A DNA stretch of 64,000 nucleotides from Bacteroidota bacterium (GCA_018267825.1 JAFDXR010000016.1:1-64000); one strand, 5' to 3'; positions 1 to 64,000 are shown, counted from the first letter of the stretch. The notes: generated by a model not told the origin, from the letters alone. Program-made: numbers and translations.

Positions 1-25
1 TATGTCGATGCCAATTTTAAAAAAA

Positions 26-52
26 GCCTCACAATTTTTGTGAGGCTTTTTT
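26..52 (+). terminator. Rho-independent terminator of an upstream gene
   Basis: An 8-bp perfect stem (GCCTCACA at 26-33 with TGTGAGGC at 39-46) closes a 5-nt loop. It is preceded by an A-run and followed by a T-run at 47-52. The gene it ends lies outside the window. The A-run on the other side means it could also act on the minus strand. Confidence 0.85.
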
Positions 53-95
53 GTTTTATACAAATTTTATAATTTCATGTAAATTGCAAATTATA

Positions 96-1862
96 ATGAA
101 ACAGCAAAGAAAAATTTGTCTTACAGTTTCAATAATCTTATTACTCCTGTCCAAAACAATCCATAGCCAGCAATTGGAATGGGCTGTTAATTTAGAAAGT
201 ACATCTCATGCTATTGGCTATGATATAAAGGCTGATAAATGCGGTAATATATATGTCGCCGGAAGTTTTCATGGAATTGTAGATTTTGATCCATCTGCTA
301 GTGTTGCAGATACACTGGCGGCTCAATACACTAGTGCCGGGGAATTATATGTCATGAAGATGAATAGTAATGGTAAGCTACTTTGGGTCAAAGGCTGGCA
401 AGAATATGATGTAAGTGATAATCCTACAATTCAGATAGCAGTCGATAATCAAAATAATGTTTATGCTGCTGGACAAACACGAAAGTACATCACACCACAA
501 CAAGGTGTGGAGGCCTTTATTGTGAAATTTGATTCGCTCGGAAACAAGGTATGGAGAAAGACGGTGAGCGATACAGCGGATTTTTCTTATACATCGGTTC
601 TTGCTAAAGCAATAGATGTGGATGGAAATTGCAATGTATACCTCGTAGGACAATATGATGGAACTGTTGATTTTGACCCCTCACCAGCATCTATGTATTT
701 AAAAACAACATATAATGGCTATCCAATTGCTTATGTATTGAAACTCGATTCAGCTGGAAATTTTATATGGCAAAAACAGATAGAGAGCTCACAAGGTGTG
801 TCAATGATTAATTCGATAAAAATTAATAAGAATAATTTATGGGTTGCTGGTACCTACAATGGAAACCCAGACTTTGATCTTTCTCCAACAGGAACGTATA
901 CAATTGGTTCAACACAGCTGCCAGGGCCAATGAATTGTTTTTTAGCCAAATATGATATAAATGGTAATTTTAGCTGGGTAAATGGAACGGAAAATACTGG
1001 AGTGACTACTTGGGCAGCCACTATGTCCTCTATTGATGTCAATGAAAATGATGGAAGTATATATCTTTCCGGTAGTTTTCAGGATTCAATGAAGTGGCAT
1101 TCTGCAGCAAATATTGGGAATATGGTTTTTTCAAAAAACTATTTAGGTGATATGTTTTTTATGAAACTCGATTCAATGGGGAACTTTAAGTGGATTAATA
1201 GTATAGGGAGTCGGTTAATAGATCAGGGATTAGGAGTTCAGGTAGATAATGAGAATAATATAATTTTCTCCGGTCTTTTCGCAAAGGGCAGCGTATTTTA
1301 CAATTATGGAACTGATAGCATTGATGCCTCAACAATAACAGATGTAAGTATGCTGGTATTTAAAACAGATTCATTAGGCCATATTATTTTGATTAAGCCC
1401 ATTTCGAATGCAAGTTCTGCTGGAGGTGGTTTAGCCTTTGATAAGAAAAATAACAGCCTTTATGTGACAGGTGGTTTCGAAGGAACAACAGATTTTAATC
1501 CAGCTTCAACAAATAGCTATTACATGACATCAATTAATTATCCGCAGGGAGTTGATATATTTATTGCAAAATATGACACGCTTGGTTTTACAGTAAATGT
1601 GGAAAATACTGGCAATAAGGAAGATGATATAATTACACTATTTCCAAACCCGGTTAATAATGAACTCTATTTCAGAACCCCGTCAAATTTATCAGGCTCA
1701 ATATTAATAACAGATCTTATAGGAAACTATCAGTTACAAACTAAAGTAAATACGCTTCGAAACAATACTCTTGACGTTTCTGGCTTGCAAAGCGGCATCT
1801 ATATACTAACAATAACGGATACTGAAAGAGGGAGGATGTCGTTTAAAATAATTAAAGAATGA
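96..1862 (+). CDS. T9SS-exported SBBP/propeller-like repeat protein
   Basis: A secreted protein of 588 residues, probably exposed on or released from the cell surface. It starts at the ATG at 96, which gives a signal peptide (MKQQ, hydrophobic core, cut near SQQ); a longer reading frame from a TTG at 51 would place 15 unlikely residues before it. About seven repeats carry the pattern FxxKxDxxGxxxW (for example YVLKLDSAGNFIW), typical of SBBP-type beta-propeller blades. They alternate with a VDFDPS-like motif seen about four times. The last ~80 residues (LFPNPVNNELYF to FKIIKE) match a type A T9SS sorting domain. No enzymatic motif is visible, so the function is unknown; adhesion or binding is only a guess. 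The gene is visibly more AT-rich than most of its neighbours. Confidence 0.85.
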   Translation: MKQQRKICLTVSIILLLLSKTIHSQQLEWAVNLESTSHAIGYDIKADKCGNIYVAGSFHGIVDFDPSASVADTLAAQYTSAGELYVMKMNSNGKLLWVKGWQEYDVSDNPTIQIAVDNQNNVYAAGQTRKYITPQQGVEAFIVKFDSLGNKVWRKTVSDTADFSYTSVLAKAIDVDGNCNVYLVGQYDGTVDFDPSPASMYLKTTYNGYPIAYVLKLDSAGNFIWQKQIESSQGVSMINSIKINKNNLWVAGTYNGNPDFDLSPTGTYTIGSTQLPGPMNCFLAKYDINGNFSWVNGTENTGVTTWAATMSSIDVNENDGSIYLSGSFQDSMKWHSAANIGNMVFSKNYLGDMFFMKLDSMGNFKWINSIGSRLIDQGLGVQVDNENNIIFSGLFAKGSVFYNYGTDSIDASTITDVSMLVFKTDSLGHIILIKPISNASSAGGGLAFDKKNNSLYVTGGFEGTTDFNPASTNSYYMTSINYPQGVDIFIAKYDTLGFTVNVENTGNKEDDIITLFPNPVNNELYFRTPSNLSGSILITDLIGNYQLQTKVNTLRNNTLDVSGLQSGIYILTITDTERGRMSFKIIKE

Positions 1863-1904
1863 AAACGCAAGATGGATCGTCATAAGCGTGTTTCATTAAA
1901 AGAT

Positions 1905-2684
1905 TTAAGCTTTATCCTGTAGGGTCCTAACTATTTTCCTAACCAATGCCCTTGGCGTAAATCTTACCGAAGTAGCCATCACTGCATTCCTAAAGCCATG
2001 AATAGCCACTACTTTCCCATGCATCATGGCTTTATAACCATAAGCCGCAACCTCGGCCGATGTCGGTAATTTCTTTCCTTTCACCAGTTTACTTTCCTGC
2101 ATGGCAGCTTTATCCTGGAAGCCGCTTTCCGTTGCACCGGGGCATAATGCTGTGACGGTAATCCCTTTATCACTCAACTCATTACTCAGGGCTTCTGAAA
2201 AGCTAAGTACATAAGCCTTTGTGGCATAATACACACTCATGGTTGGTCCCGGCTGAAAAGCAGCAGTAGAGGCAACATTCATGATCCTGCCCGAACCACG
2301 TTTCACCATGCCCTCAACAAACAAACGCGTGAGGTAGGTGAGTGTTGTAATATTCAGATTGATCATCTGTTCCTGCCTGGTCCACTGGCTTTCATGAAAG
2401 AAACCAAAATCACCGAAGCCGGCATTGTTTACCAGATAATCAACCTGGATTTTCTGTAGGGTACACAGGTCAAAAATCTCCTGCGCAACCTGGTAATGAC
2501 TCAGATCCTTCGCCATCACAAAGGTTTCTGTGCCATAGAGTTTCCTGAGCTCAAGCGCCAGATCATTCAGTTTATCAGCGCTTCTGGCCACCAATACCAG
2601 GTTGTTTCCGTTTTTCGCAAATAGTCTGGCCAATTCATAGCCAATACCACCGGATGCTCCGGTAATTAATGCAGTTTTTTTCAT
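1905..2684 (-). CDS. Short-chain dehydrogenase/reductase (SDR)
   Basis: A 259-residue cytoplasmic NAD(P)-dependent oxidoreductase of the classical SDR family. The Rossmann glycine motif TGASGGIG lies near residues 8-15, NNAG near residue 88, and the catalytic serine and YxxxK (YYATKAY) near 140-160. Homologous sequences are often annotated as DltE/YqjQ-like and the substrate cannot be read from the sequence. It lies directly downstream of a tetR-family gene on the same strand (47-bp spacer plus the regulator). A TGAA-N6-TTCA inverted repeat 17-30 bp before its ATG matches the one in front of the regulator, so it is probably repressed by that TetR protein. Confidence 0.9.
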   Translation of the reverse strand: MKKTALITGASGGIGYELARLFAKNGNNLVLVARSADKLNDLALELRKLYGTETFVMAKDLSHYQVAQEIFDLCTLQKIQVDYLVNNAGFGDFGFFHESQWTRQEQMINLNITTLTYLTRLFVEGMVKRGSGRIMNVASTAAFQPGPTMSVYYATKAYVLSFSEALSNELSDKGITVTALCPGATESGFQDKAAMQESKLVKGKKLPTSAEVAAYGYKAMMHGKVVAIHGFRNAVMATSVRFTPRALVRKIVRTLQDKA

Positions 2685-2700
2685 AGGGTTGTTTTTTTAG

Positions 2701-2714
2701 TGAATTATTATTCA
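2701..2714. promoter_or_regulatory. Putative TetR operator in front of the SDR gene
   Basis: TGAAT-TATT-ATTCA forms a 5-bp-arm inverted repeat between the tetR and SDR genes. It has the same TGAA-N6-TTCA core as the longer palindrome at 3327-3352, which suggests one protein binds both. Confidence 0.55.
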
Positions 2715-2731
2715 TTTATTTTGTAAAAAAA

Positions 2732-3307
2732 TTATTTCTTGACACTGTCCCATGCCAGCTGCAGTGCATCTTTCATGATAGAATCGTTTACACGCAATCC
2801 ACCGGCCTGGTGCATCCGAACGATCTCTGCAATGGGACCCGAAATCTGGGCAATCAGCAGATCATTGTCTACGTGTTTGATAAGCTGTTCTTTTTTGCCA
2901 CGTTCCAGCAGCTGGTATATCGGGGTTAGCAACTGGTAGGCTTCTTCCTTGACTTTTACTTTCAGAAACGGAGAGCGGTAATACTGTTCAATAAAGGCTG
3001 TTTCCTCCGGGTTCTGCAAGGTATTCAGAAAATACTTTTTCCAGACGGTATCAAAGGCTTTTTTGATGGGGAGGTTCATATCAGCCGGATCAACATAGCT
3101 GTCAATACTTTTCTTTTTCAGACTCAGGTATAATTCATTAATGAGTTCGTGCTTGTCTCTGAAATAAATATAAAGTGTGCCGGTCGCAATCCGTGCTTCC
3201 TTTGCTACATCGCTCATGCGCAAACCACTGAATCCATCTTTCAAGACCAGTTTGAGCGTGGCTCCAAAAATGGCTTCTATCTTTTTATCGTCTTTTGCTT
3301 TGGGCAT
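2732..3307 (-). CDS. TetR/AcrR family transcriptional regulator
   Basis: A 191-residue DNA-binding repressor. The N-terminal TetR helix-turn-helix is clear (IFGATLKLVLKDGFSG, then ARIATGTLYIYFRDKHELI, residues ~12-57), followed by a poorly conserved ligand-binding domain. The start is placed at the ATG at 3307 (MPKAKDDKK); a TTG further upstream (3325) lies inside the predicted -7 box and is unlikely. The gene precedes an SDR on the same strand, and both have a TGAA-N6-TTCA inverted repeat upstream, so autorepression and control of the SDR are inferred. The inducer is unknown. Confidence 0.9.
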   Translation of the reverse strand: MPKAKDDKKIEAIFGATLKLVLKDGFSGLRMSDVAKEARIATGTLYIYFRDKHELINELYLSLKKKSIDSYVDPADMNLPIKKAFDTVWKKYFLNTLQNPEETAFIEQYYRSPFLKVKVKEEAYQLLTPIYQLLERGKKEQLIKHVDNDLLIAQISGPIAEIVRMHQAGGLRVNDSIMKDALQLAWDSVKK

Positions 3308-3322
3308 ATCTGAAAAACGAAA

Positions 3323-3330
3323 CAAATTTA
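3323..3330 (-). promoter_or_regulatory. -7 promoter element (TAAATTTG) of tetR gene
   Basis: On the minus strand the bases read TAAATTTG, a match to the Bacteroidota TAnnTTTG -7 consensus, 16 bp before the ATG at 3307. The right half overlaps the operator palindrome at 3327-3352. No convincing -33 TTTG is seen. Confidence 0.55.
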
Positions 3331-3352
3331 AATGAATATTTGTTCATTTAAA
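3327..3352. promoter_or_regulatory. Putative TetR autoregulatory operator
   Basis: A perfect 10-bp inverted repeat, TTTAAATGAA (3327-3336) and TTCATTTAAA (3343-3352), with a 6-bp spacer. It overlaps the predicted -7 element of the tetR gene, so binding would block RNA polymerase. The core TGAA-N6-TTCA recurs in front of the SDR gene at 2701-2714. Confidence 0.65.
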
Positions 3353-3392
3353 AGTGAAAAAATCAAAAAAATAAAATAGCTATGTCAATGGA

Positions 3393-3821
3393 TTAATAGC
3401 CGGCCTTATCAGCCGGGTAGGCATTAAACGTGCCCAGGCCCTTTGCCAGGCATGTATTGTCGCGGTTTGTGCATATAATTTCACCGCTGACCACAATCAG
3501 TCGCTTGCCTTTTTGCTCAATTTTACCGGTAGCCAGTAATTGATCATGAAGCAGAGCCGGAGCAAAATAATTGATTTTGTATTCGACTGTAGAAACAACT
3601 TTACCTTCGAGAAACACCGCCGAAAGCGCTGTTACCCCTAAAACACTATCCATCAGGGCGGCAATAACGCCACCATGCGCTGCATTGGGAGTAGCCATGT
3701 GATCTTTACGGATATGCAATTTGTATTCGATGCTGCCGGGAGCCAGGATCGTCAGTTCCATGCCAAGCCATTTTCCAAAATGATTGGATTCGCCGTACTT
3801 TTTAATAATTTCAGGGTTCAT
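3393..3821 (-). CDS. PaaI-type hotdog-fold thioesterase
   Basis: A 142-residue protein with the hotdog-fold thioesterase pattern. The NAAHGG motif (residues ~46-51) that caps the active site is followed by VIAALMDSVLG, and the sheet region ends with GKRLIVVSGEI. Family members hydrolyse acyl-CoA or aryl-CoA thioesters in the cytoplasm as tetramers; the precise acyl group is unknown. It lies 19 bp downstream of the nucleoid-associated protein gene and the two are probably co-transcribed. Confidence 0.85.
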   Translation of the reverse strand: MNPEIIKKYGESNHFGKWLGMELTILAPGSIEYKLHIRKDHMATPNAAHGGVIAALMDSVLGVTALSAVFLEGKVVSTVEYKINYFAPALLHDQLLATGKIEQKGKRLIVVSGEIICTNRDNTCLAKGLGTFNAYPADKAGY

Positions 3822-3840
3822 AGGGCAATGATCGGAAATG

Positions 3841-4890
3841 TTATTCTTCGGTAGTGTAGTACAGTTTGTAATATTTTAAACCTTTTTCCTCATCATATCC
3901 TCGTTCCACATAGTCGTGGCGGCCATGAATATAGATATGGAAGTTTTTATCGAGTTTCACTACACTACGCATGTACTTCTGGTTCTTTTTTACTGCCGTA
4001 GGCGAAACATCAAAATCGTCGATAGTAGTCAGATCCAGTTTCTCGGCATGGGCTTTCCGGTAATCATTAAACGCATTGATCAGATCCGGCTGAACCATTA
4101 CATCGCGTTCAAATTCTTTCAGGTTAAACTTGTCTTTTTCCTTTAAAAATCCTGTACTCCGGTTCAGCATCATCATCTGATCCTGTTTCGATACATTATT
4201 TTCCTCGGTCAGTACTTCTTCACAAAAACCTTTGCAGGTATCTATAAAATTGGAAGTATGGTAATAGGCATTCTCTTTTAGTTTTACATTCAGGAAATCT
4301 TCGGTCCAGTAGGCGGCACACTCAGCAACGCGGTTGTTATTGTCAACCACACTGATCTTATAGCCGTGTTCTTTCTCCGTATTGAAAATCAGGCACCCTT
4401 TGTCAAGCTTGTTTATGTTAATGCCATTATCACAATCTATTTCGAATTCATTGACATGCTGAAATACTTTCAGGTAGGTTTCTTTGTTCTCCGTTTTGAA
4501 AATCCCAATGGCATCCGTTAATTCACCATCTACCACCAGGTCTTTAAAGTAACACATGTAAAATTCGCCACCTTTTATTTTCGGGTGCATGCTTTGATTA
4601 TACAGGTGTTCTGCAATCTTTCTCGATGCCTCAATAAAGTTTTTACGCGACTGGAAAATATCATCGCAATAGCTTTTTACATCATGGTAATGAAATTCGT
4701 TCTTCGCCTTGAACTGGTAGTATATATCCGTTTTAAATGGACTTGTGAAGTAGCGAAGCACCGTTTCTTTTACAAAGCTATCGGCAATTTCAATGGTTTT
4801 ATCGGTTTGAGTAAGTTCTTCTCCAAGGCCTTTGTTGCCAGTATAATGCACAACTAAATGGCTTAACTCGGAACGGGTAAATTCTATCAT
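3841..4890 (-). CDS. Nucleoid-associated protein, NdpA/YejK type
   Basis: A 349-residue protein matching the 37-kDa nucleoid-associated family (NdpA, Pfam PF04245). Visible hallmarks are the N-terminal LSHLVVHYTGNKGLGEE segment, the central GGEFYMCYFKDL stretch and the LDKGCLIFNTE region near the middle. The family binds the bacterial chromosome; its exact role is not known. The start is placed at the ATG at 4890 (MIEFTRSEL). The longer frame from 4941 adds 17 residues that do not look like the family N-terminus. It is followed by the PaaI-like gene. Confidence 0.85.
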   Translation of the reverse strand: MIEFTRSELSHLVVHYTGNKGLGEELTQTDKTIEIADSFVKETVLRYFTSPFKTDIYYQFKAKNEFHYHDVKSYCDDIFQSRKNFIEASRKIAEHLYNQSMHPKIKGGEFYMCYFKDLVVDGELTDAIGIFKTENKETYLKVFQHVNEFEIDCDNGININKLDKGCLIFNTEKEHGYKISVVDNNNRVAECAAYWTEDFLNVKLKENAYYHTSNFIDTCKGFCEEVLTEENNVSKQDQMMMLNRSTGFLKEKDKFNLKEFERDVMVQPDLINAFNDYRKAHAEKLDLTTIDDFDVSPTAVKKNQKYMRSVVKLDKNFHIYIHGRHDYVERGYDEEKGLKYYKLYYTTEE

Positions 4891-5025
4891 AGGGCAAAAT
4901 CTCTGTTTGTAAAACCTAAATGTAGGCTTTTCATGCGCCACGCGATTAACAAAATTTAAACAAAAAAGAAGGTATAAACGGCGTATTTCCGTTATATGAC
5001 GTGTAAGAATCAGGTAAATAAGATT

Positions 5026-5033
5026 TACATTTG
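5026..5033 (+). promoter_or_regulatory. -7 promoter element (TACATTTG) of prc
   Basis: A TACATTTG match to TAnnTTTG lies 22 bp before the ATG of the tail-specific protease gene. No clear -33 partner is visible. Confidence 0.5.
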
Positions 5034-5055
5034 TTAGAAGACTAATTTTGTTGAT

Positions 5056-7137
5056 ATGCGTTACTCAATTATAAAGCCCTTTTTACTGGCCACAGTCGTG
5101 AGCCTAAGTTCTTTTACCATCATTAAATTTACCCTAAACCGCAATCAGGTTGTGCTCGACCTGGTGATGGCCGGCTTAGGACAAACACATTACTGCCCGC
5201 TTAAGGTGGACGATGCCTTCAGCGAAAAAGCATTTAACCTGTATCTCAAAAACCTGGACAGAAATAAAATTTTCCTGTTGCAATCCGATGTGGATGAATT
5301 GTCTAAATACCGCCGTAATATTGATGACCAGGTAAATAACTCGACTTTTGAGTTTTACAATGCTTCTTATGACATGATCACAAAACGCATTAAGGAGAAA
5401 GAAACCTGGAGTCGCGAACTTCTTGCCAAACCACTCGATTACTCTGTGGATGAGGAATATGAAACAGATGACAAGAAAATGAAATACGCCTCCGATAATG
5501 ACGAACTTAAAAAGACATGGGCCCGGATGCTTAAATATCAGGTTCTGGTTCGCCTCGACGATGCTCTGACAAATCAGGAAAAAGCCCAGGCCAAAAAAGA
5601 TACTGTATTTACGCCGAAACCCTTTGATAGCCTCGAAGTAGATGCACGACGGAAAACACTCAAAGCAAACGAAGACTGGTTCAAACGCCTGAATAAGATT
5701 ACAGAGAAAGATCGTTTTGCAGCCTATGTCAATACAATCACGTCTTTATACGACCCCCACACCGAATACTTTGCACCTAAGGAAAAAAAGAAATTTGACC
5801 AGAGCATGAGCGGTCAGTTCGAAGGTATTGGCGCCCGACTACAGCAAAAAGATGGTTTTATCAGAGTGTCTGAAATTATTGTCGGAAGTCCCTCATTCAA
5901 ACAAGGCGAGCTTAAAGCAGGCGATGAAATACATAAAGTGGCACAGGGTGCCGGCGAACCGGTTGATGTTACCAATATGGATATGGACGATGCCATTGAT
6001 CTGATCAAGGGTAAAAAAGGAACCGAAGTGCGACTCACAGTGAAAAAACCGGACGGAAGTTTCAAAGTTATCCCTATTGTGCGCGACGTGGTGGAGATTG
6101 AAGAAACCTATGCCAAATCAGCGATACTCGACAATAAAAAGAAAATAGGGTATATCTACCTGCCGATGTTCTACGCCGACTTTACCAAGAATGGTGCGCA
6201 TCAGTGTGCTGCCGATATGCGTAAGGAAATTGAGAAACTGAAAAAACAACATGTTGAAGGGATCATCGTTGACCTTCGCGATAATGGTGGCGGATCCTTA
6301 CAGGAGGTTGTCGAAATGGCCGGATTATTTATTCCGAAAGGACCAATTGTTCAGGTTAAAAACAGAACAGGTGCTATCAATACCCTGAGCGATAATAACT
6401 CGGATGTTACATGGGACGGACCATTGGCCATTATGGTAAATCATGGTAGTGCTTCGGCCTCCGAAATCCTCGCCGCTGCTATGCAGGATTATAAACGTGG
6501 TGTTATTATTGGCACACCTACCTTTGGTAAAGGTACCGTTCAGTCTTTCCTTGACCTGGATCAATATGCATTACCGCAGTTTGACTCAGAAAAACCACTG
6601 GGTTCTGTAAAAGTAACCATGCAGAAATTCTACCGCGTCAACGGTGGTGCTACACAGCTTAAAGGCGTGACACCGGATGTGGTTCTGCCTGATCCTTATG
6701 CGTACATTGATATCGGCGAAAAAGAACTCGATTACCCAATGCCGTGGGATGAGATCAACAAAGCAGATTACAAAGAATTTACGACCTACAATTACAGCCT
6801 GCTTAAGAAGAACAGTTCGGAACGTGTAAAAAACAGTTCAACGTTTAAACTGATTGATGCAGAGTCTAAAGAATTAAAAGCCAAAAAAGACGATACAAAA
6901 TACAATCTCAAACTGGAGAAATTCAGGGCAGAACAAAAAGAATGGCGCGATCAGAATAAAAAATACGACGAATTGAAACAGGATATTAAAGGCTTTACAG
7001 CTGTAATGCCGGATTCTGACCAGGAGGCCACAAAGAGCGATACAACAAAATATAACCGTGAAGTAAAGTGGGTAAAAAACCTGCAGAAAGACAGTTATAT
7101 CTTTGAAGCTACAAACGTTATCAACGATATCAAATAA
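5056..7137 (+). CDS. prc: Carboxy-terminal processing protease (tail-specific, S41A)
   Basis: A periplasmic serine protease of 693 residues that cleaves proteins from their C-terminus. A signal anchor or signal peptide (residues 1-25) is followed by an N-terminal helical domain, a PDZ domain (~253-340, starting QFEGIGARL), and the S41 catalytic domain. By alignment with E. coli Tsp (Ser430/Asp441/Lys455) the catalytic residues are Ser467 in GSASASE, Asp478 in MQDY and Lys492 in FGKGTVQ. The C-terminal region (after ~560) is the lysine-rich DUF3340 extension. Length agrees with the family (~680-730). The YfiT-like gene begins one base after its stop, so the two form an operon. Confidence 0.95.
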   Translation: MRYSIIKPFLLATVVSLSSFTIIKFTLNRNQVVLDLVMAGLGQTHYCPLKVDDAFSEKAFNLYLKNLDRNKIFLLQSDVDELSKYRRNIDDQVNNSTFEFYNASYDMITKRIKEKETWSRELLAKPLDYSVDEEYETDDKKMKYASDNDELKKTWARMLKYQVLVRLDDALTNQEKAQAKKDTVFTPKPFDSLEVDARRKTLKANEDWFKRLNKITEKDRFAAYVNTITSLYDPHTEYFAPKEKKKFDQSMSGQFEGIGARLQQKDGFIRVSEIIVGSPSFKQGELKAGDEIHKVAQGAGEPVDVTNMDMDDAIDLIKGKKGTEVRLTVKKPDGSFKVIPIVRDVVEIEETYAKSAILDNKKKIGYIYLPMFYADFTKNGAHQCAADMRKEIEKLKKQHVEGIIVDLRDNGGGSLQEVVEMAGLFIPKGPIVQVKNRTGAINTLSDNNSDVTWDGPLAIMVNHGSASASEILAAAMQDYKRGVIIGTPTFGKGTVQSFLDLDQYALPQFDSEKPLGSVKVTMQKFYRVNGGATQLKGVTPDVVLPDPYAYIDIGEKELDYPMPWDEINKADYKEFTTYNYSLLKKNSSERVKNSSTFKLIDAESKELKAKKDDTKYNLKLEKFRAEQKEWRDQNKKYDELKQDIKGFTAVMPDSDQEATKSDTTKYNREVKWVKNLQKDSYIFEATNVINDIK

Positions 7138-7138
7138 C

Positions 7139-7669
7139 ATGACGGAAGCCGGGCTTAATCAACTGAAATACCCTGTTGGGAAGTTTACATTTGATCCGGC
7201 TGCAGATGTCAATGCTTTCATCCTTACCATTATCGATTTTCCGGGAAAGATCCGTCATGAAACGGAACAGCTTACAGTGCACCAGCTGGATACACCTTAC
7301 AGACCGGATGGTTGGACAATCCGCCAGGTGATTCATCACTGTGCCGATAGTCATCAGAATGCATTTGCGCGTTTCAAGCTGGCCCTCACCGAAGATACAC
7401 CCGTTATAAAACCATACCGTGAAAATCTGTGGGCTGTGCAACCCGATTATCATGAACCTATACAGCCATCTCTGCTTATTCTGGAAGGTGTTCACCACCG
7501 ATGGGCAGCTTTGTTGAACTCCATGAATGAAACGGATTTTGAGCAGCAGTATATGCATCCCGAATATAACCGGAAATTTACCTTACGAGAAGCCCTCGGT
7601 TTATACGATTGGCATTGCCGCCATCACCTGGCACACATAACAGAATTAAAAAAGCGGGAAGGCTGGTAG
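7139..7669 (+). CDS. YfiT/BstA-like DinB-superfamily transferase
   Basis: A 176-residue four-helix-bundle protein of the DinB/YfiT superfamily. The family includes putative metal-dependent hydrolases and bacillithiol transferases. The N-terminal YPVGKFTFDP motif is family-typical. Metal-binding histidines are visible in RQVIHHCADSH (residues ~65-75) and WHCRHHLAHI (~160-169). The start is the ATG at 7139, one base after the prc stop; an upstream start would overlap prc. The convergent gene begins 2 bp after its end. The thiol cofactor and substrate cannot be inferred. Confidence 0.85.
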   Translation: MTEAGLNQLKYPVGKFTFDPAADVNAFILTIIDFPGKIRHETEQLTVHQLDTPYRPDGWTIRQVIHHCADSHQNAFARFKLALTEDTPVIKPYRENLWAVQPDYHEPIQPSLLILEGVHHRWAALLNSMNETDFEQQYMHPEYNRKFTLREALGLYDWHCRHHLAHITELKKREGW

Positions 7670-7671
7670 GT

Positions 7672-9315
7672 TTAAATAACCTGGATCAGTACAATATTCG
7701 ATTTGATTAACTTTCGGAATTCCTCCGGATTTTTCTGCTCTCTCGGAATATCAATTTTTAGTGACTCCTTTAAAAGCAACTCTTTGAAAAACCGGATTTT
7801 CATTCCGCTTGTAGCCCCTGCATCCTCATCCAAAATACCGATTAGTTCGCCATCATTTGTAAAAACGGGAGCTCCAACAGCTGCTTTTTTCGGTGGAGCA
7901 GCTATATCAAAGGTGGTTTTGAAATTCTCGAAGCATGCCGGCGATTTTAGAATCCCCCCGATCGTATCATAGAAATAGCGGTTTGTATGTTCGTCTTTTT
8001 CCATCTGGTAAATAGTGAGTGGAGACTCAAGCGCCAGTTTATCAGCTTTCAAATAAGAGAATGCAGGAGCCGCAAATGTATAGCCATTGGCGTTACTGAT
8101 TTTCAGAAGGGCAATATTATGAAGTATATCTTTGCCGACAAGGTCAGCAAAGAAAGAATGAATGGAATCATTGATGCTGGCATGCACAATAATTTTAAAG
8201 TTGTTTTTTAAAGCTTCCAGGTAGGTAAAAATATAGCCATCTTTACTGATCATGATTCCATTTTGTTGTGCCCGTAAACCATAGAGCGTACTCATGTAAA
8301 GGTGGCTGTGTAAATAGGCCATTCGGATTGTTTCCTGAAGTTTATTGGGGGAATATTGTTTTACAGCTACATTTTCAAACATCGCCATATTTCTGCCATC
8401 CACATGCAGTCCTATACTATGTTTATTCATTTTTGGAATCCGGATTATCTGCAGTAACTCCCTGTTGATATAAAAAAGACAGATGCTATCCTGAACAAGT
8501 ATCTTCATGTTATTCCAGCCGGCATATTTGAGTGCCGCGGTCTTTATGCCATTCGCGCCAAACTCTGCATGCCCGTTTGTGACAACAGAAGTATAAAAAC
8601 GTGTCCTGGATATCATAAAACTGCAATAGTTCAGTGAATCCTGGTAGTTAAACAGGATACCTTCCTTTTGATTGTTTTGAACATATTCCAAATTAATATT
8701 GGTTTCTATACTATACGTCCCGGAATCAATCGGGACTTTACAGAAGATTTGGTATGTTCTGGCAGAACGGTTAATAATCTGCATGCCTCCGGCCCGAATT
8801 CCTGCATTGACACTGTCTTTTTTTGCTATTGCCCATTGGCCGTCATCATACAGGAAATCGTCTTCCCAAACTTCAACGGTATCACCGGTTTCAGTGTATT
8901 CTTCATAATGCTTATTTTGTATTTTGCCATGAACAAAAACTGTTTTTTTAGCGATACGCCCATTTTTAGAATATTCAACGGCAATGCCATCCGGCAGACC
9001 GGTTTCATCATATTGTATTTGTTTTTTCGGGAGGCCGTCAGCATAATACCAGGTGCACACACCCGTATACTTATTAAGTACGTCTTCGTCGGGTTTGGCT
9101 GATAAAATGCCCCCTGTGAAATAGGCTTTATTTGTTTTGTAATAGTAGGAGCGGTAATAGCCCGCTGTATCTGAATTTACACGGTAGTAGAACGTATCCG
9201 TTTTCACCGGAAGATGCCCTTTTTCATCAAAATAGGTTATATTCCCGGTTTGTGCTCTGCAAAATGAAAGACCAAGGATTAACGTAATAAAGTACTGGAA
9301 TAAACGAGACGTCAT
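7672..9315 (-). CDS. Secreted MORN-repeat and degenerate trypsin-like protein
   Basis: A 547-residue exported protein with a signal peptide (residues 1-21, ending CRAQ). Residues ~60-150 hold MORN-type repeats similar to YwqK proteins (GVCTWYYADGLPKKQI, GIAVEYSKNGRIAKK). Residues ~170-330 look like a beta-sandwich of the LamG/DUF1080 sort. Residues ~345-520 resemble an HtrA/trypsin (S1C) domain: GIMISKDGYIFTYLEAL corresponds to the strand that normally carries the catalytic His, DILHNIALLKI to the Asp segment, and AAVGAPVFTNDGELIGI to the GNSGGP loop. In all three the catalytic residue is gone (Val480 replaces Ser), so it is predicted to be a pseudoprotease. The function is unknown. Confidence 0.75.
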   Translation of the reverse strand: MTSRLFQYFITLILGLSFCRAQTGNITYFDEKGHLPVKTDTFYYRVNSDTAGYYRSYYYKTNKAYFTGGILSAKPDEDVLNKYTGVCTWYYADGLPKKQIQYDETGLPDGIAVEYSKNGRIAKKTVFVHGKIQNKHYEEYTETGDTVEVWEDDFLYDDGQWAIAKKDSVNAGIRAGGMQIINRSARTYQIFCKVPIDSGTYSIETNINLEYVQNNQKEGILFNYQDSLNYCSFMISRTRFYTSVVTNGHAEFGANGIKTAALKYAGWNNMKILVQDSICLFYINRELLQIIRIPKMNKHSIGLHVDGRNMAMFENVAVKQYSPNKLQETIRMAYLHSHLYMSTLYGLRAQQNGIMISKDGYIFTYLEALKNNFKIIVHASINDSIHSFFADLVGKDILHNIALLKISNANGYTFAAPAFSYLKADKLALESPLTIYQMEKDEHTNRYFYDTIGGILKSPACFENFKTTFDIAAPPKKAAVGAPVFTNDGELIGILDEDAGATSGMKIRFFKELLLKESLKIDIPREQKNPEEFRKLIKSNIVLIQVI

Positions 9316-9362
9316 TATAAAAAAAGCGAAAATACGTATTTACCGCATAAAACAGGAAGAAA

Positions 9363-10187
9363 TTAATGAATCCCGCTGCTGATACTTTCCCGCTTCATCG
9401 GGTTGATCGTTAACACCGGGATATTACTCACATCAACAAGGCGCTGACTGGCTGTACCGCTGAACATTTCGCCTAAGGCCATATTTTTCTTATTCATCTG
9501 TACAATCAGATCGCAACCATTTTTATTGGCATATTCCACAATGTTTTCTACCACATTCTTCGATGGGATCGATTTATTGGTACAATTTACATTACGGTCT
9601 TTAATGAATTTTTTAACCTGATGCAGATAGGGTAAAAGCTCATTTTCGTATTTGGCATCATTTGGATCGAAGATGGAAACAATACGGATATCCGCGCCAT
9701 AGTATTTAGCTACCTGAACCACAGTTGCCACTTTCTCGCGCGATTCGGGGCTCAGGTCAAAAGGCATAACAATATTTTTGCAATCCGGTGAATACTGCGA
9801 CGATCTCACCGTAAGAACAGGGCAGGGAGAGTTTTTTATAAATTTGCTGGCAGGGCTGTTGCCCATGAAGCTTCTGAATTTCACATGAGGTTCAAGACCG
9901 GCAACGATCAGGGAGGCCCCGATCTTTTCGGCCATCTTATCTGTTTCTTCGAAAATGTCACCTTTTACCGTGATACAATCACAGTCCAGGCCACTTTCTT
10001 CCATGGTTTGCTGTCGGAGTTTCTCAAGTTCTTCTTTATTTTCATCGCTTGCTTTTTGCACAACATGCATCAGCAACAATTTCGACCTGGTGTATTTTCC
10101 AATATTGTAAGAGTTTTTCACGGCAAGCAGGGATTGCTTCGAAAAATCAATTGGAATTAATATAACACCGTTTTCTTTTATAGCCAT
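9363..10187 (-). CDS. Tandem universal stress protein (two UspA domains)
   Basis: A 274-residue cytoplasmic protein with two UspA domains in tandem, residues ~8-130 and ~140-265. The first begins ILIPIDFSKQSLLAVKNS and contains the nucleotide-binding-type signature GNSPASKFIKNSPCPVLTV. The second begins NIVMPFDLSPESREK and ends GTASQRLVDVSNIPVLTI. The glycine patterns resemble the ATP-binding class, but binding is not proven. It has its own predicted promoter (TACCTTTG on the minus strand at 10204-10211). Confidence 0.9.
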   Translation of the reverse strand: MAIKENGVILIPIDFSKQSLLAVKNSYNIGKYTRSKLLLMHVVQKASDENKEELEKLRQQTMEESGLDCDCITVKGDIFEETDKMAEKIGASLIVAGLEPHVKFRSFMGNSPASKFIKNSPCPVLTVRSSQYSPDCKNIVMPFDLSPESREKVATVVQVAKYYGADIRIVSIFDPNDAKYENELLPYLHQVKKFIKDRNVNCTNKSIPSKNVVENIVEYANKNGCDLIVQMNKKNMALGEMFSGTASQRLVDVSNIPVLTINPMKRESISSGIH

Positions 10188-10203
10188 GAGATGAATTTTG
10201 GAA

Positions 10204-10211
10204 CAAAGGTA
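10204..10211 (-). promoter_or_regulatory. -7 promoter element (TACCTTTG) of the usp gene
   Basis: The minus strand reads TACCTTTG, a TAnnTTTG match 17 bp before the ATG at 10187. A -33 element is not evident. Confidence 0.5.
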
Positions 10212-10290
10212 CTTGTTTTTACACGGGAAACCCCGAAACTTATTGAATTAATCTTTTAAATTATTCAATTAAACGTGTTGAAAAGTAGAT

Positions 10291-11106
10291 TCATCGTAAA
10301 ATGGCTCCGATAATCCCTCCCGAACCCCTGCTATGGCAACCGTGGCTGTGACCACCGAGCAGCAATGAAACCCAGTCAAAGTTGCGAAAATCGCTGCGGT
10401 CTACATCAAACATGAAATCAATCCCTGCCTTAGCGGTAAACATACCATATGGCAAATCCATCCGGCTGGCCACCATGTTATTAATTTCCATGTGGGCCGT
10501 ATGTATATCAACAATTTTAGCACGGTTCAATGCTGTATAGCCAAAACCAAAGTCAAGTTTTACATTTGGGCCAAGCGAAACCATAAAACCACCGGCTGCT
10601 CCATAACTGAATGGAGAACTGGAATAAAACGGCTGAGAAACAGAATGTTTATTATCGTTGGATACATAACTGAGATCGCTCGAAAAATGAGAGTATCCGG
10701 CAAATAAGTCGATATACGGTATCAAAGCGCGTTTATATGAGCCTGATAAGCGCATCCGTGTATCTAATCCTAACAATGTGTTTTGCAATTTGAGGGTGCC
10801 TGGACCATAGCTCGCAGGATCGATGATCACATTTTTGAAACTTCTGCCAGAGAGTCCGGACAAATAAAAGTCGCCACCAATTCTTATTTCCATGTGGTTT
10901 CTGCTTCGTTTCCGGCCTATATAAAAGGGTTCGCTCATAACACCGATACCGCCTCCGCCACTTTGTGAAATTGTTGAAATGGGTGCCATTCCATATAAAT
11001 CAAATGATGCCTGGGCCTGGCTATCGCAGGAATAAATAATAAAGAAGGAGAGAAACAATAATGCTGAAAAAATGCCCGAACGATATGATACCGTAAGAAT
11101 ACGCAT
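10291..11106 (-). CDS. Predicted outer-membrane beta-barrel protein
   Basis: A 271-residue exported protein of unknown function. The N-terminus is a signal peptide (residues 1-33). A cysteine in IIYSC would allow lipoprotein processing, but the downstream AQAS fits ordinary signal peptidase better. The mature part alternates polar and hydrophobic residues with many aromatic ends (for example FYLSGLSG, LIPYIDLFAGYSHF, LDFGFGYTAL), as in small outer-membrane barrels. The C-terminus is unusual, rich in Gly, His and Ser (LLGGHSHGCHSRGSGG), and might bind metal, though this is speculation. It stands alone on the minus strand. Confidence 0.65.
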   Translation of the reverse strand: MRILTVSYRSGIFSALLFLSFFIIYSCDSQAQASFDLYGMAPISTISQSGGGGIGVMSEPFYIGRKRSRNHMEIRIGGDFYLSGLSGRSFKNVIIDPASYGPGTLKLQNTLLGLDTRMRLSGSYKRALIPYIDLFAGYSHFSSDLSYVSNDNKHSVSQPFYSSSPFSYGAAGGFMVSLGPNVKLDFGFGYTALNRAKIVDIHTAHMEINNMVASRMDLPYGMFTAKAGIDFMFDVDRSDFRNFDWVSLLLGGHSHGCHSRGSGGIIGAILR

Positions 11107-11254
11107 GCCTGTTTATTTAATACAATAGTATAACAAAAAATCAGAGGCTTTCTGAGTATCATGTTAAAATAACTCAAAAAAAATTATGGAAATGAGAAGG
11201 TTCGGGTGTCTTAGTTGAAAATTCCCCGCGATTTAACCTTTAAAAATAAATACG

Positions 11255-13213
11255 ATGCTAAGATTACACATGCTATGTTTGCTTCTGGCCGCGTTGCCTG
11301 GGGCTGCCTTCATTAAGCCTCCACATCCGCAGGCGTTATGCTCACTTTCGGGAAGGCTCACAGACTCGGTAACAGCCGAACCCATTCCGTTTGCTAATGT
11401 TTTTCTGTTTCAGAACCAAACTCAAATAGCGAATGCAACCACGGATATGGATGGTGAGTATTGTTTCAAAAACATTCCGGATGGAACATACAATATAAAA
11501 GTCACCTATGTGGGTTATGTTCCTAAAGAAATAAAAAAAGTAACTGTAAAAGCGGGAGTAAAAGCCCGGCAGAATATATCTATATCAACAGATAAAGGTG
11601 TCAGGCTTGATGAAGTTGTCATTGTAGAATATGCACAACCAAAGATCGATGCTGATACCAAATCGGGATCGGTGGTTACCAGGCAGGAATACCAGTCTAT
11701 GCAGGTGAAAAGTATCAATAGTGTAGCCTCCCATCAACAAGCGGTAATACGCGGTGGTCGCATTACACCCGGAGTGGTATTCATCGATGGAGAGAAATAT
11801 AACACCGAAGAATACAGCCGCATGAATGACAATGAATTTAAATCAGCCAAACGCGATCCATTGTCTACTTTCAGTATCGACGTTGATAAGGCCTCTTACA
11901 GCAATGTGAGACGTTATATTACCCAGGGAATCCTGCCACCGGCCGATGCGGTGAGGGTAGAGGAGATGATCAATTATTTCAGTTACCGCTATGAGGCGCC
12001 AAAGGGTAATGTGCCTTTCTCCATTCACACCGAGTATACAGAGTGTCCGTGGAATCCTAAGCATACCATGGTTCATATCGGGCTGCAGGGTAAACAGGTA
12101 AATCTCGAAAACATGCCGGCCAATAATCTTGTGTTTCTGCTCGATGTTTCCGGCTCCATGGATGAACCGAACAAACTTCCCTTGCTTAAATCCGGATTAC
12201 GCTTATTGGTTGAGCAAATGCGCCCACAGGATAAAGTAGCGATCGTTGTATATGCCGGAGCAGCCGGACTTGTTCTCCCATCGACTCCGGGCACCAAAAA
12301 AGAAAAAATACTGGATGCCCTGGATCAATTGCAGGCCGGGGGTTCTACGGCAGGTGGCGAGGGTATATTACTGGCTTACAAAACAGCCCGCGACAATTTC
12401 GATGCAAAGGCTAACAATCGTGTTATTCTGGCTACAGACGGCGATTTTAATGTAGGTGTCAGCAGTGATGGAGACCTGACCAGATTGATTGAAGAAAAAC
12501 GAAAAGAGGGTGTTTACCTGACAGTTCTTGGTTTTGGTATGGGGAACTATAAAGATTCAAAAATGGAACAACTGGCCGATAAAGGAAACGGGAACTACGC
12601 ATATATCGATAATATACTGGAGGCCAAAAAGGTTCTGGTGAAAGAGATGGGGGGCACACTTCTGACAATAGCCAAAGATGTAAAACTTCAGATCGAATTT
12701 AACCCGGCTAAGGTTAAAGGCTATCGCCTTGTAGGTTATGAAAACAGGATGCTGGCCAATGAAGATTTTAACGACGATAAAAAAGATGCCGGTGAACTGG
12801 GCTCAGGACATACTGTTACAGCTATTTATGAATTGATTCCGGCGGGTTCCAATGAAAACATCGCTTCAATAGATTCCCTGAAATACCAGCAGGTTTCTAC
12901 GGGTGCATTGCCTTTGAGCGAAGAAGTGATGACCATTAAATTCAGGTATAAGGAACCACAGGATACAAGTTCCAGATTGTTATCGCAGGTTGTTCTCGAT
13001 AAAAAAATCCCGTTTACGGAAGCTTCTGAAAACTGCCGATTCTCCAGTTCTGTTGCCGAATTCGGTATGGTACTCAGGGATTCGAAGTTTAAGGGGAAAG
13101 CAAATTATGCCAGTGTACTGGCACTTGCCCGCGATTCAAAGGGCAAAGACGACGAGGGTTATCGTTCTGAATTTATCCGGCTTGTTGAGATGGCAGAATT
13201 GATTAAGCATTAA
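11255..13213 (+). CDS. YfbK-like von Willebrand factor A protein with carboxypeptidase-regulatory domain
   Basis: A 652-residue exported protein. After a signal peptide (1-~25) comes a carboxypeptidase-regulatory-like beta-sandwich (~30-115, SGRLTDSVTAEPIPFANVFLF). A short piece follows that resembles the start of a TonB-receptor plug (LDEVVIVEY, then AVIRGGR and VVFIDGE). The YfbK N-terminal region begins at ~205 (DPLSTFSIDVDKASYSNVR). The vWA domain spans ~285-460 with a complete MIDAS motif DVSGSMD near residue 297. The rest matches the DUF3520 C-terminal module. vWA domains bind metal-dependent protein partners; none is known here. Convergent with the NmrA-like gene across a strong bidirectional terminator. 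Confidence 0.88.
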   Translation: MLRLHMLCLLLAALPGAAFIKPPHPQALCSLSGRLTDSVTAEPIPFANVFLFQNQTQIANATTDMDGEYCFKNIPDGTYNIKVTYVGYVPKEIKKVTVKAGVKARQNISISTDKGVRLDEVVIVEYAQPKIDADTKSGSVVTRQEYQSMQVKSINSVASHQQAVIRGGRITPGVVFIDGEKYNTEEYSRMNDNEFKSAKRDPLSTFSIDVDKASYSNVRRYITQGILPPADAVRVEEMINYFSYRYEAPKGNVPFSIHTEYTECPWNPKHTMVHIGLQGKQVNLENMPANNLVFLLDVSGSMDEPNKLPLLKSGLRLLVEQMRPQDKVAIVVYAGAAGLVLPSTPGTKKEKILDALDQLQAGGSTAGGEGILLAYKTARDNFDAKANNRVILATDGDFNVGVSSDGDLTRLIEEKRKEGVYLTVLGFGMGNYKDSKMEQLADKGNGNYAYIDNILEAKKVLVKEMGGTLLTIAKDVKLQIEFNPAKVKGYRLVGYENRMLANEDFNDDKKDAGELGSGHTVTAIYELIPAGSNENIASIDSLKYQQVSTGALPLSEEVMTIKFRYKEPQDTSSRLLSQVVLDKKIPFTEASENCRFSSSVAEFGMVLRDSKFKGKANYASVLALARDSKGKDDEGYRSEFIRLVEMAELIKH

Positions 13214-13216
13214 ATT

Positions 13217-13246
13217 AAAAAGGAGGAGTAGATACTCCTCCTTTTA
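13217..13246. terminator. Bidirectional rho-independent terminator
   Basis: The inverted repeat AAAAGGAGGAGTA (13218-13230) and TACTCCTCCTTTT (13233-13245) forms a strong hairpin with A- and T-runs on both sides. It lies between the convergent vWA and NmrA-like genes and can serve both. Confidence 0.88.
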
Positions 13247-13252
13247 GTTTGT

Positions 13253-14143
13253 CTAAGATTGAGAATAAACAGCAGCAAATGTTTTGGCGAAGTCTTCAAA
13301 CTTTGTTTTTCCAAATGATGAAGGCTTGTGTTCATAATAATCTTTGGCCATATTGCCGCTTCGCAGCGCGGCTCCCATTTCAGTGTAGTTGCCGGCGATC
13401 TCTGCGGGCAAGCCTGCCTGCTCCATAGCTGCTTTGGTGTCTTCGTCTTTAAAGTCGACCCATGGCAGTTCTGGTTTTCCGATAGCCTTGCCAAGGATTT
13501 CGGCAATCTCGGTCGTGGTTTTTTCATCGCTGGCGATATAACGTACACTTTTGCCGGTGAACGATAAATTCAATAACTCCTCAGCTGCAGCATCTGCAAT
13601 ATCGTCAGGTGCAGCAACGACAACAGAAGTGCCATTCCCATAATTCCCGCCGATAATCCCCATATTTTTAATCATGGAAATATTCCCCAGAAAATTATAA
13701 TAGAAGAAACCAGGGCGCAGGTGTTTCACATGAACGCCTTCCAGTTGATTAAGAGCTGCTTCCACATGGTAAAGCCCGCTTACGGGGCCGCAACCATCGG
13801 GCATGTGGGCTCCAATGCTGCTCAGGTTTACAACATAGCGTATGTTATTTGCTTTAATCGCTTCAGCATAGTTTTTACCAATACCTGCAATGTATTGCTT
13901 CCAGTTACCAGCACCAAAGTGGGGCGGTACCATGGTATAAACGGCATCTGCTCCCTGGAATGCCTTGTTCAGGAAATCCTGGTTTTCGACGGAGCCTATC
14001 CATGCTTTAGCACCGAGAGCTTCTATTTCAGATGTTTTGGAATGGTTACTGCTGATAACACCAACTTCGTGTCCGGCGGATTTCAATTTTTTGATCAATG
14101 GCAGACTGATGTGCCCGGTTGATCCTGTAATGATGTATTTCAT
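13253..14143 (-). CDS. NmrA-like NAD(P)-binding oxidoreductase
   Basis: A 296-residue atypical SDR of the NmrA/QOR2 group. The N-terminus MKYIITGSTGHISLPLI is the Rossmann segment; the usual GATGxxG is altered to GSTGHIS, so the third glycine is a serine. Family relatives reduce quinones or act as redox sensors; the substrate here is unknown. It diverges from an HxlR regulator, with an 81-bp space carrying promoters for both and an inverted repeat. That arrangement is common for HxlR-controlled quinone or electrophile reductases. Confidence 0.85.
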   Translation of the reverse strand: MKYIITGSTGHISLPLIKKLKSAGHEVGVISSNHSKTSEIEALGAKAWIGSVENQDFLNKAFQGADAVYTMVPPHFGAGNWKQYIAGIGKNYAEAIKANNIRYVVNLSSIGAHMPDGCGPVSGLYHVEAALNQLEGVHVKHLRPGFFYYNFLGNISMIKNMGIIGGNYGNGTSVVVAAPDDIADAAAEELLNLSFTGKSVRYIASDEKTTTEIAEILGKAIGKPELPWVDFKDEDTKAAMEQAGLPAEIAGNYTEMGAALRSGNMAKDYYEHKPSSFGKTKFEDFAKTFAAVYSQS

Positions 14144-14170
14144 GTTTTTGTATTTTGTTGTTTACAGGAA

Positions 14171-14178
14171 CAAAGGTA
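14171..14178 (-). promoter_or_regulatory. -7 promoter element (TACCTTTG) of the NmrA-like gene
   Basis: Minus-strand TACCTTTG matches TAnnTTTG, 28 bp before the ATG at 14143. It overlaps by 2 bp the plus-strand -7 element of the divergent HxlR gene. Confidence 0.55.
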
Positions 14179-14184
14179 TATTTG
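14177..14184 (+). promoter_or_regulatory. -7 promoter element (TATATTTG) of the HxlR gene
   Basis: TATATTTG at 14177-14184 matches TAnnTTTG; a second match, TACTTTTG, lies at 14189-14196. Either could serve the ATG at 14225. Both touch the inverted repeat at 14184-14205. Confidence 0.5.
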
Positions 14185-14205
14185 TACTTACTTTTGTACA
14201 AGTAC
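14184..14205. promoter_or_regulatory. Putative HxlR operator
   Basis: GTACTT (14184-14189) and AAGTAC (14200-14205) form an inverted repeat with a 10-bp spacer. The 8-mer GTACTTAC also occurs twice as a direct repeat (14184-14191 and 14202-14209). The site overlaps the promoter elements of both divergent genes. Confidence 0.55.
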
Positions 14206-14224
14206 TTACCCTAAAGTATGTATC

Positions 14225-14593
14225 ATGACACGCATTAAAGAAAGCTCAACAAACCAGGCCAATAAAAAGGAAATTATGTTTACCTGCCCGGTAACCTTTA
14301 CCCTTGATAAAATAGGCGGGCGCTGGAAACCGATCATTATCTACAATCTGCTTTCCGGAACAAAGCGTTACGGCGAGCTTAAAAAGGCAATCCCGCATAT
14401 AACAGAGAAAATGCTGATTCAGCATCTTAAAGAGCTGGAAGCCGATAACCTGGTAAAGCGGAAGGCGCTTCCCGTGGTACCACCACATGTGGAATATAGT
14501 CTCACCAGGGCAGGTGAGGAGTTAAACCCGGTGCTCGCTGCCATGGTAGGGTGGGCGAATAAAAACGGAAAGCCTGTAAAATCACTGAAATGA
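14225..14593 (+). CDS. HxlR family winged-helix regulator
   Basis: A 122-residue MarR-like DNA-binding protein. The HxlR pattern is complete: CPVTFTLDKIGGRWKPIII (residues ~19-37) with the redox-type cysteine near the N-terminus, KRYGELKKAIPHITEKML for the recognition helix, and VVPPHVEYSLTRAGEEL for the wing. HxlR proteins often sense electrophiles or quinones through that cysteine. It is divergent from the NmrA-like gene, its probable target. It ends at a strong terminator. Confidence 0.93.
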   Translation: MTRIKESSTNQANKKEIMFTCPVTFTLDKIGGRWKPIIIYNLLSGTKRYGELKKAIPHITEKMLIQHLKELEADNLVKRKALPVVPPHVEYSLTRAGEELNPVLAAMVGWANKNGKPVKSLK

Positions 14594-14601
14594 AAGTCAA
14601 T

Positions 14602-14632
14602 AAAAAAGCCCCGGTGATGCCGGGGCTTTTTT
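14602..14632. terminator. Bidirectional rho-independent terminator
   Basis: GCCCCGG (14608-14614) and CCGGGGC (14620-14626) form a GC-rich stem with loop TGATG, flanked by six A and six T. It lies between the convergent HxlR and DUF4412-like genes. Confidence 0.92.
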
Positions 14633-14649
14633 GTGTATGGCAGCAAGGC

Positions 14650-15333
14650 TTATTTACCGCCTTTGCCCATAGCTTTTAATTCTTCCATGGTCATCATTTT
14701 ATAACCATCGGTTGAAAGCACGAATTTAGAATCGGAAACCGGATCAGTTGAAACCTCTTTGGCAACCACATTGATTTTTAAGCCATTCTGGTTCATCGAA
14801 TATTCAAAAGGCATTCCTTTTAAACCTTTGTAAAGGCTGCCTCCACGGCCGGCACCTTGTTTATTCGGGTTGTCAAATTTTTCGCAATACCATACATCCA
14901 CTTTTTCTTCTTTTTTGTCTTTACCAACATACGTCGTCACGATGGCTTTTTTACATTCGTAACCGGCGATGGTTTTGGTTTCTGTCGTGTATTCAATTTT
15001 TGGTTCTTTCTCTTTGTCTTTATTGGCAGCAGCTTCTTTTTCCATTTCTTCTTTGGTTTGTTTCACTGCAAATTTATTTCCCATCTGGTCCATCAGCATC
15101 AGCATGCCTTTATCATCCATAACGGTCTGCATAGAGTACATCATGGAGTTAACTTCGGTCATGGATTTACCATCTTTAAAATAAACTTTGGTTTCCATTT
15201 CACCCATTGCAGCCTGCTCAGGAGGAAGGCCTTCGATCTTGGTATCGTAAATAACGTAGCCCTCTTTGGTCTGAGCTGTGAGAGATAAAGCAGCAATTGT
15301 AACGGCTGCAACTGTAGTAAATAGTTTTTTCAT
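14650..15333 (-). CDS. Secreted DUF4412/GLPGLI-like protein
   Basis: A 227-residue exported protein with a clean signal peptide (MKKLFTTVAAVTIAALSLTAQ). The mature part follows the DUF4412/GLPGLI plan: an opening strand (YVIYDTKIEG), KVYFKDGKSMTEV, a lysine/glutamate-rich insert, TKTIAGYECKKAIVT, and KGLKGMPFEYSMNQNGLKI. These proteins are thought to be periplasmic or outer-membrane beta-rich proteins; no activity is known. The next gene upstream on the same strand is a shorter relative with the same plan (IIAGYKCKKV, RGIKGMLMDYRL), indicating an old duplication. Confidence 0.75.
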   Translation of the reverse strand: MKKLFTTVAAVTIAALSLTAQTKEGYVIYDTKIEGLPPEQAAMGEMETKVYFKDGKSMTEVNSMMYSMQTVMDDKGMLMLMDQMGNKFAVKQTKEEMEKEAAANKDKEKEPKIEYTTETKTIAGYECKKAIVTTYVGKDKKEEKVDVWYCEKFDNPNKQGAGRGGSLYKGLKGMPFEYSMNQNGLKINVVAKEVSTDPVSDSKFVLSTDGYKMMTMEELKAMGKGGK

Positions 15334-15425
15334 TGCTTGTTTTTTATAAGGTTGGATTTAAAATTCAATCGGTGTGCCAAATTATGCTTTTTGACGGAAT
15401 CAATTCGCAAAAAAATGCTAAAATC

Positions 15426-16109
15426 TTATTTGAGAATATCCACAAAGATTTTTTCCATTTCCTCGCGCGTTACTATTTTATAAAACGCCGGAATATCGAA
15501 TGTTGTTTCGGGAACTTCTTCTTTTTTTACAGAAGTTGCTGTAAAATGCATTTCTATGCCGAGTTTTTTAAGCCGGTAATCCATCAGCATACCCTTAATG
15601 CCACGGTAAGGGCTCAGGTAGTTAATACTGTCGCAATCGATTTCATCGGTATAATACACGTCAAATGAAATGGAAGGATTGTTGACCATGGTAGCCACAA
15701 CCTTTTTGCATTTATAACCGGCTATAATCTTTGTGTCTTTAGACGGTTCAAAGGTCATTTTATAATCTTTGTCTTCATCCTGCAGGTCTTTTTCGGTTTC
15801 TATACAGGCATTCTTAATGTCCATGAATTTCACCATCTGTGACAGTGTTTTCTTCTGAGGATCACTGATAAATGTTGTATTGAACATACCCATCGTGCTC
15901 ATTTCGATCATAAGGCGACCGCCTTTGAATTTCATGGTTGCAGAGCTTGGGGCAAGACCAGCCAATGGGTGATTTTCATCGACAACATTGGTTGAGTATT
16001 CGATAACCCCCTCCGAGATTTCATTTTCCTTTTTGCCCGGCGAACAGGACACTAAGGAAATTCCTAAAAGGATCGAGAACGAGTGGAGTATTAGTTTGTT
16101 AAATTTCAA
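15426..16109 (-). CDS. Lipoprotein, DUF4412/GLPGLI-like paralogue
   Basis: A 227-residue predicted lipoprotein. The best start is the TTG at 16109, which gives MKFNKLILHS and a hydrophobic stretch ending LVSC, a typical lipobox. The frame is open to another TTG at 16145, and no ATG lies upstream in frame. The mature part resembles the downstream gene product: EYSTNVVDENHP, ATMKFKGGRLMIEM, KIIAGYKCKKVVATM, RGIKGMLMDYRLKKLGIEM. A -7 promoter element overlaps the end of speA, so it can be transcribed separately. The function is unknown. Confidence 0.7.
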   Translation of the reverse strand: MKFNKLILHSFSILLGISLVSCSPGKKENEISEGVIEYSTNVVDENHPLAGLAPSSATMKFKGGRLMIEMSTMGMFNTTFISDPQKKTLSQMVKFMDIKNACIETEKDLQDEDKDYKMTFEPSKDTKIIAGYKCKKVVATMVNNPSISFDVYYTDEIDCDSINYLSPYRGIKGMLMDYRLKKLGIEMHFTATSVKKEEVPETTFDIPAFYKIVTREEMEKIFVDILK

Positions 16110-16155
16110 GTAGTTGAAAAAAAGAGGAAAGATACTAAAATGCAATTGGTATTTG

Positions 16156-16163
16156 CAAATTTA
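16156..16163 (-). promoter_or_regulatory. -7 promoter element (TAAATTTG) of the lipoprotein gene
   Basis: Minus-strand TAAATTTG matches TAnnTTTG and overlaps the stop codon of speA. A transcript starting near 16150 would leave about 40 nt before the TTG at 16109. Confidence 0.45.
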
Positions 16164-17558
16164 ATATCCTAAAATTTTTAGCATCGACTTGTAGCTCTGT
16201 TCCTTGGCAAATAAACGTGTGGTAATCTCTCCGTCCTCATCTCTGTCGATAAGCACATGTTTGGGTGCCGGAATCAGGCAATGCTGCGTACCACCATAGC
16301 CGCTGAGGGCTTCCTGGTAAGCTCCTGTATGGAAAAAACCGATATAGAGCGGTTGTTTGTCGCTTTTATCAATCAACGGAAGAAATACCTGGTTGGTATG
16401 GGCTTCGCTGTTGTAGTAGTCCATGCTATCACAGGTCAGGCCGCCCAGATTCACGGGCACATAGGGTTTATCCCATTTATTTACTGCCAGGAGTATAAAC
16501 CGCTGGTTAATACCCCAGGTATCGGGCAGGGTAGTAATAAACGAACTGTCGATCATATACCAGCGCTCACGGTCGTTCTGTTGTTTCTGATCCACAATAG
16601 AGTAAAGGGTAGCGCCGCTTTCGCCAACGGTAAATGAGCCGAACTCTGTAAAGATATTTGGTTCTTCGATGTCATTCTGCGTGCAGAACATTTTGATCTG
16701 GGCAACGATTTCCTCGATCATGTATTCGAAATTGTATTCAAAACCGAGAGACGTGCGTATAGGCATTCCGCCGCCAATGTTCAGTGAATCGAGAGTAGGG
16801 CAGATCTTTTTAAGTTCCAGGTAAATGTTCAGGCACTTGTTTAATTCGGTCCAGTAGTAGATGGTATCCTTGATACCGTTGTTGATGAAAAAGTGCAGCA
16901 GTTTCAGTTCAAATCTCGGATTATCCTGTATTTTCTCTTTGTACAGGTTAATGATTTCATTGTATCTCACGCCCAGGCGGGACGAGTAAAAGGCAAATGA
17001 AGGTTCTTCTTCGGTGCTGATACGAATACCAACTTTACATTTGGGAACCTTTACATATTTTTTGTAGTGATCAAATTCATCCAGGTGATCCAGTACAGGT
17101 ATAACATTGAACCCGTCGTTGATCATTTCGGTGATATACTGCTTGTATAGCCCGCGTTTATAGCCATTACAAATAATATATGTATCTTTGGTGAGCTTTT
17201 TTTTCTTGTATTGTTCTTTGATGATCTGGATATCATAGGCCGAAGAAGTCTCAAGATGAACATCATTTTTGAGCACTTCGTCGAGCACAAATGAAAAATG
17301 TGAACTTTTCGTGCAGTAGCAGTACACATATTTGCCTTTATAATCGGCTTTGGCCATGGCTACATTAAACCAGCGTTTGGCTTTTTGTATCTGGGAGCTG
17401 ATCTTCGGCAGATAGGTGATTTTTAACGGAGTGCCATACTGCTTAATTATATCCATTAAAGGGATTTCGTTAAAATATAGCTGACTATCAGCTACTTCGA
17501 AAGATTCCTGAGGGAAATTAAACGTTTGTTCGATCAGGTCCTGATATCTGTTTTCCAT
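16161..17558 (-). CDS. speA: Biosynthetic arginine decarboxylase (alanine-racemase fold)
   Basis: A 465-residue PLP enzyme of the fold-III (group IV) decarboxylases, in the short form found in Bacteroidota. It would convert arginine to agmatine, the first step to putrescine. The PLP-lysine segment is YCYCTKSSHF (~residues 78-87). The barrel motifs GIRISTEEEPSF, LHFFINNGIKDT and NIGGGMPIRTS follow. The C-terminal active-site segment is GGLTCDSMDYYNSE, with FFHTGAYQEALSGYGG near the end. It is divergent from an arginase-family gene. The ATG at 17558 follows a -7 box (17566-17573) so closely that the mRNA may be nearly leaderless. Confidence 0.85.
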   Translation of the reverse strand: MENRYQDLIEQTFNFPQESFEVADSQLYFNEIPLMDIIKQYGTPLKITYLPKISSQIQKAKRWFNVAMAKADYKGKYVYCYCTKSSHFSFVLDEVLKNDVHLETSSAYDIQIIKEQYKKKKLTKDTYIICNGYKRGLYKQYITEMINDGFNVIPVLDHLDEFDHYKKYVKVPKCKVGIRISTEEEPSFAFYSSRLGVRYNEIINLYKEKIQDNPRFELKLLHFFINNGIKDTIYYWTELNKCLNIYLELKKICPTLDSLNIGGGMPIRTSLGFEYNFEYMIEEIVAQIKMFCTQNDIEEPNIFTEFGSFTVGESGATLYSIVDQKQQNDRERWYMIDSSFITTLPDTWGINQRFILLAVNKWDKPYVPVNLGGLTCDSMDYYNSEAHTNQVFLPLIDKSDKQPLYIGFFHTGAYQEALSGYGGTQHCLIPAPKHVLIDRDEDGEITTRLFAKEQSYKSMLKILGY

Positions 17559-17565
17559 GGTGGTG

Positions 17566-17573
17566 CAAATGTA
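17566..17573 (-). promoter_or_regulatory. -7 promoter element (TACATTTG) of speA
   Basis: Minus-strand TACATTTG matches TAnnTTTG only 8 bp from the speA ATG. It overlaps a 19-bp palindrome at 17568-17586. Confidence 0.5.
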
Positions 17574-17586
17574 AGTAACTTACATT
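17568..17586. promoter_or_regulatory. 19-bp palindrome in the speA/arginase divergent promoter
   Basis: AATGTAAGT-A-ACTTACATT has perfect 9-bp arms around one central base. It covers the speA -7 element, as expected of a repressor site. The cognate regulator is not identified. Confidence 0.55.
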
Positions 17587-17691
17587 AGGTGTACAAGGTG
17601 TAAAGTAAGTTAGTTGGATTGTTGAATTTGATTTAACGAAAAATTAACGATTTGAGTGAAATTTATAAAAAACTAATAATCAATATTGTAT

Positions 17692-18645
17692 ATGATTAAG
17701 CCTATTAAACTAATTGAAGTAAAGAGTGAGATTGGAGCCGGGACCCGTGGCGCCAGTATGGGAGTTGATGCTATTAAGATTGCCGCCCTCGATTTCGGAA
17801 GTCCCTTTTTCAAAAAATTCAAATCTGTAGAAATACAAAACGAAAATCACCTCCTGCTGGAGCCGGTTGTACACGACTATGCCAAGCGGATCAAAGGAAT
17901 CTACACACTGAACGAACGCATTGCCAATGAAATAAAGAAAACACTGCTGAAAGACGAGGTGCCTATTGTATTGGCCGGCGATCATAGCTCGGCACTTGGT
18001 ACCATCAGCGGGATTAAAATGGCTTACCCTGATAAGCGTATCGGGGTTATCTGGATCGATGCACACGCCGATATCCATTCACCTTATACGACTCCGAGTG
18101 GTAATATGCACGGTATGCCGATTGCCTGTGTACTGGCGGAGGATAATAAAGAACGTCAGCAAAATAAACCCGATGATGAAACCATCGAATACTGGGAAAA
18201 GCTTAAAAACCTGGGCGGAATCAGTCCTAAAATAAATTACAACGACCTCGTTTTCATTGCCCTGCGCGATTATGAACCACAGGAAGATTACCTTTTGAAA
18301 AAGAATAAGGTGCGTGTTTTCACCCTTCCCGAAATCCGGAAAAAAGCAGTTGAACGTGTGGCGATTGAGTCGCTGAACTACCTCGACCATTGCGATCTTA
18401 TATACGTCAGCTTCGATGTAGACAGTATGGATAGCCGTATCAGCAGTGGAACCGGAACACCTGTTCCGAATGGTATTACGGAGAAAGAAGCCGGTAACCT
18501 GATATACTATATCATGCGCAGCAAGAAGATTGTGTGCTTTGAAATGGTTGAGATCAACCCGACACTGGATAAGGAAAACCTGATGGCCGAAAACGCTTTT
18601 GAAATCCTGCAGAAGACCACCAACCAATTGAGCAACGATTTTTAG
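17692..18645 (+). CDS. Arginase/agmatinase family ureohydrolase
   Basis: A 317-residue binuclear manganese ureohydrolase. Metal ligands are visible in AGDHSSALG, IDAHADIHSP (Asp123, His125, Asp127) and SFDVDSMD. The substrate loop TTPSGNMHGMP keeps the Ser, Asn and His found in arginases, but the position of the arginine-binding Asn of rat arginase (DINTP) is His129. It may therefore act on arginine, agmatine or a related guanidine. It is divergent from arginine decarboxylase, which fits agmatine to putrescine or arginine to ornithine. The ATG at 17692 is chosen over a TTG two codons upstream. An insert near 150-175 is rich in charged residues. Confidence 0.85.
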   Translation: MIKPIKLIEVKSEIGAGTRGASMGVDAIKIAALDFGSPFFKKFKSVEIQNENHLLLEPVVHDYAKRIKGIYTLNERIANEIKKTLLKDEVPIVLAGDHSSALGTISGIKMAYPDKRIGVIWIDAHADIHSPYTTPSGNMHGMPIACVLAEDNKERQQNKPDDETIEYWEKLKNLGGISPKINYNDLVFIALRDYEPQEDYLLKKNKVRVFTLPEIRKKAVERVAIESLNYLDHCDLIYVSFDVDSMDSRISSGTGTPVPNGITEKEAGNLIYYIMRSKKIVCFEMVEINPTLDKENLMAENAFEILQKTTNQLSNDF

Positions 18646-18687
18646 AAAAATGACACCTGCTGTTACCAGTTTGTGTTTATACATACA

Positions 18688-19497
18688 ATGAGGGTAATTT
18701 CCTTTTTGTTGTTTGTTTTTGTGATTTCAGGCCCGGGAAACCGGGCCTTTGGTCAATTGACCCATTCGTTTACGGTTTCGGGTAGAGTTGTAGCCGAACG
18801 CGATACAAATCTGGCTATTGTTAATGCCATCGTGCGCTTTAATGCCGATAATGGCTATATGTTCCAAACTAACAGCGATTCTGCCGGTCATTATGAATTC
18901 CGGATTAAGAAGGCGAATTTTAAGCAATTTGAACTAAGAATCTTAGCGGACAGGGAAACAGGATCGGGAAAGAAAAATGAACCATTCATTTACCTGACGT
19001 CAGTAGAAAGAAGGGTTTTTAACACGGCAGATTCATTAGAAAGGTATACAGTTGATTTCAAATTGAAACGAAGTTCAAAGGGTTGCTATTTCCCGGCAAT
19101 TCTTTTCAAAAGAAATAGCCTCGACCATTATTATGAAACATGGCAGGATACCATAGAACTGGGATTCTATCCAGACTTTGATTATGCAATAAGCATGATA
19201 AGTCAAACTATTAAAGAAAACCCGACAATGGTTGTTGAAATTGCCGGACATTGTAGCCTAGATGAAAAAAATCCAAAAGAACTTTCGCAAAAAAGAGCGG
19301 AACAAGTAAAACAAGAACTTGTGAAACTTGGAGTCGCTCCCCAACGGATAATTGCTAAGGGCTATGGTATTGAAAAAAACATTGTGAAGCCGGGAACCAT
19401 AGCCAGTGCAAGAAGTGAGGCTGACAAAGAAAAACTGAAGGCCAGGAACCGAAGATGTGCTTTTAAAATTGTAAGTTGGGATTATAAAACGGAATAA
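18688..19497 (+). CDS. Exported OmpA-domain protein, first of tandem pair
   Basis: A 269-residue protein with a signal peptide (MRVISFLLFVF to AFGQ). Residues ~28-125 form a carboxypeptidase-regulatory/CNA-B-like beta-sandwich (SGRVVAERDTNLAIVNAIV, SDSAGHYEFRI). Residues ~150-265 form an OmpA-like peptidoglycan-binding domain: AGHCSLDEKNPKELSQKRAE, then VAPQRIIAKGYG. The Asp and Arg that grip diaminopimelate are present in LDEKN and QKRAE, while the usual GHTD is GHCS-LD. It probably tethers to the cell wall. The next gene starts one base after its stop and encodes a paralogue. Confidence 0.85.
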   Translation: MRVISFLLFVFVISGPGNRAFGQLTHSFTVSGRVVAERDTNLAIVNAIVRFNADNGYMFQTNSDSAGHYEFRIKKANFKQFELRILADRETGSGKKNEPFIYLTSVERRVFNTADSLERYTVDFKLKRSSKGCYFPAILFKRNSLDHYYETWQDTIELGFYPDFDYAISMISQTIKENPTMVVEIAGHCSLDEKNPKELSQKRAEQVKQELVKLGVAPQRIIAKGYGIEKNIVKPGTIASARSEADKEKLKARNRRCAFKIVSWDYKTE

Positions 19498-19498
19498 A

Positions 19499-20317
19499 AT
19501 GAAACGATTGTATGTGTTTTTTTTGCTTTACACGGGCTTTATACATGTACTTTCGGCTCAGGTGAGTTCAACTAAAACCCTTTTCGTAGAGGGATCTATA
19601 AAAGATCAGAGCAATCAAAAACCCATTGTGAATGCCATTGTGCACCTTAAAACGGAGCACGGCGATATTCTGGATACAGAAAGTGATACGGCGGGGTATT
19701 ATGCGTTTCTCCTTTCTGCATGTACTTTTGATAATGCCCAGATTTACATCAGTCTTAGCAAAAAAACACACGGGTTGCATCAGGCATGCAATTGTTATTT
19801 GAATAGTTCGGAAGTGAAGTCCTTTAAAATAGACTCATCAGAGCATATTATTGCTGATTTTTTTCTGAGTACGTTTTCCGATTGTCTTTGTAACCCCATT
19901 CCAAAGTTTGCATTTAAAAAGAATTCCTCGGAAATGGATCGACTGAATTATACCCAGCGAGAAGACAGTGTCTATAGTTTTCCGGAATGGAATTTATTTC
20001 AACTGGCCCAAATCATGAAGAATGAACCTAATGTTGTGATTGAAATTGATGGCCATGCCGGTATGGATGAATGCATGGCTGAAGAATTGTCGCAGCTAAG
20101 GGCCGAACGGGTAAAATCCGAACTAATTCGCTTAGGTATAAATGCCAGCCGGATTGTGGCTAAAGGATGGGGGAACTCAAAACTATTGGTAAAGCCGGAT
20201 ACCATTAAAAAAGCAAAATTACGCGTTGAAAAAAAAGCACTTCATGCCAAAAACCGCCGTTGTGTATTCAAAGTGCTGAGCTGGGATTATGAGCCCGCAA
20301 AGCGTACCGAACATTAA
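19499..20317 (+). CDS. Exported OmpA-domain protein, second of tandem pair
   Basis: A 272-residue paralogue of the preceding protein with the same order of parts: signal peptide (MKRLYVFFLLYTGFIHVLSAQ), a CNA-B-like domain (GSIKDQSNQKPIVNAIVHL, SDTAGYYAFLL), and an OmpA-like domain (DGHAGMDECMAEELSQLRAE, then NASRIVAKGWG). The C-terminal ends are closely alike (KNRRCVFKVLSWDYE against RNRRCAFKIVSWDYK). It differs by several cysteines (for example ACNCYL, DCLCNP). It is translated directly after its sibling, so the two are co-expressed and may act as a pair. Confidence 0.85.
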   Translation: MKRLYVFFLLYTGFIHVLSAQVSSTKTLFVEGSIKDQSNQKPIVNAIVHLKTEHGDILDTESDTAGYYAFLLSACTFDNAQIYISLSKKTHGLHQACNCYLNSSEVKSFKIDSSEHIIADFFLSTFSDCLCNPIPKFAFKKNSSEMDRLNYTQREDSVYSFPEWNLFQLAQIMKNEPNVVIEIDGHAGMDECMAEELSQLRAERVKSELIRLGINASRIVAKGWGNSKLLVKPDTIKKAKLRVEKKALHAKNRRCVFKVLSWDYEPAKRTEH

Positions 20318-20334
20318 GGTAAATTGCTTTATAT

Positions 20335-20964
20335 TCAATGAACTTTCATGAGTAACTCACTGTCGTGCATGTCGCCTGGCGAGATCATGTTTTCGGTCAA
20401 CGGAATGTTTTTCCCGTACCGTTCTTCCAGTTTTCGTTTTACAACGGGGCTACTCAGATCGAAGCTGCCGAGAGGTTTCAGTTTACCTACTTCAAGGCCT
20501 GTGGCATGCTTGTATAATTTCCACACATACTCCGAACAATAGAGTTCTTTATCATCCCACGAAAAAGCGAGGTCGTAATGTGTTCCCAACAGCTTTGAAG
20601 CTTCAGAGGTCATTTTTTCAAGGGCAGCAGCATCCAGTAATGCAGGATCTTTCAGGCGCATCAGGTCGTATGTGCCGTCGGCGCTGTATTTGATAAACTC
20701 CTGGATGGTGTTTTTCTTCACAGGCTCTACTGCATGAAATACCACAAGTTTTCCACCGTCGTTCAGGATAACACCTACGTGGGTGTATTTGGATTTTGTG
20801 GCCAGTTGGATGGCTTTTCCCTGGCCTGATTCATTGGATATGAAAATGATATCGCCGGCTTTAAACAGCGGTTCCATCTCCATACTTTCGGCTTTATGCA
20901 ATACAAAACCACCGCCTATAACAAAGGCGAAAATGAGGATATATGCTTTAAGAATTGTTTTCAT
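20335..20964 (-). CDS. YiiX-like permuted NlpC/P60 hydrolase, exported
   Basis: A 209-residue exported protein of the YiiX/YebB (permuted papain-fold, formerly DUF830) family. Residues ~1-25 form a signal segment when the ATG at 20964 is used (MKTILKAYILIFAFVIGG); a start at 20997 adds 11 charged residues. The histidine motif SKYTHVGVIL (~residues 58-67) and the nucleophile cysteine motif ELYCSEYVWKLY (~145-156) are both present. Relatives are predicted cysteine hydrolases of peptidoglycan or lipid amides. The true substrate is unknown. Convergent with the OmpA pair. Confidence 0.85.
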   Translation of the reverse strand: MKTILKAYILIFAFVIGGGFVLHKAESMEMEPLFKAGDIIFISNESGQGKAIQLATKSKYTHVGVILNDGGKLVVFHAVEPVKKNTIQEFIKYSADGTYDLMRLKDPALLDAAALEKMTSEASKLLGTHYDLAFSWDDKELYCSEYVWKLYKHATGLEVGKLKPLGSFDLSSPVVKRKLEERYGKNIPLTENMISPGDMHDSELLMKVH

Positions 20965-21053
20965 ACGTTCGGTCGCTTTTTCTAAGTTAAGAAGCATAAC
21001 GGTGTAAATGAAAAATACGGTGTACGATTAACATTTTTTTGGGATTTAATAGG

Positions 21054-21061
21054 TACATTTG
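21054..21061 (+). promoter_or_regulatory. -7 promoter element (TACATTTG) upstream of the cobalamin riboswitch
   Basis: TACATTTG matches TAnnTTTG and sits just before the conserved start of the riboswitch. A TTTG at 21038-21041 is too close (12 bp) for the normal -33 spacing. Confidence 0.55.
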
Positions 21062-21063
21062 AC

Positions 21064-21231
21064 CGTGGTTCCTTAAACAGGATGAAAAGGGAATTTGGTG
21101 ATATACCCATGTGTATGAGTCCAAAACTGTGCCCGCAGCTGTAAGTTTACTTAGGTATTACAATCACAGCCACTTTCTCAGAAACAGAAGGGAAGGCGTA
21201 ATACGAAACAAGTCAGAAGACCTGCCACCAA
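21064..21231 (+). ncRNA. Cobalamin (B12) riboswitch
   Basis: The conserved core of the cobalamin riboswitch is readable in order: AAAGGGAAT near 21085, GCCCGCAGCTGTAAG near 21131, GCCACT at 21169-21174, GGGAAGGCG at 21190-21198, and the B12 box AGTCAGAAGACCTGCC at 21211-21226. The terminal helix is suggested by GTGG near 21065 and CCAC near 21226. It controls the single T9SS-exported gene that follows at 21278. In Bacteroidota such riboswitches usually repress B12-uptake genes when cobalamin is plentiful. The space to the ATG (21232-21277) contains a palindrome TAACCGGTTA at 21234-21243 that could be part of the expression platform. Confidence 0.93.
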
Positions 21232-21277
21232 TGTTAACCGGTTATTTGTTTCGGGGGAGCAAAGCAAGTAACACAAC

Positions 21278-22270
21278 ATGCTATTCATGCGAATTATTCT
21301 GAAGGTATTTTTACCTGCACTCTTTTTGTTGCCGTCGGGCATTGTTGCACAGTTTGCACCACCGGTTGGACAAGCCGGTACCACAGCTATTTACAAGGAC
21401 AGTTCATGCATTGCCGACTGGGCCGGTGCCTGCCGGGTTGTGCGTGGGTATATGGATATTTCCAATCCTTCGGCCGGGTATGCCGGAGTGGGCGATAGCA
21501 CCATGGCACTTGGTCCTGCCGGATCCAATGGCGTTGTAAGCCTTGGCGATGGCGGATCTGCCACTTTGCAGTTTGCATGGCCCATCCGGGATGGTGCAGG
21601 TCCTGATCTGGCAGTATTTGAAAACGGCTTTGATGATACATTCCTGGAGCTGGCATTTGTAGAGGCAAGCAGCGACGGGATCCATTTTTTCAGGTTTCCC
21701 GCAGTATCCAATACCGATACAACGACTCAGACGGCGAGCTTTGGAGCAACCGACGCTACCCGGATTCACAACCTGGCGGGCAAGTACAGGGCTTTGTACG
21801 GCACACCGTTCGACCTGGCCGATATCCCGAATGACCCGCTTCTGGATAAACAATCCGTGACACACATCCGCGTGATTGATGTGATCGGGAGTATTGAACC
21901 GGCCTATGGCAGTCGTGATAAGAATCATCACCTGGTAAATGATCCCTGGCCAACAGCCTTTGCCAGTGGCGGCTTCGACCTGGATGCCGTGGCAGTTATT
22001 CATAATGCCAGCAATACCGGGATTTCTGAATCCGCCAACCAGTCTGTTCGTGTATTTCCTAATCCGGCGCATGATATGGTAAACATCCGGATTGCAATAA
22101 CTGATAAGACTTCACTTCGGCTTGAATCGGCTGAGGGCGTCACCTGGCTACAGGCTGTATTTGAGGGCGGGTATTACCGGCTGAATATGGAGTCGCTTCC
22201 TCCGGGGGTATATGTGCTGAGCCTCACAGCATCAGGTTTTACAGGGCATAGCCGGCTTGTAAAGGAGTAA
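21278..22270 (+). CDS. Cobalamin-riboswitch-controlled T9SS-exported protein
   Basis: A 330-residue protein directly under a cobalamin riboswitch, so very probably involved in corrinoid capture or handling outside the cell. The signal peptide is MRIILKVFLPAL to VAQF (ATG at 21278, or 21287 three codons later). The body is a beta-rich domain with GDSTMALGPAGSNGVVSLGD, GAGPDLAVFENGFDDTF, FVEASSDGIHFFRFP and SGGFDLDAVAVIHN, the pattern of a putative carbohydrate- or ligand-binding sandwich. The end, FPNPAHDMVNIRIA to GHSRLVKE, is a type A T9SS sorting domain. No TonB receptor or BtuF-like protein adjoins it: gpmA follows with its own promoter. The function is inferred from regulation only. Confidence 0.85.
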   Translation: MLFMRIILKVFLPALFLLPSGIVAQFAPPVGQAGTTAIYKDSSCIADWAGACRVVRGYMDISNPSAGYAGVGDSTMALGPAGSNGVVSLGDGGSATLQFAWPIRDGAGPDLAVFENGFDDTFLELAFVEASSDGIHFFRFPAVSNTDTTTQTASFGATDATRIHNLAGKYRALYGTPFDLADIPNDPLLDKQSVTHIRVIDVIGSIEPAYGSRDKNHHLVNDPWPTAFASGGFDLDAVAVIHNASNTGISESANQSVRVFPNPAHDMVNIRIAITDKTSLRLESAEGVTWLQAVFEGGYYRLNMESLPPGVYVLSLTASGFTGHSRLVKE

Positions 22271-22324
22271 AACACTTCTTTGCAATCGTTTTCATAAAAT
22301 ATGAGCCAGCTCTGATAATTTCCC

Positions 22325-22332
22325 TATTTTTG
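22325..22332 (+). promoter_or_regulatory. -7 promoter element (TATTTTTG) of gpmA
   Basis: TATTTTTG matches TAnnTTTG, 14 bp before the gpmA ATG. It suggests the gpmA operon is transcribed independently of the riboswitch gene upstream. Confidence 0.5.
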
Positions 22333-22346
22333 TACCTATTAAACTT

Positions 22347-22952
22347 ATGGCAACTTTAGTGATATTCAGGCATGGACAAAGTGCCTGGAACTTAGAAAAC
22401 AAATTTACCGGGTGGGTTGATGTTGAACTTACCGAAAAAGGAATTGAAGAAGCGAAAGGCGCGGGCGAAAAGCTCAAAGGTCTGAAATTTGATCTGGCAT
22501 ATGCTTCTGATCTTAAACGTGCTCAGAATACATTGCGTATTGCACTCGAAGTAATCGGCCAGGCCGACATTCCAACCATATGCGATAAAGCACTCAATGA
22601 GCGTATGTATGGCGATCTGCAGGGGCTCAATAAAGCTGATACGGCGGCAAAATATGGCGATGAGCAGGTGAAAATCTGGCGCAGAAGCTATGATATAGCG
22701 CCTCCGAACGGCGAAAGCCTTAAGGATACTGCTGCCCGTGTGATTCCTTATTTCGAAGCCGAAATAGCACCGAAACTCCGTGCCGGTAAAAACATTGTGA
22801 TTGCAGCGCATGGCAACAGCCTGCGTGCCCTCATTATGTATCTCGAAAAAATGACACCGGCTCAGATTCTCGAGTTTGAAATTGGCACTGCCGTTCCACG
22901 CCTGTATGAGCTGGACGCAGAGCTGCATGTATTAAAAGCATATAACCTTTAA
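22347..22952 (+). CDS. gpmA: 2,3-bisphosphoglycerate-dependent phosphoglycerate mutase
   Basis: A 201-residue glycolytic enzyme that interconverts 3- and 2-phosphoglycerate. The phospho-histidine motif FRHGQSAWN (His near residue 9) opens the protein. It is followed by [27 protein letters not shown] and the second histidine motif [11 protein letters not shown]. It is shorter than the E. coli enzyme (~250), as in the compact forms of other bacteria. It leads an operon of four: the HAD gene follows after 5 bp, then map and yihY with overlaps. Confidence 0.93.
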
Positions 22953-22957
22953 GAACG

Positions 22958-23419
22958 ATGAGCCAGGGTTTCATTAGTGCAAACAGTAAAGTTATTGCAG
23001 TTGATTTCGACGGAACAATTGTAGAACATGCTTACCCGAAAATTGGGCGCGAGATGATGTTTGCTTTTGCTACATTGAAAGAACTGAATAAAAAAGGCCA
23101 CAAGCTTATTCTCTGGACAATCCGGACAGGTTACCTGCTGGATGAGGCCGTGGAATACTGCCGGGCCAATGGGGTTGAGTTTTATGCTGTCAATAAAAAT
23201 TATCCGGAAGAAGAACTTGGTGAGAATACATCACGAAAACTGAATGCCGATATTTTTATTGATGATCGCAATGTGGGTGGATTTATCGGCTGGAGCGCGA
23301 TCTGGCAGGCCCTTCATCCGGAAGGGGCTGAATTCAATCATGTTTTGAAAAACCCGGAAGCTCATGCAAATTTCAAGAAGGAAGATGCAGGATTCCTGAA
23401 AAAATTATTTGGAAAATGA
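22958..23419 (+). CDS. HAD-superfamily phosphatase, BT0820-like
   Basis: A 153-residue HAD-fold hydrolase. Motif I is AVDFDGTIVEHAYPKIG (nucleophile Asp near 17, acid Asp near 19), motif II is LILWTIRTG, and motif III/IV is ADIFIDDRNVGG. The short cap insert fits the BT0820-type group of Bacteroidota. The substrate is unknown. It is co-translated with map: its TGA overlaps the map ATG in ATGA. Confidence 0.85.
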   Translation: MSQGFISANSKVIAVDFDGTIVEHAYPKIGREMMFAFATLKELNKKGHKLILWTIRTGYLLDEAVEYCRANGVEFYAVNKNYPEEELGENTSRKLNADIFIDDRNVGGFIGWSAIWQALHPEGAEFNHVLKNPEAHANFKKEDAGFLKKLFGK

Positions 23420-24195
23420 GTATTATTATTAAAACCCGGGAAGAGATTGAACTGATGCGGGAATCGGCACTCAGCGTGTCGCGCACACTTGGCATGATTG
23501 CCAGTGAAATAAAGCCGGGAGTAACATCCTTATACCTCGATAAACTCGCAGAAACATTTATCCGTGATCATGGCGGCATTCCGGCATTTAAGGGACTTTA
23601 CGGATTTCCGAATACCCTATGTATGTCGCTCAATGAAGCTGTTGTACATGGCATACCTACCGATAAACCGCTGAAAGAAGGCGATATCATTTCTGTGGAT
23701 TGCGGGGTTCTTAAAAATGGATTTTATGGCGACCATGCTTATACGTTTGCTGTTGGTGAAATTAAACCGGAAATACAGAAACTGCTCGATGTAACCAAAG
23801 AAGCCCTGTATCTCGGTATTGAGCAAATGCGAAGCGGAAACCGTATTGGCGATATTAGTTATGCCATACAAACACATGCTGAGAAACATGGTTATGGGGT
23901 TGTGCGCGAACTGGTAGGGCATGGGCTTGGCAAAAAAATGCACGAGGATCCGGAAGTGCCCAATTACGGTAAACGTGGCGATGGCCCTAAGCTTCGCGAC
24001 GGTATGGTACTGGCTATTGAACCCATGATCAATATGGGGAAAAAGAATATAAAGCAGCTGAGTGATGGCTGGACAATACTGACTGCTGATGGGCTGCCGT
24101 CGGCTCACTTTGAACACGATGTAGCGCTTGTAGATGGTAAACCCGATATCCTTTCAACGTTTGAGTATATAGAAGAAGCATTGAAAAAGAAATGA
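23416..24195 (+). CDS. map: Type I methionine aminopeptidase
   Basis: A 259-residue cytosolic metallopeptidase that removes the initiator methionine. The five metal ligands are visible: Asp in ISVDCGVL, Asp in YGDHAYTF, His in VGHGLGKKMHEDP, Glu in LAIEPM and Glu in HFEHDVAL. There is no N-terminal zinc-finger extension (type Ia length). It overlaps the HAD gene by 4 bp and the yihY-like gene by 4 bp. Confidence 0.96.
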   Translation: MSIIIKTREEIELMRESALSVSRTLGMIASEIKPGVTSLYLDKLAETFIRDHGGIPAFKGLYGFPNTLCMSLNEAVVHGIPTDKPLKEGDIISVDCGVLKNGFYGDHAYTFAVGEIKPEIQKLLDVTKEALYLGIEQMRSGNRIGDISYAIQTHAEKHGYGVVRELVGHGLGKKMHEDPEVPNYGKRGDGPKLRDGMVLAIEPMINMGKKNIKQLSDGWTILTADGLPSAHFEHDVALVDGKPDILSTFEYIEEALKKK

Positions 24196-25532
24196 CAAAC
24201 ATTGTAAGCATTGTAAAACGGGCCAATGAGTTTCTGAATCACAAACTCTGGCGTGTGCGCCTTGATAAACTTGATAAGAAGCAGGGATTTCTTCTGAAAC
24301 AACTGCGTATTTTCATGTTGGCCATCAAGGGCTTCAATGACGATAAATGTATGTCGAAGGCCACCGCACTGACTTATTACACGTTGTTTTCGATTGTGCC
24401 CGTTATTGCTATTGCATTTGCCATTGCCAAGGGGTTTGGTTTTCAGGAGACGCTTCAGTCGCAGCTTGAACAGGGATTTGAAGATAAAAAGGAAATACTG
24501 GATTCTGTATTTGTGTATGCCAACTCCATGCTCGAGAAGGCCAAAGGCGGTGTTATTGCCGGTTTCGGAGTTGTGCTGCTCCTGTGGAGTGTCATGAAAC
24601 TCCTTTCCAGTATTGAGGCGAGTCTGAATGATATCTGGCAGATCAAGAAAAACAGGACCTGGATCCGGAAGATTACCGATTACTTATCGATTCTTTTGAT
24701 AGCTCCCATTTTTGTTTTTATTTCAAGTGGGCTCACGGTTGTACTCAAAACAGAAGTGGGGGTTGTAGGTTCTCATTTCGCTTATTTTTCCACAGCCGGT
24801 ATTTTTCTTTTAAAACTGTTTTCATTTGCGCTTTTATGGGTATTGTTTACTTTCCTGTACATGGCATTGCCAAACACCCGCGTTAATTTTAAAGCGGCAG
24901 CACTTGGGGGTATTGTGGGGGCATTGCTGTTTGTAGGTTTGGAGTGGGTGTACATTACATTCCAGGTTGGGGTAGCCCGTTACAGCGCTATTTATGGAGG
25001 TCTGGCGGCCTTACCTTTATTTCTGGGTTGGGTACAGTATTCGTGGTTTATTGTTTTGTTTGGTGCAGAGCTGGCTTTTGCCAATCAGAATGTAGATCAC
25101 TATGAACTGGAGAATGAAATTATGAATATCAGCGACCGTTACAAACGTGTTATTGCCTTAATGATCGCTAACCTGGTAACAAAGAATTTTATTGAGGGTG
25201 GTCAACCGATGACAGCGATGGAGATTGCTGAGAAACTGGATTTACCGGTCAGGCTGGCCCGTAATATCATTTTCGAATTCACGGAAACGGGTATTTTCGC
25301 TGAAATTAAAACCCACAATGATAAAGTAACAGCATATCAGCCCGGTATCTCGGAAAGCAAGCTTACTGTGAAATACATTATTGATAAGCTGGATGAGCGT
25401 GGCGTGAATGAATTACCGATTCATAACTCCGAAGAACTCAATATTATTAATCGGCTGATGCGCGATATGGATGATGTACTGAATACAACCAAGGGCAATA
25501 CGCTGGTGAGTGAAATATCGAGCTACAAATAA
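24192..25532 (+). CDS. YihY/BrkB-family membrane protein with C-terminal extension
   Basis: A 446-residue inner-membrane protein. The YihY/BrkB core (~residues 30-300) shows the family motif SKATALTYYTLFSIVPVIAIAFA and LWSVMKLLSSIEASLNDIW, then GGLAALPLFLGWVQYSWFIVLFGAEL. About six transmembrane segments are present. Beyond ~310, a soluble tail (MTAMEIAEKLDLPVRLARNIIFEFTETGIF) looks like a winged helix, which E. coli YihY (about 290 aa) lacks. The biochemical role of the family is unsettled; it is not the RNase BN it was once called. Last gene of the gpmA operon. Confidence 0.88.
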   Translation: MTNIVSIVKRANEFLNHKLWRVRLDKLDKKQGFLLKQLRIFMLAIKGFNDDKCMSKATALTYYTLFSIVPVIAIAFAIAKGFGFQETLQSQLEQGFEDKKEILDSVFVYANSMLEKAKGGVIAGFGVVLLLWSVMKLLSSIEASLNDIWQIKKNRTWIRKITDYLSILLIAPIFVFISSGLTVVLKTEVGVVGSHFAYFSTAGIFLLKLFSFALLWVLFTFLYMALPNTRVNFKAAALGGIVGALLFVGLEWVYITFQVGVARYSAIYGGLAALPLFLGWVQYSWFIVLFGAELAFANQNVDHYELENEIMNISDRYKRVIALMIANLVTKNFIEGGQPMTAMEIAEKLDLPVRLARNIIFEFTETGIFAEIKTHNDKVTAYQPGISESKLTVKYIIDKLDERGVNELPIHNSEELNIINRLMRDMDDVLNTTKGNTLVSEISSYK

Positions 25533-25588
25533 ATTGCAGAGGATGATTTCCCTGTCATAATCTGATTTACCTGTTATAATTTTACCTG

Positions 25589-26143
25589 ATGGAAACCTGG
25601 ACGAAATTATCGTTTTATGTTGCGGTATTGGGGTGGTGCATGTCATTTGTTGTGCATGTACTTTCTTTATTTGGTTTCGATGTTGGCGAAAAAATACCAC
25701 TCATTGGGTTATTGCATTTCGGAATTTTTATTGTTTGGCTGCCAACGGTAATCCGGATGAAGCTCCGGCAGGATGAGATGAAAACAAAAAAAGCGAATGG
25801 GAGTGTATTTTCAAACGCCAATCAGGTATTGAAAGCCTTGTTTGAGAATACGCCAGCCTGGTTAAAAATAGTGGCGATTATTTGTTTTATATATGCTCCG
25901 GTTAATTTTGTGATTTTTGCCATGAACCAAACCGGAAGCCCGGCTTTTGAAAACGGAGAATATATGATAAGAAATCATGGGGAGTTAATCCGTGTGATAA
26001 CCGCAGATGAATACCATTCGTTTTTGGCAAATGAACTCCGGGGGTTTTCAGGTCACTGGCTTTTCTTTTATGGACTTTCGGCTGCATCTTTGTTCCCATT
26101 TGGGAAACAAAAAGAGCATATAAAAAAAAGCGACCCTGTATAA
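25589..26143 (+). CDS. Predicted membrane protein of unknown function
   Basis: A 184-residue protein with four hydrophobic segments (about residues 8-28, 38-58, 95-115 and 152-172). Between them is a basic loop (RMKLRQDEMKTKKANGS). No family was recognised. The start is the ATG at 25589, directly after two near-identical 19-nt repeats. It ends at a weak bidirectional hairpin in front of a convergent DUF1761 gene. Confidence 0.7.
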   Translation: METWTKLSFYVAVLGWCMSFVVHVLSLFGFDVGEKIPLIGLLHFGIFIVWLPTVIRMKLRQDEMKTKKANGSVFSNANQVLKALFENTPAWLKIVAIICFIYAPVNFVIFAMNQTGSPAFENGEYMIRNHGELIRVITADEYHSFLANELRGFSGHWLFFYGLSAASLFPFGKQKEHIKKSDPV

Positions 26144-26154
26144 GCCGCTTTTTT
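26124..26154. terminator. Possible weak bidirectional terminator
   Basis: AAAAAAGCG (26124-26132) pairs with CGCTTTTTT (26146-26154) around a 13-nt loop that contains the stop codon of the upstream gene. The stem is AT-rich, so confidence is modest. Confidence 0.4.
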
Positions 26155-26172
26155 GAGTCAAAGAAAAATAGA

Positions 26173-26670
26173 TTAAGCCCACTGGCAGATCACACCACCC
26201 ATCAGGGCAAAGCTAATGATCCAGTAGCCAGCATTGATGGCAATGTATTTAAAGCCCCTTCTTTCAAACAGGGCGTTAATACTTAAAAGGGGAAGTGCCA
26301 GGAAAATTCCGGAAATAGTGCCATGAAAGGCGCCGTGTTTGAAGGTTCTGTGATCATGACCGTATTTCTCCATCAGGGTTTTCAATAGTTGTGATGACTC
26401 CGAATTTGGGTCTGCAGAATCGGCCTGGAATTTCAGGATAGATCCAAAGTGAATCTGATGAATCACCAAGGCCTGCATAATCATGGCGATCATAAAGCTG
26501 AATAAGATCGTTAGGCCAAATACGACGATCATATTGGCGCCTTTGGCTTTTTCTTCAGTCATGCCGGAGGCCGACATCCAGGCTTTGCCAAAGCCAATTT
26601 TAGGGTTATACCATACAAAACCAATGACGAGGGGAATTAATGTTGCTGCTAGTAAAATAGGGAAATTCAT
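26173..26670 (-). CDS. DUF1761 family membrane protein
   Basis: A 165-residue membrane protein. The opening segment LLAATLIPLVIGFVWYNPKIGFGKAW is the DUF1761 signature. It is followed by TM segments at ~45-68, ~113-133 and ~143-163, and a soluble region with HDHRTFKHGAFHGT. The biological role is unknown. It has its own -7 promoter match (TACATTTG on the minus strand, 26696-26703). The ATG at 26670 is clear. Confidence 0.85.
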   Translation of the reverse strand: MNFPILLAATLIPLVIGFVWYNPKIGFGKAWMSASGMTEEKAKGANMIVVFGLTILFSFMIAMIMQALVIHQIHFGSILKFQADSADPNSESSQLLKTLMEKYGHDHRTFKHGAFHGTISGIFLALPLLSINALFERRGFKYIAINAGYWIISFALMGGVICQWA

Positions 26671-26695
26671 AATGATAAGGGTTTAAAGGTTTAAC

Positions 26696-26703
26696 CAAAT
26701 GTA
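26696..26703 (-). promoter_or_regulatory. -7 promoter element (TACATTTG) of the DUF1761 gene
   Basis: Minus-strand TACATTTG matches TAnnTTTG, 26 bp before the ATG. Confidence 0.5.
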
Positions 26704-26777
26704 AGACATTCGAAAAAAAGATATACTATTTTTAACTGAAAAATTTACCGCCAATAATATACCGAGTATAAGTAAAT

Positions 26778-27083
26778 ATGAGTAAAGAAGAAGCTTTATA
26801 CCTTGAGCTTGGTCAGTCGATAAAGGGGGCAGAAGAGAGTCAGATGTTCGGAAAACACTGTTTTAAGATCCATGCTAAGGCATTTGTATGCTTCTTTGAA
26901 AACTGCATGGTTTTTAAACTAAACGGAAAAGCACACGAAACAGCATTGGGATTAAAAGGATCCAAACTCTTTGATCCGTCGGGTAAAGGCCGCGCTATGA
27001 AAGAGTGGGTACAGGTTCCGTTTACACACAAAGATCAGTGGAAAGAGTTTGCCAATGCGGCTTTCACCTATGTGAAAACTTAG
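26778..27083 (+). CDS. TfoX/YjbR-like small protein
   Basis: A 101-residue cytoplasmic protein. KIHAKAFVCFFENCMVFKL followed by LFDPSGKGRAMKEWVQVP matches the general plan of the TfoX N-terminal / MmcQ-YjbR fold, where a beta sheet leads to a conserved R-x-M-x-x-W-V segment. Proteins of this type in Bacteroidota have no established function. Its stop is 24 bp from the convergent rhomboid gene. Confidence 0.6.
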   Translation: MSKEEALYLELGQSIKGAEESQMFGKHCFKIHAKAFVCFFENCMVFKLNGKAHETALGLKGSKLFDPSGKGRAMKEWVQVPFTHKDQWKEFANAAFTYVKT

Positions 27084-27107
27084 ATTTTCAATTTTAAATA
27101 ACCGCCA

Positions 27108-28550
27108 TCAATTCAAACTATCGAGTAGCTTAGTGAGCTGAGCATTGCAACTGTCCAATTGCGACATAGCAACAGCGGTTGTATCCCCTGCATAGATATT
27201 GCGAATGAGTTCATAGCTCTCGATACGTGTTTTACAGTATTCGATAATGACATCGTTACGATTAGCCATACTTTCAGGCAAGCCATGTTCTTTGGCTTGT
27301 TCAACAATGGCAAGGCATTTCTCCCAGTTGGGTAACCCCTTTGTCTTAATGAAATCAATACGCATCTCTGCACTTGCTGTTTCCGGAATATCGAAAAGTT
27401 TTAAAGCTTCCGATTCAAGCTCCGTGAATTGCTTTAAATCTGATTCGTAACTTACCATTCTGTTTGGTATAAAGTAAGCGGCAGACATCACTCCAAGCGC
27501 CAGAATAATAATCGCCATAGACGACTTCTTTTTAAAATCTTCGGTGGCTGTTGGGCGAAGACCAGGATAAAAAGCATAGCCAATAACAGCACCACCCAGT
27601 AAGCCGCCGATGTGTGCCGCATTATCGATCCCGCCTTTTAAACCAAAAATGAGGTTATAGCCTATGAAGGTGACCATGCTGGCCAGTTGATCATTTCGCC
27701 GGCTGCGGTCAATCAGGTTTGTCGTCAACAGGGCAAGGTATACGCCGTACATCCCAAAAATGGCACCTGATGCGCCAGCTGCTACCACCGGATCGTTCCA
27801 GAGTGCACTTACCAGACTTCCGCAGATTCCGGCCAGGATATAGGCGCTAAAGAAACGAAAGCGCCCGAGTATGGGTTCCAGAATGGCACCAATGTACAAC
27901 AAGGCATACATGTTAAGTGCCAAATGAATGATACCAATGTGAATAAAACAGCAGCTGATCAATCGCCACCATTGCCCGGCAAGCGTTACAGGGCCCAGGT
28001 TGGCGCCCCAGTTCATGAGTTCTTCAGTGCCGGGAGACATAATACTGACACCCGACGCCACCATTAAAATAAAGATCAGGATATTGATCCCGATCAAAAT
28101 TGGTGTTACGAAATAACCCTCCCGGGGCCTGAATAAATCTTTGAAAGCCGTTGTCTGTTCAGATGCACCGGTATGATCCGTGTTCTTAGCCTGTTCCATA
28201 TCATGAAGCAGGGCCTGGTATTTCTCCGATAATTCAGGCTCATGAAGCTTATGGCGGATCTCTTCAAACGTTTCAATAAAAGCGTTTATATGTTTCTGCT
28301 GCCCGTCGATGCTTATCCCGCCAGAAGAAATATAATGAAGCAGTATTCTGCTTTCCTCGATCAATACCTGCAGATAATCTCCTTCGTTTAATAAACCCGA
28401 TGGGGTTTCGGCAGAGAAACCAAGCGCTGTGATATAACGCGGTTTCAGGTGCAGGGCCTTTGCCGACTCTACGGCAATAACCAGAGCCTGGGGCCCCGTG
28501 AGATTCAAAAGACTAATAAAATTAAAAGCCTTTTCAGAAGATTCATTCAT
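27108..28550 (-). CDS. Rhomboid-family intramembrane serine protease
   Basis: A 480-residue membrane protease. The soluble N-terminal part (~residues 1-130) resembles a regulatory or binding domain. The rhomboid core follows: PILIGINILIFILMVASG as TM1, GQWWRLISCCFIHIGIIHLALNM for the TM2 region, the catalytic serine in GASGAIFGMYG (near residue 260) and histidine in AAHIGGLLGG (near residue 311). A C-terminal tail of ~100 residues lies beyond the last membrane segment. It follows dnaE by 9 bp, so it is probably part of the dnaE operon. Substrates are unknown. Confidence 0.92.
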   Translation of the reverse strand: MNESSEKAFNFISLLNLTGPQALVIAVESAKALHLKPRYITALGFSAETPSGLLNEGDYLQVLIEESRILLHYISSGGISIDGQQKHINAFIETFEEIRHKLHEPELSEKYQALLHDMEQAKNTDHTGASEQTTAFKDLFRPREGYFVTPILIGINILIFILMVASGVSIMSPGTEELMNWGANLGPVTLAGQWWRLISCCFIHIGIIHLALNMYALLYIGAILEPILGRFRFFSAYILAGICGSLVSALWNDPVVAAGASGAIFGMYGVYLALLTTNLIDRSRRNDQLASMVTFIGYNLIFGLKGGIDNAAHIGGLLGGAVIGYAFYPGLRPTATEDFKKKSSMAIIILALGVMSAAYFIPNRMVSYESDLKQFTELESEALKLFDIPETASAEMRIDFIKTKGLPNWEKCLAIVEQAKEHGLPESMANRNDVIIEYCKTRIESYELIRNIYAGDTTAVAMSQLDSCNAQLTKLLDSLN

Positions 28551-28559
28551 ACAAAAAAA

Positions 28560-31500
28560 TCAATTCAGTTCGTATACAGCTCCCATTTTATCGAGCTCTG
28601 TTGTAAGCTCTGTATTAACGGCTACTTTAAAGGCTTTTGAAAATAATTTGACAGACATGTTTTCGGCAGGGTCTTCTACATAAAACTCTACATTGCATTT
28701 ACCGGTATTCGATTTGAAAAGCGCTTCGATGCCCGCAATCAGTTCTTCATTTAATTGCTGAATATCCATACGGAGTTTCATAGTACTGAATACCGTTTCT
28801 TTTACCTGCTCCAGCAATTCAATCTTCTGCACTTTCAACTCGAGGCTTCCCGGCTGATTGTAACGTTCCTGAACTTTGGCTTTGATAAACACAAAAAGAT
28901 TGGCTACCATGAATTTGTTGTACTCAACAAAGTCCTTCCCAAAAAGCATCAGCTCCATGGCTCCATGGTAGTCTTCTATCACCAGTTTCCCGAATGCATT
29001 TCCGGTTTTACTGGTGCGGTTTTCAAAGTTGGTAACGATGCCGCCAAACGTTATGTCTTTTCCTTTAAATGGTTCCAGACCTGCTTTAAGCTGGGCACAG
29101 GTAGCATTGCAGCGGTGATCCAGAATGAGTTTATAAGGATCGAGCGGGTGTCCCGAAATGAAGAATCCTACAACTTCTTTTTCACGGGCCAGTTGTTCCA
29201 GGCTTGTCCAAGGTTCAACCTTCGGGAGTGTTGGCTCAGTTACCTGAATCTCATCCTCACCTCCGAATAAACTGGCCTGAGATGTATCATTACCATTATT
29301 GATCTGGTTTCCGTACCGGATCATTTTATCGATCAGTGTTTGTCCGTCGGTATCGGCTGTAAAGAACATGGCCCTGTGAATGCCTTCAAAACTGTCAAAC
29401 CCACCGGCCAGCGCAAGACCCTCTATCGATTTCTTATTAACGCTTTTGCTGTCAAGGCGTTTGGCTAAATCAAACACAGATTCAAATTTGCCATTCGCAT
29501 TGCGTTCTTCTACAATATTGTTGACCGTATTTTCACCTACGCCTTTAATAGCTCCCATACCAAAGCGGATATCGCCACTCGGCATAACGCTGAACTTGGC
29601 AAAACCCTCATTGATGTCGGGACCAAGTACTTTAATACCCATGCGTTTGCATTCTTCCATGAAGAAAGAAATCTTTTCGATATTACCAGAATGGTTCAGC
29701 ACAGACGCCATGAACTCAGCAGGGTAGTGGGCTTTAATATAGGCAGTCTGGAATGCTACGTATGCATAGCAGGTAGAGTGCGATTTGTTGAAAGCATAAG
29801 AAGCGAAAGCTTCCCAGTCTTTCCATACTTTTTCAGATACAGCAGGGTCATGACCGTTGGCTTTGCAATTGTCGATAAACTTGCCTTTCATTTTATCCAG
29901 TGTAGCCCTGTCTTTTTTACCCATGGCTTTACGCAGGGTATCGGCATCACCTTTGGTAAAATTGGCCAGTTTTTGCGATAAGCGCATAACCTGTTCCTGG
30001 TATACGGTAATCCCGTATGTTTCCTGAAGGTATTCGTCCATTCCTTCCAGGTCGTAGGTTACAGGTTCGCGGCCATGTTTACGGTTAATGTAATTCGGGA
30101 TATAAGCCAATGGTCCCGGACGATACAGGGCGTTCATGGCAATGAGGTCGTTGAAACTATCGGGTTTCAGCTCCTTCAGCGATTTCTGCATTCCGATACT
30201 TTCGTACTGGAATATACCGTTGGTTTCGCCACGCTGGAATAATTCGTAGGTTTTCTTATCGTCGAGCGGTATGGCATCAATGTCGATGTCAATGCCATGT
30301 CCCTGCTTAATGTAACGTAAGGCATCCTTAATGATGGTCAAGGTTCTTAAACCGAGGAAGTCCATCTTGAGTAGTCCTGCGCTTTCGGCCACGGAGTTGT
30401 CAAACTGGGTCACAAGCATGTCGCTGTCTTTGGCCTTCGTAACCGGTACATACTTCGACATTTCATCGGGTGTAATGATCACACCACAGGCATGGATCCC
30501 GGTATTACGCAGACAACCTTCAAGCTCATAAGCCTGTTTCAGTACATCGGCTTCCGGTGTTTTTTCTTCGGCCAGTTTCCGGAAGTTGTAAGACTGCTCC
30601 ACAACTTCGCGTTTATCCTTGATCTTGTCGAGGTATTTTTCGTCAATTCCACCGGGCTTCAGCAGGGCTTTGAGTTCTGCTTCCAGGCTGTCGGGAAACG
30701 ACTTGGCCAGTTTATCGGCATCGGGTAATGGAAGGTCGAGCACACGGGCTGTATCGCGGATGGCCGATTTACCCCCCATAGTACCATAGGTAATGATCTG
30801 AGCCACCTGGTTAAAGCCATATTTGTTGATAACGTAGTCAATGACTTTGTCGCGGCCTTCGTCGTCGAAGTCAATATCAATATCGGGCATACTGATACGA
30901 TCCGGATTAAGAAAACGCTCAAAGAGCAAATCGAATTTGATCGGGTCCACATTGGTAATACCGAGGCAGTAGGCAATAGCAGAGCCGGCAGCACTACCAC
31001 GACCGGGGCCAACCGATACACCCATTTTACGGGCTTCTGAAATAAAGTCGGCCACAATGAGGAAGTAACCCGGGTAACCCATCCGTTCGATGGTGGCGAG
31101 CTCAAAGTCTATACGGTCTTTGATATCCTGCGTCATATCCGGGTAACGACGTGCAGCACCTTCGTAGGTGAGATGTGACATGTAAATAAACTGTTCGGCA
31201 ATGGTCCTGACCTCTGCCTTACGGATTTCAATATCCTGCTCGCTCAGGTTTTTCGATTGCCAGTCTTTTTCTTTCAGGGCACATATCCGTATAAACGATT
31301 GCTGAATGGCTTCTTCATTGGACTGTATGAAGTCTGCAGCGATTTCAAACTTGGGTAATAATACATCACGTCCGAGTTTAAACTGCTCAATCTTATCAAC
31401 GATCTCGTCGGTTGTGGCAATGGCTTCCGGAAGATCTTTGAAGAGGTCGATCATTTCCTTCGGGGACTTGAAGTAGTATTCATTATTTGGCATGCCATAC

Positions 31501-33011
31501 CGGAATCCACGGCCACGGCCTACCGGTGTGGTTTTCTTTTCGCCGTCTTTCACACAGAGTAAAATATCGTGTGCATCGGAACCTTTTTTATCGAGGTAAT
31601 AATTGCTGTTGGCGGCAAAGTATTTTACGTTATGTTTTTTTGCAAAGCCAAGCAATACCTGGTTCACGTGCTCTTCTTCAGGCAGGTTGTGGCGATTGAG
31701 TTCCACATAAAAATCTTCACCGAATTGTTCTTTATACCACAGAAATGCAGCTTCTGCCTGTTCTTCGCCAACGTTTAAAATCAGGCTTGGAATTTCAGAG
31801 CTGAGAGATCCTGTGGTGGCAATCAGCCCGTCTTTGTATTGAAGCAATATGTCTTTATCGATCCGCGGCACGTAATAAAATCCATCGATCAGGCCAATGG
31901 AACTGATCTTACAAAGATTCTGGTAGCCCTTGCGCGATTTTGCTATCAACACCTGGGTGTAGCCGTTGTCCTGTTTGGTACGGTCCTTATGATTCTGATT
32001 GATGTTCACCTCGCAGCCAATAATGCATTTGAGCTCGTGTTTCTTATCGCCTTGCTTTTCACCTTTTTCAATAGCCTCGTTATGGGCTTTGATACTTTTG
32101 TTTTGTTTATCAATAGCCTGCCAGAACTGGAATGCACCGTACATGTTTCCATGGTCGGTGAGGGCAACACCCCGGCAATTGTATTCGGCTGCTTTTTTTA
32201 CCAGGTCGCCTACATCACTGGTCGATTGCAGTACAGAGAATTGCGTGTGATTATGGAGGTGCGAAAAGAGCAGGGCAGAGGTGTCGACTGTTTTGGTGTC
32301 GGTTCCACTGCCGGTATCGGAAGTACTTTTATTTTTGCGTTCTTTCCAGGCTTGTTCATGCTTCAGTAAAGCAGAAAGATCCGGGGCCTGGTAGTTAATC
32401 TGCGGCAGGTCGTTAACCGTTAGTTCGTTAACTTTAGTAATACCACGTTTAATGATCTCAAAAAAGGCCTTTGCCGTAGCGGTTACGTCGAATGCAGCGT
32501 TATGAGCCTCTGCGAAAGAATCGTTGAAGAGTTTCTGGTAGAGTTCGGTGAGTGTAGGCCATTTGAACTTGCCGCCACGTCCGCCGGGAATGGCACAGAA
32601 TTCGGTAGTCTGATCATTTTTAGTGTCAATAACGCCTTTGCCGTCGAACACATTGGGTAATCCGCAACGCAGGAATTCGGCCCCGATAATATTGATATCA
32701 AACTCGATATTGTGCCCGCAGAGGTACTGTGTTTGTTGTACGACTTCTGCAAAGCGTGACAGAATCTCTTTCAGGTCCTGACCTTCTTCAACGGCCCGTT
32801 CATTGGTAATGCCGTGCACCTGAACAGCTGCAAAAGGAATAGTATAGCCTTCGGGTCTAATGATGATGGAATCGTGCTGGATCAGTTTACCGGTGGCATC
32901 GTGCAACTGCCAGGCGATCTGGACCATGCGCGGCCAGTTGTCGGAATCGGTCAGCGGCGCATTGTAATTGCGGGGTAAGCCAGTGGTTTCGGTATCAAAT
33001 ATTAAGAACAT
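28560..33011 (-). CDS. dnaE: DNA polymerase III alpha subunit fused to DEDDh exonuclease
   Basis: A 1483-residue replicative polymerase. Residues 1-~200 form a DnaQ-like 3'-5' exonuclease: DTETTG (residues 7-12), CGHNIEFDINIIG and EAHNAAFDVTATA carry the DEDDh residues, so proofreading looks intact. From ~250 follow the PHP domain (HLHNHTQFSVLQ), the palm with the catalytic aspartates in MPDIDIDFDDEGRDK (~705), fingers (YQEQVMRLSQKLANFTKG), the helix-hairpin-helix region and an OB fold near 1310 (ITFGGIVTNFENRTS). This is the DnaE1 type. The exonuclease fusion is typical of Bacteroidota. A PH-domain gene lies 42 bp upstream and a rhomboid gene 9 bp downstream. Confidence 0.97.
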   Translation of the reverse strand: MFLIFDTETTGLPRNYNAPLTDSDNWPRMVQIAWQLHDATGKLIQHDSIIIRPEGYTIPFAAVQVHGITNERAVEEGQDLKEILSRFAEVVQQTQYLCGHNIEFDINIIGAEFLRCGLPNVFDGKGVIDTKNDQTTEFCAIPGGRGGKFKWPTLTELYQKLFNDSFAEAHNAAFDVTATAKAFFEIIKRGITKVNELTVNDLPQINYQAPDLSALLKHEQAWKERKNKSTSDTGSGTDTKTVDTSALLFSHLHNHTQFSVLQSTSDVGDLVKKAAEYNCRGVALTDHGNMYGAFQFWQAIDKQNKSIKAHNEAIEKGEKQGDKKHELKCIIGCEVNINQNHKDRTKQDNGYTQVLIAKSRKGYQNLCKISSIGLIDGFYYVPRIDKDILLQYKDGLIATTGSLSSEIPSLILNVGEEQAEAAFLWYKEQFGEDFYVELNRHNLPEEEHVNQVLLGFAKKHNVKYFAANSNYYLDKKGSDAHDILLCVKDGEKKTTPVGRGRGFRYGMPNNEYYFKSPKEMIDLFKDLPEAIATTDEIVDKIEQFKLGRDVLLPKFEIAADFIQSNEEAIQQSFIRICALKEKDWQSKNLSEQDIEIRKAEVRTIAEQFIYMSHLTYEGAARRYPDMTQDIKDRIDFELATIERMGYPGYFLIVADFISEARKMGVSVGPGRGSAAGSAIAYCLGITNVDPIKFDLLFERFLNPDRISMPDIDIDFDDEGRDKVIDYVINKYGFNQVAQIITYGTMGGKSAIRDTARVLDLPLPDADKLAKSFPDSLEAELKALLKPGGIDEKYLDKIKDKREVVEQSYNFRKLAEEKTPEADVLKQAYELEGCLRNTGIHACGVIITPDEMSKYVPVTKAKDSDMLVTQFDNSVAESAGLLKMDFLGLRTLTIIKDALRYIKQGHGIDIDIDAIPLDDKKTYELFQRGETNGIFQYESIGMQKSLKELKPDSFNDLIAMNALYRPGPLAYIPNYINRKHGREPVTYDLEGMDEYLQETYGITVYQEQVMRLSQKLANFTKGDADTLRKAMGKKDRATLDKMKGKFIDNCKANGHDPAVSEKVWKDWEAFASYAFNKSHSTCYAYVAFQTAYIKAHYPAEFMASVLNHSGNIEKISFFMEECKRMGIKVLGPDINEGFAKFSVMPSGDIRFGMGAIKGVGENTVNNIVEERNANGKFESVFDLAKRLDSKSVNKKSIEGLALAGGFDSFEGIHRAMFFTADTDGQTLIDKMIRYGNQINNGNDTSQASLFGGEDEIQVTEPTLPKVEPWTSLEQLAREKEVVGFFISGHPLDPYKLILDHRCNATCAQLKAGLEPFKGKDITFGGIVTNFENRTSKTGNAFGKLVIEDYHGAMELMLFGKDFVEYNKFMVANLFVFIKAKVQERYNQPGSLELKVQKIELLEQVKETVFSTMKLRMDIQQLNEELIAGIEALFKSNTGKCNVEFYVEDPAENMSVKLFSKAFKVAVNTELTTELDKMGAVYELN

Positions 33012-33020
33012 ATATGGTAG

Positions 33021-33054
33021 AGATTTGAGACGTTAGATATTAGATTTGAGATGT
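33021..33054. repeat. Short direct repeat AGATTTGAGAyGT
   Basis: AGATTTGAGACGT at 33021-33033 and AGATTTGAGATGT at 33042-33054 lie 21 bp apart in the spacer between dnaE and the PH-domain gene. No function is evident. Confidence 0.55.
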
Positions 33055-33602
33055 CAGGGTTTGGGAGCTGAAAGAATATTTTTAATCTGGATCAGTTCGT
33101 TTTTAATATCCGTTAAAAGTTCTGTATCGCTTGTTGCACCTGATTTTCCGGTGAATGAATATTTTTCGTGGATAACTTTTTCGCGTTGAGCCAGAATCTG
33201 CGCTTTAAAGCCCTCTGCGTTTTCAATACCCAGCATACTCATCATGTTGTTGTTATGATGCCCGCCACCGCCGCCTGCGGTTTCTACTTTTATAAGTGTG
33301 AGGCCGAAATAGCGGAGTATCGGACCTCCTATAAAGGAGAGGTCCTGGATGTTCTCCAGAGGAATGGTTTTCTCTATATGTAATATCAGTCCTTTTGAAA
33401 AGCGGAGATTTTTGGTGCCCAGCTGACACGACAAGGTTTTAAAGAACTTGCCGCTGAGCCACTGGCCAAGGCCCAAGATCCAGAAAGGCACAACAATCCA
33501 GCCAATAATGCTGGTGATCAGGTAAAAAAGTACAATGAAAAATATGTATGTTTTCACCTTCGGATTGAAGGTAGCCGTGTTCAGAATCAACTCTTCGGTC
33601 AT
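33054..33602 (-). CDS. Bacterial PH-domain membrane protein (YdbS-like)
   Basis: A 182-residue membrane protein. Two transmembrane helices lie near residues 17-34 and 37-55, followed by a bacterial PH domain (KNLRFSKGLILHIEKTIPL, then IQDLSFIGGPILRYFGLTLIKVETAG). The glycine/histidine-rich loop GGGGGHHNNNMM is unusual. The last ~40 residues are a charged tail. Function unknown. It precedes dnaE on the same strand. Confidence 0.85.
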   Translation of the reverse strand: MTEELILNTATFNPKVKTYIFFIVLFYLITSIIGWIVVPFWILGLGQWLSGKFFKTLSCQLGTKNLRFSKGLILHIEKTIPLENIQDLSFIGGPILRYFGLTLIKVETAGGGGGHHNNNMMSMLGIENAEGFKAQILAQREKVIHEKYSFTGKSGATSDTELLTDIKNELIQIKNILSAPKP

Positions 33603-33659
33603 CCTTTAAAATTACGAAGATTGAAGGAGGAATTCAATGGTGTTGATATTTTTTGGATA

Positions 33660-35039
33660 TCAGAGGGTAATGCCTATGACGCAAATATCATCTACCTGTT
33701 CCAAGGGTCCTTTCCAGGTGTCCATCACAGATTTTACAGTGTCGAGTTGGGCCTGTGGCGTATGATTCCGTATGGAGGTCAGTAAATCTTCCATTTGCCG
33801 GTAGCGGAATTTTTTGCCTTTTTCGCCGCCAAACTGATCGGCATATCCATCCGTGAACAGGAAAAGCTGGTCGCCCCTGTTAAGTAACAAGCGATGACTG
33901 GTAAAAGGGGTTGGGAAATCGGATTTCCCAATGGGTTGTTTATTGGCTTTAATCTCGTGGAATGTTCCATTTTGGATATACCATAGGGGGTTATTGGCGC
34001 CGGCCCATACCACTTCTGTCTGTGATCCTGCTTTCGTGAATGATGCCAATGAAATATCCATCCCATCCTTGATGTCTTCGCCACCCTTAATAAATGTTTC
34101 TAATACCAGTTCCCTGGTTTTATCCAGGATCAGGCCTGGATCCTCTAGCCCAAATTCCTTGATACTTCGGTTCAGGGCATTGCTGCATACAACCGATACC
34201 ATGGCGCCAGGAACCCCATGCCCCGTGCAATCGGCGGCGGCGATAAGAAACGTATCTTCAACAGCCTCAGCCCAATAAAAATCACCGGCCACAATGTCTT
34301 TTGGTTGATAATACACAAAAGTACCTGGCAGAAATTTGTGTATAAAACTCATCGGTGGAATAAGTGCTTGTTGTATTCGTTTGGCATAGCTAATGCTATC
34401 GGTGATTTCCCGTTGCTTTTCTTCTACTTCATGCAAGGTAACCCTGAGTTTTTCTTCAACCTGTGCTCTGAGTTTCACTTCTTTACGAAATGAGATGTTC
34501 CATAAAATAAAACTGCTGATGAGCATGATAATGCCAGTATATAACATCACACTTCCGTAGGGCCAATGCTGAAACTTGAACAGAAACCCTATGCAAATAC
34601 AAAATACTGCCGCCAGGTCGAGAATGTTTAATAGAATAACTCTCCCGGTCAAAAGACCTTTTCGTTTTTCGTAACGGTCAATGATGATAAGGGGTAAGGC
34701 CCCACAGACGAATAGAAAAATTGCCAGGATAATCTCGATTGACGCACCGGCCCAATGCATAAATTTACTGAATGCACCACAGAGAAGCATAAACAATGCA
34801 ATGATACTCACGGTTCTGATTACACGTTTCCGTTTTTGTAGACCCGATTTCAGATAGATCATTGATATGGAAGAGAATAGACCGAATAACGTGCCTAACA
34901 GCATTACAAAACCGGTTACTTTTGGAATTTCAGCGAAAATTTCTTCGGCAAATATGGCACAGCCGCCAAAGGCAAGAAAGCATATGAGCGAAATGGTTAA
35001 TAGAATTTTTCCGAGTGTGTTTAATGACAATGTTGACAT
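33660..35039 (-). CDS. SpoIIE/PP2C phosphatase with membrane segments carrying HWPG-like motifs
   Basis: A 459-residue integral-membrane serine phosphatase. Six to seven TM segments fill the N-terminus and contain two copies of an FKxxHW motif (AFSKFMHWAGA, GFLFKFQHWPYG). A coiled coil (EEKLRVTLHEVEEKQREI) leads to a SpoIIE domain: VAGDFYWAEAVEDTFLIAAADCTGHGVPGAM (read in parts) with the metal-binding aspartates, and the later segment KDGMDISLASF. SpoIIE phosphatases act on anti-sigma antagonists or similar phosphoproteins. The ATG at 35039 is preferred over 35078 because a -7 promoter (35066-35073) lies between them. It is divergent from padR. Confidence 0.85.
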   Translation of the reverse strand: MSTLSLNTLGKILLTISLICFLAFGGCAIFAEEIFAEIPKVTGFVMLLGTLFGLFSSISMIYLKSGLQKRKRVIRTVSIIALFMLLCGAFSKFMHWAGASIEIILAIFLFVCGALPLIIIDRYEKRKGLLTGRVILLNILDLAAVFCICIGFLFKFQHWPYGSVMLYTGIIMLISSFILWNISFRKEVKLRAQVEEKLRVTLHEVEEKQREITDSISYAKRIQQALIPPMSFIHKFLPGTFVYYQPKDIVAGDFYWAEAVEDTFLIAAADCTGHGVPGAMVSVVCSNALNRSIKEFGLEDPGLILDKTRELVLETFIKGGEDIKDGMDISLASFTKAGSQTEVVWAGANNPLWYIQNGTFHEIKANKQPIGKSDFPTPFTSHRLLLNRGDQLFLFTDGYADQFGGEKGKKFRYRQMEDLLTSIRNHTPQAQLDTVKSVMDTWKGPLEQVDDICVIGITL

Positions 35040-35065
35040 CGACTTAAAATTATTCGTTTGAAATT

Positions 35066-35073
35066 CAAATATA
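35066..35073 (-). promoter_or_regulatory. -7 promoter element (TATATTTG) of the SpoIIE gene
   Basis: Minus-strand TATATTTG matches TAnnTTTG, 26 bp before the ATG at 35039. It rules out the upstream ATG at 35078 if used. Confidence 0.5.
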
Positions 35074-35101
35074 TACATTTTTCACAAAGCATAAAAGTCA
35101 A

Positions 35102-35122
35102 ATACATAAATTTCTTATGTAT
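35102..35122. promoter_or_regulatory. Putative PadR operator
   Basis: ATACATAA (35102-35109) and TTATGTAT (35115-35122) form an inverted repeat with a 5-bp spacer. It overlaps the padR -7 element at 35120-35127. The TGTAT/ATACA core is the type bound by PadR proteins. Confidence 0.65.
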
Positions 35123-35127
35123 CTTTG
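35120..35127 (+). promoter_or_regulatory. -7 promoter element (TATCTTTG) of padR
   Basis: TATCTTTG matches TAnnTTTG, 24 bp before the ATG at 35152, and shares three bases with the operator palindrome. Confidence 0.6.
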
Positions 35128-35151
35128 TCTTATGTAATTAATTATACAATC

Positions 35152-35493
35152 ATGATTTACTCTTCCGAATTGATTAAAGGAACCCTCAAAACCATTGTTT
35201 TGAAGTTATTGGCCGATAACAAAAAAATGTATGGATATGAGATCACACAAAAGGTAAAGGAGCTCACTTTCGATAAAATCCAGATTACCGAAGGCGCTTT
35301 ATATCCAACACTGCATGCACTGGAAGCAGACGGGTTGGTAACTACCGAAACCGAGTTTATCGGGAAGCGTGTGAGAAAGTACTACAGTTTGAGCCCAAGC
35401 GGCAAAAACAAAACAAAAGAAAAGGTCAGTGAACTGGCAGATTTTATGGATACCATGAAATTTCTGCTCGACATTAAACCAAAACAAGCCTAA
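35152..35493 (+). CDS. PadR family transcriptional regulator
   Basis: A 113-residue winged-helix repressor. The PadR signature is plain: ELIKGTLKTIVLKLLADNKKMYGYEITQKV, then ITEGALYPTLHALEADGLV and RVRKYYSLSPSGK. The C-terminal helix (KVSELADFMDTMKFLL) probably mediates dimerisation. The ATG at 35152 is used because an upstream TTG (35125) lies within the -7 box. The stop TAA overlaps the ATG of the next gene by one base (TAATG), so the two are translationally coupled. It probably represses itself and the downstream membrane gene. Confidence 0.93.
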   Translation: MIYSSELIKGTLKTIVLKLLADNKKMYGYEITQKVKELTFDKIQITEGALYPTLHALEADGLVTTETEFIGKRVRKYYSLSPSGKNKTKEKVSELADFMDTMKFLLDIKPKQA

Positions 35494-36761
35494 TGTACCG
35501 CATCAGTGATCAACAGATAGATTTTATGCTCGACGACATACGTGCACGTGGCGTTGAGATGGAAAGCCTGCAGCAAAACCTATTGGATCATGTCTGTTGC
35601 ATCATTGAACAGAATCTCGATGCAAACGGAGACTTCGAGAGCTTCTATCAGAAAACCATCCGGACATTCTATAAGGATGCCTTGTGGGAGATAGAGGAAG
35701 AAACCATTTCTCTACTAACTTTTAAAAACTATTACACCATGAAAAAAGTCATGATCATAAGCGGAACTTTTTCTGCTGCAGCAACGAGTGCAGGCATCTT
35801 TTTTAAATTTATGCATTGGCCGGGAGCCTCAGCACTACTGGTACTCGGCATTGCTGTTGCCAGCTTTTTATTCCTTCCATTATTGTTTACCCTGAAGGCA
35901 AAGGAGAAAACCAAAACACGCGATAAGATTATTATAGGTCTTGGCACGATAGCAGCCATTCTTCTGAGCCTTGGTATTCTTTTTAAAATTATGCACTGGC
36001 CCGGCGCTAATATGATGGGCGTTCTGATGATTTCTGTGATGCTCCTGTTATTCATTCCGATTTATTTTTTTACCGGCATCCGCAATCCCGAAACCAAGGT
36101 CAATACCATTGTATTCACTATTCTGGCGATCATGGGCTGTGGCTTATTTCTGGCTCTGGTCAATTCACGGCCAAGCATCCAGATCCATGCTGCCGAAAAT
36201 TCAAATCAGCATTATGAGACTACTTATCTCTATGCAACGGAGCAGGTCAGCCTGAACATGGCCCATGCACTTAAGGATACTTCGGTTGCCGGCAGGAACC
36301 TCGAAAAGCTTCATAGCCTTTGCAACAGTATCTGCACGCAGATCGAACAACTGAAATCAAACGCTGTAACGGTTACAGATTATCTGGACCCTGAACATGC
36401 GAACGAAAACGCACCGCTCCGTAAAATAAATTATGCTGCGCTAATCAATCCCGATAATTACGATTTGCCAACTGCTATCCTGTTCGGAGGAACTCAGCCT
36501 GATGCCGCCAACATTGAAGCCCGGCCGGCACTCGTAAAATTAAAACAGGATCTGAAACTGCTGAATGAAATGGTGCTCAATACGTATAAGCGGCATAGTG
36601 AGGTATTGATCGATCTGTCAGATAAGAACGACATCCGTTTCGCTCATCCTGTAAGCTGGGAAGTCACCAATTTCTACCACACACCACTCAGCAATTTGCT
36701 GGTGAATTTCACTCAACTGCAAATCAATGTTCGCCTTGTAGAGGCAACATGTATTCACTAA
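35493..36761 (+). CDS. PadR-linked membrane protein with paired FKxMHWPGA motifs
   Basis: A 422-residue membrane protein, mostly alpha-helical. Residues ~1-70 form a soluble helical start. Around ~80-205 are six hydrophobic segments with the pattern GIFFKFMHWPGASALLVLG and GILFKIMHWPGANMMGVLM, about 60 residues apart. The motif resembles the first TM helix of the gliding motor subunit GldL (GALFK-hydrophobic-H segment). The C-terminal ~200 residues are soluble. It is translationally coupled to padR and divergent from a SpoIIE phosphatase that carries the same kind of motif. The function is unknown. Confidence 0.75.
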   Translation: MYRISDQQIDFMLDDIRARGVEMESLQQNLLDHVCCIIEQNLDANGDFESFYQKTIRTFYKDALWEIEEETISLLTFKNYYTMKKVMIISGTFSAAATSAGIFFKFMHWPGASALLVLGIAVASFLFLPLLFTLKAKEKTKTRDKIIIGLGTIAAILLSLGILFKIMHWPGANMMGVLMISVMLLLFIPIYFFTGIRNPETKVNTIVFTILAIMGCGLFLALVNSRPSIQIHAAENSNQHYETTYLYATEQVSLNMAHALKDTSVAGRNLEKLHSLCNSICTQIEQLKSNAVTVTDYLDPEHANENAPLRKINYAALINPDNYDLPTAILFGGTQPDAANIEARPALVKLKQDLKLLNEMVLNTYKRHSEVLIDLSDKNDIRFAHPVSWEVTNFYHTPLSNLLVNFTQLQINVRLVEATCIH

Positions 36762-36783
36762 TCAATCGTTTTGTATTAAAACC

Positions 36784-36813
36784 AAACCAGGTCTGCTAAC
36801 GCAGACCTGGTTT
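36784..36813. terminator. Strong hairpin between convergent genes
   Basis: AAACCAGGTCTGC (36784-36796) and GCAGACCTGGTTT (36801-36813) pair perfectly around the loop TAAC. A short T-run of three follows on the plus strand, and TTTT on the minus strand after a few bases. It is probably a terminator for the HWPG membrane gene, with weaker use by the thioredoxin-like gene. Confidence 0.55.
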
Positions 36814-36849
36814 CGAAAGATGTTAGGCGTAAGCTTGCACCCTTGGCGC

Positions 36850-38268
36850 CTAGCGGATCCCCGGTATGGTGTTCTTTTTAGATGGTCTAAACAGGGCTTT
36901 GAATTTATATTCAATGCCCTGGCTGGGGGCCTGAGCCGGCGACTGAGCCAGCTGTCCGGCCACATTGATGAAGAAAAATGCAGGAACCCCTTTAATGTTA
37001 TATAGTTCTTTGGCAGAACGGGGTTTACTGTTGTCATTGAACAGAATGACCCAGTCAAATTTTGGGTTGGCCTTCAGGTAATCTTTATAGGTTTTGAGGC
37101 TGTCATCGGTACAGATACTTATAAACGTCACCTTATCGTTGTATTTCTTTTTGAGATCAGCAATCTTTGGCATTTCCATCAGGCTATTCACACTTCCTGT
37201 GTTAAAGAAATTGATGTAAACAAAACGCCCCTTAAAATCGGAAAGTGATATTGTTTTTCCCTGTTTATCAGTTGCTGTAAAAACAGGTGCCATCGCTCCG
37301 GGTTGCAACTGGTATATGTTCTGAAGTACCTGATTCACAATACTTCTGTGGCGTTCAATTTTAGTGTCGCGGTGTAATTGTTCAAGCATACTGAGTACCG
37401 ATTGCTTATTGAAATCAGGGCTATAATAAAAACCGGTAAGTTCTTTCAGAATGATGAGTTCGCGGAGGGTATCGTTTGTAATCAGTTTGTCGCTCCTGAA
37501 CTGGCGCTCCATATCCTTGTAATCGGCAAAGGCGTTGATACTGTTGTATATGTTTCCGCCATTATGCATAGTGGCAAAGCTTTTCAGATAGTCTTTAAAA
37601 ATGGCATCGAAAAACTCCATGTATTCATAATTATCGTAAAGAATCGGTTTTTTGCTGATATAGCGCGACACAAGAAAATTCCGGCTTCGGGCTGCATTGG
37701 CATTAAAACCTGCAATCGAATATTCTACATAATCCCTGAAATAACTTTTGCCAAGCCCTTTATAACGCTGGCGTGCCAGTATTTGCAGGGTATCCAGTTT
37801 CTGATACACACCGGCAGGGGAGAGGTAACGTGTAGCTGCATCGCTGAAAACCTTGTTGTATAATGTATTAAAATCGATGATCAGCGCATTTAACTCTGTA
37901 CTGTCGCGACCGTATACACTGATGTTCACCGGTGAATCAGCATCCCCGCGTATATCGAGACTTGTGTCTCTTTGCGGAAAATAAATGCCGTAAACGTAGT
38001 TCGGCTGTACGTATAACTTTCCGACAACATGATCAATCGAAATTAAAATGGGTTTGGTAAGCGGACTGTGAAACTTCAATTCAAAATAACCGTTTTGATC
38101 AACGGTATCCGTCGCCTCCGTAGTCTGGGTATAGGAAATATAATCTGTGAAATCGTGCAAGACAACTTCTTTGCCCTTGTAGGATGCATGAGCCTGTCCT
38201 TTGATGGTAATGTTCTGCGACACAACGATCGCAGGAATCAGGAAACAAAAAATCGACAGGATGCGCAT
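36850..38268 (-). CDS. Thioredoxin-like protein with SxxS in place of CxxC, exported
   Basis: A 472-residue exported protein with a signal peptide (MRILSIFCFLIPAIVVSQ). Residues ~20-110 form an N-terminal sandwich of the DUF4369/carboxypeptidase-like type, ~110-320 are helical, and ~330-460 form a TlpA/AhpC-TSA thioredoxin domain (VFTATDKQGKTISLSDFKGRFVYINFFN, read in parts). The active site that in TlpA reads WCxPCxxEMP is here GSVNSLMEMP, so both cysteines are serines (Ser359 and Ser362). It is therefore not expected to act as a redox enzyme. The role may be structural or binding. It ends close to the hairpin at 36784. Confidence 0.85.
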   Translation of the reverse strand: MRILSIFCFLIPAIVVSQNITIKGQAHASYKGKEVVLHDFTDYISYTQTTEATDTVDQNGYFELKFHSPLTKPILISIDHVVGKLYVQPNYVYGIYFPQRDTSLDIRGDADSPVNISVYGRDSTELNALIIDFNTLYNKVFSDAATRYLSPAGVYQKLDTLQILARQRYKGLGKSYFRDYVEYSIAGFNANAARSRNFLVSRYISKKPILYDNYEYMEFFDAIFKDYLKSFATMHNGGNIYNSINAFADYKDMERQFRSDKLITNDTLRELIILKELTGFYYSPDFNKQSVLSMLEQLHRDTKIERHRSIVNQVLQNIYQLQPGAMAPVFTATDKQGKTISLSDFKGRFVYINFFNTGSVNSLMEMPKIADLKKKYNDKVTFISICTDDSLKTYKDYLKANPKFDWVILFNDNSKPRSAKELYNIKGVPAFFFINVAGQLAQSPAQAPSQGIEYKFKALFRPSKKNTIPGIR

Positions 38269-38322
38269 ATGGCGTATAATGTATAAAAAATGATTTTGTT
38301 ACACGAAAATAGGCATTCGGGT

Positions 38323-38862
38323 TTAGCCCTTCAAGCTAAAAAAGCTAAAATTCACGTTCCCGTATTTGCGGTGTTCCGTGAAGCCGGCCTTGTCTTCCAG
38401 CTTTGTTCTGGGACCATGTTCAATAATAAGCAGGCCATCTTCGTTCAGCAGTTTTTTATCAAATACCAACTGGTGGATATCGGCAATGTTCGACAGATCA
38501 TAAGGCGGATCAGCAAAAATAATATCGTAGCTAGCCTGGTGACCGGCCATGAATTTAAATACATCAGCCTTCTCCGTCAGAACGGTCTGAAGATCCAGCT
38601 GTCGCGCCATTTCCTTGATATACTTCACGCAGGCAAAATGCGAGTCGATGCTCAATACCCTGGATGCACCGCGCGATGCAAACTCCAGGGAAATATTACC
38701 GGTGCCTGCAAAAAGATCCAAAACCGTTTTGCCTTCAAACTCGATCCGGTTGTTTAAAATATTGAAAAGGCCCTCCTTTGCAAAGTCTGTTGTAGGCCTT
38801 GTAGGGAGGTTCTTAGGAGCCAGGAGTGCTTTTCCTCCGTGTATACCGCCGATTATTCGCAA
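38323..38862 (-). CDS. rsmD: 16S rRNA (guanine-966-N2) methyltransferase
   Basis: A 179-residue SAM-dependent methyltransferase. RIIGGIHGGKAL opens the family pattern, followed by RPTTDFAKEGLFNIL, motif I TVLDLFAGTGNISLEFASRG and motif IV IIFADPPYDL. DPPY marks N-methylation of guanine. It modifies G966 of 16S rRNA in E. coli numbering. Its start overlaps the 3' end of the DUF3822 gene by 10 bp. Confidence 0.93.
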   Translation of the reverse strand: MRIIGGIHGGKALLAPKNLPTRPTTDFAKEGLFNILNNRIEFEGKTVLDLFAGTGNISLEFASRGASRVLSIDSHFACVKYIKEMARQLDLQTVLTEKADVFKFMAGHQASYDIIFADPPYDLSNIADIHQLVFDKKLLNEDGLLIIEHGPRTKLEDKAGFTEHRKYGNVNFSFFSLKG

Positions 38863-39677
38863 AATGTCCGGTTTAAAATAGAAAAATAAAACTGATGTGG
38901 CAGGTTTGTTATTTCAGAACGGTTCAGGGATTTATTGCCAACCACGAAACGCACCTGCCTGATGTATTTCTGAAGTGACTTAGCCAGGCTGCTTTCTGTT
39001 TCGCATTGCCCCGAAAGACTCACCTTTACAGAGAGTGGATTCAGGTCGAACTGCTCCAGCATAAAAAGTATATAATATAATATATCCTCGTCGCTGTGTA
39101 CCTTATAATGATTGCATAATAAGAGATTACCGGCTTTCTTCACAACAATGTAAATAGATGAAGAACTGATATCAACAAGCATCTGCTCTGTCAGAAATTC
39201 ATCGGCCTGCAATGCCAGGCGCGAAAGCACAGTGGCTTTGTGTTTCAGGTGATGGTTCGGCAGCAGCTTATCCAGCCCCGATTTTAATTCTTCGGGAATG
39301 CTGTATATCAGTTTGATATCCGGCGTTATGTCATCCGATAAAATAAGATCGGAGCCGGTTTTACCGCAGTTAAATTCAAGCAGGGCACGGCTATGTTCTT
39401 CGGTATAAAATGCTACCGGTACCACGGTAAACATGGCCGAACTGTAATTGACCAGTGTTTGACCATAAGCCTTTAAGCGGATACGGTTCTGATCCAGAGC
39501 CTGCTCAATGCTGTATGTTCCTCCCGGCATCTGGCTTTCAGCCAGGTACAGAACCTTGTTGCTTTCCGGATCGTATTCACATACCGATACCTGTTCTGGC
39601 GACAATTCAAGACAAATACCTCCGGCTTTGTTACCGGGCGTGCCAAGGGCAAAAGATATCGTCTCTCTCTGTGTCAT
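38853..39677 (-). CDS. DUF3822 family protein
   Basis: A 274-residue protein of the DUF3822 family, found in Bacteroidota next to rsmD. Visible parts are CLELSPEQVSVCEYD at the start, FTVVPVAFYTEEHSRALLEFNCG in the middle and VVKKAGNLLLCNHYKVHSDEDILYYI. This looks like an actin/RNase-H-type fold of the PilM sort, but that is only a fold impression. The ATG at 39677 is chosen over an upstream frame that would overlap the divergent helicase start. A -7 element (39687-39694) precedes it. Confidence 0.85.
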   Translation of the reverse strand: MTQRETISFALGTPGNKAGGICLELSPEQVSVCEYDPESNKVLYLAESQMPGGTYSIEQALDQNRIRLKAYGQTLVNYSSAMFTVVPVAFYTEEHSRALLEFNCGKTGSDLILSDDITPDIKLIYSIPEELKSGLDKLLPNHHLKHKATVLSRLALQADEFLTEQMLVDISSSSIYIVVKKAGNLLLCNHYKVHSDEDILYYILFMLEQFDLNPLSVKVSLSGQCETESSLAKSLQKYIRQVRFVVGNKSLNRSEITNLPHQFYFSILNRTFCE

Positions 39678-39686
39678 CTGTTTACG

Positions 39687-39694
39687 CAAATCTA
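39687..39694 (-). promoter_or_regulatory. -7 promoter element (TAGATTTG) of the DUF3822-rsmD operon
   Basis: Minus-strand TAGATTTG matches TAnnTTTG, 10 bp before the ATG at 39677. Confidence 0.5.
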
Positions 39695-39748
39695 ATCTTA
39701 ATAATTTTTGTATTAAAATATTTTTTAGATGCATACATTTACATACAC

Positions 39749-41176
39749 ATGCAGAAACCCCTGAATAGTTCACAGTTTAAACAGATACTCGAGGGTTATC
39801 TGCAATTTACACCTACCAGCGACCAGGCTCAGCTTATTGATATATTGAGTGAATTCATTGCCTCGTCTGACGAGCGCGAAATCCTGCTCGTAAAAGGCTA
39901 TGCCGGTACCGGTAAAACCAATATGGTAGCGGCTTTGTCCAAAACCCTGCCATCATTCAAATGGCGGAGTGTATTGTTGGCGCCAACCGGTCGCGCCGCC
40001 AAAATACTGTCTGCATATTCCCGGAAACCGGCTCAGACCATTCACCGGAAAATTTTTCGGAAGACACCCTCCCACGATGGAGGCGTGATGTTTACATTAG
40101 GTGAAAATCTGCACCGGAATACCGTATTTATTATAGATGAGGCTTCTATGATAGGGGCCGATAGCAATACCAGCGGCTCCCTTGGCTACGAGAACCTGCT
40201 CGAAAGCCTCTTTGAATATGTGTTTTCAGGTGATAACTGTAAGCTTATTTTCGTGGGCGATACAGCACAGCTCCCTCCGGTAGGCAGTTCGGAAAGCCCG
40301 GCCCTGAACCCGGAATATCTCAGAGCATCGTATCACCTGCATATCCGTTATATTGAACTCCGCCAGGTGGCCCGTCAGCAGGATGCCAGCGGTATTCTGA
40401 AAAATGCCACACAGCTCCGTGAACGCATTGTGGAAGAAAGCACGGATTTTCCGAAGCTGCATGAATACAAGGATGTGATAAGGCTTAGCGGCGAAGAACT
40501 GCAGGACGCACTCAATGATGCCTATAGCCGCTATGGGTATAACGATACCCTGGTGGTAACCCGAAGCAATAAACGGGCAAACCTGTTTAATCAGGCCGTA
40601 AGGACCAGGATCCGTTATATGGACGATGATATCTGCTCGGGCGATCTGCTGATGGTTGTGAAGAACAATTATTTCTGGCTCGATGATAAAGCCGAAACCG
40701 GTTTTATTGCCAATGGGGATAGCGTGGAGATTATTAAAATTGTGAGGCGGATCGAAATGTATGGCTTTCGCTACGCAGAGTGTGTTGTAAAGCTTTGCGA
40801 TTACGAGCAGATGCCCGAAATTACACTCATGATCCTGCTCGATACATTGTATACGGAAACCTCCGCATTGACTTCAGAACAACAAAAGCAGTTGTTCGAA
40901 GCCGTGATGCAGGATGTGGCCGATGAACCCATAAAAGGCAAGCGGATGGCCTATCTCAGAACCAATCCATATTTCAATGCCCTGCAGGTAAAATTCAATT
41001 ATGCCGTTACCTGCCACAAAGCACAGGGTGGGCAGTGGCCCTGCGTATTTATTGATCAGGGATATCTTACCAAAGAAATGCTCGGCACCGATTTTCTGAG
41101 ATGGCTTTATACAGCATTCACACGGAGTACTGAAAAAGTGTACCTCATGAATTTTTCCGAAGAGTTTTTTAATTAA
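39749..41176 (+). CDS. RecD-like/PIF1-type DNA helicase
   Basis: A 475-residue superfamily 1 helicase. Walker A is GYAGTGKTNMVAAL (residues ~48-61) and Walker B is VFIIDEASMIG. LIFVGDTAQLPPVGS corresponds to motif III and VTCHKAQGGQWPCVFID to the UvrD-C2/motif V-VI region. It is short compared with full RecD2 (about 720) and lacks its N-terminal domain. The ATG at 39749 is used because an open frame starting at 39455 runs through the divergent gene. Likely role: DNA repair or recombination helicase. Confidence 0.92.
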   Translation: MQKPLNSSQFKQILEGYLQFTPTSDQAQLIDILSEFIASSDEREILLVKGYAGTGKTNMVAALSKTLPSFKWRSVLLAPTGRAAKILSAYSRKPAQTIHRKIFRKTPSHDGGVMFTLGENLHRNTVFIIDEASMIGADSNTSGSLGYENLLESLFEYVFSGDNCKLIFVGDTAQLPPVGSSESPALNPEYLRASYHLHIRYIELRQVARQQDASGILKNATQLRERIVEESTDFPKLHEYKDVIRLSGEELQDALNDAYSRYGYNDTLVVTRSNKRANLFNQAVRTRIRYMDDDICSGDLLMVVKNNYFWLDDKAETGFIANGDSVEIIKIVRRIEMYGFRYAECVVKLCDYEQMPEITLMILLDTLYTETSALTSEQQKQLFEAVMQDVADEPIKGKRMAYLRTNPYFNALQVKFNYAVTCHKAQGGQWPCVFIDQGYLTKEMLGTDFLRWLYTAFTRSTEKVYLMNFSEEFFN

Positions 41177-41225
41177 AGCTGTATCTTTAAATAGACCCCG
41201 TCGTTACAGATTTAAATATAAAGCC

Positions 41226-41642
41226 GTGAAACAACAGATCGCAATACCCGAACCCTGCTCCGTAAAATGGAGTGCGATGCAAAAATCGGAACAGGGCAGG
41301 TACTGCCAGGTTTGTGCTACACAGGTGATCGATTTTTCGGACATGCCGCTGGAAGATATAGTTACTTACCTCAATAATAATAGTTCACAAAAGGTATGTG
41401 GCCGTTATCATGAAAGGCATACTGATAAGGCGGGTTGGTGGCTGCAAACTGTAAACCTGGTTGAAGCAATGATGCTGAAACTACGGATCAAAAGACTGGC
41501 TACGCTGGTAGTTGCCGGATTGCTTTTCTTCTCCAATTGTGCCCGTCGCCGTTTATCCGGGGCTTACTCCATGAATCATAATTCCAAACCGGCGAAAGAG
41601 GTTTTGGCTAAAAAACCAACCCGACCGCATCAGCAGTATTAG
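41226..41642 (+). CDS. Cysteine-motif single-pass membrane protein, first of tandem pair
   Basis: A 138-residue protein that starts with a GTG at 41226. Cysteines lie at residues 11, 27, 30 and 58 in IPEPCSVKW, GRYCQVCATQV and KVCGRYH, a possible zinc site. A single hydrophobic segment near ~90-105 ends LLFFSNCARRRL, followed by a short basic tail. The pattern occurs as an N-terminal module in other Bacteroidota proteins, often TonB-like ones. Here it is nearly the whole protein. The next gene encodes a paralogue with all four cysteines at the same positions. Confidence 0.7.
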   Translation: MKQQIAIPEPCSVKWSAMQKSEQGRYCQVCATQVIDFSDMPLEDIVTYLNNNSSQKVCGRYHERHTDKAGWWLQTVNLVEAMMLKLRIKRLATLVVAGLLFFSNCARRRLSGAYSMNHNSKPAKEVLAKKPTRPHQQY

Positions 41643-41681
41643 GGTGTTACCGATTTGTGTTTTCATTATAAACCCTTTATT

Positions 41682-42089
41682 ATGGAACCAATCGTTTTTA
41701 TTCCCGAACCCTGTCCTGTAAAATGGAATTCAATGTCGTCATCAGATCAGGGCCGGCACTGCCAGGTATGCGCGACAGAGGTTGTTGATTTCAGCAAAAT
41801 GCCTTTGGAGGATATTACCAATTATTTCAAAAGCCGCCCTACAGAAAAGATTTGTGGGCGTTATCATCAGCGCCATACCAACCATGCTACCCCTGTGATG
41901 AAATGGATCAACGGGGTAGAGCAGAAGTTGCTTCAGTTCCGGTGGAGAAGGGCCGCGGTGATCGCCGCCTCCGTTTTACTTTTCTTTTCGAATTGTGCCC
42001 GCCGTAAATTATTAGGCGCTCCCGGGAAAACCACGGATTCACCGCGCCGTGTATCGGCGGTGATGCCCGAGGCAAAACCACTCAGCTAG
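41682..42089 (+). CDS. Cysteine-motif single-pass membrane protein, second of tandem pair
   Basis: A 135-residue paralogue of the preceding protein, starting at the ATG at 41682, 39 bp after its stop. Cysteines at 11, 27, 30 and 58 match those of its partner exactly, as do the phrases IPEPC-VKW, CQVCAT, MPLEDI and CGRYH. The membrane segment ends LLFFSNCARRKLLGA. The tail beyond it is rich in Pro and Ser. Probable role unknown; the pairing suggests the two work together, for example as a heteromer. Confidence 0.7.
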   Translation: MEPIVFIPEPCPVKWNSMSSSDQGRHCQVCATEVVDFSKMPLEDITNYFKSRPTEKICGRYHQRHTNHATPVMKWINGVEQKLLQFRWRRAAVIAASVLLFFSNCARRKLLGAPGKTTDSPRRVSAVMPEAKPLS

Positions 42090-42098
42090 AAACGCTGC

Positions 42099-42380
42099 TT
42101 AAGGTCTTTTTATTTTGGTTGGTTTAATTCCCAGTTTCTTCATGCTTCGTTTGGCTTGTTTTTTAGCCGCACGGTTTCCTCTGCGAATATCCCGTTTATT
42201 CTGATTGGCCAGCTCTGCACTCGGTTTTGTTTTCTTATGCAGGTATGGGTTATAGGCATCACGCTGTTTGCGGTGAAAATGCCCCCAGAGTCTTTTACGC
42301 TCTTTACTCTCACTGAACTGGGCTTTCAGTGGGGCAGTAGCCAGCATAAAGAGGCTGAATATGATGAGAAGGTATTTCAA
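42099..42380 (-). CDS. Small exported basic protein
   Basis: A 93-residue protein with a signal peptide, MKYLLIIFSLFMLATAPLKAQ, that begins at a TTG codon (42380). The mature part is very rich in Lys and Arg (SKERKRLWGHFHRKQRDAYNPY, then DIRRGNRAAKKQAKRSM, read in parts), with an isoelectric point expected to be very high. It may be a periplasmic or surface nucleic-acid or polyanion binder, but no family was recognised. It is convergent with the cysteine-motif pair (9 bp apart). Confidence 0.6.
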   Translation of the reverse strand: MKYLLIIFSLFMLATAPLKAQFSESKERKRLWGHFHRKQRDAYNPYLHKKTKPSAELANQNKRDIRRGNRAAKKQAKRSMKKLGIKPTKIKRP

Positions 42381-42465
42381 ACTGTTACAAATAACGTAGT
42401 TTAAAGGTACAGGATACAGAACAACAAAACTATTTTACTAACATAAACACTGTTAAATTAAGTTT

Positions 42466-42496
42466 TTTGCCGTGTGTGCCATTTGTGCTAAATTTG
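42466..42496 (+). promoter_or_regulatory. Full Bacteroidota promoter of bioB
   Basis: TTTG at 42466-42469 and TAAATTTG at 42489-42496 are separated by 19 bp, the textbook spacing for the Bacteroidota -33/-7 promoter. The bioB ATG lies 12 bp downstream of the -7 box. Confidence 0.8.
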
Positions 42497-42508
42497 TTAG
42501 GATAAGAA

Positions 42509-43495
42509 ATGACTATGAGCATTAAAAACTGGACCAAAGAAGAAATTATGGAGGTATACAATACCCCATTGATGGAATTAATATACCGTGCCTCTGAAGT
42601 ACATAAACAACACCACACCATTGGTGAAGTTCAGATAAGTTCCCTGTTATCCATTAAAACAGGTGGCTGTCCCGAAGACTGTGCCTACTGCCCGCAGGCA
42701 GCACGCTACCATACCGAAGTAAAGGTCCACAAACTTATGAGCGTTCCGGAAGTAAGCGAAGCGGCCGATAACGCCAAAGCCGGTGGTGCAAGCCGCATGT
42801 GCCTGGGTGCCGCCTGGCGCGAAGTACGCGATAACAAGGATTTTGACAAAGTGCTGGATATGGTTAAAACCATTAACAGCAAAGGCCTTGAAGTATGTGC
42901 TACACTGGGTATGGTTACCGAAGACCAGGCAAAAAAACTGGCCGAAGCCGGTTTATACGCCTATAATCACAATATTGACACATCCGAAGAAAATTACAAC
43001 AATATCATCTCTACCCGCACATACGATGATCGCCTGAACACGATCGACAATGTGCGCAAAGCGGGTTTGACTGTTTGCTCGGGAGGAATTATCGGCATGG
43101 GCGAAAGTGAGAAAGACCGCGTAGGCATGCTTTACACACTGAGCCTTCTGCGCCCTCAGCCGGAGTCGGTTCCTATTAATGCCCTGGTGGCTGTTGAGGG
43201 AACTCCACTCGAAGATCAGCCTCCGGTTCCTATCTGGGACATGGTTCGTATGATAGCCACAGCGCGCATTGTGTTGCCTAAAACAGCGGTTCGTTTATCA
43301 GCCGGTCGTTTAAGCATGAGCATGGAAGGGCAGGCGCTTTGTTTTATGGCCGGAGCCAATTCGATTTTTGCCGGTGAAAAACTCCTTACCACTCCAAACC
43401 CGCTTTATAACCAGGATATGGAAATGTTCCGCATCCTTGGACTTACATCCAAAAAAGCATTTGCGGATGTAAAAGCAGAAGAGGTTGCCGGCTAG
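42509..43495 (+). CDS. bioB: Biotin synthase
   Basis: A 328-residue radical SAM enzyme that inserts sulfur into dethiobiotin. The 4Fe-4S ligands are Cys54, Cys58 and Cys61 in [12 protein letters not shown]. Further conserved parts are [24 protein letters not shown] (the 2Fe-2S and dethiobiotin region), [10 protein letters not shown] and [10 protein letters not shown]. The start is the ATG at 42509; an in-frame ATG two codons on is also possible. It is followed by bioF after 14 bp. No bioA, bioD or bioC lies nearby. Confidence 0.97.
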
Positions 43496-43509
43496 AATAG
43501 CACTCATAC

Positions 43510-44622
43510 ATGCCTTCTAGTCCCGCACACTTATCCAGATTACTGGAAGAGCGTAAGCAGAAAGGCTTACTGAGAAGGCTCCATGTTGCAGCGCCAGTCG
43601 TTGATTTTAGCTCCAATGATTACCTTGGCTTTGTTTTTAACAATCTTATTTCAAAAGAGTTAGCCGGGCTTGATTATAGTTCTGGTTCATCTGGTTCGCG
43701 GCTTATTTCAGGTAACTCTTCATTGTTTGAATCACTGGAAAAAGACATTGCTGCTTTTCACGGGGCAGAGGCAGCGTTGATATTCAATTCGGGCTACGAT
43801 GCCAATGTGGGATTACTTTCCAGTGTTCCGCAAAAAAATGACCTGATCCTTTACGATGAGTTAATTCATGCATCCATGCATGATGGCATTGGTTTGAGTT
43901 ACGCCAAACACTTTAAATTCAGGCACAATGATGTTTCGCACCTGGCCGCGTTACTTGAAAGACATCGTCCACATTTCACGGAAATATATATCGCCATAGA
44001 AAGTGTTTATTCTATGGATGGAGACAGTGCACCGCTGAAAGAGATGGCAGACCTGGCGAGGACCTTTAATGCCCACCTGATTGTAGATGAAGCCCATGCC
44101 ATTGGTGTTATGGGGAAACAGGGCAGCGGACTGTGCGATGCAGCAGGCATTGCCGATAGCTGTTTCGCGAGGGTTTATACCTATGGAAAAGCCATGGGAT
44201 GCCATGGTGCTGCTGTACTTGGCAGCGAACTGCTTCGTACTTACCTCATTAATTTTGCCCGGTCATTTATATATACAACTGCCCTGCCGGAGCATAGCCT
44301 TCGCTGCATACAGACAGCTTATAAACTGTTGGCTGATCAGACCATGCAGGAACAGTTGCAGGCCAACATCCGGTATTTCAATGAGAAAACAGCCGGTAAC
44401 CCGCATTTTATTCAAAGCCACAGTGCCATTCATTGTTATGTATTGCCCGGCAATGAAAGGGTGCAGGCTATGGAAGAGAAATTACAGGCAGCCGGAATTT
44501 TCGCAAAGAGTATCAAAAGCCCCACGGTGAAGGCCGGGGAAGAGCGACTTCGGATCTGCCTGCATGCGTTTAACACCTTTGAAGAAATAGACAGCTTGTT
44601 AAACATTCTCCCGCAGGCATAA
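43510..44622 (+). CDS. bioF: 8-amino-7-oxononanoate synthase
   Basis: A 370-residue PLP enzyme of the alpha-oxoamine synthase family, which condenses pimeloyl thioester with alanine. The substrate-site phrase DFSSNDYLGF occurs near residue 30. SGSSGSRLISGNSSLFESLE and IFNSGYDANVG follow. The PLP lysine lies in VYTYGKAMGCHG (~residue 220), with DEAHAIGVMG before it. It is downstream of bioB in one transcript. Confidence 0.95.
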   Translation: MPSSPAHLSRLLEERKQKGLLRRLHVAAPVVDFSSNDYLGFVFNNLISKELAGLDYSSGSSGSRLISGNSSLFESLEKDIAAFHGAEAALIFNSGYDANVGLLSSVPQKNDLILYDELIHASMHDGIGLSYAKHFKFRHNDVSHLAALLERHRPHFTEIYIAIESVYSMDGDSAPLKEMADLARTFNAHLIVDEAHAIGVMGKQGSGLCDAAGIADSCFARVYTYGKAMGCHGAAVLGSELLRTYLINFARSFIYTTALPEHSLRCIQTAYKLLADQTMQEQLQANIRYFNEKTAGNPHFIQSHSAIHCYVLPGNERVQAMEEKLQAAGIFAKSIKSPTVKAGEERLRICLHAFNTFEEIDSLLNILPQA

Positions 44623-44660
44623 AACCATACAGGGCTTCGGAATTTTAAGTAATTTTAGAC

Positions 44661-45212
44661 GTGCAATTAAAAACGGATCTTTCCAAATTCAATAACAGCT
44701 GGTACAAGCCGGGCCCCCCGGTAAAACGGATTGCCTGGTATATGGTAAATGCCTGTTTTTTTAATTCTGCATTTCCGCTTATGGGCTATAAACGTTTTCT
44801 GCTTCGCCTGTTTGGTGCCAAAGTCGGGAAAGGTGTGATCATTAAACCCCATGTCAATATTAAATACCCATGGAACCTGAAAATAGGGAATCATGTATGG
44901 ATTGGCGAACGCGTATGGATCGATAACCTGGCTATGGTGGAACTCCGCGATAATTCCTGTGTATCGCAGGGAGCCATGCTTTTGTGTGGAAATCATCATT
45001 ACAAAAAAACAACATTCGATCTCGTGATCGGTACCATTACCATTGATGAGGGAGCCTGGGTTGGCGCCATGAGCGTGGTTTGCCCGGGTATAAAAGTAGG
45101 GAGCCATGCCGTATTGACTGTAAACAGTGTTGCTACGCGGCATCTCGATCCTTATGGAATTTACCAGGGAAACCCTGCTGAAAAAATAAAAGACCGCATC
45201 ATAAAAGAATAA
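44661..45212 (+). CDS. WcaF-like hexapeptide acetyltransferase
   Basis: A 183-residue left-handed beta-helix acyltransferase of the WcaF group. It starts at a GTG (44661). LFGAKVGKGVIIKPHVNI, IGNHVWIGERVWIDNLA and LLCGNHHYKKTTFDL are family-typical, and the end GIYQGNPAEKIKDR matches the usual dimer tail. WcaF relatives acetylate surface sugars in exopolysaccharide synthesis. It lies apart from any obvious capsule cluster, so the acceptor is unknown. Confidence 0.85.
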   Translation: MQLKTDLSKFNNSWYKPGPPVKRIAWYMVNACFFNSAFPLMGYKRFLLRLFGAKVGKGVIIKPHVNIKYPWNLKIGNHVWIGERVWIDNLAMVELRDNSCVSQGAMLLCGNHHYKKTTFDLVIGTITIDEGAWVGAMSVVCPGIKVGSHAVLTVNSVATRHLDPYGIYQGNPAEKIKDRIIKE

Positions 45213-45234
45213 TAAGCAACCGAACCATCCTGCC

Positions 45235-46896
45235 TTGAGCTCACTTCGTTCCATAAACCCTTATTTCTTAAAATACAAATGGCACCTGCTGGGGGGTATT
45301 ATTTTTGTGATTCTGTCAACCGTGTTTGCCGGCCTGGTAAATGATATGGTAGGAAAGGCTACCAACGTGATTGTAGAAGCCAAAGCAAAAAATATAACGC
45401 CGGGTCTTTCTACCTTTGTGAAATATGCCCTGCTGATCCTGGGCTTTGCATTAGCCAAAGGTGTGTTTATGTTTTTTATGAGGCAGACCATGATTGTGAT
45501 GAGCCGTCATATTGAGTTTGATCAGAAAAACGAATTATACGCTCATTATCAACTGTTTGATGCTTCTTTCTTCAAGCAATACACCACGGGCGATATGATG
45601 AACCGCATCAGCGAAGATGTAGGTAAAGTGCGTATGTATACAGGTCCGGCAATCATGTATCTGGTGAACACATTTGCTACAGTTGTCATTGTACTCATAT
45701 TCATGTTGCAATCGAACTGGAAACTTACCTTACTGGTATTGGCACCTTTACCGTTTTTGTCGTATGTTATCTACAGAGTTTCCGACCTGATTAATAAACG
45801 GAGTAAGATCGTTCAGCAGGAGCAGTCCAAACTCACATCGCATGCCCAGGAAACTTATTCTGCTGTCAGGGTTATTAAAGCCTATGCCCGGGAGAATTTT
45901 TACATTCAGAAACTCTCGGATCTCAACAACGATTATAAAAATTCCAATTTAAAGCTGTCTATTGTAGAAGCTATGTTCCAGCCGGTAATGGTACTCATGA
46001 TAGGTATCAGCGTTATTGCCACAGTATGGTATGGGGGCAGACTGGTAATACACGGCGAAATAAAACCGGGGTATATTACAGAGTTTATCCTGCACGTGTA
46101 TTTGCTTACCTGGCCGTTTGCATCCCTGGGTTGGGTTACATCACTGATTCAGCGGGCAGAAGCATCGCAAGCGCGGATCAATGAGTTTCTGGGATACAAG
46201 CCGGCCATTCAATCGCCGACCAATGGATTAACGCATATCGATGGCAGTATTGAATTTAAAAATGTGTCTTTTACCTATAAGGATAGTGGTATAGAAGCGC
46301 TCCGGAACCTGAGTTTTAAACTTGAAAAAGGAAAAACACTGGGTATTATGGGAGGAGTTGGCAGTGGTAAAACAACCATAGCGGATCTGTTGGTAAGGCT
46401 CTATGATACATCGGATGGAGAGATCCTGATAGACGGGAATCCGATCCGGAATTATGATCTCCATGAACTGCGCCGCCACATGGCTTATGTGCCGCAGGAT
46501 GTATTTTTGTTTTCGGATACCATTCGCAACAATATTGCGTTCTCGACCGGCCGAACATACAGTGAGCAGGATATTGAGGATGCGGCCCGGAAGGCCGGAG
46601 TGTATGATAATATCATGGGGTTCCCGGAACGATTCAATACACTGGTAGGTGAACGCGGCGTTACACTGTCGGGTGGACAGAAGCAGCGAATTTCTATTGC
46701 CAGGGCTATACTGGCCAGGCCGCAGATTATGATTTTTGACGATTGTTTATCCGCAGTAGATGCTGAAACTGAAGAACTTATATTGGGTCATTTAAAAGAT
46801 GTCATGAAGGATAAAACCTGCATCATTATCAGTCATCGTGAATCTACATTACGCTTTGCCGACAAAGTGATCAACCTGGATCAAATGGTTAATTAA
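45235..46896 (+). CDS. ABC exporter half-transporter with Asp in the Walker B Glu position
   Basis: A 553-residue transporter of the MsbA/multidrug type: a membrane domain (~1-310, about six TM helices) joined to an ATPase domain. The start is a TTG (45235). Walker A is GGVGSGKTTIADLL, the signature LSGGQKQRIS and Walker B MIFDDCLSAVDAETE. The usual catalytic glutamate after Walker B is Asp, as in the weaker site of heterodimeric exporters. A partner half is not in the window. The substrate is unknown. Confidence 0.92.
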   Translation: MSSLRSINPYFLKYKWHLLGGIIFVILSTVFAGLVNDMVGKATNVIVEAKAKNITPGLSTFVKYALLILGFALAKGVFMFFMRQTMIVMSRHIEFDQKNELYAHYQLFDASFFKQYTTGDMMNRISEDVGKVRMYTGPAIMYLVNTFATVVIVLIFMLQSNWKLTLLVLAPLPFLSYVIYRVSDLINKRSKIVQQEQSKLTSHAQETYSAVRVIKAYARENFYIQKLSDLNNDYKNSNLKLSIVEAMFQPVMVLMIGISVIATVWYGGRLVIHGEIKPGYITEFILHVYLLTWPFASLGWVTSLIQRAEASQARINEFLGYKPAIQSPTNGLTHIDGSIEFKNVSFTYKDSGIEALRNLSFKLEKGKTLGIMGGVGSGKTTIADLLVRLYDTSDGEILIDGNPIRNYDLHELRRHMAYVPQDVFLFSDTIRNNIAFSTGRTYSEQDIEDAARKAGVYDNIMGFPERFNTLVGERGVTLSGGQKQRISIARAILARPQIMIFDDCLSAVDAETEELILGHLKDVMKDKTCIIISHRESTLRFADKVINLDQMVN

Positions 46897-46980
46897 TTTA
46901 CCATTTTTTTTGTTAAAAAGGGCGGATTGGCAATCTTTTTGTAAATCCATCTGTTTACTACAATACGTAGGTATTTGCAG

Positions 46981-47202
46981 ATGGCACCGGAAGATATAAA
47001 GCAGTTATTAGTTGTGGCTTTTAAACGAACCATTCTCAGGGATTCGGTTTTGTCGATTGAGCCGCGATCCAATACCGGTGTTATTATTTACCGGAGTTCC
47101 TGGTCGGGCCGATACCTGAAACATCTGCTGATCATTACCGAAAAACTGAATCTTACTTTTGTTGTCTTAAACAGCAATGAAGTACTGGTATACGAGAATT
47201 GA
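46981..47202 (+). CDS. Small hypothetical protein
   Basis: A 73-residue frame from the ATG at 46981 (MAPEDIKQLLVVAFKRTI). It shows an amphipathic helix, a short strand stretch (TGVIIYRSSWSGRYLKHLL) and a C-terminal strand. No family or motif was recognised. It lies in an otherwise AT-rich intergenic space between an ABC exporter and cvfB, and it is not obviously a shadow of another gene. Whether it is expressed is uncertain. Confidence 0.45.
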   Translation: MAPEDIKQLLVVAFKRTILRDSVLSIEPRSNTGVIIYRSSWSGRYLKHLLIITEKLNLTFVVLNSNEVLVYEN

Positions 47203-47298
47203 AATTTTTCGACATTCGTACCAGGTACCAATGGAGGAGCAGCATGGTTCTGTTTTCAAATAGTTTATATAAGTGGGGTACATATCAAAAGGTTCAAA

Positions 47299-47333
47299 TA
47301 TAATAAATATTATTTAACATAATATTTATTATA
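47299..47333. repeat. AT-rich perfect inverted repeat
   Basis: TATAATAAATATTA (47299-47312) and TAATATTTATTATA (47320-47333) pair perfectly over 14 bp around a 7-nt loop, in the 224-bp space between the small frame and cvfB. It is too AT-rich and lacks a T-run for a normal terminator. It may be a protein site or a cruciform. Confidence 0.7.
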
Positions 47334-47405
47334 GTGTAAAATTATAATTCAAAATACTGATATTCAATGTGTTCAAATAGTTAGTTGCCATACTCAGATT
47401 AATGT

Positions 47406-47413
47406 TAACTTTG
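47406..47413 (+). promoter_or_regulatory. -7 promoter element (TAACTTTG) of cvfB
   Basis: TAACTTTG matches TAnnTTTG, 13 bp before the ATG. A TTG at 47385-47387 lies 18 bp upstream of it, an acceptable -33. Confidence 0.55.
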
Positions 47414-47426
47414 CAAATTCTTACTT

Positions 47427-48284
47427 ATGATCCACATCGGAAAAACCAATAACCTGACCATTATCCGTGACACCCCTGTAGGTATGTACCTGGGCGAAAA
47501 CGAAGCGCAGGTGGTTCTGCTCCCTAAAAAATACATTAAACCCGAATTCAAAGTTGGCGATCAGGTCGATGTGTTTATATACAAAGACTCGGAAGACCGA
47601 CTCGTGGCCACTACCCTTGAACCCTATGCAGAGGTCAACCAGTTTGCCCACCTCAATGTTTCTGAAGTGAGCCGCGTGGGCGCATTTTTAGACTGGGGCC
47701 TGGAAAAGGATCTTTTTGTTCCGTTTAAAGAACAGAAAAAACGCATGGAAGAAGGTTCTTCCTATGTGGTGTTTGTATACCTCGACGAGGTTACCCAGCG
47801 CGTTGTGGCTTCCAGCAAAATCAACAAGTTTATCAGCAATGAGGTGCTTACCGTAGAGGTTGGCCAGGAGGTTGACTTACTGGTGTACGACCGTTCGCCT
47901 ATGGGTTACAATTGCATTATTAACGGTGATCATAAAGGCCTGCTTTATAACAACGAAATTTATAGCAATATCCAGGTTGGCGATCAGCTCACCGGCTATA
48001 TCAAAACAATCCGTGAAAATAACCTGATAGATCTGAGCCTCCAGAAGCTTGGATTCAAAAATGTACTTTCATCTACAGACATTATCCTGGATTATCTCCA
48101 CCGCCATGAGGGATTTGTGGCACTTTCCGACAAAAGCTCCCCGGAAGAAATCCTTAAGGTTTTCAGCATGAGTAAAGCCACTTTTAAAAAATCAATCGGT
48201 GTGCTTTATCGTCAGCGCAAAGTCCGGATCGGCGATGACGGCGTTCATCTGCTCAAAGAATCCATTGAAGCACAAGGTGATTAA
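47427..48284 (+). CDS. CvfB-like S1 RNA-binding protein
   Basis: A 285-residue cytoplasmic protein matching the CvfB/YitL family. Three S1-type OB folds are recognised: residues ~1-65, ~70-130 (EVSRVGAFLDWGLEKDLFVPF is the family hallmark) and ~140-215 (GYNCIINGDHKGLLYNNEI). A winged helix follows (KATFKKSIGVLYRQRKVRI). CvfB binds RNA and affects virulence-factor expression in firmicutes; its role in Bacteroidota is not established. It has its own promoter. Confidence 0.9.
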   Translation: MIHIGKTNNLTIIRDTPVGMYLGENEAQVVLLPKKYIKPEFKVGDQVDVFIYKDSEDRLVATTLEPYAEVNQFAHLNVSEVSRVGAFLDWGLEKDLFVPFKEQKKRMEEGSSYVVFVYLDEVTQRVVASSKINKFISNEVLTVEVGQEVDLLVYDRSPMGYNCIINGDHKGLLYNNEIYSNIQVGDQLTGYIKTIRENNLIDLSLQKLGFKNVLSSTDIILDYLHRHEGFVALSDKSSPEEILKVFSMSKATFKKSIGVLYRQRKVRIGDDGVHLLKESIEAQGD

Positions 48285-48375
48285 AGCACATACATGTTTG
48301 CCCGGATTTAATTTTACAGGAAAGAGATTCAGTCATTTTTTTTGTACTTTTAGTCAACTCTTACCCCTTGTTTTT

Positions 48376-48771
48376 ATGCAAATACCACCCCATGCAATCA
48401 AAACATCCCTGTTTTATACCTGGATGGATGAACATGGAATCTGTTGTACCAAACCACTTGCGGCCGCTGAAATAGAGCTTGAGCATGCCCGCGAAAATAC
48501 AGCTGCTGTAAATACGTTTTACCAGGGTCGTAAATTCCCGCTTTTAATTGATTCCAGGCAGGTTAAATCCATAAGCCGCGAAGCCCGTCAGCATTTCTCA
48601 ACCAATGGTCGCGAAACTTATACCAATGCATTTGCCATTCTGGTTAAATCGCCCCTGAGCCGGGTTATCGGTAATTTTTTTATGGGGATCAACAAACCTC
48701 CGTTGCCTTCACGGCTTTTTGATAATGAAGAAGATGCCGTTGAATGGTTAAAGCAATTTGTGAACGCATGA
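48376..48771 (+). CDS. DUF7793/STAS-like regulatory protein
   Basis: A 131-residue protein of the STAS/SpoIIAA-like group now called DUF7793. Key phrases are GRKFPLLIDSRQVKSISREARQ (read in parts) and SPLSRVIGNFFMGINKPPLP. The ATG at 48376 is used; the frame is open further back only through the cvfB end. Its stop overlaps the ATG of the histidine kinase in ATGA, so the two are translationally coupled. Such STAS-like proteins can act as phosphorylation-dependent switches; that is inference here. Confidence 0.7.
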   Translation: MQIPPHAIKTSLFYTWMDEHGICCTKPLAAAEIELEHARENTAAVNTFYQGRKFPLLIDSRQVKSISREARQHFSTNGRETYTNAFAILVKSPLSRVIGNFFMGINKPPLPSRLFDNEEDAVEWLKQFVNA

Positions 48772-49583
48772 TTAAACAGCCAGCGGGCGAGATAAATATT
48801 TCAGATAACGCAGAACGGGCAAATAAGATTCTGAACGTGATCATGGCTTTTGCCCGGCTTGACTTTTCACATAAAATTGAACTTTCTGAACACGGCGAAG
48901 ATATTCTGGATGCTATCAGCGGCGGTGTCAATATGCTGGGTGAAGAACTCCAGGTATCCACGATTTCCCTGAAGGAAAAAGAACAACTGCTCAAAGAAAT
49001 TCACCATCGTGTAAAAAACAATCTGCAGATTGTATCGAGCCTGCTGAGTTTACAATCGCAAGACAGTAAAGATGAAGCTTTCCTGGGCCTGATCCGTGAG
49101 AGCCGTAACCGTATATCGTCTATGGCCCTGGTTCATGAAATGTTGTATGCCTCTAAGAATCTGAGCGACATCAGCATCCATGAATATGTGATGCGTTTAT
49201 CACAGAGCATTCAGAACTCATTCAGGTCGCCTGATCAGCAGGTCGATTTCGAATACAGGATGGATCCGAAACTCTCTTTTGATATTGACCGCATGATTCC
49301 CATTGGGTTGATTATCAATGAAGTTATAAGCAATGCCCTGAAGTACGCATTCCCTTCTAAACATGGTATTATTTCCATCTCGCTCGAAGAAGACGGTGAG
49401 AACTATACCTTACAGGCCGGCGACAATGGCATTGGGTTACCGAAGGGCTTTAATGTGTCGGAGGATGCGAATCTGGGTATGCAGCTTATATTTATGCTGG
49501 CGGAACAGCTCGATGGCACCGCACAGTTACTTCAACGTGAAGGCACACATTTCTCGATCCGTTTTCCCAAATCAGAAAAATAA
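48768..49583 (+). CDS. Cytoplasmic HisKA_2 histidine kinase
   Basis: A 271-residue kinase with no membrane helix. The start region (~1-60) contains a HAMP-like segment (FARLDFSHKIELSEHGEDIL). The phospho-acceptor is in EIHHRVKNNLQIVSSLLSLQS of the HisKA_2/HWE type (read in parts). The ATP-binding part shows NEVISNALKYAF, GDNGIGLPKGF and LGMQLI. No response regulator is adjacent. It is coupled to the DUF7793-like gene, its most likely partner. The ATG at 48768 is chosen because it gives the ATGA overlap; a start at 48744 is also possible. Convergent with the MFS gene (2 bp). Confidence 0.88.
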   Translation: MIKQPAGEINISDNAERANKILNVIMAFARLDFSHKIELSEHGEDILDAISGGVNMLGEELQVSTISLKEKEQLLKEIHHRVKNNLQIVSSLLSLQSQDSKDEAFLGLIRESRNRISSMALVHEMLYASKNLSDISIHEYVMRLSQSIQNSFRSPDQQVDFEYRMDPKLSFDIDRMIPIGLIINEVISNALKYAFPSKHGIISISLEEDGENYTLQAGDNGIGLPKGFNVSEDANLGMQLIFMLAEQLDGTAQLLQREGTHFSIRFPKSEK

Positions 49584-49585
49584 TT

Positions 49586-50815
49586 TTATGAAGCGCTTAC
49601 GGGTTGGTATTTCCGTAAGGAGATTATAGCAATCGTGACGCTGAAAGCCGTCAGGATGGCTCCCATAAGAAACGGTGCCCCCGGGAAATAAACCGGGGCT
49701 TTTTCGTCGGTGAAGTATGAAAACAGTTCAGTCATGAGCAATGGCCCAATGATGGAAGTTAAGCTCATCAGGCTGGTGATCGCACCCTGCAGTTCACCCT
49801 GTTCGTTTGGTGGGACCTGGCCGGTAGCAATACTCTGCATGGATGGGCCGGCTATACCTCCAAAGGCATAGGGAATCATAAAGGCAAACATCATCCAGCC
49901 CTGGCTTGCAAAGGCAAACAGAATAAACCCGATGATGTAGAAACAAAGGCCTATATAAACCGAACCTTTTTGTCCAAACCATTTCATGGTACTTTTAATA
50001 AGACCGCCCTGTACGATAGCGACAGAAACTCCCACAAACGAAATTGAAATTCCTACCCACAGTTTGGTCCAGTGAAATTTCTCTTCGGTATAGAAAGTCC
50101 AGGTCGATTGAGCTGCATGCCCCGCAATGTATATAAGTGTCATGGAAAAAATAAGGCCCAAAATAGCCGGGTAACGTTTCAGGTGTTTTAATGAACCAAA
50201 TGCATTGGCACGTTTCCAGTCAAAGGCCCGGCGGTTTTCTTTTTTGAGCGATTCAGGAAGAACGAAATAACCGTACAGAAAATTGATGAGTGATAAAATA
50301 GCTGCTGCGATAAACGGTGCCCTCACGCCCAGGAAATAATCGACGCCCGAGCCCAGTATAGGACCAATGATGAAGCCCAAACCAAAAGCAGCGCCGATCA
50401 TACCAAAATTCTGAGCGCGTTTTTCGGGCGTGCTCACATCGGCAATATAAGCTGAAGCAGTCGTAAAACTGGCCCCGCAGATTCCGGCAAAAATACGCCC
50501 GATAAAAAGCCAGAAGATACTTGGTGCGAGCGCCAGGAACAGGAAGTCGACACCCAGCCCGAACAGGGAAATCAACAGAATAGGCCTGCGTCCGTATTTA
50601 TCGCTTAAACCACCCAGGATCGGCGAAAAGAAAAACTGCATAATGGCGTATGAAATGGTAAGCCAGCCGCCGATACTGGCTGCTTTGCTCATGCTGGCGC
50701 CCGACAACGATTGAATCAGGGTGGGCATAATCGGAATAATAATACCAATGCCTGTACAGTCGATCAGCAGCGTGATGAAAATAAAAAGCATGGCTTTGTT
50801 TTTGGGCTCGGTCAT
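49586..50815 (-). CDS. MFS exporter of the TetA-like family
   Basis: A 409-residue, 12-helix major facilitator superfamily drug:H+ antiporter of the DHA1/TCR-Tet type. The loop motif GGLSDKYGRRPILLIS lies between helices 2 and 3. Further family phrases are SFTTASAYIADVSTPEKRAQNFG and LGFIIGPILGS. It resembles TetA-type proteins, but many chromosomal homologues do not confer tetracycline resistance, so no substrate is assigned. The ATG at 50815 is used. An upstream TTG at 50836 lies within the predicted -7 element (50834-50841). Confidence 0.9.
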   Translation of the reverse strand: MTEPKNKAMLFIFITLLIDCTGIGIIIPIMPTLIQSLSGASMSKAASIGGWLTISYAIMQFFFSPILGGLSDKYGRRPILLISLFGLGVDFLFLALAPSIFWLFIGRIFAGICGASFTTASAYIADVSTPEKRAQNFGMIGAAFGLGFIIGPILGSGVDYFLGVRAPFIAAAILSLINFLYGYFVLPESLKKENRRAFDWKRANAFGSLKHLKRYPAILGLIFSMTLIYIAGHAAQSTWTFYTEEKFHWTKLWVGISISFVGVSVAIVQGGLIKSTMKWFGQKGSVYIGLCFYIIGFILFAFASQGWMMFAFMIPYAFGGIAGPSMQSIATGQVPPNEQGELQGAITSLMSLTSIIGPLLMTELFSYFTDEKAPVYFPGAPFLMGAILTAFSVTIAIISLRKYQPVSAS

Positions 50816-50833
50816 AATCGTAAAAATGAAATG

Positions 50834-50841
50834 CAAATATA
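50834..50841 (-). promoter_or_regulatory. -7 promoter element (TATATTTG) of the MFS gene
   Basis: Minus-strand TATATTTG matches TAnnTTTG, 19 bp before the ATG at 50815. Confidence 0.55.
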
Positions 50842-50863
50842 CGTGCTTTCCGTAAAGTATAGG

Positions 50864-51664
50864 TTAAACCAGTCTGCCCGAAGAGCCTTTATGGTTTTGG
50901 AGCACGAAGATGTAGCTTGACAGGTAAGCATAATCATGCTGATGGTTATTTTTCAGGGCTTTGTTATAGCGGAATTCTCTGAAGCAGGCTATGATGTTAA
51001 TGCCTCTCATGAGTTTTTTATAGTATTGAAAAAATCCATTGTACTGTTTGTTTTTCAGAGACTTAACCGGAGGTACTTCTATTATTTTTTTAACGAAGAA
51101 TCCGGCTTCTGTAAATGTTGTCTGCCATTGCTGCAGGTTGGCCGGTGAGCTGAGAGATTGTATGATGCCAAAATCATGAAGGCATGCCGCATTTATTTTT
51201 TTTATGTCATGTTCCGAAACCTGATCTTTCCAGATAGCATCATTACTGGCAAACATTCCTGTCGGGGTCAGCACTCTCGAAATTTCCTTTAGCAGAACTG
51301 GTAATAGGGTTTCGTCCATGATTCCGAGAACCGATTCGGCAAACACCACATCGAAGGAGTGATCGGCAAAGGGTAATTTACCATCACGAAGCAGCTTTAC
51401 AAATGCAATTTTATGCTGGCAGCCTTCCATGGTGGCTCTTTGCCGGGCCGATGACAGCATGGATTCTGAAATATCGGCGGCAGTGTACTGAACCTGAAAA
51501 TGTTTTGCAATGCGCACACTGCTGGCTCCGGTGCCACAACCTATCTCAAGTATCTTCATGCCGGGTTTGAGATCCAGTTCGTGGATCATACATTCAGTGC
51601 CGCCGGCTCCCCCCGGATGCAAATATGCTGTTCCTTTTCGGGCGTGGTGATCCAGATAATGCAT
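50864..51664 (-). CDS. Class I SAM-dependent methyltransferase
   Basis: A 266-residue methyltransferase. Motif I is ILEIGCGTGASSVRIAKHF (~residues 40-58), preceded by HPGGAGGTECMIHEL. VVFAESVLGIMD and LLKEISRVLTPTGMFASND are the later SAM-fold motifs. The acceptor is unknown. The ATG at 51664 is preferred; the ATG at 51709 touches the T-run of the terminator at 51713-51734 and would leave no leader. It ends 48 bp before the MFS gene start, same strand. Confidence 0.8.
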   Translation of the reverse strand: MHYLDHHARKGTAYLHPGGAGGTECMIHELDLKPGMKILEIGCGTGASSVRIAKHFQVQYTAADISESMLSSARQRATMEGCQHKIAFVKLLRDGKLPFADHSFDVVFAESVLGIMDETLLPVLLKEISRVLTPTGMFASNDAIWKDQVSEHDIKKINAACLHDFGIIQSLSSPANLQQWQTTFTEAGFFVKKIIEVPPVKSLKNKQYNGFFQYYKKLMRGINIIACFREFRYNKALKNNHQHDYAYLSSYIFVLQNHKGSSGRLV

Positions 51665-51712
51665 TGGAAGTGAAAAGATACGTAAAAAAAAACGATAGAA
51701 ACAAGGCATAAA

Positions 51713-51734
51713 AAAACCGGCTATTGCCGGTTTT
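51713..51734 (-). terminator. Rho-independent terminator after the outer-membrane gene
   Basis: AAAACCGGC (51713-51721) and GCCGGTTTT (51726-51734) form a 9-bp stem; on the minus strand a T-run of about seven follows. It ends the gene at 51759-52361. Confidence 0.9.
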
Positions 51735-51758
51735 CAGAAAGGGGTTATAAAGTACGTG

Positions 51759-52361
51759 TTAAAACTTAAAAGCAAAACCTACCTGCGCGAAGTTCACATT
51801 GAAACCTTCGTTTACCTCGGCATAAAAGCCAAAAGATTTACTGACATAGTATCTCGCGCCTATCCCCGCTCCTACTACAGGGTAAACCGAACTGTAGGAG
51901 TCTTTGGCATATTCGTAATAAGGATCTGTGGCCGTAAAGGAATAGCTTCTGAATTTTAAACCGAGCATGGCAGAGCCATATACATCGAATTTATCTTTCA
52001 CCAGAAATTTATGGTGGTAATATCCTTTGGCAACTACCGTAAAATCAGACCAGTGTTTATCCCATCCATGTCCTGCATTATCGCGGTAGGTGTTGCTTGC
52101 AAACCATGCCGAGGCCGAGGGACCGATACCAATAATACTTTGCGGAATGGCTTCTGAAATGCCCCGCTCATAACCGATTATAAAAGTAGGTGTTCGGTTA
52201 TAACTATAGCCGGCACCCGATACATACAGGTTACCACTGGCAAATCCGGAACCGGCTCCGGCTCCAAGGTAAAATACGTTTTTCCCGACCCCCATAGATT
52301 GTGCATTGGCAGAAAAGCTGCAACTCAGGCATACAGCAGTCATTAAAATCAGTTTCTTCAT
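51759..52361 (-). CDS. Small outer-membrane beta-barrel protein
   Basis: A 200-residue exported protein with signal peptide MKKLILMTAVCLSC and a cut near ANAQS. The remainder shows alternating beta strands with aromatic girdles (VFYLGAGAGSGFASGNLYV, VVAKGYYHHKFLVK, VVGAGIGARYYV) and ends in GFAFKF, a terminal-Phe ending typical of outer-membrane barrels. The ATG at 52361 is used; a longer frame reaches 52406. It is preceded by a -7 box and followed by a terminator, so it is a single-gene transcript. Confidence 0.8.
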   Translation of the reverse strand: MKKLILMTAVCLSCSFSANAQSMGVGKNVFYLGAGAGSGFASGNLYVSGAGYSYNRTPTFIIGYERGISEAIPQSIIGIGPSASAWFASNTYRDNAGHGWDKHWSDFTVVAKGYYHHKFLVKDKFDVYGSAMLGLKFRSYSFTATDPYYEYAKDSYSSVYPVVGAGIGARYYVSKSFGFYAEVNEGFNVNFAQVGFAFKF

Positions 52362-52395
52362 AATTTTCGTTTTTAGATAGGTGAAAGCCCGTATA

Positions 52396-52403
52396 CAAAG
52401 ATA
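52396..52403 (-). promoter_or_regulatory. -7 promoter element (TATCTTTG) of the outer-membrane gene
   Basis: Minus-strand TATCTTTG matches TAnnTTTG, 35 bp before the ATG at 52361. Confidence 0.5.
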
Positions 52404-52492
52404 CAAGTGAGATTACTAAAATGTTCAGATTTTCAGCACTTTTTTAAATGAAATTTATCAGCCATGAGAATGGCGGCATTCGATGAAGACTA

Positions 52493-53116
52493 TCAGATAG
52501 CGCCTTCTTCCACGAGTTTAATGGCGCGCTCAATCATAATATCCTCCCCATTCGGGTCGTATTCGGATTTCATATTGCTGCCAAAAATCCGGGCGAGGCT
52601 TTGCCACATAAAGGCCTGAAAGCTACCACGCAGATCCTTTACAAGCTCATAGGATGTTTTACCGGTTTCGCGGTCAATGAGCTTAAGTAAAATCCGTCCC
52701 TGGGTTACAGTAAGGTCTTTCAGCTGATCTTCGAATTCACCACGGAGTTGCTTTTCAATGATCTTGAGGTAAGCATCCCGTTTGTCTTCAGGCAGGGCCT
52801 GCAGAACACGGTCGTATTCCTTCAGTTTGGCAGCAGCGAGAATGGCGTAAGGGTATACTTTTTTGACATTGTATTTAGTCCGTGTCCATTGCTCGTATTG
52901 CCTTCTCGATTTGATAGAATATTCTCCGAAGACCCACACATCCGGCAGAACAACAAGAGGAACTGTATCACCGTTTACAATTTCGCCGCGGACGCGGATC
53001 CCCATTTTGGGTTTTGATTCAGGCACAATAAGATTATCGTCGCTTTGTGCAAAGTAAAAAGCGGGGAACAATAAACATAAGAGGAACGTTTTAATATATA
53101 TTGAACGACACCACAT
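52493..53116 (-). CDS. DUF4294 family exported protein
   Basis: A 207-residue exported protein with a signal peptide (residues ~1-23, ending YFAQ). The phrases PLVVLPDVWVFGEYSI, YNVKKVYPYAILAAAKLKEYDRVL and TQGRILLKLIDRETGKTSYELVKDLRGSF mark the DUF4294 family of Bacteroidota (read in parts). The C-terminal half is mainly helical. No enzyme activity is known. It follows accC on the same strand, separated by a hairpin at 53144-53161. Confidence 0.85.
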   Translation of the reverse strand: MWCRSIYIKTFLLCLLFPAFYFAQSDDNLIVPESKPKMGIRVRGEIVNGDTVPLVVLPDVWVFGEYSIKSRRQYEQWTRTKYNVKKVYPYAILAAAKLKEYDRVLQALPEDKRDAYLKIIEKQLRGEFEDQLKDLTVTQGRILLKLIDRETGKTSYELVKDLRGSFQAFMWQSLARIFGSNMKSEYDPNGEDIMIERAIKLVEEGAI

Positions 53117-53143
53117 ATATTATTTAATTCCCTAAACGGAAAA

Positions 53144-53161
53144 GGTAACCCTTAAGTTACC
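53144..53161 (-). terminator. Hairpin terminator after accC
   Basis: GGTAAC (53144-53149) and GTTACC (53156-53161) pair around a 6-nt loop. On the minus strand the stem is followed by CTTTTCC, a weak T-run. It lies directly after the accC stop. Confidence 0.55.
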
Positions 53162-53162
53162 G

Positions 53163-54647
53163 TCAGGCCGTACGATTTTGAACCCATTTCGATTTTTTAA
53201 CATCCTGTGCAGATGCCGAAACCGATTTTTTATTCTGGTTCCTATAATAGAAGGCACTGAAAATACCGGCAATTTCCGCTTCTTTCGGGTCATGTTTTAA
53301 AAGCATGTCCGGGGTAAAATGGTTTTTAATAAATCCGGTATCAAATTTCCCGCTGACAAAGGCTTCATGTTTGAGGGCAAATGTGCAGAAGTTCAGAGTG
53401 GTTTCTACGCCTGTAATTTCATAGTCCTGGATGGCACGAAGCATTTTCTCAATCGCCTCGGTACGGTCTTTACCATGAACGATCAGTTTGGCAATCATCG
53501 GATCATAATAGATCGGGATATCCATGCCTTCTTCAAAGCCATCATCAACCCTTACACCGGGCCCTGTAGGTACACGGTATGTAGTCAGTTTTCCGATATC
53601 GGGCAGGAAATTATTCATCGGGTCTTCGGCACACACACGTACTTCGATAGAGTGGCCGTTTATTTTGAGGTCCTCCTGTTTGAAAGTCAGCTTTTCGCCA
53701 CGGGCGACCTGAATTTGTTGTTTCACCAGGTCGAGACCGGTGATCATTTCGGTAACAGGATGTTCAACCTGTAATCGGGTGTTCATTTCCAGGAAATAGA
53801 AATTGAGTTTATCATCTACCAGGAATTCCACCGTTCCTGCTCCGCTGTATCCGCAGGCTTTGGCGACTGCTACAGCACATTCGCCCATTTGTTTACGAAG
53901 TTCGGGTGTAAGCACAGCAGATGGCGCTTCTTCGATCAGTTTCTGGTGGCGGCGCTGAATACTGCATTCGCGCTCAAAGAGGTAAACACAGTTACCATGA
54001 TTATCGGCAAGAACCTGTATTTCAATATGGCGCGGGCCACTGGCATATTTTTCAATGAATACGGCACCATCACCAAAAGCAGAGATAGCTTCGCTGATAG
54101 CCATTTTCATCTGTTCTTCTACTTCACTTTCTTTTTCCACGAGGCGCATTCCTTTTCCACCCCCACCGGCTGAAGCTTTGATCAGGAGCGGAAATCCAAC
54201 TTCACGGGCCACCTTAATGGCTTCTTTCACGTCGCTGATAGCGCCTTCGGAACCCGGAATCATCGGAACTTTATGTTTTTTAGCTGTGGCTTTGGCACTG
54301 AGCTTATCGCCCATCATATCCATGGCTTCAGGGCTCGGGCCTATGAATGTAATACCGGCTTCGCGCACTTTACGGGCAAACTCGGCATTTTCGGAAAGGA
54401 AACCGTAACCCGGGTGAATTCCGTCAACACCCAGCTCCTTGCATATAGCCAGGATTTTATCGCCCTGTAAATAGGATTGGGAACTTGGAGGCGGGCCTAT
54501 ACATACCGCTTCATCGGCATATCTGACAAAGGGAGCCTGACGATCGGCTTCGGAAAAAACGGCTACCGTTTTAATTCCCATTTCTTTTGCGCTGCGCATG
54601 ACACGAAGGGCAATTTCACCGCGGTTTGCTACCAGTATTTTTTGCAT
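53163..54647 (-). CDS. accC: Biotin carboxylase subunit of acetyl-CoA carboxylase
   Basis: A 494-residue ATP-grasp enzyme that carboxylates the biotin carrier, the first step of fatty-acid synthesis. ILVANRGEIALRVMRSAKEMG, the glycine-rich loop KASAGGGGKGMRLVE and LEMNTRLQVEHPVTEMITGLDL are diagnostic (read in parts). The C-terminus has an extra ~45 residues (GIFSAFYYRNQNKKS onward) beyond the usual ~450. The carrier protein and carboxyltransferase genes are not in the window. A -7 element (54670-54677) precedes it. Confidence 0.95.
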   Translation of the reverse strand: MQKILVANRGEIALRVMRSAKEMGIKTVAVFSEADRQAPFVRYADEAVCIGPPPSSQSYLQGDKILAICKELGVDGIHPGYGFLSENAEFARKVREAGITFIGPSPEAMDMMGDKLSAKATAKKHKVPMIPGSEGAISDVKEAIKVAREVGFPLLIKASAGGGGKGMRLVEKESEVEEQMKMAISEAISAFGDGAVFIEKYASGPRHIEIQVLADNHGNCVYLFERECSIQRRHQKLIEEAPSAVLTPELRKQMGECAVAVAKACGYSGAGTVEFLVDDKLNFYFLEMNTRLQVEHPVTEMITGLDLVKQQIQVARGEKLTFKQEDLKINGHSIEVRVCAEDPMNNFLPDIGKLTTYRVPTGPGVRVDDGFEEGMDIPIYYDPMIAKLIVHGKDRTEAIEKMLRAIQDYEITGVETTLNFCTFALKHEAFVSGKFDTGFIKNHFTPDMLLKHDPKEAEIAGIFSAFYYRNQNKKSVSASAQDVKKSKWVQNRTA

Positions 54648-54669
54648 AGTTTAAAATTTAGTACACGAG

Positions 54670-54677
54670 CAAATGTA
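54670..54677 (-). promoter_or_regulatory. -7 promoter element (TACATTTG) of accC
   Basis: Minus-strand TACATTTG matches TAnnTTTG, 22 bp before the accC ATG. Confidence 0.5.
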
Positions 54678-54751
54678 ACAAAATAACCCCTTTTATCGGG
54701 AGAATATTTATGAAAGATATTTATACATTTGTTCGCAAGAAAACACCCCCT

Positions 54752-55669
54752 ATGAATCTTTCCCTCCTAAAAGAAATGTGCGCCATTCATGCCCCCAGCG
54801 GGAATGAGATTGCCATGACCGAGTTTATTCTGAACTATGTAAAGAAGCACCAGAAAGACTGGAAGCATAAGCCCAAAGTATATCATGGAAAAGGGTTTCA
54901 GGATTGTATTGTGCTTGTATTCGGAAAACCCCGTACCGCCATTTTCGCACACATGGACAGCATCGGGTTTACGGTGCGTTATGGCAAGCAGCTGGTAAAA
55001 ATCGGCGGGCCGCGCACTGAAACAGGGTTTAAGCTTGTAGGGAGCGATAGTAAAGGAGTTTGCGAGGCAAGCCTGGTAGTGAAAAAAGATCATACCATCG
55101 AATATAAAGCCAAACGTGATTTTGACCGCGGTACTGAGCTGGTGTTCAAACCCGAATGGCGCGAGACTAAAGACTTTGTTCAATGCTGCTACATGGATAA
55201 TCGCCTCGGCTGTTTCAGTGCCCTGAAAGTGGCGGAAACGCTGAAAGACGGGGCCATCGTATTCAGTTGCTGGGAAGAGCATGGCGGCGGAAGTGTATCG
55301 TACCTGCAGAAGTTTCTCCAGGAGAAATACGACGTGTCGCAGGCTCTTATTTCAGATATTTCGTGGGTTTCTGATGGTGTGCCGGCCGGTAAAGGAACAG
55401 TGATCAGCATGCGCGACAGCCTGGTGCCACGAAGAAGTTACATCCATAAAATTATACACATAGCGCAGAAACACGGGCTTTCGCATCAGCTTGAAGTAGA
55501 AGGCAGCGGCGGTAGTGATGGCAAGGAACTGCAAATGGCTGAATATCCGTGGGACTGGTGCTTTATAGGGGCTCCTGAACAATTTGTGCATACCCCCGAT
55601 GAAAAAGTGCACAAGAAGGATATTGAAAGCATGATCGAATTGTATAAAGTGCTGATGAAGGAGCTCTGA
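54752..55669 (+). CDS. M42-type metallo-aminopeptidase
   Basis: A 305-residue cytosolic peptidase of the M42 (or M20-like) clan. AIHAPSGNE starts the fold, and the metal ligands lie in AIFAHMDSIGFTV, CYMDNRLGCF and CWEEHGGGSV. The segment SGGSDGKELQMAEYPWDWCFIG and VHTPDEKVHKKDIESMIELY close the active site (read in parts). The ATG at 54752 is chosen because a -7-like TACATTTG (54724-54731) lies between it and an upstream ATG (54710). It is convergent with the transglutaminase gene, 6 bp apart. Confidence 0.85.
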   Translation: MNLSLLKEMCAIHAPSGNEIAMTEFILNYVKKHQKDWKHKPKVYHGKGFQDCIVLVFGKPRTAIFAHMDSIGFTVRYGKQLVKIGGPRTETGFKLVGSDSKGVCEASLVVKKDHTIEYKAKRDFDRGTELVFKPEWRETKDFVQCCYMDNRLGCFSALKVAETLKDGAIVFSCWEEHGGGSVSYLQKFLQEKYDVSQALISDISWVSDGVPAGKGTVISMRDSLVPRRSYIHKIIHIAQKHGLSHQLEVEGSGGSDGKELQMAEYPWDWCFIGAPEQFVHTPDEKVHKKDIESMIELYKVLMKEL

Positions 55670-55675
55670 GTTCTT

Positions 55676-57664
55676 TTACTTTCTCAGGCTATTCAGCTGC
55701 TTTTCTATTTTTGATTTCTGTTTGCCGATGCGTTTGGCAATCATCTTAGCTTCGCTCCGGTAATGCATATAGCGCCTGCGATAATAGTATTCCTGCAATG
55801 CATGACGGCTCTGATCGTAAAAGGCTTCTTTAGACACTGAACCCGATAATCGGTTCATGAGTTTGCGGTCGGCATGGAGTATGGTCTTTTGATTCAGGAT
55901 GCGTTTATACTGAAGTTTATACATACTATCCACCAGGGAGGACTGAAATTCGAGTATGAGACTATCTATATCCTGGTTGGTTTCACGCCAGGATTTCAGC
56001 TGACGGTCATTCCTCGCCGCTTCTCTCAGGTTTGATTTAGTGACCAGCATTAATTTCCACCCGTCTTTCATGTTCTTACGGGCTTTTTTTATTTCTTTAT
56101 GAATGCGTGCTGTATTGGGTTCAAATGTCGCTTTCCAGATTCTGTATGCCTGATAGGTCCTGTTTTCGACGGAGTCGGATAAATTTAAAACAGGAAGATC
56201 ATAAAAATCGTTGAAGTTTTTACGCAATCCTTTCAGCTCAACACTGAAAAAAAGAGCGCCGGCCATGTGTCTGAATGTTTCGGGAAAAGCCAGCGTATCA
56301 TGAACCAACACACTATCAATAAGGTCTAAAGATGCGATAGCGGTTTCAATTTTAGATAAAGCCTTCGTTCCGTTTGTATTCATTTTTTTTTCGGCCTGTT
56401 TTCTTTTTTTATCCTGGGCTTTGGTCGGGTTTGGTTTTGGCACAATACCCGAAACACCCTTCATCCGGGCAAAACGGGCGCTTGTCGCAACACCGTTGAA
56501 AATCTTTTTATCGAGGATTAATATATTGGTTGAGAGTTTATGCAGTTTCGTTTCCGATCGGTACATTTTTTTTATCAACTTATGAATGCTGTCATTGTAT
56601 GCCTTGAATAACCTCACTTTGTTTTTATTCTGCTGATGTTGGAGTTCATAGTCTTTTTTTGCATTCTCCACATTGCATAGTGCTGTTGTGTAAAGATCGT
56701 TGTAGTAAAACAGCTCCTGTTTTAAACGAACGGTGTCGTTCATGACTGTAGTGCCATTCACAGCCAGGTAGTTATTTACCGTTTGCATGTAAGTTGCTGT
56801 GTTCCTGAAATTATCTTCCAGTTGTTTTATGCCTTCAGTTTGCATTTGCCTGTCGTAACCCACGGACTCCATATCGTCGCAGTCTTTGCAGGCACGGACT
56901 ACAGAGCTATTGCCTAATACCGAATCCTGGTAATGAAGCAAATGAGCTTCTTTGCTGAAGTTTTCAAAATCGAAAATGCTGACCGGGCTATCGAGCAACT
57001 GCCAGTAATTTACCATGGGCAAATGGTTGGTGACAAATTCTTTGGGATTGGCATCAACATATTTCGGGTCGTAGGACCTCACATATTTAATGCGGAATGG
57101 AAAACGGCTCAGGTGAATCCGGAATAACAGAAATTTAACCGGGCCAAATTTTGTAACCAGCCCGCCGGAAGCCCAGGTCAGGTCGCTCAGGTGCCACTTA
57201 TTGTCTATCCTATAGGCACTCCACGCGTGGTCGTCGGGAAAAAAGGTATCGCCAAAATCATAAAACCAGTCTTTGCCATAGCCATGCACAACCGCCGAGC
57301 TGATGCCGGCTTCGCGACACATGTCGGTAAACAGGTGGCTATACCCTTCGCATACGGCTTTACGACTTCGCAGTACTCTGTTCGGTTTATAGCGCCGGGG
57401 CTTAAACCGGATGTAGGCTTTTTTGTCGTAACGGATGTGGCGGGTGATCCAATGGCTGATGTTATCTGCTTTTTCCTGATCAGTAGAGGCATTTTTCGTG
57501 AGGGCATGTGTGAGTTTTTTGTAATTAAACGACGATAAAAAATGTACCCGTTGCCCTTTTGTGTTTTCCTGGCCTACGGCTACACCACTCCGGAAACACA
57601 CCAGCAAAAGCAGGCAGGCGTGTTTTAAAACAGACGAAATACTGGAAGGCAGGAGTTGACGCAT
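55676..57664 (-). CDS. Exported transglutaminase-like protein with long helical tail
   Basis: A 662-residue exported protein with a signal peptide (~1-31). The transglutaminase-like triad is complete: Cys in KAVCEGYSHLF (near residue 103), His in PDDHAWSAYR (near 147) and Asp in HLSDLTWASGG (near 161). Residues ~270-660 are a long basic, helical region with many KxxK and heptad-like stretches (KKDYELQHQQNKNKV, IAKRIGKQKSKIEKQL), probably a coiled-coil. The fold may be a peptidase or cross-linking enzyme. It is the last gene of a four-gene operon, 2 bp after the DCC gene. Confidence 0.85.
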   Translation of the reverse strand: MRQLLPSSISSVLKHACLLLLVCFRSGVAVGQENTKGQRVHFLSSFNYKKLTHALTKNASTDQEKADNISHWITRHIRYDKKAYIRFKPRRYKPNRVLRSRKAVCEGYSHLFTDMCREAGISSAVVHGYGKDWFYDFGDTFFPDDHAWSAYRIDNKWHLSDLTWASGGLVTKFGPVKFLLFRIHLSRFPFRIKYVRSYDPKYVDANPKEFVTNHLPMVNYWQLLDSPVSIFDFENFSKEAHLLHYQDSVLGNSSVVRACKDCDDMESVGYDRQMQTEGIKQLEDNFRNTATYMQTVNNYLAVNGTTVMNDTVRLKQELFYYNDLYTTALCNVENAKKDYELQHQQNKNKVRLFKAYNDSIHKLIKKMYRSETKLHKLSTNILILDKKIFNGVATSARFARMKGVSGIVPKPNPTKAQDKKRKQAEKKMNTNGTKALSKIETAIASLDLIDSVLVHDTLAFPETFRHMAGALFFSVELKGLRKNFNDFYDLPVLNLSDSVENRTYQAYRIWKATFEPNTARIHKEIKKARKNMKDGWKLMLVTKSNLREAARNDRQLKSWRETNQDIDSLILEFQSSLVDSMYKLQYKRILNQKTILHADRKLMNRLSGSVSKEAFYDQSRHALQEYYYRRRYMHYRSEAKMIAKRIGKQKSKIEKQLNSLRK

Positions 57665-57666
57665 AC

Positions 57667-58086
57667 TTATAAAAAACGTTGTTTTACAGTGTTATCAGGG
57701 ACCATACAACTCTCTGATTTGCCAAACCATTTGTAACGATGGCGTGCAATATAGTCATACACAGCGTTTCGTATAAATTCCGGAATAATTAAAAAGACTG
57801 CCAGCATGGGATATGCACCTTTCATGTGCTTTGCCAATCGCAGTGCTGCTGCAGATTTTACGTGGGCTTTACCATGTTCTATTAACACGAGACTGTCTGT
57901 TTTCAGGGGGTCGATCTGAAAACGCGACAAAAGGTATTTTCCGCTTTCCGATTGCAATGAGGCGAAATAAAGCTCCGGATGTTTTTCCTTTTTAAGCACA
58001 AACTGTACGGTGGAACTGCAGAAGTTGCAATAGCCATCGAATAAGAGAATCGATTTCTCTTCGGCTGTGGAATCGAGATTTGTCAA
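57667..58086 (-). CDS. DCC-family thiol-disulfide oxidoreductase
   Basis: A 139-residue protein of the DCC (YuxK) family, a predicted thioredoxin-fold disulfide protein. DGYCNFCSSTVQFV carries the CxxC (Cys20, Cys23), and the C-terminal helices PEFIRNAVYDYIARHRYKWFG (read in parts) match the family. It starts with a TTG codon (58086), where TTGA overlaps the stop of the propeller gene by 4 bp. This shows translational coupling in the operon. Confidence 0.9.
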   Translation of the reverse strand: MTNLDSTAEEKSILLFDGYCNFCSSTVQFVLKKEKHPELYFASLQSESGKYLLSRFQIDPLKTDSLVLIEHGKAHVKSAAALRLAKHMKGAYPMLAVFLIIPEFIRNAVYDYIARHRYKWFGKSESCMVPDNTVKQRFL

Positions 58087-59540
58087 GGTTTTACGCTGAT
58101 GGAATAAGGGTCGGTTGCTACTTCTGTTTTTTTGCTCAGGAGTTTCATCGACGCCAGGTCAAAATAATTTACAAAACCATTGCGCCCGCTGCAAACCCCT
58201 GTGTGATGTGGTGCCGGACCCGTTGAATAAATGTTGCGGCTCGCTACGTATACATAACCCTGCTGATCGTTTACCCCTACTCCATGCGGCAGATAGCCCA
58301 CTTTGTAATTGGTAAGCTGTAAGGACGAAATATCCACAACCGACAAAACACCGCGGCCGCTGCCAAAGGTTGTAGAATCTTCGGAACAGGTGATGTACAG
58401 TTTGTTGAGTACCTTGCTCATGGCTATTTCCTGTGGGTATACGCCACATGGAATAGCCTGTATCAATTGATTGGTGGCTGTATTCATCACCCGGATCTCA
58501 TTGGATTTCTGGCAGGTTACAAAATACATGGAGCCGTCCTGCGAAAACATGATTTCATGCGGATCGAGGGAGCTGTATAATTTCACGGGCTGCCCGGTTT
58601 CCAGAACAACCTGGTTGATGCTTGTAAAACCGGTATCGACTTTATATACAAAATTACCGGTTTGTGCCGTGATGTAAAGTGTATCCAATGTACTGTTGAG
58701 TGCTGAGCCGTGAATCGGCGATGCGAAACCACCCACATTCTGAATGACTTTCATATTCACCAGATCGACAGATGCCAGGCGGCTGCTCGATTGCCAGGAG
58801 ATGCAGTAGCCTTTGGTTCCATCGGGGGTAATAGTGAGGGTATTCCAGTTTTGATCGGTACCAAGCACCACTTCGCCCACCAGGCTATTATCGGATGTGC
58901 GGTATTTCTGAAGAATCGAATTGGCTACAAAAACCACATACCAATACTGGCCATCCGGCGAAACCACCACTTTATGAGGACTCTCGATCACGCCCGGTTT
59001 GTTGCCTACAGTAATATAGCGCATGGGCAGATTGGTAGCGGCATCGAAAACGGTTACCACGTCGCATCCCTGGTTCAGTACATAGAATTTGGCACGCTGC
59101 GGATTATCTTTCCACATAATCTTTCCGTTGATATCCGGGGCTCCTGCATCGATCCATGATTTGATCGTTTTGACTTCTTCCTCGCTCAGCGCGTTGCCAT
59201 TCAGGGGCATTACCGGAGCATTGACCGGCCCGAGTGAAGGGTATGTATTGATGAAATAGCATAAACTTGAAAAGTCGCTGCTGTATGGAATTACCGGGGA
59301 ACCGGAAGTAGAGCCTTCAAACAGTTTGTCCCACGAGCTGAGATTGAGGCTGTTGGCAGCCATATAGCTGGCATCGTTATGGCAGCCTGATGTCGCACAT
59401 TTGTAGGTGAAAATTTTCCCGACTTCCACCGGAAAACCACCCATTTGTGGATAGGCCTTGTCGTTTTTACAGGAAGGTCCGAATACCGTAAAAGCCAGTA
59501 TTGAAAGGGAACTCAGGAGTATGACTGATGTTCTTTTCAC
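58083..59540 (-). CDS. YncE-like propeller lipoprotein with a CX4CH motif
   Basis: A 485-residue lipoprotein starting with a GTG (59540); signal MKRTSVILLS to VFGPSC gives a lipobox. Residues ~45-120 hold a cytochrome-c-like region with KCATSGCHND (CX4CH), possibly haem-binding, plus PVMPLNGNALSEEEVKTI. Residues ~140-480 are YVTN/YncE-type propeller repeats (VSPDGQYWYVVFVAN, ITPDGTKGYCISW, FSQDGSMYFVTCQ). A role in electron transfer or sensing is possible but unproven. It is the second gene of the operon and overlaps the DCC gene. Confidence 0.85.
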   Translation of the reverse strand: MKRTSVILLSSLSILAFTVFGPSCKNDKAYPQMGGFPVEVGKIFTYKCATSGCHNDASYMAANSLNLSSWDKLFEGSTSGSPVIPYSSDFSSLCYFINTYPSLGPVNAPVMPLNGNALSEEEVKTIKSWIDAGAPDINGKIMWKDNPQRAKFYVLNQGCDVVTVFDAATNLPMRYITVGNKPGVIESPHKVVVSPDGQYWYVVFVANSILQKYRTSDNSLVGEVVLGTDQNWNTLTITPDGTKGYCISWQSSSRLASVDLVNMKVIQNVGGFASPIHGSALNSTLDTLYITAQTGNFVYKVDTGFTSINQVVLETGQPVKLYSSLDPHEIMFSQDGSMYFVTCQKSNEIRVMNTATNQLIQAIPCGVYPQEIAMSKVLNKLYITCSEDSTTFGSGRGVLSVVDISSLQLTNYKVGYLPHGVGVNDQQGYVYVASRNIYSTGPAPHHTGVCSGRNGFVNYFDLASMKLLSKKTEVATDPYSISVKP

Positions 59541-59544
59541 GGTG

Positions 59545-61794
59545 TTAATGAATAATGATTTTTCGGGTTGTAGAACCGGTTATATGCCCATGATCCGATA
59601 AAAACAATACCTGCATCACATAGAAACCGGGAGCCAGGGATGAAACGTTGAATTCATTGCTTTTATTACTATTCTGTACAGTCATCACCACATGCCCGAG
59701 TGCATCCATAAGGTTGTATCGCACTTCCTGCAGCAGGGGCGATTCTATAGCCACCTGGAAGGCTGATTGCGCCGGATTCGGATAAACCGTTACGCCGGAA
59801 ACATCTATGGGATTCAGTTCGTTTATGCCGATGGTATTTGGTACAGAGCTGAAGAATCCAACGCCGCCGGCATAATTCCCGAGGAAAAGATCGCGTTTGC
59901 CATCATTATTTACATCCACAAAGAAAGGGCTGCAGCGTGTACCTTCATTTATTTTATAAAGGGTTGTATCTACTTTATTGAAATTGCCACTGAGGTTTCC
60001 ATCAATATTATCGAACAGGTAAATATTCCCGACTTCGGATCCCACAAGGAGTTTGGATACGCCTGCATCGTTATATAAAAACGGGACGCTGTAACCTGTA
60101 AGCCAGCCATATTGTTTTACATTCACACCGCCAAAGCTGGCCGTTTGCAGAACAAAATTAGGATTCGATGTTGTTCCTGTGTTTTTATAGTAAGTCAGTT
60201 TACCGGTCTGATTACCTATCAGCAGATCTACCAGTCCGTCTTTATTCACATCCACCAGTTGCGGTGTGGCATTATTGCCTACATCAATATTGAAATAATT
60301 GGCCACATAATTTCCGAATACAGCCGGAGTGCCAAAGATTGCGGTATTCTGGAAATAGTGGAGGTTTCCGTTAAAATCGCCAATGATCATATCGTTATCA
60401 AAATCGCCATCGAGATCGGCAAAGGTCGGAAACATGCCGGTGAGGTTATAGGTTGTCAGATTCTGGTAATCGCGGGTTATCAGTGAAAATGAAGGGGCGG
60501 CGGCTGTGCCTGTGTTTCTGTAATAGGCAATTTTGGAGAGATTGGTATTTCCTGTATAATAGCCCACATTACCTATAAGCAGATCGAGTTTCCCGTCGGC
60601 ATCAGCATCAAACAGACATGGATAGGCCCCCTCTCCTACTTCGATCATATTGTCCTGCAAAAGGTTTTTCTGTTGAATATGAAAATCGGCAACAGTGGTA
60701 GCCGACATGTTTTTGTAGTACCAGAGACTGGCATAATTCTCGGAACCGGCAACTGCATTGGGACTTGCCAGCAGGTCTTTTTTTCCGTCGTTGTCTATAT
60801 CCACATAATATGAGCATGGAAAGGAGTTCATCCGGGCCACAGTTGTACTGGCTTTGAGCGGATAGTTGGGATAAAGCTGTGTGGTATCGAAGATATGTGC
60901 ATTGGTGGTGCTTCCCACGTTTTCGGCATATTGCAGAATGCTGCAGGCAATATCGCCGAGCAGAAGATCCTGGTCGCCATCGCCATCGTTATCAAAACAC
61001 ATAATGCATGATCCGGCGTGTAAAGGCTTCGAAATACCAGGTGTAGTGAGGCTATCCATGATTTTCTGGTAAGGGCACTGACTCAGGTAAATGGTACAGT
61101 TGTTTTCATAAATATCGCCCCAGCAATCGTCAACCATATTAAATACGAGGCTGTCGGAGTGTCCGTACAATTCCTGACTCATGTTTTTATGGTATTGTAT
61201 TTTGATACCGAATGTGCTGTAGGAAAGCACATCGAGATCGCCGTCGCCGTCGATGTCGGCAATACCGGGTAATCCAACGGGGCTTGCATATAAATTGGAG
61301 ATGCTTGGTGCGCCACCGGGATTGTAATTGCTATTGATGATCGATTTTACGAGGGTCATGCTGAAGGTGCCCGGACTGCTTACATTTCTGTATACTTTGA
61401 TTCCACCGGTGGTATAGGCAAAGAGATCTTCGCGTCCATCGTTGTCGTAGTCGAAAAACAGGGCCCAATCGCTTACATCCGGAAAATGCGCCTGGTAGTA
61501 TGGCGCATGTTTGTATATTATCTGCCCGGCTGTTCCCTGGTTGAGGAAAGCCCGGAGTTTTCCACCCGAATTGCAGGTTTTATCATAAATAACGAGGTCT
61601 TTTTTACCATCCAGGTTCAGATCTGCCTGGGAAACTTCACAGAAATTAAGGCCGCCGGCCCAGGGATTTTTAAGAGCCTGGCCATTTTCCTTCACCACAA
61701 TGGTATCGCGAAACAATTGAGACTGGGCCACTATTGTTTTGGCTGTAAAGCACATACCGACCAACAGGCCGGAAATAAATTTCAGATAGGACAT
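59545..61794 (-). CDS. T9SS-exported FG-GAP/VCBS repeat protein
   Basis: A 749-residue surface protein, start ATG at 61794 (a GTG one codon before is also open). After a signal peptide it carries repeated FG-GAP/VCBS units with calcium-binding-like aspartate loops: DLNLDGKKDLVIYD, DYDNDGREDLF, DIDGDGDLDVL, DNDGDGDQDLLLGD, DIDNDGKKDLL, DADADGKLDLLIGN, DVNKDGLVDLLIGN and DVNNDGKRDLFLGN. The C-terminus is a T9SS type A sorting domain (TVYPNPAQSAFQVAI). It is the first gene of the four-gene operon, 4 bp before the propeller gene. Confidence 0.92.
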   Translation of the reverse strand: MSYLKFISGLLVGMCFTAKTIVAQSQLFRDTIVVKENGQALKNPWAGGLNFCEVSQADLNLDGKKDLVIYDKTCNSGGKLRAFLNQGTAGQIIYKHAPYYQAHFPDVSDWALFFDYDNDGREDLFAYTTGGIKVYRNVSSPGTFSMTLVKSIINSNYNPGGAPSISNLYASPVGLPGIADIDGDGDLDVLSYSTFGIKIQYHKNMSQELYGHSDSLVFNMVDDCWGDIYENNCTIYLSQCPYQKIMDSLTTPGISKPLHAGSCIMCFDNDGDGDQDLLLGDIACSILQYAENVGSTTNAHIFDTTQLYPNYPLKASTTVARMNSFPCSYYVDIDNDGKKDLLASPNAVAGSENYASLWYYKNMSATTVADFHIQQKNLLQDNMIEVGEGAYPCLFDADADGKLDLLIGNVGYYTGNTNLSKIAYYRNTGTAAAPSFSLITRDYQNLTTYNLTGMFPTFADLDGDFDNDMIIGDFNGNLHYFQNTAIFGTPAVFGNYVANYFNIDVGNNATPQLVDVNKDGLVDLLIGNQTGKLTYYKNTGTTSNPNFVLQTASFGGVNVKQYGWLTGYSVPFLYNDAGVSKLLVGSEVGNIYLFDNIDGNLSGNFNKVDTTLYKINEGTRCSPFFVDVNNDGKRDLFLGNYAGGVGFFSSVPNTIGINELNPIDVSGVTVYPNPAQSAFQVAIESPLLQEVRYNLMDALGHVVMTVQNSNKSNEFNVSSLAPGFYVMQVLFLSDHGHITGSTTRKIIIH

Positions 61795-61864
61795 CACTTT
61801 GTAAAGTTAAGGAATTTAAATGCATTGAATACCCGTAACTTCTTAATTTTCAGCTATAAAAATA

Positions 61865-61896
61865 TTTGCTAAATATAGCGTAGAACTATATATTTG
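61865..61896 (+). promoter_or_regulatory. Full Bacteroidota promoter of secDF
   Basis: TTTG at 61865-61868 and TATATTTG at 61889-61896 are separated by 20 bp. The ATG of secDF is 25 bp downstream. Confidence 0.75.
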
Positions 61897-61921
61897 CACC
61901 CTTAAAATTTTTGATACAATT

Positions 61922-64000
61922 ATGCAAAACAAAGGTGCTATTAAAATTTTCGCTATTCTTTTAGCTTTAGCGTGTATTTTCTATTTATCGTTTACATGGA
62001 AGACCCGTGCCGTTGAAGCCGAAGCCATGGAGTATGCCGAATCGGTGTCCTCATCAGTTCCGGTAACGAATGCTGCTAATAAGTTCGCGAATACCGATTC
62101 TGTTAAACGCAGGTATTTCATTGATTCCATTAAGGTTAAAACCTTCGACCATTATCTGGATTCGGTTAAAACACTGCCGGTATACAGCCTTGGCTTTACC
62201 AGCTACACTTACGAGGAGTGTAAGAAACGCGAGATCAACCTCGGTCTCGACTTACGTGGTGGGATGAACGTGACCCTGGAGGTTTCTGTTCAGGACATCA
62301 TCAAAAACATGTCGAACAACAGCGAGGATAAGGATTTCAAAGCCGCCCTCGAAAGTGCACAAAGCAAACTGGGAGTGAACAATAACGATGATTTCGTTAC
62401 TTTGTTTGACAAGGAATACAGAAGAATTGCTCCAAACGGCCGCCTGGCCCCTATTTTCTCAACCATCGAGAATAAAGGTAAACTGGAATACAGTGCAACC
62501 AACGACCAGGTGATTGCCTTTATCCGTACCAAAGTAGAAGAAGCTATCTCTAACTCTGAGAAAACTTTCCGCAGCCGTATTGACCGTTTCGGTGTGGCTC
62601 AGCCAAATATCCAGAAACTGGAATCAAGCGGACGTATCCTGGTTGAATTACCGGGTGTAAAAGATAAAGAACGCGTACGCGAACTGTTACAGGGTACTGC
62701 TAATCTGGAGTTCTGGGAAACATATGATAACGAAGAAGTTGGTCCGCTGATGCTGAAAGCCAATGAGAAATTATCGCAGGTTTTATTCCCTGATTTCCAG
62801 ACAACCAAAGATACTACAAAAGCGATTGACACGACATCTGTTAAAAATGCAAGTGTTGCTGCGACATCGACTGCTACTGTAAAAGAAGACACAACCAAAA
62901 AAGGAAAAGTGGATTCTGCAGCCCTGGCTGTTAAAACCGGCACCAATGCCGCTGCAAAAGATACAGCTTATCAGAACTTCATGAAACGTTTCCCATTGTA
63001 TTACTTCGGTAACTACCCTGGTCCGTTAAAAGCGTTTGTAACTTATAACCAACAAAACCAGCAACCTGAGCGCTTTATTCCGGGTGCTGTTGTGGCCCGT
63101 GCCTTCAGTAAAGAAGATACAGCCTTAGCCAACAAATACCTTCGCAATGAAGCTCTCCGCGCTGTATTTCCAAGCAAGCTGAAGTTTATGTGGAGTGCCA
63201 AGGCTAAAGACGTGAAAAACGAAGCCGGTGACGTTGTAGGAAAATACTTCGAATTATACGCCATTAAAGTAACTGACCGTAATGGTAAAGCTGCGCTTTA
63301 TGGCGATATCATCACAGATGCCCGTAAAGATTACGACCAGAAAACAGGTGGTCACCCATTCATCAGCATGTCGATGAACTCAGAAGCTGCTGAAAAATGG
63401 AAACGTATTACAGGTAACAATGCCCCTAAAGATGGTAAACCGGGACACAGCATTGCTGTAGTTATGGATAACATGGTATACTCTGCTCCGGTTCCAAGCG
63501 GCGAAATTGCCGGCGGTAACTCGCAGATCACAGGTGATTTCTCGAATGATGAAGCCGATGCTCTCGTAGCTATTTTAAGTGCAGGTAAATTACCTGCTCA
63601 AGCACGCATCGTCGAAGAGAATATCGTTGGTCCGACCCTGGGTCAGGAAGCCATTGACTCCGGTTTAATGTCATTTGCTATTGCCCTCGTGGTGATCCTG
63701 GTGTTCATGTTTATGTACTATAATAAAGCCGGTATGGTGGCAAACATTGCTCTCATCGCCAACATGTTCTTTATTATGGGTATTCTCACATCGCTCGGTG
63801 CGGTATTAACATTACCGGGTATTGCGGGTATCGTATTAACGATCGGTTTAGCGGTGGATGCGAACATCCTGATCTTTGAACGTGTGCGTGAAGAACTGGC
63901 GCTTGGCAAAAACACGTCGCAGGCCATTAAAGAAGGCTTTAAACATGCCATGAGTTCTATCATTGACTCCAACGTGACGCTGGCTATCCTCGCTGTCATC
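61922..64000 (+). CDS. secDF: Fused SecD-SecF protein-export membrane component (partial)
   Basis: The first 693 codons of a SecDF fusion, open to the right edge of the window. The N-terminal TM (KIFAILLALACIFYLSFTW) is followed by the SecD periplasmic region with EINLGLDLRGGMNVTLEV. An alanine/lysine/threonine-rich stretch near residues 300-345 is a long insert. The P1 head and the membrane motif IALVVILVFMFMYYNKAG follow, with GIVLTIGLAVDANILIFERVREEL as the hallmark of SecD TM4 (read in parts). SecDF uses the proton gradient to complete translocation by SecYEG. The SecF half would lie beyond position 64000. Start ATG at 61922. Confidence 0.95.
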   Translation, partial: MQNKGAIKIFAILLALACIFYLSFTWKTRAVEAEAMEYAESVSSSVPVTNAANKFANTDSVKRRYFIDSIKVKTFDHYLDSVKTLPVYSLGFTSYTYEECKKREINLGLDLRGGMNVTLEVSVQDIIKNMSNNSEDKDFKAALESAQSKLGVNNNDDFVTLFDKEYRRIAPNGRLAPIFSTIENKGKLEYSATNDQVIAFIRTKVEEAISNSEKTFRSRIDRFGVAQPNIQKLESSGRILVELPGVKDKERVRELLQGTANLEFWETYDNEEVGPLMLKANEKLSQVLFPDFQTTKDTTKAIDTTSVKNASVAATSTATVKEDTTKKGKVDSAALAVKTGTNAAAKDTAYQNFMKRFPLYYFGNYPGPLKAFVTYNQQNQQPERFIPGAVVARAFSKEDTALANKYLRNEALRAVFPSKLKFMWSAKAKDVKNEAGDVVGKYFELYAIKVTDRNGKAALYGDIITDARKDYDQKTGGHPFISMSMNSEAAEKWKRITGNNAPKDGKPGHSIAVVMDNMVYSAPVPSGEIAGGNSQITGDFSNDEADALVAILSAGKLPAQARIVEENIVGPTLGQEAIDSGLMSFAIALVVILVFMFMYYNKAGMVANIALIANMFFIMGILTSLGAVLTLPGIAGIVLTIGLAVDANILIFERVREELALGKNTSQAIKEGFKHAMSSIIDSNVTLAILAVI

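Follow-up and report, generated by a model that had tools for sequence, protein, structure and literature searches.

A padR-coupled one-chain fusion of GldL- and GldM-like parts in Bacteroidota, probably a de-energised transmembrane sensor

The membrane protein encoded at 35493-36761 (+) of the analyzed DNA, directly behind a padR gene, is, as judged by its sequence and a structural model, a one-chain fusion of parts of the GldLM motor in the order GldL-GldL-GldM. We consider it rather probable that these GldLM parts, placed behind a PadR-partner domain, act as a de-energised transmembrane sensor which controls the output of PadR.

The whole analyzed stretch of 64,000 nucleotides (here referred to as the window) corresponds to contig 7 in a Bacteroidota genome of 4.8 Mb. 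It contains a divergent gene pair flanked by dnaE and a thioredoxin-like gene, with a SpoIIE/PP2C phosphatase gene on the minus strand and padR together with the fusion gene on the plus strand. The original prediction had placed the two ORFs and padR at the same coordinates and had quoted four K-x-x-H-W segments within the two membrane proteins. All four were present as quoted (AFSKFMHWAGA, GFLFKFQHWPYG, GIFFKFMHWPGA and GILFKIMHWPGA), and a motif scan of all ORFs of the window, 20,357 aa in total, returned no others. Since the motif occurs at only four places in a sequence of this length, chance is not a plausible origin. Each motif lies at the apex of a hairpin of two helices resembling that of GldL.

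The fusion protein has 422 aa and consists of an N-terminal helical domain, two L hairpins, an M helix and the domain D1:

35493..35732 (+): N-terminal PadR-partner helical domain, HAAS-like by position, aa 1-80 (74% mean pairwise identity; three modelled helices)
35733..35918 (+): GldL-like hairpin 1 with FFKFMHWPGA, aa 81-142 (Pfam GldL_N; hairpin HMM E 1e-24; hhalign to GldL Prob 98)
35919..36098 (+): GldL-like hairpin 2 with LFKIMHWPGA, aa 143-202 (hairpin HMM E 8e-26; phmmer to the GldL chain of 7sau E 6e-4)
36099..36170 (+): GldM-like transmembrane helix without the GldM Arg, aa 203-226 (hydropathy; alignment with 27 GldM)
36171..36758 (+): GldM-like periplasmic domain D1, aa 227-422 (Pfam GldM_1st E 1.7e-5; hhalign Prob 99.7, 202 columns; Foldseek to GldM/PorM chains)

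In the Pfam search two stretches of the chain matched GldL_N (E 4e-10) and aa 256-421 matched GldM_1st (E 1.7e-5), in both cases above the curated cut-off. Relatives of the fusion protein scored far better than the window protein, with values down to 8e-17 for GldL_N and 6e-16 for GldM_1st. For profile-profile comparison, profiles were built from 80 fused hairpins and 36 fused D1 domains, leaving out true GldL and GldM to avoid circularity, and were compared with 25 GldL and 27 GldM sequences. The fused hairpins matched GldL with Prob 98 (E 2e-13) and the fused D1 matched GldM with Prob 99.7 (E 3e-27) over 202 columns. The segments that had been called GldL-like are thus true GldL homologues by Pfam and at the profile level. 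The description of the padR-coupled protein as a GldL-like partner was correct in its homology to GldL and incomplete in that the GldM half had been missed.

Template-free AlphaFold models were obtained for the window protein (from 16 sequences) and for a three-hairpin relative (from 7 sequences). Their confidence was medium, with pLDDT values of 72.5 and 69.5, respectively, and a pTM of about 0.4. When these models were compared with the PDB by Foldseek, ranks 1-11 for the window protein and ranks 1-17 for the relative were all GldM/PorM, and 6ey0 (PorM N-terminal domain) was matched with TM 0.71 and 0.89, respectively. Matches to the D1 fold included 6ey0 and 7sau. Additionally, hydropathy indicated five membrane helices in the fusion protein, the number expected.

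The fusion protein shares with the GldLM motor the Lys27-x-x-His30-Trp hairpin, the GldM helix with D1, the in-out topology and, in one operon class, an encoded L:M ratio of 5:2. It differs from the motor in being a single chain, in having lost Glu49 and the GldM Arg, in lacking the GldL cytoplasmic tail and in being joined to regulatory domains; furthermore, its chain stops after D1, and the GldM domains D2-D4 are absent. A stand-alone GldL it is not, as two tandem hairpins lie within a longer chain and the locus is composed of padR, dnaE and a thioredoxin-like gene instead of gldKLMN. The direct homology to GldL and GldM, and the adjacent gldL and gldM which the same genome carries, would also fit a role in the type IX secretion motor, as an accessory subunit or as a brake that mixes with GldL/GldM or senses GldLM activity. 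This appears quite improbable given that the fusion genes are not located near gldKLMN, that D2-D4, the part of GldM reaching the outer-membrane ring, are missing and that both Glu49 and the Arg of GldM have been lost.

The loss of these two residues was analyzed by alignment. In GldL, Glu49 is an essential and strictly conserved residue whose protonation governs how GldL contacts GldM (PMC8986121). This residue of TMH2 was present in 25/25 GldL sequences and in none of the 80 fused hairpins, and the Arg of the N-terminal PRQ/TRQ was present in 27/27 GldM and in 0/36 fused M segments. Since both are lost everywhere, a function of the fusion protein as a proton motor is improbable. The Lys-His pair had been compared to the motor helix of GldL by the original prediction. 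This comparison holds for Lys27 and His30, each of them kept in 78 of the 80 fused hairpins, and fails for Glu49. As Lys, His and Trp are retained while Glu49 is gone, the pair would rather represent a conserved scaffold than an engine. Its conservation does suggest some role, and it could be proposed that Lys27 and His30 replace Glu49 in a still ion-driven motor or a PMF sensor. We regard this as very improbable, since the glutamate driving GldLM (PMC8986121) is absent from all 80 hairpins and only two of these carry an acidic residue anywhere in their second helix.

To place the locus in a wider context, 85,000 species genomes were scanned, and 212 stretches encoding relatives of the fusion protein were found, the best 80 of which were treated as named loci. 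Among these best 80 of 212, padR was located directly upstream in 79; the remaining locus (L098) lies at a contig edge. In locus L092 the upstream padR was seen by tblastn. Carriers include the isolates Flavobacterium noncentrifugens, F. caeni, F. silvaticum, F. lotistagni, Adhaeribacter terrigena and Taibaiella soli.

Conservation within the fusion protein is highest in the N-terminal domain, with a mean pairwise identity of 74% between orthologues, followed by the hairpins with 56 and 50% and by D1 with 21%, the latter still detectable by profile in 67/80 named proteins. Such a gradient is expected for a conserved output combined with a diversifying sensor. In the model the N-terminal domain forms three helices (residues 6-18, 24-41 and 48 onward). 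It precedes the membrane part and adjoins a stand-alone padR gene in every locus with upstream sequence. The domain is modular, since padR operons elsewhere carry it together with a different periplasmic part (L054, 7723-8589; L059, 6838-7713).

Published HAAS-PadR dyads pair PadR with helical domains on membrane sensors (PMC11237479). The window locus resembles them in its order, with padR preceding the gene of a membrane protein whose cytoplasmic, helical N-terminal domain is joined to a C-terminal membrane sensor, and in the predicted operator at its own promoter. It differs from them in that a GldL/GldM sensor is not among the sensors listed there and in that the N-terminal domain does not belong to Pfam HAAS. 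Membership was rejected as a Pfam search of the domain gave no HAAS match, hhalign against Pfam-HAAS proteins gave only Prob 7, and the GxP motif of HAAS/DUF1700 was not found in the alignment of the domain. Owing to the missing Pfam match the domain is here called HAAS-like only.

The region upstream of the fusion gene contains the following features:

35152..35493 (+): padR, 113 aa (PadR winged helix, Pfam PadR E 4e-19)
35102..35122 (+): predicted PadR-type operator ATACATAA-N5-TTATGTAT, a perfect 8-bp inverted repeat
35120..35127 (+): -7 promoter element TATCTTTG of padR, overlapped by the operator (fits TAnnTTTG)
35066..35073 (-): probable -7 element TATATTTG of the divergent phosphatase gene (read from the sequence; consistent with a start at 35039)

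The start of padR is most likely the ATG at 35152, giving 113 aa as in the orthologues, and not the TTG at 35125. Its stop overlaps the start of the fusion gene by one base (TAATG). The element TATCTTTG matches TAnnTTTG, the -7 element of Bacteroidetes. A PadR operator had been proposed for this region, and the inverted repeat at 35102-35122 bears this out. The palindrome AT[AG]CAT-N9-ATGTAT was found upstream of padR in 66/78 orthologue loci as compared to 0.015 expected from shuffles, and it passes straight into the -7 element (nTTTG) in 43 of the 78. Within the genome of the window the site is the single perfect one, and in a genome-wide operator scan for a wider PadR regulon the next candidate was no better than a control pattern. 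Given this one perfect site, PadR most likely acts as a repressor of its own operon and of hardly anything besides, similar to the PadR repressors of Listeria, which control mainly their own operons of membrane proteins (PMC6624303). With promoters on both sides of the predicted operator, the divergent phosphatase gene could be co-regulated from it.

The GldL-GldL-GldM part is re-used in other contexts. The L2M unit was found alone. Additionally, 12 loci encode proteins of 689-791 residues in which L2M is followed by one more membrane helix, a coiled coil and then a PP2C/SpoIIE catalytic domain. Alignment A2 includes one GldM row, so that its match counts mix GldM and fused proteins, and a match was counted as a fused protein only where it extended over the hairpins. 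The layout of these PP2C fusions is that of a sensor placed between input and output, and the interpretation of D1 as an input domain thereby gains support. The arrangement also bears on the proposal that the fusion protein is itself the regulated output, with PadR sensing a small molecule or stress and repressing a membrane protein whose site of action is the envelope, comparable to Listeria LltR/Lmo0600. The single operator at padR's own promoter would agree with it, as would the control of mainly their own membrane-protein operons by the Listeria repressors and the phenotype of the LltR mutant, which came from over-production of the DUF1700 membrane protein (PMC6624303). We nevertheless hold it to be rather unlikely: the same module is found on PP2C catalytic domains, where it is most simply an input, the periplasmic domain evolves fast, and the N-terminal cytoplasmic domain is extremely conserved in a fixed pairing with PadR.

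A sister operon class consists of padR, a gene for HAAS-L3M (466-485 aa, three hairpins) and a gene for L2M (319-330 aa). This composition was found in 9/9 loci from two families, with the padR position off the contig in locus L060. Each of the nine operons encodes five L and two M, a ratio of 5:2 as in the GldLM complex (PMC9389320). The operon of the window encodes 2L:1M, and a homodimer would give 4L:2M and not 5:2. In a tree of D1 the HAAS-L3M and the L2M partners each formed a clade, and both clades share the split of the G021/G030/G042 group. GldM was placed on one side of the tree with weak support (65/29) and with some long branches, and the direction, from motor to sensor or from sensor to motor, is not fixed by it.

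The divergent gene of the window encodes the phosphatase with the following features:

33660..35039 (-): membrane PP2C/SpoIIE phosphatase carrying GldL-like hairpins; 459 aa if counted from the likely start (Pfam SpoIIE E 1e-18; GldL_N above cut-off)
34659..34838 (-): GldL-like hairpin A with FSKFMHWAGA (hairpin HMM E 4e-14)
34467..34643 (-): GldL-like hairpin B with LFKFQHWPYG (hairpin HMM E 6e-18; Pfam GldL_N)
33669..34256 (-): SpoIIE/PP2C catalytic domain (Pfam SpoIIE aa 275-470)

The ORF spans 33660-35078 (-), and the start is probably near 35039 because the orthologues begin there. The metal-binding Asp residues in GDFYW, AD-TGHG, TDG and VDD are invariant among the orthologues. A third, degenerate helix pair without the K-x-x-H-W motif is present at aa 16-76. 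In its multi-helix membrane part, its coiled coil and its catalytic domain with intact metal-binding aspartates the protein resembles SiaA-like PP2C/SpoIIE phosphatases. It differs from these in that the membrane part consists of GldL hairpins, in some proteins even of a whole L2M with GldM D1.

The phosphatase gene adjoins padR in 7 of the 80 named loci (best 80 of 212) and is also found beside one HAAS-L3M operon. Of the gene order expected elsewhere, the padR/fusion pair is conserved, whereas the divergent phosphatase is not; based on this we regard padR and the fusion gene as the core unit. The outcome that the original prediction had named as its refutation, a lack of both profile similarity to GldL and a conserved neighbourhood, did not occur. 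A general role of the phosphatase as the supplier of missing hairpins for a ring of five was considered and rejected, as the gene is absent from most loci and also occurs beside a complete 5L:2M operon. The original prediction had suggested a physical module of the divergent phosphatase and the fusion protein. Their common GldL hairpins could pack together, and the recurrence of a divergent L2-PP2C gene beside padR is in line with it. Since most orthologue loci lack the phosphatase the association is not obligatory, and the genome encodes 31 SpoIIE phosphatases; a module of this kind is therefore unlikely. What remains of the idea is the link between the two functions as such, in that L2M is fused directly to PP2C in other proteins.

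Returning to the fusion protein as a de-energised sensor, we infer a ring-and-axle assembly of its chain or chains, sensing by D1 and binding of the N-terminal domain to PadR. D1 would sense a periplasmic or membrane condition, and the signal would then move the M helix inside the L hairpins, since D1 and the helix of GldM are known to change their shape against the GldL ring. As GldL and the PMF alter the periplasmic conformation of GldM (PMC8986121), the same parts working backwards could make a periplasmic change known to the cytoplasm. The movement of the M helix may alter the N-terminal domain, so that PadR is held or released through a presumed contact, and the altered PadR would open the padR-fusion operon and perhaps also the divergent phosphatase gene. 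In the sister class the two chains, HAAS-L3M and L2M, would assemble into a ring and axle of 5L:2M with covalent links between the subunits, and only one PadR-partner domain would be present. More tentatively, and with somewhat less than even confidence, we propose that L3M and L2M represent a retired 5:2 rotary motor, which after removal of the proton relay serves as a general transmembrane sensor with its axle motion read by PadR-partner domains or by PP2C. This would add a new architecture of bacterial receptors.

With MotAB, ExbBD, TolQR and ZorAB the fusion protein would share the ring-and-axle kind of membrane complex; no sequence match between the fusion protein and these systems was found. 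To our knowledge none of them occurs as a fused sensor chain. They also differ from the fusion protein in keeping an ion-binding residue (in part PMC9389320), and the review of 5:2 motors describes machines only (PMC9389320). A literature search for links of GldL/GldM with PadR, SpoIIE or PP2C found none, which is weak evidence given that most subscription journals lay outside the search. The parts are known, and a fusion of L and M with PadR or PP2C appears, within the literature searched, to be an undescribed combination of two known kinds.

If the interpretation is correct, a proton-dead, fused relative of a motor acting as a sensor would show how motor complexes can become receptors, or the reverse. 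A function would thereby be found for a widespread set of so far unassigned membrane proteins of Bacteroidota. Additionally, all five hairpins of the ring and both axles are distributed over just two chains in HAAS-L3M and L2M, so that single positions of the ring could be mutated one by one, which is impossible in homopentamers. A mutation of a single ring position would make asymmetric motion between ring and axle directly testable.

A near-constant proline was found toward the end of the second helix in the fused hairpins of the window protein and its aligned relatives, and it was invariant among 16 orthologues. GldL, in contrast, lacks this late second-helix proline. In the window protein the residues are:

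P129 and P189 of the 35493-36761 product: hairpin proline

In the genome stretch L283 (5100-7811) a single padR was followed by two HAAS-L2M genes in tandem (425 and 431 aa), a gene set encoding four GldL-like hairpins and two GldM-like segments (4L:2M). Other padR operons encoded an additional protein (L054 7723-8589 and L059 6838-7713), consisting of the N-terminal PadR-partner domain of the window type, one helix and a periplasmic part. By eye this periplasmic part looks like thioredoxin; Pfam gave no match for it.

SpoIIE/PP2C phosphatases were numerous in the own genome (31 places), whereas only two STAS-domain matches were present.

A second full-length GldM of 559 aa was located on contig 4 of the same assembly (L284 5948-7627), with all four GldM domains and an intact PRQ motif. 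Neither GldL nor another T9SS gene was found beside it, and in the D1-domain tree it was the sister of the main GldM of this genome.

Furthermore, contig 27 carried a strongly diverged L2M protein of 323 aa standing alone (L071 7757-8728), which is a possible partner of the HAAS-L2M protein of the window.
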